34,503 nt of DNA from an uncultured Nitrospira sp. GTDB lineage: Bacteria > Nitrospirota > Nitrospiria > Nitrospirales > Nitrospiraceae. Location of the stretch: contig CABVRW010000041.1 of the NCBI GenBank assembly GCA_902500785.1, forward strand, positions 1-34,503, given 5' to 3'. The notes under the pieces were generated by a model. The model ran no database searches. It was not told where the DNA came from and was given only the letters and a program-made list of their open reading frames with translations. Shown one piece after another: positions 1 through 34,503 of the stretch; the stretch's first letter is position 1, and the number at the start of each line of letters is the position of its first letter. Both the position numbers and the translations under genes were made by a program.

Positions 1-25
1 TCGTCCACTCGGTGACGAGGAATCC

Positions 26-310
26 CTACTGCTCATAATTCTCGACGACCTGGGGCGGGCGAACTTCCGCTTCGTCCGGGTCAAGCCCGACGTCACGAAG
101 AGCGCGTCGCTGGCGCAAGAAATCCCAGCACTGATCCAGTTCGACCTGGATTTGTGCAAGCCGCTTACGATCGACTTTAGGGAGTGTCCCTTGCTCGTAC
201 AATCGGTGTTCCTCTGCGGCCAGGTTCTGAATGTATTTGAGGACGGGCTGATCCTGGGCGTCATTCTCCACAACAACTTCCTCCCATGCGAATGGGACAG
301 GAACGTTCAC
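26..310 (-). CDS. DUF2630 family protein
   Basis: This small cytoplasmic protein (94 aa) has no known biochemical role. The assignment rests on the family pattern: a central segment with AAEEHRLYEQG, a run of acidic and basic helix residues, then the conserved LDQCWDFLRQRRALRD block and the C-terminal GLDPDEAEVRPPQVVENYEQ block. These match DUF2630 as I know it. The length is typical of the family. The gene stands alone on the minus strand and its upstream neighbour is divergent. I see no membrane segment or signal peptide. Family assignment is confident; function is unknown. Confidence 0.85.
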   Translation of the reverse strand: MNVPVPFAWEEVVVENDAQDQPVLKYIQNLAAEEHRLYEQGTLPKVDRKRLAQIQVELDQCWDFLRQRRALRDVGLDPDEAEVRPPQVVENYEQ

Positions 311-570
311 GGTTTACGGTTTGATGTTACGCCCACGCCAAACCTCGGTCAACCGATGTGCTGACTGATACGACGACCCGGGCGCAGGCTGTCACATGAG
401 AGAGCGCATATGATGCACCATTTCGCGGCGGCGCGACTCTCTCCACTCATTACTCCCCTCCTCGCACAACTCTCTCCCCCGCCTCCGCAGTGATGGATAC
501 CCCTCCGACTTTGCCATAGACTTGCCCCAGCAGACTGATTCGTGAGCCACTCCGGATAAAGGGAACCGCC

Positions 571-885
571 ATGCTTGAACTCAGGCCAACCTGCGAGCAC
601 TGCAACAAGCCTTTGCCGCCCGACTCATCTGAAGAGCGCATCTGCTCTTATGAATGTATGTTCTGTGCCGTCTGCGTTGTGGTGGTCTTGGGCAACGTCT
701 GCCCGAATTGTGGGGACGGTTTCGTTCCCAGGCCCATCAGGCCATCGAAAAGCTGGAAGGGCGACAACTTTCTTGGCAAGGACCAGGCTGGCACAACCAT
801 CAAACACAGGTCGATTGATCCCTCGACTCATGATGTGTTCTCAGCCACTATTCAGCCATACCGCCTGAAAAACGGTAGCAGGTGA
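571..885 (+). CDS. DUF1272 family zinc-ribbon-like protein
   Basis: This 104-aa protein begins MLELRPTCEHC and has a dense cysteine pattern in its first 55 residues: CEHC, then ICSYECMFCAVC, then CPNC. This is the DUF1272 signature and suggests a structural zinc site, but no reaction is known for the family. Residues after about 60 (PIRPSKSWKG onward) form a longer tail than I expect for the family and look disordered. AAAGGG about 6 bases before the ATG can serve as a ribosome binding site. It lies divergent from the DUF2630 gene. No operon partner is obvious. Confidence 0.85.
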   Translation: MLELRPTCEHCNKPLPPDSSEERICSYECMFCAVCVVVVLGNVCPNCGDGFVPRPIRPSKSWKGDNFLGKDQAGTTIKHRSIDPSTHDVFSATIQPYRLKNGSR

Positions 886-995
886 AGGCGGATAGGCAGA
901 AGTTGCAGGAATCATTTCGCGGCGGTGGCAGGCGTTCCTTCAAGACTTGCGGTAAAATATCCTTGTGACGAGGCGCCTTCCTCACGGAGGCTCGC

Positions 996-1325
996 ATGAC
1001 ACGTGGCGACCAGTCTCAGCGCGACCACAATCTTCGAGAACGCGCACTCAAATTATTTCCGTGGATCTGCGCGCACTGCGGGCGCGAATTTGACGGCAAG
1101 AAGCTGAGCCAGCTCACGGTCCACCACAAGGACCACAATCATGACAACAATCCGCCCGACGGGAGCAACTGGGAGTTGCTCTGCCTCTACTGTCACGACA
1201 ATGAGCATCAGCGGTATCAAGCAGTTGATGGGTCGGATGAACCGCCGCCGCGCCGGAGGCACGATCAACCTTCGACCTTCACGCCCTTCGCCCATCTCTC
1301 AGACGTGCTCAAACGCAAAACCTAG
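996..1325 (+). CDS. yajD: HNH nuclease, YajD family
   Basis: This is a small predicted HNH endonuclease. Two zinc-binding pairs are visible (CAHC near residue 25 and CLYC near residue 67). They bracket the HNH core, with LTVHHKDHNHDNNPP giving the catalytic histidines and SNWELLCLYCHDNEH giving the Asn and last His. Length (109 aa) and motif order match YajD proteins, whose cellular role is not established. GGAGG lies 5 bases before the ATG and supports the start. The C-terminal 35 residues are rich in Pro and Arg and are probably flexible. It is a single gene followed by an inverted repeat. Confidence 0.85.
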   Translation: MTRGDQSQRDHNLRERALKLFPWICAHCGREFDGKKLSQLTVHHKDHNHDNNPPDGSNWELLCLYCHDNEHQRYQAVDGSDEPPPRRRHDQPSTFTPFAHLSDVLKRKT

Positions 1326-1341
1326 CCAAAGAAACACGCGC

Positions 1342-1367
1342 CCGAACCAGTGAGCGAGGCGGTTCGG
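1342..1367. repeat. Inverted repeat downstream of yajD
   Basis: CCGAACC (1342-1348) and GGTTCGG (1361-1367) form a perfect 7-bp stem with a 12-base loop, 16 bases after the yajD stop. There is no T-tract, so it is at best a weak or factor-assisted terminator. Confidence 0.4.
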
Positions 1368-1576
1368 TGTGGCCAGATTGCTTCTCCATTCAACCAACAT
1401 CGATCCTTGAGCATTGAACATTCCCTTTCGCCTATTGAACAGACCACCGACTCCCTGATCGTGGCTGTGGATTCCTGCACATTGACTTCGATCTAGCCAG
1501 GCGGTAGCGTTCCGATGCATTGGACCGGCTTCCCCAGAGGCTAGGCGATTCACTGAATAGTGAGATGGGCTTCAAC

Positions 1577-2104
1577 ATGATCATCGCAGAAAAAGGGTTC
1601 TCGAAATTTACGTATCGACTGTGCGACCTGAATCGGTCCTCGGTTGGGATCTTAACGCTCCCCACATACCTTGCAGTTCCCAAAAACGGCTGGGCGTCGG
1701 GTGTTGTACCCCATCGCCTACAAGACCGGATACAAATCCAATGGTTGGAGCGAGACTACCGGGTGGAGTATGCGCTGCTCAGTAACAGGGCCCTGCATGG
1801 GAATGATCTGAGATTCCTCTTGATGGATGGGGACAAGACCTTGGCGTCGACAAATGTGTATGTCTTAAAAAAGACTCGATGGGAAGTTGAGGTGCATGAT
1901 CGGCGCTACGATCTAGTGAAACGAAGCGGGTGGCTGAGGATGCGGTTCGACCTTGCCCAGAATGAGCAAACACTTGGCCACATTCGCGATGTGACCGGTT
2001 TTGCGCTGTGGAAACGGACGTTCGAAATAGATTTGCCCGCCGAGATACAGGGCGCGGTTCAAGTGTTCATATTTTTCTTAAGCGTCAATGCAACGTTTCG
2101 GTGA
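1577..2104 (+). CDS. Unrecognised protein, possibly LURP-one/Tubby C-like fold
   Basis: I do not recognise this protein with certainty. It is about 175 aa, has no signal peptide, and consists of short alternating hydrophobic strands. The order of segments (an early ILTLP strand, then IQIQWLERDYRVEY, then LRFLLMDGDKTLASTNVY, then RWEVEVHDRRYDL, then a hydrophobic C-terminal helix VQVFIFFLSVN) resembles LURP-one/scramblase-like beta-barrel proteins that end in a buried helix. That resemblance is inference. In-frame ATGs lie at 1565 and 1577, and neither has a clear ribosome site. The surrounding DNA is less GC-rich than the rest of the window, so acquisition by transfer is possible. Confidence 0.5.
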   Translation: MIIAEKGFSKFTYRLCDLNRSSVGILTLPTYLAVPKNGWASGVVPHRLQDRIQIQWLERDYRVEYALLSNRALHGNDLRFLLMDGDKTLASTNVYVLKKTRWEVEVHDRRYDLVKRSGWLRMRFDLAQNEQTLGHIRDVTGFALWKRTFEIDLPAEIQGAVQVFIFFLSVNATFR

Positions 2105-2159
2105 ATGTCCGACTAACCTGGTCACCTCTCAGGCCGACAGATCCCGCAGAGATTGCCTC

Positions 2160-3101
2160 ATGAAGCTTATCGGTCAGACCATCATTGCGGCGGCGTTCAT
2201 CTTCGCCAGTACTCAGGCTTGGTCTCATGTCCTGGATGATGTTACGGCGGATATGTCGTTGAATGAAGCCACGTTACTGAACGCGCCGCCACGTCCCATC
2301 TGGTCAAAACAAGGGTTTATCGCTATGGGAGCGGCGGCGAGAGGCGACGCCACTCCTTCTTGGTGGGAACCACAGGACAAATTTTATAAGTCGTCGGTCT
2401 ATTGGAATGCGATCGTCCCCTGGTTCGTCATGTATCCTGGGGAGAGGCACCGTGCTCAGAATGTGCGCGTCAAGATATCGGGAATAAAACTCTATATTCT
2501 CGAACACAGCACAAACAGTTGGAGAATGATCAACGTTGATCATACCGACCCAGTCTGGCAATTCCATCAACCAATTGTCTCCGCATCCACTGCGCACCAC
2601 ACAGTCAACAAAAGAATTGAGCCTGACGGCACTATCTCCTACAAATTCAGTGCCGGCCTGAATTCCATCCATGGCGGTACGCGCAAGTTTGAGATCAACG
2701 GCCAAGACGTGAAAGCCATCTATGCACAACTCACGACGGAGCTTATCCTGGACGATCCCACAGGACAAGTTGACAGAGCAAACGCTCAAATTTTGGTCAG
2801 CGTGGCTGCTGATTACTACCCAACCGTAAACCATAAGGTCGCCGATTTCGCCGCACCGTATACCTGGCTTCCCGCTGTGGCTGCGTCAAGATTCGGATTG
2901 GTAAAAAACCTCCCAAGAATTCATCATATGGCGACCATCGATCCACCAGGCCCGATCAAAAATAATGGTTCCATTTATCCGGATAGACAGAAAACAATTT
3001 CCGTCACTGAGTTCGAAGCGCATCCACCGCCAGGCCTGATGTCTGATCCGCCGTCCGACCTTCCCCGAATGTTGCCGACCCCTCGAGCAGCAGGAAAATG
3101 A
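2160..3101 (+). CDS. Exported protein of unknown function
   Basis: This 313-aa protein starts with a convincing Sec signal peptide: MKLIGQ, a hydrophobic stretch IIAAAFIFASTQA, and cleavage probably just after WSHV or before it. The mature part is rich in Trp, Tyr, Asn and His, with PSWWEP near the start and a Pro-rich C-terminus, consistent with a secreted or periplasmic protein. I recognise no domain. A longer frame opens at 2088 inside the preceding gene, but the signal peptide places the start at 2160. Local GC is low (24 of 60 bases at 2461-2520 against 38 of 60 in a thiC line), which suggests foreign origin together with the gene before it. Confidence 0.7.
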   Translation: MKLIGQTIIAAAFIFASTQAWSHVLDDVTADMSLNEATLLNAPPRPIWSKQGFIAMGAAARGDATPSWWEPQDKFYKSSVYWNAIVPWFVMYPGERHRAQNVRVKISGIKLYILEHSTNSWRMINVDHTDPVWQFHQPIVSASTAHHTVNKRIEPDGTISYKFSAGLNSIHGGTRKFEINGQDVKAIYAQLTTELILDDPTGQVDRANAQILVSVAADYYPTVNHKVADFAAPYTWLPAVAASRFGLVKNLPRIHHMATIDPPGPIKNNGSIYPDRQKTISVTEFEAHPPPGLMSDPPSDLPRMLPTPRAAGK

Positions 3102-3211
3102 TGAAATCAGAGTGCCCCATGACAGCCGGCACACTTAATTCCCCTCGGCAGTAATGAATCCGGTCTCCTCTTTGCAGTACACTGGGCCCCGCCGCTCATT
3201 TTGGAGTGCAC

Positions 3212-3493
3212 ATGCCGCACGTGTTGATCATTCATGAAGTCGAAGCCTACCCGGCGTGGAAAGCTGTATTCGATCGCGCGGCAGATAGAAGAAAACGTGC
3301 CGGGGAAATCAGTTACCAACTTCTTCGATACGACACCGATGCCAATACCATCGTCCATTTCTCGGCCTGGTCCTCGCTGGAGAACGCCCGTCGCTTCTTC
3401 GAGTCCCCTGAATTGGTCGAGCTGAGGAAAGCGGCCGGTGTCAAAGCGCCGAACTTTCTTTATCTGCAGGAGATCGAGCGCGGGGTCCTCTAA
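3212..3493 (+). CDS. ABM-like dimeric alpha-beta barrel protein
   Basis: This 93-aa protein has the layout of an antibiotic-biosynthesis-monooxygenase or ferredoxin-like fold. A first strand (PHVLIIHEVE) is followed by a helix (WKAVFDRAADRRKRAG), two strands (YQLLRYD and TIVHFSAWSS), a helix with ARRFFESPELVELRKAAGV, and a last strand with FLYLQEIE. Such proteins usually dimerise and may be oxygenases or heme-like ligand binders; the substrate here is unknown. GGAG lies 5 bases before the ATG at 3212. The GTG at 3206 overlaps that ribosome site, so I reject it as the start. It is monocistronic. Confidence 0.65.
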   Translation: MPHVLIIHEVEAYPAWKAVFDRAADRRKRAGEISYQLLRYDTDANTIVHFSAWSSLENARRFFESPELVELRKAAGVKAPNFLYLQEIERGVL

Positions 3494-3677
3494 CAGGCAC
3501 GGATCTGCCCAGAGCGGAATCCGGGGCGCCCCTTGTTAGCCGCTGCCGCCACCTTCGCCGATTCACTCGGCGCCGTGCGCCTCTCGCGCTCAACCGCGCT
3601 CACGAACGAGGCCGCTTGAGCAAGGTTCACAACGACATCAAAAAAGGCCGCTGGTTCGGTGCCGTTGAACCTGCTGT

Positions 3678-3986
3678 TCAGATCCCCTTCAAAGCATGGG
3701 TGCCGTGAGTGATCGCCCCACCGGCGCGTAGCGCCGCCGCAACGAGCACGGCTTCGGCGATCTCACGATCCGACGTGCCTAGCTTTCGCGCATTGTTCGA
3801 GTGGATCTCGATGCAATAGGGGCACTGGGTCGTACAGGCGACCGCAATCGCGATGAGTTCCTTATACTTTCCTGGAATCGCACCATCCGCCACGGCGGCC
3901 CTGTCGAAGGCCACAAATGCTTTCATCGCCTCGGGCGCATGGGTCTCGAGATCCTTCATCTTGCTGAGATGCTTTACATCGTACAT
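3678..3986 (-). CDS. Carboxymuconolactone decarboxylase / AhpD-like protein
   Basis: This protein (102 aa) belongs to the AhpD-like CMD superfamily. The signature is in the middle: KYKELIAIAVACTTQCPYCIEIHSNNARKLG, read here as its key residues Glu, Cys-Pro-Tyr-Cys and a His three residues on. In peroxidase members the two cysteines are the redox pair and the Glu and His form a proton relay. I infer thiol-dependent peroxidase activity, but the substrate is not evident. GAGG about 6 bases before the ATG supports the start. The gene points away from the thiamine locus and is probably independent of it. Confidence 0.85.
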   Translation of the reverse strand: MYDVKHLSKMKDLETHAPEAMKAFVAFDRAAVADGAIPGKYKELIAIAVACTTQCPYCIEIHSNNARKLGTSDREIAEAVLVAAALRAGGAITHGTHALKGI

Positions 3987-4246
3987 CGCTACCTCACTGC
4001 TGACGACATGAGCTATGAGAGAACCCTTCCTTTGGACAATTCAGTGCCATTTCCAGATATTCAGCGAAGACCGTGGTACAACCCGTTCCCGCTCGATTGT
4101 GAGCAGCCCGTAACTCAGCTGTCCCACCCATATCGACAGGGAGTCGCGTCTCGTGACTCGGGCAGGCATCCCCGGCAACAGCGACACGGCATCCTCGACT
4201 TGTCCTCTGCCCCTGAAGGCCCTCCGCCACTAGGCCTTCCAGAAGA

Positions 4247-4275
4247 TTGACTTCACGCCGGCAGGTGAGTACCAT
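4247..4275 (+). promoter_or_regulatory. Candidate sigma-70-type promoter of the thiamine operon
   Basis: TTGACT (4247-4252) and TACCAT (4270-4275) are separated by 17 bases. Transcription would start near 4282, directly before the riboswitch aptamer, which is the expected arrangement. Confidence 0.5.
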
Positions 4276-4285
4276 CATCCTCGAC

Positions 4286-4371
4286 AGCTAGGGGTGCCAT
4301 ACGGCTGAGAGTCCGACCCATTCGGACGACCCTCACAACCTGACCTGGGTAATACCAGCGTAGGGAAGCGA
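4286..4371 (+). ncRNA. TPP riboswitch (THI element)
   Basis: The leader of thiC contains the conserved TPP aptamer in order: AGGGGTGCC at 4290-4298, CTGAGAG at 4305-4311, ACCCT at about 4329-4333, ACAACCTGACCTGGGTAATACC region at about 4335-4355, and AGCGTAGGGA at 4357-4366. The 5' AGGGG pairs with the closing strand, and the CTGAGA and GGGTAATACCAGCG blocks are the pyrimidine- and pyrophosphate-sensing helices known for this class. It should bind thiamine pyrophosphate and lower expression of the downstream genes. It is followed immediately by an expression platform with alternative hairpins. Confidence 0.95.
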
Positions 4372-4398
4372 CCGATCTACTGGCTTCGTGATCGCTTC

Positions 4399-4430
4399 AA
4401 GCCGCACCCAAGCTGGATGCGGCTTTTTTA
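4399..4430 (+). terminator. Riboswitch-controlled intrinsic terminator
   Basis: AAGCCGCA (4399-4406) pairs with TGCGGCTT (4418-4425), and the stem runs into a T-tract, giving a classic Rho-independent terminator. Just upstream GAAGCGA (4365-4371), at the end of the aptamer, can pair with TCGCTTC (4392-4398), so the two states can be linked. I infer control by transcription termination when TPP is bound. Confidence 0.85.
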
Positions 4431-4459
4431 TTTGGCCGGCAGACGCTCACCTTCGATGA

Positions 4460-6394
<1,935 letters not shown>

Positions 6395-6404
6395 CGTGGG
6401 CCGA

Positions 6405-6510
6405 CATGGATGCCCGGCGAGGCAATCGACTCGTCCACTTCGGCGGCGGACCCTCAAAGGGACGTTGAGGATGCGGAAGGGTTGAGCAGAACGCCGGAAA
6501 CCATGTTCAG
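6405..6510 (+). repeat. Hairpin-forming intergenic repeat, copy 1 (before thi4)
   Basis: The segment is closed by a long-range stem: CATGG and CCGGC at 6405-6418 pair with GCCGG and CCATG at 6493-6505 around a small internal loop. Its right end (6488-6510) is nearly identical to the right end of copy 2 at 7438-7463, with one substitution and a 3-base indel. An internal 6-bp hairpin pairs CCTCAA (6452-6457) with TTGAGG (6465-6470). It sits between thiC and thi4, ending 22 bases before the thi4 start. It could be a dispersed palindromic repeat or a cis-acting RNA. Confidence 0.55.
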
Positions 6511-6532
6511 CAGTCGCTGGGGAGAATAGTGC

Positions 6533-7333
6533 ATGGGAAAGCCACAACCGGCGCCGTTGCGCGAACGGGATATTACACGCCACATTGCGCGGGAGTACTA
6601 TAAAGAGTTCGATCAACTGATCGAGAGCGACGTCATCATCGTCGGCGCCGGTCCCTCCGGTTTGATCTGCGCCCACGACCTGGCCAGGAAGGGCGTCAAG
6701 ACGCTCATCGTCGAACAAAGTCTTGCGCTCGGCGGAGGCTTTTGGTCCGGTGGGTACTTGATGAACAAGGCCACCATCTGCGCCCCAGCGCACAAGATTC
6801 TCAAAGAAGTGGACGTGCCCTGCAAGCCAATCAAGGAATGCCCCGGCATGTACATGGTCGACCCGCCGCATGCGACTGGTGCCCTGATCGCCGCCGCCTA
6901 CAACGCCGGCGCGAAGATCATGAACCTGACCCGGGTGGTCGATCTGATCTTGCGCCGCGAAGGCGTCCTCGAAGGGGTCGTCGTCAATAGCACCACGGCT
7001 GAAATGGCCGGCCATGATATTATCCATGTCGATCCCATCGCCTTGGAGAGTAAACTCGTGGTCGATGCCACCGGGCATGATGCGGTGGTGGTCAACCTGC
7101 TGCACAAGCGCGGACTGTACCAACAGGTCCCGGGCAATGGCGCAATGTGGGTCTCGCGTTCCGAAGAGGAAGTCATGGATCGAACCGGGGAAGTCTCCCC
7201 CAACTGCTTCGTCATCGGATTGGCCGTCGCGGCGGTGTTCGGCACGCCACGAATGGGCCCGGCCTTCGGGTCGATGCTACTGTCAGGCCGTTATGGCGCG
7301 GAGTTGATTCAGAGTAAACTCAAGAAGCGATAA
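6533..7333 (+). CDS. thi4: Thiazole synthase Thi4, sulfide-dependent (His) type
   Basis: Thi4 makes the adenylated thiazole moiety of thiamine from NAD and glycine. The protein (266 aa) has an N-terminal dinucleotide-binding site, GAGPSG at residues 38-43, with a conserved Glu at 61, then GGGFWSGGYLMN and a C-terminal PRMGPAFGSMLLSG loop. At the position where yeast Thi4 carries its sacrificial sulfur-donor cysteine (before MDP), this protein has H165 in HVDP. That is the state of archaeal catalytic enzymes that use free sulfide with iron. GGGGAG lies about 8 bases before the ATG. It follows thiC, so it is probably under the same riboswitch. Confidence 0.92.
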   Translation: MGKPQPAPLRERDITRHIAREYYKEFDQLIESDVIIVGAGPSGLICAHDLARKGVKTLIVEQSLALGGGFWSGGYLMNKATICAPAHKILKEVDVPCKPIKECPGMYMVDPPHATGALIAAAYNAGAKIMNLTRVVDLILRREGVLEGVVVNSTTAEMAGHDIIHVDPIALESKLVVDATGHDAVVVNLLHKRGLYQQVPGNGAMWVSRSEEEVMDRTGEVSPNCFVIGLAVAAVFGTPRMGPAFGSMLLSGRYGAELIQSKLKKR

Positions 7334-7360
7334 GCGACGATTACCCTGCGGCTTCTCACA

Positions 7361-7463
7361 CTGGTTTCCGGCCAGGCCGCAGGAAGCGACGTCGACGAGG
7401 CGTACCCTGTTGGTGCGTCGAGTTGATTGAGCCCCCGAGAACGCAGCCGGAAACCAGGTTCAG
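7361..7463 (+). repeat. Hairpin-forming intergenic repeat, copy 2 (before the TPR gene)
   Basis: CTGGTTTCCGGC (7361-7372) and GCCGGAAACCAG (7446-7457) form a perfect 12-bp stem enclosing 73 bases; copy 1 encloses 74. An inner hairpin is possible (GTACC at 7402-7406 with GGTGC at 7412-7416, flanked by CGAC and GTCG). The ACCCT block lies 32 bases from the left arm in both copies. The right end matches copy 1 almost base for base. Confidence 0.6.
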
Positions 7464-7472
7464 AAACCGCAC

Positions 7473-7988
7473 ATGGATGTACAAGATTTTCTCATACAGG
7501 GCGACGGCAGCGAAGAAGACAAACGCGAAGCCTGGCAGCTCTTTCAGCAAGCCTACGAACAACAGATGAAGGGGCAACTGGAAGAAGCCGTCAGTCTCTA
7601 CAAGTTGTCGCTCGCAACGCATCAGACCGCTGAAGCCTATACGTTTCTCGGTTGGACTTACAGCTTCATGGGCAAGCTGGACGAGGCGATCGACGAATGT
7701 CACAAAGCCATCGCCTGCGATCCTGAATTCGGCAACCCTTACAACGACATCGGCGCATATTTGATCGAAAAGGGCGATTTGGACGAGGCGATTCCCTGGT
7801 TTCAAAAAGCCATGCAGGCCAGACGGTATGAGAGCCCGGCTTTTCCCCATCTGAACCTGGGCCGGGTCTACGAACGCCAGGGGAAGTGGAGCGAGGCCAT
7901 CGACTGTTACAAGCAAGCCCTCGCCCTCAACCCCGACTATGCCTTGGCCAAAAAAGCCCTGGGTCGCCTTATCAGCTCGCTGAACTAG
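7473..7988 (+). CDS. Tetratricopeptide repeat protein
   Basis: This 171-aa cytoplasmic protein is made almost wholly of TPR units. The units start near residues 24 (AYEQQMKGQLEEAVSLYKLSL), 54 (AYTFLGWTYSFMGKLDEAID), 88 (PYNDIGAYLIEKGDLDEAIPW) and 126 (PHLNLGRVYERQGKWSEAID). The last ends with ALALNPDYALAKKALG. TPRs are protein-interaction scaffolds; the partner is unknown. The gene is followed after 17 bases by a degenerate receiver gene and then ygfZ, so these three are very likely cotranscribed. The ribosome site before the ATG is poor, with repeat copy 2 ending just upstream. Confidence 0.88.
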   Translation: MDVQDFLIQGDGSEEDKREAWQLFQQAYEQQMKGQLEEAVSLYKLSLATHQTAEAYTFLGWTYSFMGKLDEAIDECHKAIACDPEFGNPYNDIGAYLIEKGDLDEAIPWFQKAMQARRYESPAFPHLNLGRVYERQGKWSEAIDCYKQALALNPDYALAKKALGRLISSLN

Positions 7989-8005
7989 GCCCGACAGAGG
8001 AGACG

Positions 8006-8389
8006 ATGAGTACGACAATCTTAGTGGCCGTGACCGACATTTTTTTTTACACCAAGGTGCGCGACGCCTTACGCCCGCAGGGGTATACGCTAGAACGTAT
8101 CCGCAATCAGGAAGAGGTGCTGCAGAAAGCTGCGTCGGTTGCCCCGGCGGCCATGATCATCAATATGAATGACTCCGGTATCGATGCCTTCAAAGCGCTC
8201 GAAGCCCTTCAGGCCGATCCGGCGCTGCGCTTTCCCATGCTCGCGTTCGCCAATCACGAAGAAGTAGACACATGGAAACGCGCGAAGGAACTCGGCGTGA
8301 CAAAGGTGGTGTCCCGGAACGAGTTTTCTTCCCGCACCAAAGATCTCGTTGAGGCACTAATTCACCCTCAGCCCTCCACGCAACCGTGA
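8006..8389 (+). CDS. Receiver-like protein lacking the phosphorylation site
   Basis: This 127-aa protein has the length and strand/helix order of a CheY-like receiver domain and nothing else. The first strand TTILVAVTDIFFYTKVRDAL keeps one acidic residue. The third strand reads AAMIINMNDSG, where the phospho-acceptor Asp is replaced by Asn. The Thr/Ser switch strand is MLAFANH, and the usual KP loop is VVSRNEF. It therefore should not be phosphorylated in the usual way and may be a protein-interaction module. GAGG lies 6 bases before the ATG. It sits between the TPR gene and ygfZ with short spacing. Confidence 0.7.
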   Translation: MSTTILVAVTDIFFYTKVRDALRPQGYTLERIRNQEEVLQKAASVAPAAMIINMNDSGIDAFKALEALQADPALRFPMLAFANHEEVDTWKRAKELGVTKVVSRNEFSSRTKDLVEALIHPQPSTQP

Positions 8390-8423
8390 CGGCTGAGCGA
8401 CAGAGAGGGTGGTCGATCAATCC

Positions 8424-9515
8424 ATGAAACAATCTCGACTTCACGATCAGCACCTCCAGCTCGGCGCCACATTCGAAACAGCCGCGGATTGGTCGATGCC
8501 GGCCCATTACGGTGATGTCGCGGCGGAATATGCCGCCGTCCGCGGAGCCGTGGGCCTCTCAGACCTTTCTCACCGCGGGAAAATTCGGGTGACCGGCGAC
8601 GATCGCATCAAATGGCTCCAGAGCATCATCAGCAACGATATCCTTCCGCTGCAACCGGGACAGGGTCGCTATTCCAGCCTCCTCACTCACAAAGGGAAAA
8701 TGCTCGGTTATTTCAGAGCTTATATCCAAGCCGATGCCGTGTGGATTGAAGACGTGGGCGAAGTGGGTGATGTCACGTTTCAGACCTTGCGGAAGTTTCT
8801 GCTGTACGGCACCAAGGCCAAAATGGACAATTGCGGAGAAAGTTGGGGTTTGCTGTTGGTGAGCGGGCCGAATTCGGCAGAGGTCGTCACGACCGCATTC
8901 GGCACGGACGTTCGTTCCCTGGACCTCTTACAGACGCTCCCCGCCACAATCGGCGGACATCCGGCGATGATCGTCCGCACCGAAGAGACCGGCGAGCAGG
9001 ATCTCGAAATTTTGCTACCGATTGACGGTCTCCCCGCCGCCTGGACGCAACTCATGACTGCGGGCGCGCCCTTCAACATTAAGCCCATCGGCACGCAGGC
9101 ACGCGATCTGCTTCGGATCGAGGCCGGTCTGCCCAAAGCCGGGCCAGACCTCAATGAAGAGATCGTCCCACCGGAAGCCAACTTGGAAGGAAAAGCCTTC
9201 AGCCTCTCGAAGGGTTGTTATCCTGGGCAGGAAGTCGTCGCACGGATGGATACGTATGGGAACGTCCGCCGGCACTTGGTGGGGTTGATCCTGGAGGGCA
9301 AAACGATCCCGCCCCATGGATCGAAGCTGTTCAGCGGGGATCGGGAAGTGGGCTGGATCAGCAGCGCGGCTTTTTCGCCGCCACGCAACGCCGTCCTAGC
9401 ATTCGGATTTCCGCTACGCGACTTCTCATCACCTGACACTGCATTGACAGTGGAAGTGGCAGGGACGCGCCATCCGGCAATCGTCTCTGCCCTTCCCTTC
9501 TACGTTCGCTCCTAA
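8424..9515 (+). CDS. ygfZ: YgfZ-type folate-binding protein (GcvT-like)
   Basis: YgfZ proteins are tetrahydrofolate-dependent proteins required for activity or repair of certain Fe-S enzymes. The protein (363 aa) shows the GcvT-like folate fold from LSHRGKIRVTGDDRIKWLQ through RIEAGLPKAGPDLNEEIVPPEA. It carries the diagnostic YgfZ motif KGCYPGQE with the conserved Cys at 265. A GTG at 8409 overlaps the purine-rich AGAGAGGG stretch that could serve as ribosome site, so I prefer the ATG at 8424. It closes the thiC-thi4-TPR-receiver run. Because ThiC is an Fe-S radical enzyme, a supporting role here is plausible but inferred. Confidence 0.9.
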   Translation: MKQSRLHDQHLQLGATFETAADWSMPAHYGDVAAEYAAVRGAVGLSDLSHRGKIRVTGDDRIKWLQSIISNDILPLQPGQGRYSSLLTHKGKMLGYFRAYIQADAVWIEDVGEVGDVTFQTLRKFLLYGTKAKMDNCGESWGLLLVSGPNSAEVVTTAFGTDVRSLDLLQTLPATIGGHPAMIVRTEETGEQDLEILLPIDGLPAAWTQLMTAGAPFNIKPIGTQARDLLRIEAGLPKAGPDLNEEIVPPEANLEGKAFSLSKGCYPGQEVVARMDTYGNVRRHLVGLILEGKTIPPHGSKLFSGDREVGWISSAAFSPPRNAVLAFGFPLRDFSSPDTALTVEVAGTRHPAIVSALPFYVRS

Positions 9516-9529
9516 CGAGCGTTATTTTT
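9507..9529. terminator. Intrinsic terminator between convergent genes
   Basis: CGCTC (9507-9511) and GAGCG (9517-9521) form a short stem with loop CTAAC, followed by TTATTTTT (9522-9529). It overlaps the ygfZ stop codon and would end the plus-strand transcript. The stem is only 5 bp, so strength is uncertain. Confidence 0.5.
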
Positions 9530-10004
9530 CAGGGTTTCGTACGGCCGACACGGCTGACGCGAACCCGAGCAGGCTCTTCCGCTCTTCATCGTCCAAGGCC
9601 AGCAACAAATGCGTCTCTTCGGCGTGCATCAGCCGGAGGCTTAAGAAGGGCTCCTCCCGTCGCTTTTCACGATTGTCCCACATGGCGTCGATGACTTGTA
9701 CCTTGTCCAACTGTCCGACGGACAGGACATCATAGCGAAAATAGGAGTCCCCGATGACGATATCGAAGATCACATGGCCGGCCGTCAAGAGCACCAGGTT
9801 AAACCGTCCTTGATCCTCGTACCCTTCAGGCAAGAACTTGTTGATGTGGCATCGCGCGATCTTACGATCACCAAGAGCCGCCCGAAACTTGACCTGCAGC
9901 GCGTCGTAATCGATCTGAAGCGCCTTTTCGTCGGCATTGGTCGCGCCGACCGCCGCTTCCTTCGCCTTTTCAAAGATCTCGTCCACTGATAACAACCCTG
10001 CCAT
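9522..10004 (-). CDS. Hypothetical cytoplasmic protein
   Basis: I do not recognise this 160-aa protein. It has no signal peptide or membrane segment. The N-terminal 35 residues are helical and charged (VDEIFEKAKEAAVGATNADEKALQIDYDALQVKF). They are followed by alternating strands (FNLVLLTAGHVIFDIVIGDSYFRYDVLSVGQLDKVQVID) and a region resembling a beta-sandwich with RREEPFLSLRLMHAEETHLLLALDDEERKSLLGF. The last segment recalls PH-like or YcxB-like folds, but this is only an impression. AAGGAG about 9 bases before the ATG gives a strong start. It converges on ygfZ. Confidence 0.7.
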   Translation of the reverse strand: MAGLLSVDEIFEKAKEAAVGATNADEKALQIDYDALQVKFRAALGDRKIARCHINKFLPEGYEDQGRFNLVLLTAGHVIFDIVIGDSYFRYDVLSVGQLDKVQVIDAMWDNREKRREEPFLSLRLMHAEETHLLLALDDEERKSLLGFASAVSAVRNPEK

Positions 10005-10068
10005 AGTTCCTTACTCCTTCGTTACAAGACTGCCCGATGTCACCTGATGTGTATTCTGTCTGAGCGAT

Positions 10069-10323
10069 TTAGAGGCTCCGTGCGGCCCGCCTGGCGCGCA
10101 CTGCTCTGACAACCCCGACCAGTGCAATACCTGCCCACGCGAATTCCAGCAGGACAAAACCAACCCGTCGGTCTTCAATAGCGACGATTCCCAGCAACAG
10201 CGAGCCCAGAATGTTCAGCGACAGATATCCCGCGTCCAGTTCACGCCAGGTACCGGCTTGAATGAGGCCATAGGCCACGAGCACCATCAACGCTCCGACC
10301 ACCGATATGACCTGCATCGCCAT
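10069..10323 (-). CDS. CBU_0592-type small membrane protein
   Basis: This 84-aa inner-membrane protein has three hydrophobic helices: residues 5-22 (VISVVGALMVLVAYGLIQ), about 31-48 (AGYLSLNILGSLLLGIVA) and 53-73 (VGFVLLEFAWAGIALVGVVRA). It ends in a basic tail. The spacing, the Tyr in helix 1, the SLNILGS segment and the Trp in helix 3 fit the small CBU_0592 membrane protein family, whose function is unknown. It has no clear ribosome site. It lies behind the hypothetical gene 9522-10004 on the same strand, with a gap of 64 bases after its stop. Confidence 0.7.
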   Translation of the reverse strand: MAMQVISVVGALMVLVAYGLIQAGTWRELDAGYLSLNILGSLLLGIVAIEDRRVGFVLLEFAWAGIALVGVVRAVRARRAARSL

Positions 10324-10520
10324 GCTATGCTCGTGCGCTCAGTCCCCGGACGCCGCTGGAGAACGAAGTACGGTACCTGGCTGCCCGACAGGATTGCAAG
10401 CGGAAACTCCCCTCAAGGAGGCCGGCCTCACGGCGTCGACGTGGTTGATGCCGAGCGCGTGGGGCGCGCCACGAGGAGCAGAGGAGCACCAGTCCGTCCC
10501 GACGAGCGAGGGCAACCGCA

Positions 10521-10550
10521 TTGCATTTATGGATCAATCTCCGGCATACT
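10521..10550 (+). promoter_or_regulatory. Candidate promoter of the small Cys protein gene
   Basis: TTGCAT (10521-10526) and CATACT (10545-10550) are 18 bases apart. Transcription would begin about 19 bases before the ATG at 10575. Confidence 0.35.
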
Positions 10551-10574
10551 TTGCCGCAATCAAGGGGGATATCG

Positions 10575-10811
10575 ATGAGCGGACAGAGCTGTTTAATTGA
10601 AGGATGTCAGGCAAGAGTGTACGCGCCGGCGGGAACCCATTCCATCTGCAAAGATCACTTTCTCGCTTTCCTCACTTGGCGTCGGCGACGAGGGCCGCAG
10701 ATGTTTCGAAAATACGCCGGTATGACCATGGAAGAACGCGATGCGGTCGCGGGTGAGTGGCTCCAGACGATCGGCACCAAAGATCTGCCTCACCCCATTC
10801 CCGGTTTGTAA
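10575..10811 (+). CDS. Small conserved-looking protein with Cys/His residues
   Basis: This 78-aa protein is unrecognised. Its N-terminal 25 residues carry three cysteines and a histidine (CLIEGCQARVYAPAGTHSICKDH), which could bind a metal. They are followed by LAFLTWRRRRGPQMFRKYAGMTMEERDAVAGEWLQTI, a basic helix and an acidic helix. The spacing C-x4-C-x13-C-x3-H (roughly) suggests a small zinc-knuckle-like unit; this is inference. AGGGGGA lies 6 bases before the ATG at 10575 and decides against an earlier start at 10521. It is a single gene between minus-strand genes. Confidence 0.6.
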   Translation: MSGQSCLIEGCQARVYAPAGTHSICKDHFLAFLTWRRRRGPQMFRKYAGMTMEERDAVAGEWLQTIGTKDLPHPIPGL

Positions 10812-10871
10812 ACCTTCTTCCTTCCCATACGCCTCTTTCTCACGCCTCATGGATCCTCCGGCAATCAGGCC

Positions 10872-11228
10872 TCACGGCTCGCCTTGCCTGCCGGAGCGCC
10901 TCGCTGCAGAGTCGGCCTGCAGCAGGTCTCCTTCCAGCGCCGCCTTGAGCAATTGTGCGGTATTGCACACGCGCAACTTCTTCATCATGTTCGATCGGTG
11001 CGTATCGGCCGTCTTCATGCTGATACTCAGCTGCTCTGCAATACTTCGATTGGTATAGCCGTCCCAGATCAGGCGAAGAATTTCCAACTCGCGCGGCGTG
11101 AGGTCTTCCGGCCTCCGCTTTGTGACGGCCGCGGGAGAATCGTTCGGCGCTGGACGTTGTCTCCCGACGGGACCATTCATCGCCACGTCCCGATTTCCTG
11201 CTCCGCTGTCTTTCTTTTCCGCTAACAT
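10872..11228 (-). CDS. Orphan LuxR-type HTH regulator, cassette copy A
   Basis: This 118-aa DNA-binding protein has a GerE/LuxR helix-turn-helix (about residues 38-105: LTPRELEILRLIWDGYTNRSIAEQLSISMKTADTHRSNMMKKLRV) and a short charged N-terminal tail instead of a receiver domain. The TNRSIAEQL and MKTADTHRSNMMKKL helices match the family. It is therefore a stand-alone LuxR-type HTH protein, controlled by something other than phosphorylation of its own receiver. AGGAGG lies 6 bases before the ATG. A homologue (13169-13489) shares about three quarters of identical residues over 69 positions. The gene follows the small gene 11285-11530 by 56 bases, probably as an operon. Confidence 0.88.
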   Translation of the reverse strand: MLAEKKDSGAGNRDVAMNGPVGRQRPAPNDSPAAVTKRRPEDLTPRELEILRLIWDGYTNRSIAEQLSISMKTADTHRSNMMKKLRVCNTAQLLKAALEGDLLQADSAARRSGRQGEP

Positions 11229-11284
11229 CGGATTCCTCCTTCCTCACCCTCTCAACTCCCACAGCTTCCTGAAGGTCCGACCTT

Positions 11285-11530
11285 CTAGTTTTCCCGTGCC
11301 ATGGCAGGCTTGGACGTGTCCCACAGGCGTTGCAGGTAGCCCAGAACGGCCGTAATGGCTTGCGTCCGCGGCTGCCAGGAGCCCTGCGCGTTCGCGTTTA
11401 ATTCAACCCAACACCCATCGACCTTCTGACGAACAACCAACCGCTCAAACATGCCGTGAGTGGCCGGTTGAATGGCCAACAGGTACTCCTGTTCTTCTCT
11501 GTCCTTGAGTAAGAACCCCTTCACCATCAT
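11285..11530 (-). CDS. Small protein of unknown function, cassette copy A
   Basis: This 81-aa protein is unrecognised, but it has a clear paralogue at 13522-13782. Shared positions include GFLL near the N-terminus, an I-x-P strand, G-x-F, VR, DG-x-WV, a Trp followed by RT, and a C-terminal VL-x-YLQ-x-L helix. The pattern suggests a small beta-sheet with a C-terminal helix. Strong AAAGGAGG about 7 bases before the ATG supports the start. Both copies precede an orphan LuxR-type regulator gene on the same strand, so the two are likely one functional unit, for example a sensor or partner of the regulator (inference). Confidence 0.75.
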   Translation of the reverse strand: MMVKGFLLKDREEQEYLLAIQPATHGMFERLVVRQKVDGCWVELNANAQGSWQPRTQAITAVLGYLQRLWDTSKPAMAREN

Positions 11531-11975
11531 GGATCGTTCCTCCTTTTACACACACTCAAGAATATCGACCGTCTTAACCGTCCGTTCTTCTCAACGACCG
11601 CTCTCTCGAACAAACTCCCCAAGGTCTTTACCCTACGAGGCCTGACACCCACTACATCAAGACCTATGCCAAGCAGGCTTATATTAATTATTTAATATAT
11701 AAAACAATGCATTACGATGTATATCCACACTCGACGAGGCTGGTCGCCGGTCGTGCCATGAGAGACAATCGTGTGTCACCGGCTCGTTGTGAGACAGCTT
11801 TATGAGACTCTCTGGGGCGGTAGGCGGCAGGATGCCGCCCGGTTCGATGAAAGGGGTCAAACGGTCCGGAGCGGCCAGGTAAGGAAGCAGAATCGGCTCA
11901 CGTCATGGAGACGACTAGCCACAAAGCCGAACGGGGAACCGCAGGAATGTAGGAGCAACAACCCTCAGCCGATGA
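11531..11975. other. Gene-free stretch with AT-rich promoter region and a hairpin
   Basis: I see no convincing gene in these 445 bases. An AT-rich block (about 11678-11725) contains a dyad, ATATTAA (11681-11687) and TTAATAT (11692-11698). It also holds a minus-strand promoter candidate: TTGTTT (11702-11707) and TATAAG (11678-11683) with 18-base spacing, about 140 bases before the start at 11530. Further right, GGCGGCA (11823-11829) and TGCCGCC (11833-11839) form a 7-bp hairpin with no T-tract. Confidence 0.5.
11678..11707 (-). promoter_or_regulatory. Candidate promoter of cassette copy A
   Basis: On the minus strand TTGTTT (11707-11702) and TATAAG (11683-11678) are 18 bases apart in a strikingly AT-rich block. 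The block stands out from the GC-rich surroundings and points at the gene starting at 11530. Confidence 0.4.
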
Positions 11976-12383
11976 TTACTCGGCACAGGCGCAACCTTCA
12001 AGCGGACGAGTGGCAATAGACGTGAGATTATTGGTGTACTGGGTAAACCCCTTCCGACGACCATAGAGACGCAGAAGGCAGCCGTCGCTTTTGCGCTGCA
12101 CAAAGAAACTATAGTCGGCGCCGGACGGCGAGGAGACACCGAAGGGACGGGGGCCAAGCGAACCTGTCGCGAGCACCACCGTGGTATTGACTGCCAGGCG
12201 ATGCGCGATATCAGCTTGTTCGGCTTCCTCCGTGAGGATCGATTCGAGCTGTTCCTGCATCTTTTGCTTGCAGGATTCATCCGCCAAGGTTGTGACCTGG
12301 GCGACCGTGGTGCAGCCGGACAGGAGGAAGGCCCCTAGTCCCAACCACCCCGCCATACCCGACCTTCGTTTCAAAGCAGCCAT
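11976..12383 (-). CDS. Putative lipoprotein
   Basis: This predicted lipoprotein is about 135 aa long. The N-terminus MAALKRRSGMAGWLGLGAFLLSGC has a basic n-region, a hydrophobic core and the lipobox LLSGC. AGGAGG lies 6 bases before the ATG at 12383, which excludes longer frames reaching 12443. The mature part has a helical acidic segment (CKQKMQEQLESILTEEAEQADIAHRLA) and then short strands (ADYSFFVQRKSDGCLLRLYGRR), with several extra cysteines. I recognise no domain. It lies between the two regulator cassettes, on the same strand. Confidence 0.65.
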   Translation of the reverse strand: MAALKRRSGMAGWLGLGAFLLSGCTTVAQVTTLADESCKQKMQEQLESILTEEAEQADIAHRLAVNTTVVLATGSLGPRPFGVSSPSGADYSFFVQRKSDGCLLRLYGRRKGFTQYTNNLTSIATRPLEGCACAE

Positions 12384-12627
12384 CCGGCCCCTCCTGATTA
12401 TCGGCAATGAATAGGCAGATCTGATCCGATTCTCGCGGTCCAAGGTTCAACGACACATCCCGGCGGACCGTACCCAGAATGCCAGAAGCATGTCAATTTG
12501 CGGCGTCTGGCGCGATGATCGAGTTGGTCCATAGCCGGCTAGTTCGGAACATTCAAATCAAAACGGGTGGGCAATGCGGACGGCGTAGGGGAGGAAACGA
12601 GAGCAGATGGAATGCTTTTTCGCCCCC

Positions 12628-13020
12628 CTACCCCATCACGGGCGAGCCATGGTGATGAATCATCAACCACTCATCGCCGATGCGTTCAAAGAGATTGGTG
12701 GCCAGCACGCGAGTTTCTACCGGTTGGTCGTCCTGACGACTGGTGAGGTGTTCGGTACAGATGACCCAGCCCAGATCACCGGCGACCTGAATCTGCACGT
12801 CGGACAGTTCGAACTTCATGGAGAAGGTATTGTTGAAGATCAGCACCCAGGAATCGCGCACCGCCGGCCAGTCGCTGCGGAGGCTCCAGCCGGGATGAAT
12901 GCAGGTGACGTATTCGAGATGCGCCCACACTTTGTCCATCTGGAGCATGTCCAGACTTTCAAAGGCGGCATAAAAGGCGAGATTGGCGCGGGTAATTTCT
13001 TCGATGCGTTGTTCGACCAC
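12628..13020 (-). CDS. SnoaL/NTF2-like protein (DUF4440-type)
   Basis: This 130-aa protein has the cone-shaped NTF2-like fold pattern. It opens with helices (EEITRANLAFYAAFESLDMLQMDKVW) with a first domain face, then LEYVTCIHPGWSLRSDWPAVRDSW, a beta region (FELSDVQIQVAGDLGWVICTEHLTSR), and last strands ending in ERIGDEWLMIHHHGSPVM. The conserved C-terminal WLMIHHHGS pattern is typical of the SnoaL_3/DUF4440 group. Members range from enzymes to stress proteins, so the substrate is unknown. The start is GTG with CAGGAG 6 bases upstream. It is flanked by the lipoprotein and the second LuxR-type gene on the same strand. Confidence 0.85.
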   Translation of the reverse strand: MVEQRIEEITRANLAFYAAFESLDMLQMDKVWAHLEYVTCIHPGWSLRSDWPAVRDSWVLIFNNTFSMKFELSDVQIQVAGDLGWVICTEHLTSRQDDQPVETRVLATNLFERIGDEWLMIHHHGSPVMG

Positions 13021-13130
13021 GGCTCGCTCCTGCGACGGTGCGGCATTTTACTGCAAACACCCTCGCCGGCGCGAGCCTCATTTCACTGCGAGGGGGCGAA
13101 CTCGTGGGGAGCTATGGCGCCGCCGAAAGT

Positions 13131-13167
13131 GGGACTCCTCCCGAGAGCGCAAGCCGCCGCGAGTCCC
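13131..13167. repeat. Inverted repeat after the copy B regulator gene
   Basis: GGGACTC (13131-13137) and GAGTCCC (13161-13167) form a 7-bp stem immediately beyond the stop of the minus-strand LuxR-type gene. There is no T-tract on that strand, so any terminator role is unproven. Confidence 0.35.
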
Positions 13168-13168
13168 A

Positions 13169-13489
13169 TCAGCCCGCCTGAGTAGCGAGCAGCCCCTCTT
13201 CCAGCGCCGTCTTCAAGAGTTGTGCGATGTTGGACACTCGCAGCTTTTTCATCATATTAGCGCGATGCGCCTCTGCGGTCTTGATGCTGATATGGAGTTG
13301 TTCTGCGATCGTGCGGTTCGTCAGGCCCGCCCAAACCAACTGCAAGATTTGCTGCTCTCGAGGGGTCAGATCTTCAGGACGCCGTTTGGTCGCCAGACTG
13401 CCATCCGACGTCTGGCCGATTCTCACCGCTGCCCCCCGCACATTCGCCTCATGATCCATCCGCGAGACATTGCTCTGCTCATTCCACAT
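13169..13489 (-). CDS. Orphan LuxR-type HTH regulator, cassette copy B
   Basis: This 106-aa protein has a GerE/LuxR HTH (LTPREQQILQLVWAGLTNRTIAEQLHISIKTAEAHRANMMKKLRV) and a short N-terminal tail, with no receiver. I place the start at 13489, where AAGGAG sits 8 bases upstream. An in-frame ATG at 13525 overlaps the stop of the preceding gene but has no ribosome site. It is a paralogue of the protein at 10872-11228, sharing the N-terminal TKRRPEDLTPRE block and the C-terminal AQLLK-x-ALE block. Each copy lies behind its own small partner gene. Target genes are unknown. Confidence 0.88.
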   Translation of the reverse strand: MWNEQSNVSRMDHEANVRGAAVRIGQTSDGSLATKRRPEDLTPREQQILQLVWAGLTNRTIAEQLHISIKTAEAHRANMMKKLRVSNIAQLLKTALEEGLLATQAG

Positions 13490-13521
13490 GGTGATATCTC
13501 CTTGGTTCAAGTTCACGTCCT

Positions 13522-13782
13522 TCATTTATTCACGTATTCACGCGCCTGGTTCGAAAACCCTGCTGCGATCGTCGACAACCCTTGCAAGTATGTCAGAACG
13601 ACTCCGACAGCGCCGGTCCGGTCGGCCCATGTTCGGTGCGGCACTCGGGTCATATCCACCCAATTTCCATCAATCTGCTCCCGTACGGCCGGTTGACCGA
13701 ACAGGCCAAGAGACGACGGGGCAATGGTTACTAACACCTCCGCATCCGAGCCGTTTGAAAGTAAGAACCCCACGACATTCAT
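13522..13782 (-). CDS. Small protein of unknown function, cassette copy B
   Basis: This 86-aa protein is the paralogue of the one at 11285-11530. It conserves GFLL, an I-x-P strand, G-x-F, VR, DG-x-WV, a Trp followed by RT, and a C-terminal VLTYLQGL helix. Its C-terminus is longer (NQAREYVNK). A weaker ribosome site (GAGG) lies about 6 bases before the ATG. It is followed within 35 bases by the LuxR-type gene, as in copy A, where the gap is 56 bases. The two proteins are more divergent from each other than the two regulators are. Confidence 0.75.
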   Translation of the reverse strand: MNVVGFLLSNGSDAEVLVTIAPSSLGLFGQPAVREQIDGNWVDMTRVPHRTWADRTGAVGVVLTYLQGLSTIAAGFSNQAREYVNK

Positions 13783-14178
13783 TTGTGCCCTCGTGTAGCT
13801 GCCACCCTTTTTGGTTCTTCACCTTCGTTGGCTTCTGGCAATCATGAGATACTCATATCAAGGATCGTGCCATCGGTGGTGTCGAGAGAGGCTGCATGAA
13901 ATACTAGGGACTTACGCCGAAGGCCACACACTCCATTCCTTCTGCGCGTCAAGGAGATGGCACAATCTGTTGTGTCACACTTGTGCCAAATGACCCAGCG
14001 CACAGTCTCATTGTGTCGCAGTAACAAGCCCCTCACCGTATCTATGCCTGCGTAGCTGGTGACGATGCGACCGCACACGGGGAAACCAATGCGGTGTGGC
14101 GAGTCCTGTCTCAAGGAAGATCTATCTGACAGCTAACGGCAGGGATACGTGCCTGCCCCATGTCGTGGCGTGGCCGGT
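13783..14178. other. Gene-free stretch with nested dyads before cassette copy B
   Basis: I see no convincing gene in these 396 bases. They contain a dyad ATGAG-ATA-CTCAT (13844-13856) and a larger one, GGCACAA (13959-13965) with TTGTGCC (13981-13987). The latter encloses GTGTCACAC, and the -24-like element TGGCAC is read on both strands here. The stretch separates the copy B small gene from the end of the sigma-54 regulator gene. Confidence 0.5.
13959..13987. promoter_or_regulatory. Candidate operator dyad
   Basis: GGCACAA (13959-13965) and TTGTGCC (13981-13987) are a perfect 7-bp inverted repeat around a 15-base centre that itself contains GTGTCACAC. On the minus strand this reads TTGGCACAAGTGTGACAC, where the TTGGCAC half of a sigma-54 promoter is complete but the -12 half is poor (TGAC in place of TTGC). 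It lies about 180 bases upstream of the copy B cassette. Confidence 0.35.
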
Positions 14179-15573
14179 TCACCGAAGCGGCTCATCAATT
14201 CCATCGCCCGGTACGAGCACCTCGTATTCAGCCAAGCGGCGATAGAAGGTTCGTCGACTCATCCCCAACAATCGTGCCGCCTCCGAGCGATTGCCGCCCG
14301 CTTGCTGGATCGCTCCTACCATCCGAGCCCGTTCGTCGTGGCGTTGGAGGGGAACATAGGTCGCCTCCGGCGCTGAATGCCGAATCTCCGGAGGGAGATC
14401 CTCCACATGCACGACAGTGCCCCTACAATGAATCAGGGTCGACTCCACCACACTCTTCAACTCTCGCACGTTGCCGGGCCATGAATGGCTGCTGAGGACT
14501 TGCAGCGCTTCCGAACTCACCTGCAGCACGGGCTTCTCCATGACGGAACGGAACTGCCCGAGAAAGGCATGCACCAGCAACGGAATGTCGGTCGGTCGGT
14601 CTCGAAGCGGGGCGAGTCGGAGGCGCGCCACCTTGATGCGATACAACAGGTCTCGTCTGAAGGTTCCTTTCTCGACATCCTCCGCAAGGTTATGGTGGGT
14701 GGCCACCACCACTCGCACATCGACCTTACGCGGCTTGGATTCTCCCAACCTGGTCACCTCCCGTTCCTGTAGGACGCGCAGAAGGCTTGTCTGCACGGCG
14801 GGAGAAATATCACCGATCTCATCCAGAAAAATGGTTCCGCCCTGCGCCGCCTCAAATACCCCTTTTTGATTGTCGATCGCACCGGTGAAGGCCCCCTTCT
14901 TGTGACCGAATAGCTGGCTACCAAGAAGCGAATCGGTGAACCCCGCGCAATTGACGGCCAAGAATGTGTGGGCCGCGCGCCGGCTGGATAGATGAATCGC
15001 GCGGGCCACCAACTCCTTTCCCGTTCCGGTTTCTCCCTCGATCAACACGGTCGCATCCACCGCCGCAATCTTCTGGATCTCTTCGTAGAGCACCACCATC
15101 GCCGGACTCCGGCCGATCAAATCATGAAACTTGCCGTGATCGGCCAACTGCGATTGCAAGGCCTGCGCTTGATCTTCCGCCGCAAAGCGCCGCCGCACGC
15201 TCTCCACCCATTGTTCGGCAATCGTCAGGCGCAGTTTCAAGAACTCCACACCGACAGGCTTCACCAAATAGTCGTTGACCCCCGATTGGAGCGCCGTGCG
15301 CAATGATTCCGGAGAGTCATGTCCGGTAATCATGACGATGACACACCGCTCGCCGCCTGGGCTCGATCGAATGGTCCGGCACACCTGCAGTCCATCCATT
15401 CCACCTCCACGCAACTCCCAATCGAGCAACACGAGTTCATAGGGTCGTCGTCCATAGGCTTCCCATGCGGACTCGCCGTCCGCACAAGCCGTCACCTCGT
15501 GGCCACGCGCCCCGATGACCTGTTCGAACAGACCTCGGATATCGATGTGATCTTCCACCAGCAAGACACGCAT
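14179..15573 (-). CDS. Sigma-54-dependent response regulator (NtrC/AtoC type)
   Basis: This 464-aa transcription activator works with sigma-54 RNA polymerase and is switched by phosphorylation. The N-terminal receiver has the acid pocket ED at residues 7-8, phospho-acceptor D51, T83 and K105. The AAA+ domain has Walker A GETGTGKE (180-187), the sigma-54 contact loop GAFTGA (227-232) and Walker B with FLDEIG (249-254). The Fis-type HTH is at the C-terminus (NRSEAARLLGMSRRTFYRRLAEY). The gene follows the hybrid kinase gene by 14 bases and is very likely cotranscribed, so the kinase is its probable partner. Target promoters are not evident. Confidence 0.95.
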   Translation of the reverse strand: MRVLLVEDHIDIRGLFEQVIGARGHEVTACADGESAWEAYGRRPYELVLLDWELRGGGMDGLQVCRTIRSSPGGERCVIVMITGHDSPESLRTALQSGVNDYLVKPVGVEFLKLRLTIAEQWVESVRRRFAAEDQAQALQSQLADHGKFHDLIGRSPAMVVLYEEIQKIAAVDATVLIEGETGTGKELVARAIHLSSRRAAHTFLAVNCAGFTDSLLGSQLFGHKKGAFTGAIDNQKGVFEAAQGGTIFLDEIGDISPAVQTSLLRVLQEREVTRLGESKPRKVDVRVVVATHHNLAEDVEKGTFRRDLLYRIKVARLRLAPLRDRPTDIPLLVHAFLGQFRSVMEKPVLQVSSEALQVLSSHSWPGNVRELKSVVESTLIHCRGTVVHVEDLPPEIRHSAPEATYVPLQRHDERARMVGAIQQAGGNRSEAARLLGMSRRTFYRRLAEYEVLVPGDGIDEPLR

Positions 15574-15587
15574 GGCGTGCTCAGTCC

Positions 15588-18500
15588 TTACACATAGACC
15601 AATTGCAGCCGCTCCAGAAACCGGCTGAGCGCATCGAACGCCTCACGCGCACCGGGGCCGTCCATCCGGATCGCCGCCGCCTCCAATGCCCATCCATAGG
15701 CGCTGATCGCTTCAAGACCATAGGTTCCCCCGGCGCCCTTGAGGCCATGACCGATTTCACGTAGCGTGTCAAAATCCTCGCGGCCTAACGCATCCGTAAT
15801 CTGGGCAAGTTCCTGCCGCCGATGCTCCAAGAACCCCGGCATGAGCGATTCAAATTCTCCGCTGACCTGCAACACGACGGTCCCGGTCGTGGGGTCGGAA
15901 GACGGTTGAGCGATCGGAGCCGCAGGTTGGACATACACCTGAATCGCTTCCAACAAGCGGGCCTTTCGAATGGGCTTGGTCAAATGCGTCGTGCACCCCG
16001 CTTCAAGACTCCGCTGCACTTCACTTTGCAAGGCATTGGCAGTCAGCGCCAGAATCGGCACCGGGCTCCGACCACGGGCCTGCTCCCAGGCCCGAATGGC
16101 CTTCGTCGCCGCATACCCGTCCATCACGGGCATCTGAATATCCATCAAGACCAGATCGTACGATCCCCGCAGAAACATCTCGACGGCGGCTTGGCCGTTA
16201 GATGCCGTCTCAACTTGATGGGGCGACGACTTAAAATAAAACTCCATCATGCGGCGATTGTCGGCAAAATCTTCAGCCAACAGGATCTTCAGGCCGGGCA
16301 TTCCTGCCGTCGGCTCCTGCGTCTGAGGCCGCACTCCATTGTTTCCGGCCAACGCCGCCTTGCCGATCACCGCCATCATGCCGTTGAAGAGGTCCGATCG
16401 TCGAAAGGGCTTCGTGAGATACCGCACCACTCCGCATTCGCGGGCTCGGGCCTGGTCCCCGGCGCGCCGTTCCGAGGTCAGCATGATGATGGCCACCCCC
16501 GCCAGGCTGGGGGTGCGTGAGACCGTATCCGCCACTTGCCATCCACTGAGTTTCGGCATACGCACATCCAAGATGATCAACCGGTACGGCACTCCGGTCT
16601 GCGCCGCGCGGCGCAGCTCGAGCAGCGCCTCCTCGCCCCCAGGCGCCTCCGAAGTGGGGATACCCCATCCCGCCAGTGTTTCCCGCACAATCAGACGGTT
16701 GGTCGTATTGTCGTCTACGATCAAGGTCCGCAATCCGGCCACCTGCTCCCACTGCACCGGAGGAACTGCCGAGGCCGGGTGAACATGCACGGCAAACTTG
16801 GCAGTAAAGCTGAACGTGCTGCCCGCGCCCAGTTCGCTGTCGACCCACATCTTGCCGCCCATCCGCTCCACCAATCGCCGGGAGATCGTCAGCCCCAGAC
16901 CGGTGCCGCTGTATGGCCGAGTCATCGAAGAATCCACCTGGGTAAAGCGCTCGAAGATAGCGGCCAATTTATCTTCGGGAATGCCGATGCCGGTGTCTCG
17001 CACGGTGAACAAGATGTTCCCGGGGCCATCCGCTCGCGGATTACGTTCAACACGCAACACAACTTCTCCCTGATCAGTGAACTTGATGGCATTGCCCAGC
17101 AAGTTCAGCAGCACTTGCCGGAGACGATTCGGATCGCCCACCAGCGATGTGGGCACGTCCGGCTGGATCTGGTAGGCCAACTCCAAGTTTTTCTCGCCGG
17201 CGCGCACCGCGACCAGTTCGGCCGCCCGCTGCACCAGGTCGTTGAGATCGAAGTCCACCACATCCAGATCCAGATGTCCGGCTTCGATTTTCGACAAGTC
17301 GAGGACATCATTGATCAGACTCAGCAGGTTGCTCCCGGCATCACGAAAAATTTGCACATACTCCCGTTGATCCTCATTCAAAGGCGTTTCGGACAACAGA
17401 TCCGCCATGCCGACGATCGCGTTCATCGGGGTTCGGATCTCATGGCTCATGGTCGCCAGGAAGTCGCTCTTGGCTCGGTTGGCGAACTCGGCCGCCTCCT
17501 TCGCCGTCATCAGGGCATGTTCAGCCTCTCGTCGCTGCTTCGCTTCATAGGATAAGGTCACCAGATTCCCGATCGAGGTGGCAAACTGCGCTTCCTCGGT
17601 GGTCCACGTATGGGGCTCTCCGACGCGTTCATGACAAACCACGCCGGCTAATCGACCGCCGAAGAAAATCGGCACGTCCAGCAACGAGGCGATTCCTAGC
17701 GCCTTGAGATACGGCTGCATCTCGCTTGTACGCGGATCACCGGCGACGTCATGCGCATCGACCACTTGCTCCTGCAGCAGCTCGGCGAAATAGCGCGGGT
17801 ACTCGGCCACGTTCAACCGTGGTCCCCGCGAATGCCGCGCTTGGCCCTGCTCATACAGTTCCACACAATCCAGAGCCGTCCCGGTTCGGTCCAGCAGCCA
17901 GACACTCGCGCGATCCACCGCCAGCACCCGTGCCGAGGTTTGCATCAGTTCTTCCAGCGCCGCCGGCCAGTCACCCGAAGCGATATGCTGGCTTTTTGTC
18001 AGCCGCATCAATGCATGCTGATGGGCTTGAAGCACGGATTGGCTCCGGCGCAACGCGGCTTCTGCCTCTGTCCGCCTGGTGATGTCCAGTACGAGCGTCA
18101 GCAGGCAGTCCTCCCCGCCGATGCAGACCGGTTCGACATTGAACAATCCGTGCCGCACCTCGCCGGATTTCGTGCGGAATTCCTTTTCCAAATGTCGCAG
18201 GAACCCGTCACGCCGCAGCGTCTCGGCCAACTGCCGGCGATCCTCCGGATGTACCCAGATGCCGATATCGAGCGACGACATGCCGATCAGCTCCTCGCGA
18301 GAAAATCCGGACACCCGCACGAACGCCTCATTGACGTCGAGTACCCGACCGTCCTCAAGGCGGCTGATCGACATCCCGGCCGGACTGCTCCGAAACGCCT
18401 TGGAAAAGCGCTCTTCGCTCTCGCGTCGCGCCTCCTCGGCCTGTTGTCTCGACGTGACATCCAGATGAATGCCCGACATCCGAATCATCCGCCCTTGCTC

Positions 18501-19229
18501 ATCACACACTCCCGCACCCAGTGCGGAGATCCAGCGATAAGACCCGTCCTGATGCCGGAGACGATGGTCCAGACGATATTGCTTGGTATATCCTTTCCGA
18601 AACAGGGTCAGGGTCGCGAGAGCCCGCGCGCGATCGTCGGGGTGGAGACGCGCCTCCCAGTCGGCGAAGGTCGACCCGATCTCTGACTCGGCGCATCCAA
18701 GCTGGCTTTTCCAGCGGGGTGAATAATAGGCCGTCGTGCTCTCCAAGTCCCATTCCCAGACCCCCGCATCCGCGCCTTCCACCGCCAGTTCAAACCGCTC
18801 TCGACTTTCGCGCAACTCGGCCTCTATCCGCCGCTGCTCAGCCAACTGAGCCGTCAGTCGGTCGTTGGCGTAAACCACATCCTGGGTCTGTTCGGCTACT
18901 CGTCGTTCTAAACGGGTATTGGCTGAACGAAGCGCCGCCTCGGCCTCGCGCCGCTGTGCGAGCAGATAGGCCGCGCCCCATATCATGACTGTGCCCAGGG
19001 TCCGATTGACCATCGCCGTGGTCAGTTCCACGCCGGGAGGCGCAAGCCCCAATGCCGCTACAAGCAGGGCCGTGCAGACCAAGGCATACCGTACAGCTGC
19101 CGTAGGCAAGGCCAGGCGTGAACTCAACCAGAGGGGAAACAGGTAGAGGGGCCAGATCAAATAGCCAACCGGAATCGCCACATCCAGGACAAAGACTCCG
19201 GCGGTCACCAGACAAATAGCGGTCAGCAT
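15588..19229 (-). CDS. Hybrid sensor histidine kinase with HPt
   Basis: This 1213-aa inner-membrane kinase feeds a phosphorelay. In order I see: about four N-terminal transmembrane helices (1-92), a coiled coil, PAS domains (about 140-260 and 265-390), a GAF domain (about 405-560), a HisKA dimerisation domain with H596 in SHEIRTPMN, a HATPase domain with the N box and DTGIGIP, receiver 1 with D888, receiver 2 with D1030, and a C-terminal HPt with H1161. All key residues are present. The first 95 residues resemble a membrane sensor region, but I cannot name its ligand. GAGGAG lies about 12 bases before the ATG. The regulator gene follows 14 bases downstream. Confidence 0.95.
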   Translation of the reverse strand: MLTAICLVTAGVFVLDVAIPVGYLIWPLYLFPLWLSSRLALPTAAVRYALVCTALLVAALGLAPPGVELTTAMVNRTLGTVMIWGAAYLLAQRREAEAALRSANTRLERRVAEQTQDVVYANDRLTAQLAEQRRIEAELRESRERFELAVEGADAGVWEWDLESTTAYYSPRWKSQLGCAESEIGSTFADWEARLHPDDRARALATLTLFRKGYTKQYRLDHRLRHQDGSYRWISALGAGVCDEQGRMIRMSGIHLDVTSRQQAEEARRESEERFSKAFRSSPAGMSISRLEDGRVLDVNEAFVRVSGFSREELIGMSSLDIGIWVHPEDRRQLAETLRRDGFLRHLEKEFRTKSGEVRHGLFNVEPVCIGGEDCLLTLVLDITRRTEAEAALRRSQSVLQAHQHALMRLTKSQHIASGDWPAALEELMQTSARVLAVDRASVWLLDRTGTALDCVELYEQGQARHSRGPRLNVAEYPRYFAELLQEQVVDAHDVAGDPRTSEMQPYLKALGIASLLDVPIFFGGRLAGVVCHERVGEPHTWTTEEAQFATSIGNLVTLSYEAKQRREAEHALMTAKEAAEFANRAKSDFLATMSHEIRTPMNAIVGMADLLSETPLNEDQREYVQIFRDAGSNLLSLINDVLDLSKIEAGHLDLDVVDFDLNDLVQRAAELVAVRAGEKNLELAYQIQPDVPTSLVGDPNRLRQVLLNLLGNAIKFTDQGEVVLRVERNPRADGPGNILFTVRDTGIGIPEDKLAAIFERFTQVDSSMTRPYSGTGLGLTISRRLVERMGGKMWVDSELGAGSTFSFTAKFAVHVHPASAVPPVQWEQVAGLRTLIVDDNTTNRLIVRETLAGWGIPTSEAPGGEEALLELRRAAQTGVPYRLIILDVRMPKLSGWQVADTVSRTPSLAGVAIIMLTSERRAGDQARARECGVVRYLTKPFRRSDLFNGMMAVIGKAALAGNNGVRPQTQEPTAGMPGLKILLAEDFADNRRMMEFYFKSSPHQVETASNGQAAVEMFLRGSYDLVLMDIQMPVMDGYAATKAIRAWEQARGRSPVPILALTANALQSEVQRSLEAGCTTHLTKPIRKARLLEAIQVYVQPAAPIAQPSSDPTTGTVVLQVSGEFESLMPGFLEHRRQELAQITDALGREDFDTLREIGHGLKGAGGTYGLEAISAYGWALEAAAIRMDGPGAREAFDALSRFLERLQLVYV

Positions 19230-19892
19230 GCTCGGGTCGTCTCCTCACGACTCACTACGGAACACCGATACATGAGTCGGTCGTCGGACAATCCTTTGTA
19301 CGATACGCCCATGTCTGAGTGAGGTAAACCCGGGCAATTGGCCCTAATATGGCCCTACTCTCTGTAGCAGTGGTAGGCGCGCGTCGGCACCAGGGCCGTG
19401 CCCTTCCATGCCCTCAGGCAGATGAAATCATTCGACAAAACGGGAGAGAGGCGTGCCGTCGTTCACGGGGGTTCAGCACCACGCTGGCGGACTGTGTGCG
19501 CATCCTATCAGCGAGGCGGCACCACCAAAAACTTATCGTACCATCCGAGGAAATGCTCCAGATGCCGCAACGAGATTTCTTCATCCCAAGTAAACTGCGC
19601 CCTGTTGTACCCAGGTACGACTACCAGGACACGACTCACATCAAGACCAGCGCCCGGCGATTCCATCTTTCCGTCGTCCCACACGCCATGACGAGTACAC
19701 TCTTGAGGCAGTCCGAATCAGATCCTGGACCCCAGAAGAGGTCTCGATAGGTGAAGGCGACTTGGTGAAGACTCTTCTGGCTGCGCGTTGCGGCTCGAAG
19801 CCTGTCAGCCTATGAGGCCGACGGACAGGATCGGCAGTACCAGATAACGTTTTCGACAGGGAGGCGGCGGAATTGAAGCGTGGGCAGGAGAG
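19230..19892. other. Long intergenic stretch upstream of the kinase gene
   Basis: These 663 bases lie between the kinase start and the end of the transporter gene, both on the minus strand. The right half contains a small minus-strand frame (19508-19666) listed separately. At 19339-19356 the sequence GGCCCTA is repeated (GGCCCTAATATGGCCCTA). I see no promoter or terminator I would defend. Confidence 0.4.
19508..19666 (-). CDS. Small unannotated frame or gene remnant
   Basis: A minus-strand frame of 52 codons starts at ATG 19666 and stays open upstream to 19717, after a TGA at 19718-19720. A GTG at 19684 is another possible start. The translation looks protein-like: DVSRVLVVVPGYNRAQF, then TWDEEISLRHLEHFLGWYDKF, then LVVPPR. 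That is a hydrophobic strand, an acidic/aromatic segment and an amphipathic helix, unlike the low-complexity shadows nearby. I do not recognise a family. It may be a true small gene or the C-terminal remnant of a decayed one, since the ribosome site is weak. Function is unknown. Confidence 0.4.
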   Translation of the reverse strand: MESPGAGLDVSRVLVVVPGYNRAQFTWDEEISLRHLEHFLGWYDKFLVVPPR

Positions 19893-20804
19893 TCAGTCGG
19901 TTTGTTGCAGTCGAGCCGATTGCCAGCCGACCAGCCAGACACCGGCCAGAATAAGGACAATGCCCGCTACCTCCCGAACTCCGATCGCCTCGCCCAATAT
20001 CAAGGCGGATAGTAATAGGGCCGACACAGGAATGAGGTTGACGAACACGCCGGCCCGCGAGGGCCCGACCCCCTGCACGCCATACAACCACGCCTGTTGT
20101 CCCAGCGCCGTGGCGAAAACGATGAGATAGACCAGAGCCAGCCATCCGGAAACCGGCACCACACTCGGGCCCGTGAGCAGCAGCCTCTGGTCGGTCCAGA
20201 GCAGGGGAATCTGCAACAAGAGGGAGAGCAGGAGCGTTGTCCAGTTCACGGTCAACGGAGACAGCCGCTCCATCACCTCGCGGCCACCGATGGAATACAA
20301 CGCCCAACTGACCAATCCCAAGAGGACCAATGTGCCACCTAGCCAGGGATGGTCTCCGCTCGGAGCATTCCCTCCGACACCGGACACGAGCGCCACGCCC
20401 GCGAACGAGACCGCACAACCTGCCGCCACCGCCCTGAAGGGAATATCGCGCACCAATAGGGAGGAGAGGAGAGCCGTGATAGCCGGACTGGCGCCGATAA
20501 TCACTCCGGCCGTCGAGGCGCCGATGTAGCGAAGGCCAAAGAGCGTCAACAGATGGTTGCCGAGCACCCCAAGCCCCAGCAGCGACAGCACCTTGAAATC
20601 GCGGACCGTCAACGTCGTACGGCCACCTTCGCTCCACCACCAAAGAGGGACCAGAATCACCAGCGCGCCGACGCCGCGCAAGACGGACGTCTCCACCGCC
20701 GAGAACGCCCCGAGCGCCAGCTTCTGCCCCACGATGGACCCACCCCAGACCAATGCCGACGCGGTCAACGCCGCATAGGCGGCAGATGCCGACGGTTTCT
20801 CCAT
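19893..20804 (-). CDS. EamA/DMT-superfamily transporter
   Basis: This 303-aa inner-membrane protein has about ten hydrophobic helices arranged as two EamA repeats (about residues 10-140 and 155-290). The first repeat has ALVWGGSIVGQKLAL and the family's typical helix-end pattern LRYIGASTAGVIIGASPAITALLSSLL. The second has IVFATALGQQAWLYGVQGVGPSRAGVFVNLIPVSALLLSALILGE. Members export small metabolites, amino acids or related compounds, but the substrate cannot be told from sequence. It is upstream of the long intergenic stretch and 59 bases downstream of the methyltransferase gene on the same strand. Confidence 0.92.
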   Translation of the reverse strand: MEKPSASAAYAALTASALVWGGSIVGQKLALGAFSAVETSVLRGVGALVILVPLWWWSEGGRTTLTVRDFKVLSLLGLGVLGNHLLTLFGLRYIGASTAGVIIGASPAITALLSSLLVRDIPFRAVAAGCAVSFAGVALVSGVGGNAPSGDHPWLGGTLVLLGLVSWALYSIGGREVMERLSPLTVNWTTLLLSLLLQIPLLWTDQRLLLTGPSVVPVSGWLALVYLIVFATALGQQAWLYGVQGVGPSRAGVFVNLIPVSALLLSALILGEAIGVREVAGIVLILAGVWLVGWQSARLQQTD

Positions 20805-20863
20805 TTACGCCATTCCTCAGTTCCCGATATACCGGAGCGGCAATGCGTTCCTTATGTCGGTGT

Positions 20864-21514
20864 CTACGCCGACGGTCTCGGCGTGATGATCCAAATACCG
20901 TCCCTGATCGTCGCCAACACGGCGGACACCCGCGCATCGGCGGTCACGATCTGATTGAGCGCCTGAATCGCCGCTGTCCGTTCGTCCGGGGGCGGGTCAC
21001 GCAACACGTCACCGTTCCACAACACATTGTCGATGAGCATCACACCGCGCGGAGACAGCAACTCCATCGCGCGGCGGTAATAATTGACATAGTTCAGTTT
21101 GTCGGCATCGACAAAAATCAGGTCGAAGGGGCCCGTCAGTCCTGCCATCGTCTCCAGAGCCGGGCCCATGCGGATCTCGATTTTGCCGCCATGAGGGGAT
21201 TGCGCAAAAAATCGCCGGGCGACGGCCGCGGACTCTTCATCGACTTCGCAGGTGATCACCCGCCCCTGATCGGGCACGGCTTCGGCAAAACAGAGCGCGC
21301 TGTATCCCGTGAACATGCCGATTTCCAATACCCGCGTGGCCTGCACGAGGCGGGCCATTTGATGCAGGAAGGCCCCTTCGAGCGGTCCCACCAACATGCG
21401 CGCAAACTCCATCGTCCGTTCCGTTTCTTCACGAAGCGCGCGGCGGGTCGGAGTTTCAGGTAAGGAATGGTCGGCGGCGTAAGCATCAATCTGCGGCAGC
21501 ACGAGATCAGTCAT
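20864..21514 (-). CDS. O-methyltransferase, family 3 (SAM-dependent)
   Basis: This 216-aa cytoplasmic enzyme has the Rossmann fold of CCoA/catechol O-methyltransferases. Motif I is RVLEIGMFTGYSALCFAEA. The acidic residue after GRVITCEVDEES binds the SAM ribose, and DLIFVDADKLNYVNYY carries the metal-site Asp residues. A late segment LIDNVLWNGDV is also characteristic. It should methylate a hydroxyl group on a small aromatic or similar acceptor; the substrate is unknown. GGAG lies 8 bases before the ATG at 21514, so I prefer it to the GTG at 21523. It diverges from the M32 peptidase gene. Confidence 0.9.
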   Translation of the reverse strand: MTDLVLPQIDAYAADHSLPETPTRRALREETERTMEFARMLVGPLEGAFLHQMARLVQATRVLEIGMFTGYSALCFAEAVPDQGRVITCEVDEESAAVARRFFAQSPHGGKIEIRMGPALETMAGLTGPFDLIFVDADKLNYVNYYRRAMELLSPRGVMLIDNVLWNGDVLRDPPPDERTAAIQALNQIVTADARVSAVLATIRDGIWIITPRPSA

Positions 21515-21600
21515 CGGTTTCACTCCGGAAGAGAGTTGTGCAACAATTCACACCGGCCGCGGGATCATACCATGGACGTCCTCGGAGAAGGAGCGTGAAG

Positions 21601-23121
21601 GTGAACACACTGGCGAAATTGGAATCGTTGACGACTCGTTTGTTGGAAATCCGGCGCATCCAGAGCGCGGCCGCGGTCCTTTCATGGGACCAGGAAACCT
21701 ACATGCCCGCCGGCGGCGGGGCGGCACGCGCGGAGCAGATCGCGACACTGGACGGTCTCGCGCACCAGAAACTTGTGTCCGCTGAAGTCGAGACGCTGCT
21801 GAGCGAATGGATCGATCCCACGACCGGGCACGCAGCCGAGAACTGGGATGAACCCTCCCGGTCACTGCTGCGTGAAACCTGGCGCGACTTCAGCCGGGCC
21901 AAGAAGCTTCCTTCGGACTTTGTCATCCGCTTGAGCCGCGAGTGTTCCTTGGCTCAACAGGCCTGGGTGACGGCACGCGAAGAGAGCCGGTTTTCGAAGT
22001 TTTTGCCCTCGCTGAAGACCATCCTCGGGCTCAAACGCGAGGAGGCGCACTATTTGGGATACCAGGCCTCGCCGTATGACGCCCTCTTGGATACCTATGA
22101 ACCGGGAGCCACCATCGCCCAACTCGCGCCACTGTTCACCCAATTGCAGGAGCGCCTCGTTCCACTCTTGAAACGTGTCCAGGCCAGTACCGTCACCATC
22201 GACGATCATTGCCTTCACCAGAACTTCGACCAGGCCAAGCAGGTGGAATTTGGCCGACTCGTGCTGACGGCCATGGGTTACGATTTCGAGCGTGGCCGCC
22301 TCGACCTCTCGGCCCACCCGTTCACAACCTCATTTCACCCCACCGACGTCCGCGTCACGACACGGGTCTTCGAGAATGATCTGCCGTCGTGCCTCTTCAG
22401 TTGCATCCATGAAGGCGGCCATGGCCTGTACGATCAAGGGCTGGACCCTCGGTATTATGGCTCTCCCCTCGGGGAATCCGTTTCGCTCGGATTTCACGAA
22501 AGCCAGTCACGCCTCTGGGAAAATTGCGTGGGCCGGTCCCGTGCGTTCTGGCACTGCTTTTACCCGATACTGCAGCACACCTTCCCACAACAGTTGGCTG
22601 CGGTGCCGCTCGATCAGTTCTACGCCGCCATCAACCGGGCCGCTCCTTCGTTGATTCGCGTTGAAGCCGATGAGTTGACCTATGATCTGCACATCATGCT
22701 ACGTGTCGAAATCGAGCAGGCACTCGTCGAGGGACAGGCCCAACCGGAAGACTTGCCTGCTCTGTGGAATGAGAAGATGCGGTCCTACTTGGGTATCGTG
22801 CCGGAGCGGGATGCCGAGGGCGTCCTGCAGGACGTGCATTGGTCGATGGGCGCCTTCGGATATTTTCCCACCTATACGTTGGGCAATCTCTATTCCGTGC
22901 AATTCTTCGAACAGGCGAAACTGGAGCTCCCGCAACTCAATGAGGATATGGCGGCAGGGCACCTCGTACCGCTCCGACGGTGGCTCGAGCAGAAAATCCA
23001 CCGGTGGGGCCGCATGTTCACACCCGATCATCTGGCTCGACGCGTGACCGGCAGTGGGGTGAACCCCGAGCCTTTCCTACGTTATCTCGAAGCGAAATAC
23101 GCCGAACTGTACCGCATCTAG
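21601..23121 (+). CDS. M32 family metallocarboxypeptidase
   Basis: This 506-aa cytoplasmic carboxypeptidase belongs to family M32 (thermostable carboxypeptidase Taq/Pfu type). The zinc site HEGGH is at residues 270-274, with the third ligand in the HESQSRLWEN block that begins at about residue 299. The DQETYMPAGGGAARAEQ segment near the N-terminus is a family hallmark. It removes C-terminal residues from peptides and acts in peptide turnover. AAGGAG at 21588-21593 is 7 bases before the GTG at 21601, so I prefer this start over 21595 or the ATG-like opening at 21538. Length is usual for the family. Confidence 0.95.
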   Translation: MNTLAKLESLTTRLLEIRRIQSAAAVLSWDQETYMPAGGGAARAEQIATLDGLAHQKLVSAEVETLLSEWIDPTTGHAAENWDEPSRSLLRETWRDFSRAKKLPSDFVIRLSRECSLAQQAWVTAREESRFSKFLPSLKTILGLKREEAHYLGYQASPYDALLDTYEPGATIAQLAPLFTQLQERLVPLLKRVQASTVTIDDHCLHQNFDQAKQVEFGRLVLTAMGYDFERGRLDLSAHPFTTSFHPTDVRVTTRVFENDLPSCLFSCIHEGGHGLYDQGLDPRYYGSPLGESVSLGFHESQSRLWENCVGRSRAFWHCFYPILQHTFPQQLAAVPLDQFYAAINRAAPSLIRVEADELTYDLHIMLRVEIEQALVEGQAQPEDLPALWNEKMRSYLGIVPERDAEGVLQDVHWSMGAFGYFPTYTLGNLYSVQFFEQAKLELPQLNEDMAAGHLVPLRRWLEQKIHRWGRMFTPDHLARRVTGSGVNPEPFLRYLEAKYAELYRI

Positions 23122-23503
23122 ACGTGAACCGCCCTCACCACCCTTCCACACAAGACACCAGGATGCCTTCCGTCTGGCTGCTTGAGCCAGGCTAGCGGGC
23201 GATGAGGCAAACCTCCAGGGCCACAACAGGGCCCTTTAGCTCTATGAGCATAATCGATGTCCGTGATAGTTCTCCCCCGGCCCCCTCCATTGACCAGGAG
23301 GGGTTCCGGTAGACGAGGACTTGGTCGTCGAGTGTTGCAGACGTTGCTGCCACGAAGGGGCGACATGCAGGAGTGTAGCGCGTGGTCCCTCCTGGTGCTA
23401 ACCAAACACTGAGCGTTGCCCGCCACCACTCCGATCCCACTGCGGATCGGAGCCGCCCATCTGCCCGGCCGGGAAGCTGCACCGCCGGGCTTGACGGAGC
23501 GCC
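23122..23503. other. Intergenic stretch with strong hairpins
   Basis: I see no gene in these 382 bases. Downstream of the M32 gene, CTGGCT (23174-23179) pairs with AGCCAG (23185-23190), and AGGGCC (23217-23222) pairs with GGCCCT (23230-23235). Neither has a long T-tract, so terminator function is weakly supported. A 9-bp perfect hairpin lies near the regulator start and is listed separately. Confidence 0.5.
23429..23452 (+). repeat. Perfect 9-bp hairpin before the NarL-type gene
   Basis: CTCCGATCC (23429-23437) pairs with GGATCGGAG (23444-23452) across the loop CACTGC. It ends 51 bases before the start codon at 23504. No T-run follows, and GC-rich pairing (CCCGG with CCGGG) continues between the hairpin and the ribosome site. 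It could affect translation or be a terminator for upstream transcription. Confidence 0.5.
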
Positions 23504-24208
23504 ATGAGGGAAATCCTGGCCGTGGATACACGCCAAGGCTCGCCTCAGGGCAAACCCGATGTTCGAATCCTGCTCGCGGATGATCATGCGTTGCTCCGTC
23601 GTGGTTTGAGAGAGTTCCTGTGTGAATTCGTCATCGAGGACGGATTGACGCCTCACATTGTGGAAACAGCCACGGCCCATCATGCGATCGAACAGACTCG
23701 TACCACCACCTGGGATCTTGTCATTCTGGACTTGAATTTGCCGGACATGCCGGGGCTCGACGTGGTACGCATGCTCAAATCCCTGCAACCGGCCTTGCCC
23801 ATACTCGTCGTCAGCATTTATGCCGAGGAACACTTTTCCGCTCGTGCCATTCGGGCCGGCGCGCACGGCTACCTGACGAAAGAGCGGGGTCCACAGGAAC
23901 TCCGCATGGCCATTTCGCGAATCCTGCACGGCAAAGAGGCTCTTCCTCCTCCCGAAATCGAGCGCATCCAGCACGCGGCATCGAAGCGGTACGCCCACAA
24001 CGCCGATACCCCCTCGGCGGTCCTGTCGGATCGAGAAATTGAGGTCCTGCAGTGGATTGCTCAAGGCCGACGCCTGACTGAAATCGCGGAACGGCTCAAC
24101 GTGAGCATCAAGACGGTGAGCACCTATCGCGCGCGCCTGCTCATCAAACTAGGGATGAGAACCACGGCGGAATTAATTCGGTATGCCCTGGATCAACAGT
24201 TAGCCTGA
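23504..24208 (+). CDS. NarL/FixJ-type response regulator
   Basis: This 234-aa DNA-binding response regulator has an N-terminal receiver (about 18-135) with the acid pair at residues 26-27 (ADDH), phospho-acceptor D76 and K126. The C-terminal LuxR HTH (about 168-228) contains LSDREIEVLQWIAQGRRLTEIAERLNVSIKTVSTYRARLLIKLGM. The cognate kinase is not adjacent. GGAG lies 5 bases before the ATG. The next gene encodes a degenerate receiver, which might be functionally linked (inference from position only). Targets are unknown. Confidence 0.93.
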   Translation: MREILAVDTRQGSPQGKPDVRILLADDHALLRRGLREFLCEFVIEDGLTPHIVETATAHHAIEQTRTTTWDLVILDLNLPDMPGLDVVRMLKSLQPALPILVVSIYAEEHFSARAIRAGAHGYLTKERGPQELRMAISRILHGKEALPPPEIERIQHAASKRYAHNADTPSAVLSDREIEVLQWIAQGRRLTEIAERLNVSIKTVSTYRARLLIKLGMRTTAELIRYALDQQLA

Positions 24209-24334
24209 GACTGGAATCGCATGGCGATGACGTCCTTGGCATATCGATCCGACCTCAGCAGGCGGGCTCGTGATCGGGCACACACCTCCTCACGCCTTCC
24301 GCTCATTATAAATTGCATCTCTCATCGGAGTACC

Positions 24335-24721
24335 ATGGCCAATATTCTTATCATCAATGCCGATGCGAATCTGAAGCGACTCATCAAGCTGGCCCTGCCA
24401 GGCATGGAACACTTTGCTCAATACAGTGCCACCTTGCAGGTCGCCTCTACGCAGCTCCCATCGTCCAAACTCGACTTGGTGGTCAGTCGTCTTGTAGCGG
24501 ACGACGACCAAGGGCCAGAAGACTTGGTGGAGCTTCGCAAGACCTTCCCCAGCGCTCGCCTGATCGTCGTCGCAGCGCTGCACGATCCCGCCCTAGAGGG
24601 CGAAAAGTTTCAACGCGTCGTCCGGGAACTCCACATCGAGTATTGTTTGCTCGAACCGGTCGAAACAGGGACCATGGTGCACACCATCCAGGCAGCACTC
24701 GCGCTCCCGAAACGGCCTTAG
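24335..24721 (+). CDS. Receiver-like protein lacking the catalytic residues
   Basis: This 128-aa protein has the strand-helix layout of a receiver domain (MANILIINADANLKRLIKLAL at the start), but the key positions are changed. The phospho-acceptor is replaced in LDLVVSRLVADDD, the switch Thr/Ser strand is LIVVAALHD, and the KP loop reads CLLEPVE with Glu in place of Lys. It should therefore not be phosphorylated. CGGAG lies 4 bases before the ATG at 24335. A longer frame from 24221 has no ribosome site. It lies 126 bases after the NarL-type regulator, and its stop codon overlaps the left end of a palindromic element. Confidence 0.65.
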   Translation: MANILIINADANLKRLIKLALPGMEHFAQYSATLQVASTQLPSSKLDLVVSRLVADDDQGPEDLVELRKTFPSARLIVVAALHDPALEGEKFQRVVRELHIEYCLLEPVETGTMVHTIQAALALPKRP

Positions 24722-24957
24722 CAGGCCGGGAGACACTTGATTGTTGCTCCATCGTTGCGATCAGTTCATGTGCCGTGTCGGCAGCAGAAGAGCCCATAGG
24801 ATGTGCACCAGGCGATCCTCTTCGTCCGTCGTTCATGAACCGTCGTTTGTCTCTCGGTACAGCCTCTGGCTGCAGTCCCTCACGAGAGACGTTTTCGCGA
24901 TTCACGCTTCACAGAAGTCGAGAACGCCGTTGGCGGATTCTTTCCATATCCTGCTAG
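24719..24957. repeat. MITE-like palindromic-ended element
   Basis: TAGCAGG (24719-24725) and CCTGCTA (24950-24956) are inverted ends about 238 bases apart. Inside, GTCTCTCG (24849-24856) and CGAGAGAC (24883-24890) form an 8-bp stem, and the right end (24920-24957) contains GAGAACGCC followed by GGCGGATTC and the CCTGCTAG end. The stop codon of the preceding gene is part of the left end. I have an unverified impression that similar CCTGCTAG-ended repeats are common in Nitrospira genomes. Confidence 0.4.
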
Positions 24958-25060
24958 GCCGGACCGTTCCGACGAGGTACCGCCGCGATGCACGGTTCTG
25001 CCATGCGGCTCTCTCGGAGAGCACAGGTCGAACGGGCATGTCCGGCCGATAGCGGCTACG
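24958..25060. other. Short gene-free stretch after the element
   Basis: I see nothing beyond a small CTCTC-TCG-GAGAG hairpin near 25010. Together with the repeat it makes up the 339-base gap between the receiver-like gene and the Panacea-like gene. Confidence 0.4.
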
Positions 25061-25624
25061 TCAATAGCCCATTTCCGTATTCAGCTTCGCCAAGTGGCTT
25101 GCAGGCAGGAGAAACTCGGCTGGTACCTCGATGCGCGCAGGGACCAAGAGCGTGGTGTGAAAGACAATATCGCGGATTGGAATCTTGAAATCAGGCTGCT
25201 GGGGCGTACTTAGCTCGACCGATTCGACGGATTGCGTAATGGCCGTGACATCCTGCGGTCCGTAGGTGGTGATCACAGCCTGCATGAGGTCACGGATCTG
25301 CTCGTTCGTCTCGTTCCCGTCGATCCCTTTCATCAGCAGAGGAAGAACGTCGTCACGGACTTGATCGGACGGGCTAAAGTTCTCGACTCGTTCCTTTCGC
25401 CGAAGAGATGTCAAATCATTGTCCAGATCGCGGCTGAACGCGCCATACGCAAACCGGACGAACTCGAAGTGAAACCCCTTCATCCCCTTCCCGAACATCT
25501 GAAGTTCGCAGAGAAAACAGAGCTGCTGCAGCTTGACATCGCTCAACAGGCCATACGGCTCGGCCAGTGATAATGCATACAGGAGCAGAGCTCGATCGAT
25601 CGTCATTTCGTGAGATTTGCGCAC
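25061..25624 (-). CDS. Possible Panacea/SocA-like (DUF4065) protein
   Basis: This 187-aa cytoplasmic protein shows the pattern of Panacea/DUF4065-type domains: a first helix LLLYALSLA, then KLQQLCFLCELQMFG, then a segment FHFEFVRFAYGAFSRDLDNDLTSLRRKERV. These resemble the KLQKL...FLAE, F-x-R-x-x-YGPFS and L-x-x-L motifs. Such domains are known as antitoxins or SocA-like adaptors, usually beside a toxin gene, but no toxin-like gene adjoins here. The assignment is tentative. GAGGAG lies 9 bases before the GTG at 25624, which supports that start over the ATG at 25606. It is divergent from fur. Confidence 0.45.
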   Translation of the reverse strand: MRKSHEMTIDRALLLYALSLAEPYGLLSDVKLQQLCFLCELQMFGKGMKGFHFEFVRFAYGAFSRDLDNDLTSLRRKERVENFSPSDQVRDDVLPLLMKGIDGNETNEQIRDLMQAVITTYGPQDVTAITQSVESVELSTPQQPDFKIPIRDIVFHTTLLVPARIEVPAEFLLPASHLAKLNTEMGY

Positions 25625-25719
25625 GTGTTGGATCTCCTCTGGATCAGCAGCAACCGGCAGGACTATAAACAGGCGCGTTTCGATTCGTCAATCGATGATC
25701 GCACCTGCTCTCTGCCCTC

Positions 25720-25749
25720 TTGACCCATTAGGGCACTTTCGTCTTTAAT
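25720..25749 (+). promoter_or_regulatory. Candidate fur promoter
   Basis: TTGACC (25720-25725) and TTTAAT (25744-25749) are 18 bases apart, with five of six positions of each hexamer matching consensus. Transcription would start near 25756, which rules out the in-frame ATG at 25748 as the fur start. Confidence 0.55.
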
Positions 25750-25777
25750 GGGCCTCTTTCATGCCGATTCACATGCC

Positions 25778-26209
25778 ATGAGCAAAGCCCTCAAAGAAAT
25801 GGACGTGCTTCGCCAGCACCTGGCCAAGCACCAATTGAAATTGACTCGTCAACGAGAGCTGATCCTGACGGCGTTTCTCCGGCAGGAGCACGTGACGGCA
25901 GAAACGATGTACCATCAGCTGGCGAAGAAAGATCCCCATTTGGGACTGGCCACCATTTATCGCACACTGAACCTCTTCTGCGAAGCCGGGATCGCCCAAG
26001 CGCGACACTTCGGCACCCAGACGCAATACGACAACATCTCGCACAAAGGCCATCACGATCATCTCATCTGTACCGGCTGTGGCACCATTGTGGAGTTCGA
26101 GAATTGCGAAATTGAACGGCTGCAGGAAGAAGTCGCGACAAAGAACGGCTTTGTGATCCAAACCCACCGACTGGAGCTCTACGGTCTCTGCGCCCGTTGC
26201 CGCCATTGA
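25778..26209 (+). CDS. fur: Fur family ferric uptake regulator
   Basis: This 143-aa repressor binds Fe(II) and then DNA. The N-terminal winged helix includes LKLTRQRELILTAFLRQEHVTAETMYHQLAKKDPHLGLATIYRTLNLFCEAGI, with the DNA-reading TIYRTLN helix. The metal-binding part has HKGHHDHLICTGCGTIVEFENCEIERL and the second Cys pair CARC at the C-terminus. These fit Fur or a close relative such as PerR or Zur. The iron-transport genes directly downstream favour Fur. No ribosome site is clear. I place the start at 25778 because the other ATG lies in the putative promoter. Confidence 0.9.
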   Translation: MSKALKEMDVLRQHLAKHQLKLTRQRELILTAFLRQEHVTAETMYHQLAKKDPHLGLATIYRTLNLFCEAGIAQARHFGTQTQYDNISHKGHHDHLICTGCGTIVEFENCEIERLQEEVATKNGFVIQTHRLELYGLCARCRH

Positions 26210-26238
26210 CGGACAGCATCCGCATCCAGTATCATCTT

Positions 26239-26257
26239 GAGACGGCTTATCAATTTC
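26239..26257 (+). promoter_or_regulatory. Weak Fur-box-like site before fbpA
   Basis: A 19-base window ending TTATCAATTTC matches 12 of 19 positions of the consensus GATAATGATAATCATTATC. It lies 47 bases before the fbpA ATG, between fur and the ferric transporter. Confidence 0.25.
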
Positions 26258-26304
26258 AACTAAGACGGCCCCGAGGGCTGTCCTCACACGTGGAGGCACG
26301 CCGC

Positions 26305-27336
26305 ATGGCTTCATTCTCACGCGCAATGATGGTCCTGACACTGGTCTTCGGAGCGCTGGCGCTCCCGCAATGGACTACCGGAAGCGCATCCGCCGCCGAC
26401 AAATTGGTCGTCTATTCGGGGCGCGCAGAACGGCTTATCAAGCCCGTCCTCGACGAGTTCCAGGCGAAGAGCGGCATCCAGATTGAGCTCTTGTCTTCGG
26501 GCACAACCGAGCTGGTCAACCGATTGCAAGCTGAAGGCGACCGTACCCCGGCCGATGTGTTTCTGACCAACGATGCCGGCAGCCTCGAACATGCCCGGGA
26601 ACTCAAACTCCTCAGGCCCATGAATATGCGCGAGGTCGAGCGGGCCATTCCCTCGCAATTCCGCGCAGCGGACAACAGCTGGATCGGACTCTCCGGCCGA
26701 TTCTGGATTGTCGCCTACAATACCAACCTCGTGAAGCCTGACCAGATCACATCGCTGTTCGACCTCGCTCAGCCGCAATGGAAAGACAAAATCGCCATTC
26801 CCAATTCCGGTAGCGAGTATCTCCAGGCCGGGGTATCGGTCATCAAGGCTACCTTCGGAGACGAACGGACGAAGCAATTTCTCCAGGGTCTCAAGACGAA
26901 TGCGGGGACGCAGGTGTATCAGAAGAGCTCGCAGATCGTAGAGGCCGTCGCCAAAGGTCAGGTCGCCGCAGGCATTGTGAATCACTACTACATCTCCCGC
27001 CACCTCGCCACGCAACCGACCGCCCCGATCGCGGCCGTCATGACCGACCAACAGGAGGGCGGCATGGGCGCCATCATGAATGTGACCGGAATCGGAGTCA
27101 CCCGCGCGTCCAAGCACGTCGACAACGCCAAGCTCCTGATTGAATTCCTGGTTGCCCAGGCGGGACAAAAAATGTTCGCGGATCTGGACAAAGAATACCC
27201 CCTGCACCCGGAGGTCAAAGCCGATCCAACACTCATCGACCGGCGGACCTTCCGTGCGGCACAGGTCCCACTGGCCCGGCTCGCCGAATTGCGGGAAGCC
27301 ACACTGACACTGATCGAGCAGGTCGGCCTTCGCTGA
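26305..27336 (+). CDS. fbpA: Ferric iron ABC transporter substrate-binding protein
   Basis: This 343-aa periplasmic protein is of the FbpA/FutA type, which carries ferric iron to the inner-membrane transporter. A signal peptide of about 32 residues ends near SASAADK. The mature protein starts KLVVYSGRAERLIKP and contains LSSGTTELVNRLQAEG, DVFLTNDAGSLEHARE and SGRFWIVAYNTN. The iron-binding tyrosine pair is Y228-Y229 in IVNHYYISRH. TGGAGG about 8 bases before the ATG at 26305 fixes the start against a longer frame that overlaps fur. It is the first gene of the fbpABC-type transporter. Confidence 0.92.
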   Translation: MASFSRAMMVLTLVFGALALPQWTTGSASAADKLVVYSGRAERLIKPVLDEFQAKSGIQIELLSSGTTELVNRLQAEGDRTPADVFLTNDAGSLEHARELKLLRPMNMREVERAIPSQFRAADNSWIGLSGRFWIVAYNTNLVKPDQITSLFDLAQPQWKDKIAIPNSGSEYLQAGVSVIKATFGDERTKQFLQGLKTNAGTQVYQKSSQIVEAVAKGQVAAGIVNHYYISRHLATQPTAPIAAVMTDQQEGGMGAIMNVTGIGVTRASKHVDNAKLLIEFLVAQAGQKMFADLDKEYPLHPEVKADPTLIDRRTFRAAQVPLARLAELREATLTLIEQVGLR

Positions 27337-27349
27337 CCGCCTGTACCGC

Positions 27350-28954
27350 ATGTTGACCGCCACGAGAGTCCACTCCCCCTCCTCATTACAATGGATCAGC
27401 CTGCTTACCGCAGCGTTTCTGGTCCTTCCCACCGGCTATATCATCTATGTAGCGCTCACCGCGGCGCCGAGCGTATGGGGCCGCCTCTGGTCGACTCGCA
27501 TCCCTGAACTGCTCGGAAACACCCTTTCGCTGGCGACGGGCGTGGCCCTGACAACCCTCGTACTCGGCGTGTCCCTGGCTTGGATCACGGTTCGATACGA
27601 ATTTCCTGGTCGCCGGATCTGGGAATGGGCGCTCGCCTTACCCCTCGCGATGCCCACCTACGTGCTGGCCTATGTCTATGCCCACCTCCTGGGAATGGGC
27701 GGCCCCGCTGAACAATGGTGGCAGACGCTCATGGGACCGGACGCGCGGTTGCTCTCTCCCCATAGCTTTATCGGCGTGACGCTCATCATGGCTCTCGATA
27801 CGTTTCCGTTCGTGTACCTCCTGGTTCGAGGGGCGCTGTTGAATCTCAACATCTCATTTGAAGAAGTAGCGCGCGTCTGCGGCGTCTCCCCGTGGGTCAC
27901 GCTCCGGCGGGTCACGCTCCCGCTCATCCGCCCCGCCATTGCCGCCGGGCTGGCACTCGTGATTTTGTATGTCATTTCGGATTTCGGCGCGGTCTCTCTG
28001 CTCCGCTACCAAACGCTCACCTATGCAGTCTATCAGCAGATGACCAGCCGCTATGACCATACCGCCGCCAGCATCCTGAGCGTGCTCCTGGTCGTAATGG
28101 CCATCGTCTTTCTCGTCACTGAGCGATGGTTTCGTCAGCGAAGCCGCTTCTATCAAACCTCCGGCCGATACCGACGGACGACTCGGCATCATGCAGGTCC
28201 CCTCGCGACCGCACTCATCTCCGGCTACGTGCTGCTGGTCTTCGGAGCCGCCTTCGGAATTCCGGCTGTGATGTTGATCCAATGGAGTATGGAGGCCGTT
28301 TCGCAAGGTGCGCTGGATGCACGTTTTTTCGGCTTCATCTGGAACAGCAGCTTTCTCTCTGCACTGGCAGCCAGCGGAGCCGTGATCATCGGCCTCCCGC
28401 TGGCCTATCTTGCCAGCCGTCGGCCTTCGCGGCTCAATATCGCCTGCCTCCAAGCCGCCTATGCCGGATACGCATTGCCAGGCCCGGTCGCCGCCCTCGC
28501 CGTCCTTGTACTCTTCACCCACTTCGCGCCGCTCTTGTATGGCACCGTAGTGGTGTTGCTCGTCGCCTACATTCTGCATTTCCTCCCGGTGGGCCTGCAG
28601 TCGATGGAGCCAGCCCTCCAGCAAATCACTCCCAACGTGGAGGAAGTGGCGCGCACCTTGGGCTGCACGACCCGTCAGACGCTTCGGCGCGTCACCCTCC
28701 CGCTCATTCGCAACGGTTTTATCGCCGCGTGGGTCTTGATATTCCTCCAGACGATGAAGGAGCTTCCGGCCACGTTGCTGCTGCGGCCGGTCGGATTTGA
28801 TACACTGGCCATTCGCGTATGGCTCGAAGCCAGCGAGGAGTATTATCGGCTGGCGGCACCCGCCGCATTGCTGATTGTCTTCATCAGTCTCCCGGCGCTG
28901 CTCCTGCTGGTATCCAAGGATTGGCGCGGTCGTGATCAAGAGGTTGCCGGGTGA
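27350..28954 (+). CDS. fbpB: Ferric iron ABC transporter permease
   Basis: This 534-aa inner-membrane permease has two homologous halves of about six helices each, the FbpB/FutB arrangement. Each half carries an EAA-type coupling motif: EEVARVCGVSPWVTLRRVTLPLIRPAIAA and EEVARTLGCTTRQTLRRVTLPLIRNGFIA. These contact the ATP-binding subunit. The gene lies 13 bases after fbpA and overlaps the ATPase gene by 4 bases (GTGA), consistent with translational coupling. The substrate is inferred from FbpA. Confidence 0.93.
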   Translation: MLTATRVHSPSSLQWISLLTAAFLVLPTGYIIYVALTAAPSVWGRLWSTRIPELLGNTLSLATGVALTTLVLGVSLAWITVRYEFPGRRIWEWALALPLAMPTYVLAYVYAHLLGMGGPAEQWWQTLMGPDARLLSPHSFIGVTLIMALDTFPFVYLLVRGALLNLNISFEEVARVCGVSPWVTLRRVTLPLIRPAIAAGLALVILYVISDFGAVSLLRYQTLTYAVYQQMTSRYDHTAASILSVLLVVMAIVFLVTERWFRQRSRFYQTSGRYRRTTRHHAGPLATALISGYVLLVFGAAFGIPAVMLIQWSMEAVSQGALDARFFGFIWNSSFLSALAASGAVIIGLPLAYLASRRPSRLNIACLQAAYAGYALPGPVAALAVLVLFTHFAPLLYGTVVVLLVAYILHFLPVGLQSMEPALQQITPNVEEVARTLGCTTRQTLRRVTLPLIRNGFIAAWVLIFLQTMKELPATLLLRPVGFDTLAIRVWLEASEEYYRLAAPAALLIVFISLPALLLLVSKDWRGRDQEVAG

Positions 28955-30129
28955 ATCCCCTGAACGGCTCAGACATACACGAGCGAGAGGCCAAAACTGT
29001 GGTCACGGCACCTGACACCATGGACATCACAGCCGCGCGTACGCCCGTGCTTGAACTACGCGACGTCTCCTGCGCCTATGAGCGGAATCGGCCGGCTGTC
29101 GAACACATTACCTTGACGGTCCATCAGGGCGAAATTCTTTGCCTTCTAGGCCCATCCGGATGCGGGAAAACCACCATTCTTCGGGCGATTGCGGGATTTG
29201 AACGGGTGATCGCCGGGAGTATCGCCCTGTCCGGACAACTCGTTTCTTCGAACGACGTGATGGTGCCGACGGAGCAGCGGCGCATCGGCATGGTGTTTCA
29301 GGAGTACGCGCTGTTTCCTCATCTACGCGTCGAGAAAAATATTGCCTTTGGTCTCAGCCACCTCGCTCGCACACAGCAGAACGCGATCGTGGATGATCTT
29401 CTCGCCCTCACAGGGTTGCGTGGACTGGAACACCGTTACCCACATGAACTCTCCGGGGGCCAACAGCAACGTGTGGCGCTCGCCCGCGCCCTGGCTCTGC
29501 GTCCGGTGCTGTTACTCCTCGACGAACCGTTCAGCAATCTCGATCCCGATATGGCCAGCCGTATGCGACAGGACCTTCACGCCCTACTGCGGCAAACCAA
29601 GACCACGGCCATTCTTGTCACTCACGACCACGACGAGGCCTTTTCGATGGCCGACCACGTGGCGGTCCTAAACCGGGGGCGGCTGGAACAATTCGACACT
29701 CCCGAAGCGATTTACCACGTCCCCACGACCCCCTTTGTGGCTGACTTCGTCGGACAGGCGGACTTCATTTCCGGAATCGTCGCTCATGATCTGGTGACCA
29801 CCGAAATCGGTGACTTCCCCAATACCCAGCATCTCGCTACCGGGACCAACGTCGTCGTGATGATTCGCCCCGATGACATTCATATCGTTCCGACCAAGGG
29901 CGCAAATGCCCACATTTTGGCACGGCAATTCAAAGGATCTGAAAACGTGTACACGATCCAGCTCCCTTCCGGACAGATCGTACATAGCAGCGAATCATCT
30001 CTGAGCATCTATCAGGTCGGAACGGCAATCGCCTTGCGAGTGGTGGCGACTCACACCGTCTTATTTCCGCAACCACCCGAACCACCGGCACAGAAGGATC
30101 CAGGGCGCGGCGATGCCTCACCTCCGTAA
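28951..30129 (+). CDS. fbpC: Ferric iron ABC transporter ATP-binding protein
   Basis: This 392-aa cytoplasmic ATPase drives the ferric transporter. It has Walker A GPSGCGKTT (67-75), signature LSGGQQQR (167-174), Walker B LLLLDEP (187-193) and an H-loop LVTHDHDEAF near residue 220. A TOBE-type C-terminal domain starts near residue 275 (DFVGQADFISG) and is followed by a Pro-rich tail. The start is GTG overlapping the permease stop. An ATG at 29023 would shorten an N-terminal extension that is unusually long (about 30 residues) but has no good ribosome site. It ends 89 bases before exbB. Confidence 0.93.
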   Translation: MNPLNGSDIHEREAKTVVTAPDTMDITAARTPVLELRDVSCAYERNRPAVEHITLTVHQGEILCLLGPSGCGKTTILRAIAGFERVIAGSIALSGQLVSSNDVMVPTEQRRIGMVFQEYALFPHLRVEKNIAFGLSHLARTQQNAIVDDLLALTGLRGLEHRYPHELSGGQQQRVALARALALRPVLLLLDEPFSNLDPDMASRMRQDLHALLRQTKTTAILVTHDHDEAFSMADHVAVLNRGRLEQFDTPEAIYHVPTTPFVADFVGQADFISGIVAHDLVTTEIGDFPNTQHLATGTNVVVMIRPDDIHIVPTKGANAHILARQFKGSENVYTIQLPSGQIVHSSESSLSIYQVGTAIALRVVATHTVLFPQPPEPPAQKDPGRGDASPP

Positions 30130-30218
30130 TGCCGGGGTGCATTTAGAGCTGCATACCTGAGATGAAAATGGGGGTTCCCCCTGCAGAGAACCAACAGTGA
30201 GAGGCGGAGGATCGACGA

Positions 30219-30650
30219 ATGGACCTGCTGAAGAATGCGGTAGAATATGGAATCATTGGACTGCTGATCGCCTTGAGCGTTTGGTCGGTGGCGGTCGCGG
30301 TCGAGCGGTGGCTCTACTATCGGCGTGTGGACCTGTCGCAATTCACGGACATTCAAACCTTTGAAATGGCGCTGACCAAACGCCTCGTCGTCATCGGCAC
30401 GGTCGCCGCCAATGCCCCGTATATCGGACTCTTGGGCACCGTGCTCGGGATTATGATGACCTTTCATACCATGGGAACGTCCGGCACCATGGCCGTCAAT
30501 ACCATCATGATCGGTCTTAGTCTGGCCCTGAAAGCGACGGCCGTCGGTTTGCTCGTCGCCATTCCCTGCGTCGTGATGAATAATATTCTTCGTCGGCGCG
30601 TTACCGAACTCCTGACGACCTATAAGGTGCAACATGGAACGCGAGGTTAA
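30219..30650 (+). CDS. exbB: ExbB-type proton channel subunit
   Basis: This 143-aa inner-membrane protein is a short ExbB of the MotA/TolQ/ExbB family. It has three transmembrane helices: residues 12-28 (GLLIALSVWSVAVAVER), about 60-80 (NAPYIGLLGTVLGIMMTF) and 95-118 (MIGLSLALKATAVGLLVAIPCVV). The second is the proton-path region. It lacks the large cytoplasmic loop and the N-terminal extension of E. coli ExbB. GGCGGAGG lies about 8 bases before the ATG. With exbD and tonB it should energise TonB-dependent outer-membrane transport. Confidence 0.9.
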   Translation: MDLLKNAVEYGIIGLLIALSVWSVAVAVERWLYYRRVDLSQFTDIQTFEMALTKRLVVIGTVAANAPYIGLLGTVLGIMMTFHTMGTSGTMAVNTIMIGLSLALKATAVGLLVAIPCVVMNNILRRRVTELLTTYKVQHGTRG

Positions 30651-31008
30651 TCAAATCAACGTCATCCCGTTGGTGGACGTGATGCTTGTGTTGCTCGTCA
30701 TCGTTCTGACCACCGCGACCTTCATCAGCACCGGCCAGATTCCCGTGAACCTCGCCAAGGCTAAAGAGGCAGGAGATCACAAAGATGTCCCCGTCGTGGT
30801 CACGCTGACCGCGAGCGGCGAGCTGTTCCTCAACGACCGCCCCGTTCCACCGGACGGGCTGAAGACGGTGATGCTGGCTCATCCTCGCGAATCACTGGTA
30901 GTCGTGCGAGCCGACAAAGTCACGTTACTGGAACGGTTTGTCTCAGTGGTGGACGAAATACGCGGCCTGGGATTTCAGTCCGTAAGTCTGGAGGTCGTGC
31001 GGCTGTGA
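30634..31008 (+). CDS. exbD: ExbD-type energiser protein
   Basis: This 124-aa protein has one N-terminal transmembrane helix (about 10-30) with the conserved IPLVDVMLVLLVI segment, whose Asp carries protons. A periplasmic domain follows (VPVVVTLTASGELFLND and later VVVRADKVTLLERFVSVVDEIRGLG). The length fits ExbD/TolR proteins. The ATG overlaps the end of exbB by 17 bases and the stop overlaps the start of tonB by 4 bases, implying tight coupling. Confidence 0.92.
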   Translation: MEREVNQINVIPLVDVMLVLLVIVLTTATFISTGQIPVNLAKAKEAGDHKDVPVVVTLTASGELFLNDRPVPPDGLKTVMLAHPRESLVVVRADKVTLLERFVSVVDEIRGLGFQSVSLEVVRL

Positions 31009-31970
31009 CCGCCCGCCAGCCCGACATGTCTGAGCCGTTCATCCGACTACACGCCGGCGGATGGATCATCTCGCTCTGCCTGCACGGCAGCGCCATCGTC
31101 TTAGCCGGATTCTTTGTCGCCAGGATCGGCTTGGCACCTCCGTCCTCTACATTTCATTGGGATGTCACGGTTATCGGCTCTCACCCTCCAGCGCCGACGA
31201 CCTCACCTTCACCCAGCGCTCAGGCGATTACTTCAAAGATCGCCCGCCCTGCGCAACGCAGCGCTTCCGCAGCGTCAACGCGCCCCAGACCTTCGCCAGC
31301 ACCGCTCCCGGCTGAGGTGGCAACCACCTCAGCCTCCATGACGGCGGACGATCACCACCCTGTCGAGCCAGCCTTTACTCCGCACAGCCAAGTGCTCCAA
31401 CAGCCCCTTGAACCTACGCGTACAGTTCCTGCTTCCGAACCACAGGAAGCGAAGCAGGAAACACAGACGCCACGGCGTGCGACCGCAGCTCAGGAAGAAT
31501 CCTCCCCTGCCGCTCCTTCGCCTTCCCAGACAGCGGTTTCTCCCCTTGCAGAAGTGCCTCTCGCCTCGGAATCTTCATCGCCGATAGGCAGCACACAACA
31601 CCTCCTGGAGCAACCCGCCGCTCCCGCTCAAACGGCATCGCTGGCCCCATCGACCAACGGGACTCAGATGGCTCGAAAACCGGATTACGGCTGGCTCACG
31701 GGGCCGCTGTTGCAGCGCATTGACGCGCTCAAACAATATCCCGTTTCGGCGAGGCTTCATCGCTTGGAAGGTCGGGTAGTCGTACGGATCGTGATCCAAG
31801 AAGATGGGCAAATTGTGTCAGCCGCGATTACAAAAAGTTCCGGGCATAATGTCCTCGATCAGGCCGCGCTGGAGACGCTTCGGCAAGCTTCTCCCATCGC
31901 CTTATCACAGCCGCTCGATAAGTCCTCAGTCACGATGCAGATCCCCCTCGGTTATTATCTGGACCGATAA
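31005..31970 (+). CDS. tonB: TonB energy transducer
   Basis: This 321-aa protein links the inner-membrane ExbBD motor to outer-membrane receptors. It has one transmembrane anchor (about 19-42), a long Pro/Ser/Thr/Gln-rich periplasmic spacer (about 50-235) and a C-terminal TonB domain (about 240-321). The latter contains YPVSARLHRLEGRVVVRIVI, then SSGHNVLDQAALETLRQASP. The GTG start overlaps the exbD stop; an ATG at 31026 is an alternative start. The outer-membrane receptor partner is not in the window. It converges with the lipoprotein gene at 31978. Confidence 0.9.
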   Translation: MTARQPDMSEPFIRLHAGGWIISLCLHGSAIVLAGFFVARIGLAPPSSTFHWDVTVIGSHPPAPTTSPSPSAQAITSKIARPAQRSASAASTRPRPSPAPLPAEVATTSASMTADDHHPVEPAFTPHSQVLQQPLEPTRTVPASEPQEAKQETQTPRRATAAQEESSPAAPSPSQTAVSPLAEVPLASESSSPIGSTQHLLEQPAAPAQTASLAPSTNGTQMARKPDYGWLTGPLLQRIDALKQYPVSARLHRLEGRVVVRIVIQEDGQIVSAAITKSSGHNVLDQAALETLRQASPIALSQPLDKSSVTMQIPLGYYLDR

Positions 31971-31977
31971 CAGGGGA

Positions 31978-32274
31978 TTATTCCTGGCAGGTTCGCTGTT
32001 CCCAACTTCTCAATATCGTCTCTTTGTCGAACGTCAGAAGATAGGCCCGGCAGACTTCTCCTCGCACTTGGCCACTGAAGCTAGCCGTCCCGCTACCACG
32101 TTCGAAATAAGTCCAGACCTCACCTCCGTGAGCGGAAGCCAGCACCTTGTGCGGTGATCCATAGCGTTTCCCGACCATCTCTTGCGTGGCCTCGTCCACC
32201 GCATCGTGAAAATACTTGCCTCCTCCACTGCAGGCGCTCAATATGAGGAGACTGAGCACTCCCCCTGCAACCAT
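31978..32274 (-). CDS. SmpA/OmlA-like small lipoprotein
   Basis: This 98-aa lipoprotein has a signal with lipobox LILSAC (Cys at 15) when started at the ATG 32274. The mature part contains KRYGSPHKVLASAHGGEVWTYFERG, resembling the G-x-P...GEVWTY pattern of SmpA/OmlA/BamE-like proteins. That fold is inference. Longer frames reach 32400 and overlap apbE, but the lipoprotein signal is only well placed from 32274. It follows apbE on the same strand with 58 bases between. Confidence 0.65.
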   Translation of the reverse strand: MVAGGVLSLLILSACSGGGKYFHDAVDEATQEMVGKRYGSPHKVLASAHGGEVWTYFERGSGTASFSGQVRGEVCRAYLLTFDKETILRSWEQRTCQE

Positions 32275-32332
32275 GCCTTCTCGCCACCATCCGAGAACCC
32301 AGTCGAAACCGTGGCGTCTGCCGCCGGCTGAA

Positions 32333-33364
32333 TCACTCAGAACGATCATTGCCCCGTACCTTCCCTTTGAGATATGAAGAAATCCAGACTTTACCATCAC
32401 GATCCACGATCACGGCGCCCACTCCCGGTAGCCGATCGACCAGAGCGAGGCCCCGCTCACGCCCCATCACGAAAATGCCTGTATCTAATCCATCCGCCGT
32501 CATCCCATCAGGAGCCACAACCGTCACACTCTGGCAGTCACGTGCCGGCCGCAAAGTTGCGGGATCAAGAATATGGTGGTATCGCACTCCGTCTCGCTCA
32601 AAATATCGCTCATAGTCTCCCGCAGTTGAAATCGCCTCGTCCTGAAGATCGACATAGGCCAATACAGTACCCTCGCGCCTCGGATGCCGGATGCCAAAGG
32701 GGAATTTCTTCTCGCCCGGAAGCTGGCCAAAAGTCCTGATATCACCCGATAATGCCACGACTCCCGCAGTGGCTCCAGCCTTCTGCATCGCTGCGACAGC
32801 CAAATCCGCGGCAAAACCCTTGCCGATCCCTCCAACATCCACCCGCATGCCAGGCTTGCCCAAGTAAACCGTTTGTGATGACGTATTGAGCTCAAGAGCC
32901 GTCAGATCCGTCAAGGAGCGGATTGCCTCCAGTTCCCGATCCGACGGGACCTGCTCCCGATCCAACACACTCCAGGCCTCAACGGCCGGACCGACGAGAA
33001 TATTAAAACCGCCTTCCGTCAACCGAGCCATCTCAACCGAATCCTGAAGGACCTTCATAGTATCGCGACTGACCGGGATGGCCTCCCTACCGGCTAGGTC
33101 ATTCACATGCGAGAGTTCGCTGGTCGAGATCCAGGTGCTCAACAATTCCTCCAAGCGATGGATCTCTTGAAATCCTGCGGAGGCCGCCTCCTGCGCCTTC
33201 TGACGATCCTGCGCCACAGACGTAATGGTCACCAACGTCCCCATCTGCATCTGCGTACGCTTTATCACTGCCGGGGAGGACAAGCCTCCGATGCCGGCGC
33301 ATCCCGCTCCTAAGAGGAGGACGAGGAACACACTATTCGCCATAACGACACGCATGATTCGCAC
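32333..33364 (-). CDS. apbE: ApbE-type FMN transferase (lipoprotein)
   Basis: ApbE attaches FMN covalently to threonine residues of exported flavoproteins. This 343-aa protein starts at GTG 33364, where TAGGAG lies 7 bases upstream, and has a lipobox LLGAGC. Recognisable blocks are QMGTLVTITSV, MRVDVGGIGKGFAADLAV, VALSGDIRTFGQ, YHHILDPATLRPARDCQSVTVV and DGMTADGLDTGIFVMG. The last is the FMN-binding and Mg-binding region. Longer frames reach 33757 through the upstream gene and are not credible. It is the middle gene of a three-gene minus-strand run of envelope proteins. No substrate flavoprotein is visible. Confidence 0.92.
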   Translation of the reverse strand: MRIMRVVMANSVFLVLLLGAGCAGIGGLSSPAVIKRTQMQMGTLVTITSVAQDRQKAQEAASAGFQEIHRLEELLSTWISTSELSHVNDLAGREAIPVSRDTMKVLQDSVEMARLTEGGFNILVGPAVEAWSVLDREQVPSDRELEAIRSLTDLTALELNTSSQTVYLGKPGMRVDVGGIGKGFAADLAVAAMQKAGATAGVVALSGDIRTFGQLPGEKKFPFGIRHPRREGTVLAYVDLQDEAISTAGDYERYFERDGVRYHHILDPATLRPARDCQSVTVVAPDGMTADGLDTGIFVMGRERGLALVDRLPGVGAVIVDRDGKVWISSYLKGKVRGNDRSE

Positions 33365-33374
33365 GAAAAGACTC

Positions 33375-34001
33375 CTACCAATTATGACGCTGAAAATACT
33401 TCTGGACTCGAGGATAAGGTGATACTTCATAGAGCCGAGTCGCTGTTTCTGCGGGGGACGGAATGACCGTCGCCAGGGGTGTCGTTGCGAGGGCTGGATA
33501 CTGTTCTCGAATCGTGCGTTCAGCCTGTAGTCGGGTGGCGTTTTCATCAACCATTGATACGAGCACCATACGTCCATATCGTGGTGAATCAACGCCGAAA
33601 CGCCAGTCCCCGACATAGGCGACAGGATTATGTCCCACCGTAAAGGTGGAGGATAGCTGAGCGATCGATAAGAAAGGTCCTTCGTGAATTTGCACCCGCG
33701 TGACGTCGTACTCTCCTGCGGGAAGAAAAAAGGCAAAGACCTTATCTTCCTCCTCAATCATCACACGATATCGCCGGCCGGTCTGGCGTTGCATGAGCTC
33801 CATCTGGCGCACTTCCGGCTTAAACCGTCGCCCACGATCCCCGCTGATAACTGACATGGCGCGCCCTACGATAAGAACCGTCGAAGGCACTTCTACACTA
33901 GCGACAGTCGAAACCTCGTGGATACACCCTGAAGGACCACCAAGCCAAACTGCCAACGTCATTGCCGAGAACCAGATGGGCATGAGCATATGTGACATCA
34001 T
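33375..34001 (-). CDS. Putative lipoprotein of unknown function
   Basis: This exported protein is about 208 aa. The signal region MPIWFSAMTLAVWLGGPSGC has a hydrophobic core and a weak lipobox (Pro at -3). The mature part has DKVFAFFLPAGEYDVTRVQIHEG and FTVGHNPVAYVGDWRFGVD, a beta-rich pattern that recalls DUF2846-like surface proteins; this is an impression only. The ATG at 34001 or the one at 33989 could be the start. A perfect TATAAT reads on this strand at 34013-34008, just before them. It precedes apbE by 10 bases and is likely in the same operon. Confidence 0.6.
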   Translation of the reverse strand: MMSHMLMPIWFSAMTLAVWLGGPSGCIHEVSTVASVEVPSTVLIVGRAMSVISGDRGRRFKPEVRQMELMQRQTGRRYRVMIEEEDKVFAFFLPAGEYDVTRVQIHEGPFLSIAQLSSTFTVGHNPVAYVGDWRFGVDSPRYGRMVLVSMVDENATRLQAERTIREQYPALATTPLATVIPSPAETATRLYEVSPYPRVQKYFQRHNW

Positions 34002-34069
34002 GAACTGATTATAGGGAACCCGATACAGGAATGCACTCGGCAGTATCTCAAACAATACTCACAAGGGAC

Positions 34070-34099
34070 TTGACATTCTTAGCGCCATCGAGATATTAA
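34070..34099 (+). promoter_or_regulatory. Candidate promoter of the Com-like gene
   Basis: TTGACA (34070-34075) is a perfect -35 hexamer. TATTAA (34094-34099) is 18 bases downstream and GATATT (34092-34097) is 16 bases downstream; either could be the -10. Transcription would start near 34105 and run toward 34139. Confidence 0.5.
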
Positions 34100-34110
34100 T
34101 AATCGTTCTC
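34092..34110. promoter_or_regulatory. Fur box
   Basis: GATATTAATAATCGTTCTC matches 15 of 19 positions of the Fur box consensus GATAATGATAATCATTATC. It overlaps the candidate -10 of the promoter at 34070-34099 and sits about 90 bases from the minus-strand start at 34001. Fur would repress when iron is sufficient. Confidence 0.65.
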
Positions 34111-34138
34111 AATTTCATATTAAACAACGTTGGTCATA

Positions 34139-34318
34139 ATGTCAGTACGCAACAATTCGATCTTCCCTTCTTGCCAGGACAGTGAGACGCGCTGCGAGTG
34201 CGGGCAACTCATCGCTAAAGTCCGCGGGCAAGGCCTTGAGCTCAAATGTAAACGCTGCAAGCGCATCGTCGTGATCCCATTCACGTCCATCGAAGGCTGG
34301 GGCGCCGTCTCAGCATGA
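34139..34318 (+). CDS. Com-like zinc-ribbon protein
   Basis: This 59-aa protein resembles the Com family of small zinc-binding translational activators (first known from phage Mu). It has a Cys pair TRCECGQLIAKV, then a basic stretch, then KCKRCKRIVVIPF. The spacing is C-x-C-x15-C-x2-C. An in-frame TTG at 34130 is less likely than the ATG at 34139. It starts 28 bases after the Fur box and has no clear ribosome site. Com-like proteins may act on the following gene, which is truncated here. Confidence 0.6.
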   Translation: MSVRNNSIFPSCQDSETRCECGQLIAKVRGQGLELKCKRCKRIVVIPFTSIEGWGAVSA

Positions 34319-34452
34319 TTCGATCCAAGAAAGGAGGCCTCATCGCCGGTCAACGTCCAGAGGTTCGATCTCTCCCATGTGATTTCCTTACAGACCAGAG
34401 ACCGTTGAGTCCCGAGTCATTTCATAACCTTACTCGCGGATGGAGGATACCC

Positions 34453-34503
34453 ATGAAGATCCGGGCAATCCTCGGGGCTCTCGTCTTGGCCAGTCTACCG
34501 GCA
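34453..34503 (+). CDS. Truncated exported protein (signal peptide only)
   Basis: A gene begins at ATG 34453 with TGGAGG 6 bases upstream and is cut by the window end after 17 codons. The visible residues MKIRAILGALVLASLPA form a signal peptide. It follows the Com-like gene by 134 bases and may share its Fur-regulated promoter. A TonB-dependent receptor or other iron-related exported protein would fit, but that is only inference. Confidence 0.55.
   Translation, partial: MKIRAILGALVLASLPA

Follow-up and report, generated by a model that had tools for sequence, protein, structure and literature searches.

Two copies of a cassette, each composed of a gene for a small protein (sm) and a gene for a LuxR-type regulator (lux), lie on a 34,503 bp contig of an uncultured Nitrospira sp. 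(CABVRW010000041.1; the whole stretch analyzed is called the window below). Is each copy a self-contained signalling pair answering its own cue, as an earlier note on this DNA had proposed, or do both belong to one circuit? Nitrospira drive nitrite oxidation. Sigma-54-dependent regulators near the nxr genes have been reported in a Nitrospira transcriptome paper (PMC6606698). Our literature searches retrieved no description of this locus, nor of the combination of a LuxR-type regulator, sigma-54 and a small protein.

Organization and Evolution of the Duplicated Cassette

Table 1. Genes and predicted regulatory elements of the locus, in the order of transcription.
Feature	Position	Strand	Basis
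Hybrid sensor kinase (PAS, GAF, HisKA, HATPase, two receivers, Hpt)	15588..19229	-	Pfam scan; orthologous in genus loci
NtrC-type enhancer-binding activator (receiver, sigma-54 AAA+, Fis HTH with helix SRRTF)	14179..15573	-	Pfam; orthologues; helix covaries with half-site
Putative activator site B, TGGCACA-N4-TGACACA-N6-TGTGCCA	13958..13988	-	Genome search; genus alignment
Conserved block GCGTAAGTCCCTAGTATTT between activator site and promoter B	13899..13917	-	Alignment; unique in own genome
Predicted sigma-54 promoter B, TGGCACGATCCTTGAT	13857..13872	-	Pattern scans; genus alignment
smB, small protein, no named family	13522..13782	-	ORF; pairwise similarity; dN/dS
luxB, LuxR-type HTH-only regulator	13169..13489	-	GerE match; PDB profile matches
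SnoaL-like protein, between the cassettes	12628..13020	-	SnoaL_3 match; dN/dS
Putative lipoprotein	11976..12383	-	Sequence; orthologues
Putative composite activator site A (TGTCTCA, TGACACA, TGGCACG)	11752..11796	-	Genus array
Predicted sigma-54 promoter A, TGGCATAGGTCTTGAT	11656..11671	-	Pattern scans; genus alignment
Conserved leader block CGTAGGGTAAAGACCTTGGGGA	11616..11637	-	Alignment; unique in own genome
smA, small protein, no named family, predicted beta4-alpha fold	11285..11530	-	ORF; similarity; AlphaFold2; dN/dS
luxA, LuxR-type HTH-only regulator	10872..11228	-	GerE match; orthologues

The four cassette genes, described earlier as lying on one strand with the small gene ahead of the regulator, were all confirmed in the list of open reading frames (Table 1). 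The duplication is genuine, both gene types being pairwise similar between copies A and B. The smA and smB products align without gaps with 28 of 69 residues identical (41%) and 42 of 69 similar (E = 8e-19 for the pair), while luxA and luxB share 51 of 68 residues (75%); the 51 identical HTH residues counted previously were found again, over an aligned length of 68 and not 69. Median dN/dS across the genus orthologues is 0.045 for smA, 0.19 for smB, 0.21 for luxA and 0.15 for luxB, low values indicating that all four genes are genuinely coding; smA members are strongly constrained. For the activator and the SnoaL-like protein the corresponding medians are 0.046 and 0.013. Chance likeness between the copies and misplaced start codons were both rejected on the pairwise alignments, an open-frame check and dN/dS. 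The frame of the putative lipoprotein opens at 12443, and its likely start is an ATG with a ribosome-binding site at 12383.

Most loci of the genus have the order hybrid kinase, activator, smB, luxB, SnoaL-like protein, lipoprotein, smA and luxA, and in most of them the activator orthologues are ~90% identical. Both copies are also present in a neighbouring genus (g139, genome G301). The previous statement that the small gene always comes first applies to Nitrospira and a single neighbouring genus; the wider family departs from it. In gene trees smA and smB form separate clades, as do luxA and luxB, and single-copy genes group with the B side, the support for the sm fork being modest; this topology is consistent with the pair having been duplicated as a unit and copies having been lost later. 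The SnoaL-like protein is nearly invariant in the genus, and it adjoins small-protein relatives in other genera too.

Losses were observed in several genomes. Three of them (G143, G244 and G139) have a single small-protein gene, and in G143 it is smA that is absent and the gene in the B position that is retained. smB is deleted in G112, where luxB and the promoter are both kept, and it is broken in G258, G179, G307 and G301 (neighbouring genus), with luxB still open in each. smA is intact in every two-cassette locus read. The sole copy found in G314 is truncated, its N-terminus and the promoter region both being missing.

LuxR-Type Regulators Without a Receiver

The products of luxA and luxB match GerE (PF00196) with 68.5 and 70.3 bits against a curated cut-off of 23.5, and their domain matches are confined to GerE and related HTH models. 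The Response_reg receiver gave no Pfam match in either protein, and their open frames of just 118–123 aa leave no space for one, so their earlier description as receiver-less was correct. In PDB profile matches the luxB HTH resembles the C-terminal domains of SsrB, EsrB and FixJ; it is like that of NarL/FixJ-family response regulators, whose N-terminal receiver luxA and luxB lack.

The HTH-only architecture is that of GerE and ClbR, which belong to the autonomous effector-domain LuxR regulators, defined as binding DNA directly and regulating with neither ligand nor phosphorylation (PMC7364221); their control is expected at the level of synthesis. Since luxA and luxB have no input domain, their activity is probably set by the amount made, and by analogy with GerE/ClbR-type regulators they are probably controlled by synthesis. 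Unlike GerE and ClbR, they are duplicated together with a small-protein gene behind putative sigma-54 promoters. Among their NCBIfam matches is PedR of cyanobacteria (NF052366), a small LuxR-type regulator inactivated through thioredoxin (PMC4361706), but the scores of 48.2 and 48.9 bits lie under the curated cut-off of 120. Contig C45 of the same genome (L038, 1462–1752, minus strand) has a further HTH-only LuxR gene, which shares 65% identity with luxA over 68 aa; no adjacent small-protein gene was recognised there.

Predicted Sigma-54 Promoters and Activator Sites

A -24/-12 pattern, TGGCAYRNNNNTTGMW, has two matches in the window, each upstream of an sm gene (0.07 expected). Its narrow form, TGGCAYRNNNCTTGAT, has three matches in the 3.9 Mb genome, two of them in the window and the third on contig C56, against none in the control. 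Another promoter form occurs twice in the genome, once as promoter B and once in front of an HTH-only LuxR gene on contig C1. Promoters A and B are predicted to be of near-consensus sigma-54 type. In their elements, TGGCAC/T-N5-TTGAT, the -24 GG and the spacing fit, but the -12 has GA and not GC; it reads TTGAT instead of TTGCA, and this form is conserved across the genus. RpoN is encoded by a single gene copy in the genome. Around the cassettes, scans for sigma-70 promoters and terminators turned up about as many matches as in shuffles.

Pfam matches to Sigma54_activat, a receiver and a Fis-type HTH were all found in the window activator, as expected for the NtrC type. Putative TGRCACA half-sites lie ~80–86 bp upstream of both promoters. 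Site B, whose genus form is TGRCACA-N4-TGRCACA-N6-TGYGYCA, has itself as the sole match in its own genome allowing up to two mismatches. Site A is a regularly spaced array of the type TGTCTCA-18-TGRCACA-20-TGRCACA in the genus loci examined, its TGTCTCA site being generally missing from the smB promoter region. At a dS of ~1, the genus loci have kept both the promoters and the activator sites. The earlier claim of different upstream regions stands for the arrangement of the elements only, the promoter type and the half-site being the same in both.

At 37 of the 41 related loci that carry an activator gene, a sigma-54 promoter stands no more than 450 bp behind that gene (0.06 expected from mononucleotide shuffles). 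The recognition helix SRRTF pairs with TGRCACA sites, and SRATF/SRATL with TGTCTCA sites; the counts of 15:1 against 1:24 (C1 paralogue included) give a Fisher value of 3.9e-9, which overstates the case because the loci come from related, phylogenetically non-independent lineages, and shared phylogeny could account for helix and half-site alike. The correspondence is directly testable. These observations make the neighbouring hybrid kinase and NtrC-type activator the likely drivers of both cassettes. PrsK/PrsR (TIGR02915; PMC1569441) likewise combines a kinase with an NtrC-type activator and a motif some 60–90 bp upstream of a sigma-54 promoter. However, the window activator scores 332.4 with the PrsR model, below the cut-off of 502.6, and PrsK/PrsR serves PEP-CTERM genes, whereas the window activator probably acts on regulator cassettes.

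A second module built in the same way is present in this genome on contig C1 (L071, 112000–122000, at ~4000–6300 of that region): it contains a PAS-type sigma-54 activator, TGTCTC/GAGACA sites, the promoter TGGCACAAACCTTGAA and the HTH-only LuxR gene, and no small-protein gene was found in it. Its activator belongs to the SRATF/SRATL–TGTCTCA group. Promoter A has both kinds of site, so it may be read by both activators; the TGTCTCA site could bring the second one to smA, which bears on the earlier suggestion that the copies may respond to different cues. The conserved blocks near the two promoters (Table 1) are candidate sites that possibly serve as LuxR operators. In a genome-wide search both blocks matched only themselves, yielding no further candidate LuxR target sites.

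The Small-Protein Family

Neither smA nor smB belongs to a Pfam or NCBIfam family, and UspA1_rep was rejected as a candidate on a match of only 16 bits, under the cut-off. A plasmid search with smA gave no match. In a sample of the phylum smA matched strongly within its own genus and weakly outside it, and in a search of genome contigs the sole relative was a Nitrospira MAG. With a profile built from 33 members, relatives were detected in 70 of the 175 Nitrospiraceae genomes, belonging to 6 of 22 genera; among the matches listed for a 395-genome phylum sample, all were in Nitrospiraceae.

For smA a beta-beta-beta-beta-alpha fold was predicted (AlphaFold2, mean pLDDT 82.6), and the same order of elements was predicted for a g2-type relative (pLDDT 73.4); homology of the two groups is backed by profile comparison (probability 96.2). 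A PDB profile search with the small protein reached a best E of 0.11, and a fold search with its predicted structure gave no significant match among solved structures. The weak likeness of the modelled fold to PC4- and PUR-type folds, which with whirly-like folds form a nucleic-acid-binding beta4-alpha group (Foldseek E 2.3 for the T5 PC4 homologue; Z 4.2 for PURA, the best Z of any chain being 4.8), may serve as no more than a lead.

An automatic tally placed small-protein relatives near a LuxR-type regulator or receiver match in ~34 of 40 further loci, which are not independent and among which the activator flag of L126–L130, resting on receiver-domain similarity, is to be discounted. The expected association with LuxR-type genes is recurrent, but it takes several gene orders and some relatives have no LuxR gene nearby. 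In other genera the small protein may stand between an activator and a zinc-ribbon-like protein followed by a full NarL-type response regulator, after a NarL-type response regulator, or with a response regulator on one side and a receiver-only protein on the other, close to SnoaL. Elsewhere it accompanies SnoaL/lipoprotein genes (g7) or an XrtA-associated ATPase-like gene (g3) with no regulator nearby; a LuxR gene is also absent from the vicinity of the relative in one g4 genome. The small zinc-ribbon-like protein (MRCKRCGG...CVNCGA) lies between the small protein and the NarL-type response regulator in L103–L117 and similar loci, and the one tested had no Pfam match. In L131 and L132, which contain a small-protein relative, a sigma-54 promoter was seen upstream of an XrtA/PEP-CTERM-associated ATPase-like gene (below cut-off).

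A Probable Sigma-54 Switch With Two Outputs

The matching predicted sigma-54 promoters and the adjoining probable activator point to two outputs of one switch and not to two self-standing sensors, a reading to which we assign a probability of roughly 0.7. The hybrid kinase would sense a signal and pass phosphate via its receivers and Hpt to the activator, which would bind the TGRCACA half-sites and turn on smB-luxB and smA-luxA; the LuxR proteins would then act on further targets. The small protein, co-produced with the LuxR protein, would most likely tune the LuxR-type regulator or the activator, this role being the most conjectural of the steps. Gene order, conservation of promoters and sites, selection and covariation are the parts of the wiring that can be read from the sequences themselves. 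What emerges is a concrete circuit plan that names the promoters and activator sites and has two duplicated outputs.

The retention of promoter and luxB in G112 after loss of smB speaks for the switch, as do the relatives in other genera that have an activator as well as a NarL-type response regulator beside them. On the other side we count the -12 TTGAT, the lack of further LuxR target sites and the missing promoter region in G314.

What remains of the signalling pair envisaged earlier is the conserved duplication and the recurrence of relatives beside LuxR/NarL-type regulators; a self-contained pair with its own cue is not supported, in view of the shared sigma-54 promoters, the loss of smB with luxB kept, the LuxR-less relatives and the C1 LuxR gene. 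A narrower version, which we consider somewhat unlikely, has the small protein binding the HTH-only LuxR protein as a detachable input or dimer partner. The two genes lie side by side in every intact Nitrospira cassette that was read and were duplicated together, smA is under strong constraint, and the ~34 of 40 tally also fits direct partnership. But luxB stays open in several genomes with smB lost or broken, the neighbouring regulator in other genera carries its own receiver, the g7, g3 and one g4 relatives have no LuxR gene nearby, and the C1 HTH-only regulator does without a small protein.

The regulator-free relatives beside SnoaL-like/lipoprotein genes (g7) or the XrtA/PEP-CTERM-associated ATPase-like gene (g3) would suit a plain effector that is co-expressed but does not regulate, one related to the envelope or to exopolysaccharide for instance; against this stands the recurrent link to transcription regulators in several architectures, and we consider it, too, somewhat unlikely. 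Feedback of the small protein on the activator or kinase, with the LuxR gene as a separate output of the same promoter, is unlikely: in g1, g139 and g2 the small protein does track the activator and a sigma-54 promoter, with a LuxR-type partner that differs in kind and in gene order, but no sigma-54 activator adjoins the g7 relative, the L126–L130 loci or L119.

A bolder and unlikely reading may also be put forward: the small protein would found a new Nitrospiraceae-only family of regulator partners tuning LuxR/NarL-type regulators or sigma-54 activators, and the smA promoter would integrate the TGRCACA and TGTCTCA activators into one LuxR output. Whatever its role, a small-protein family without a name has been brought to light, with strongly constrained smA members. 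Elsewhere in the window, a 160-aa protein without a Pfam family (9522–10004) is 86–96% identical among genus relatives.
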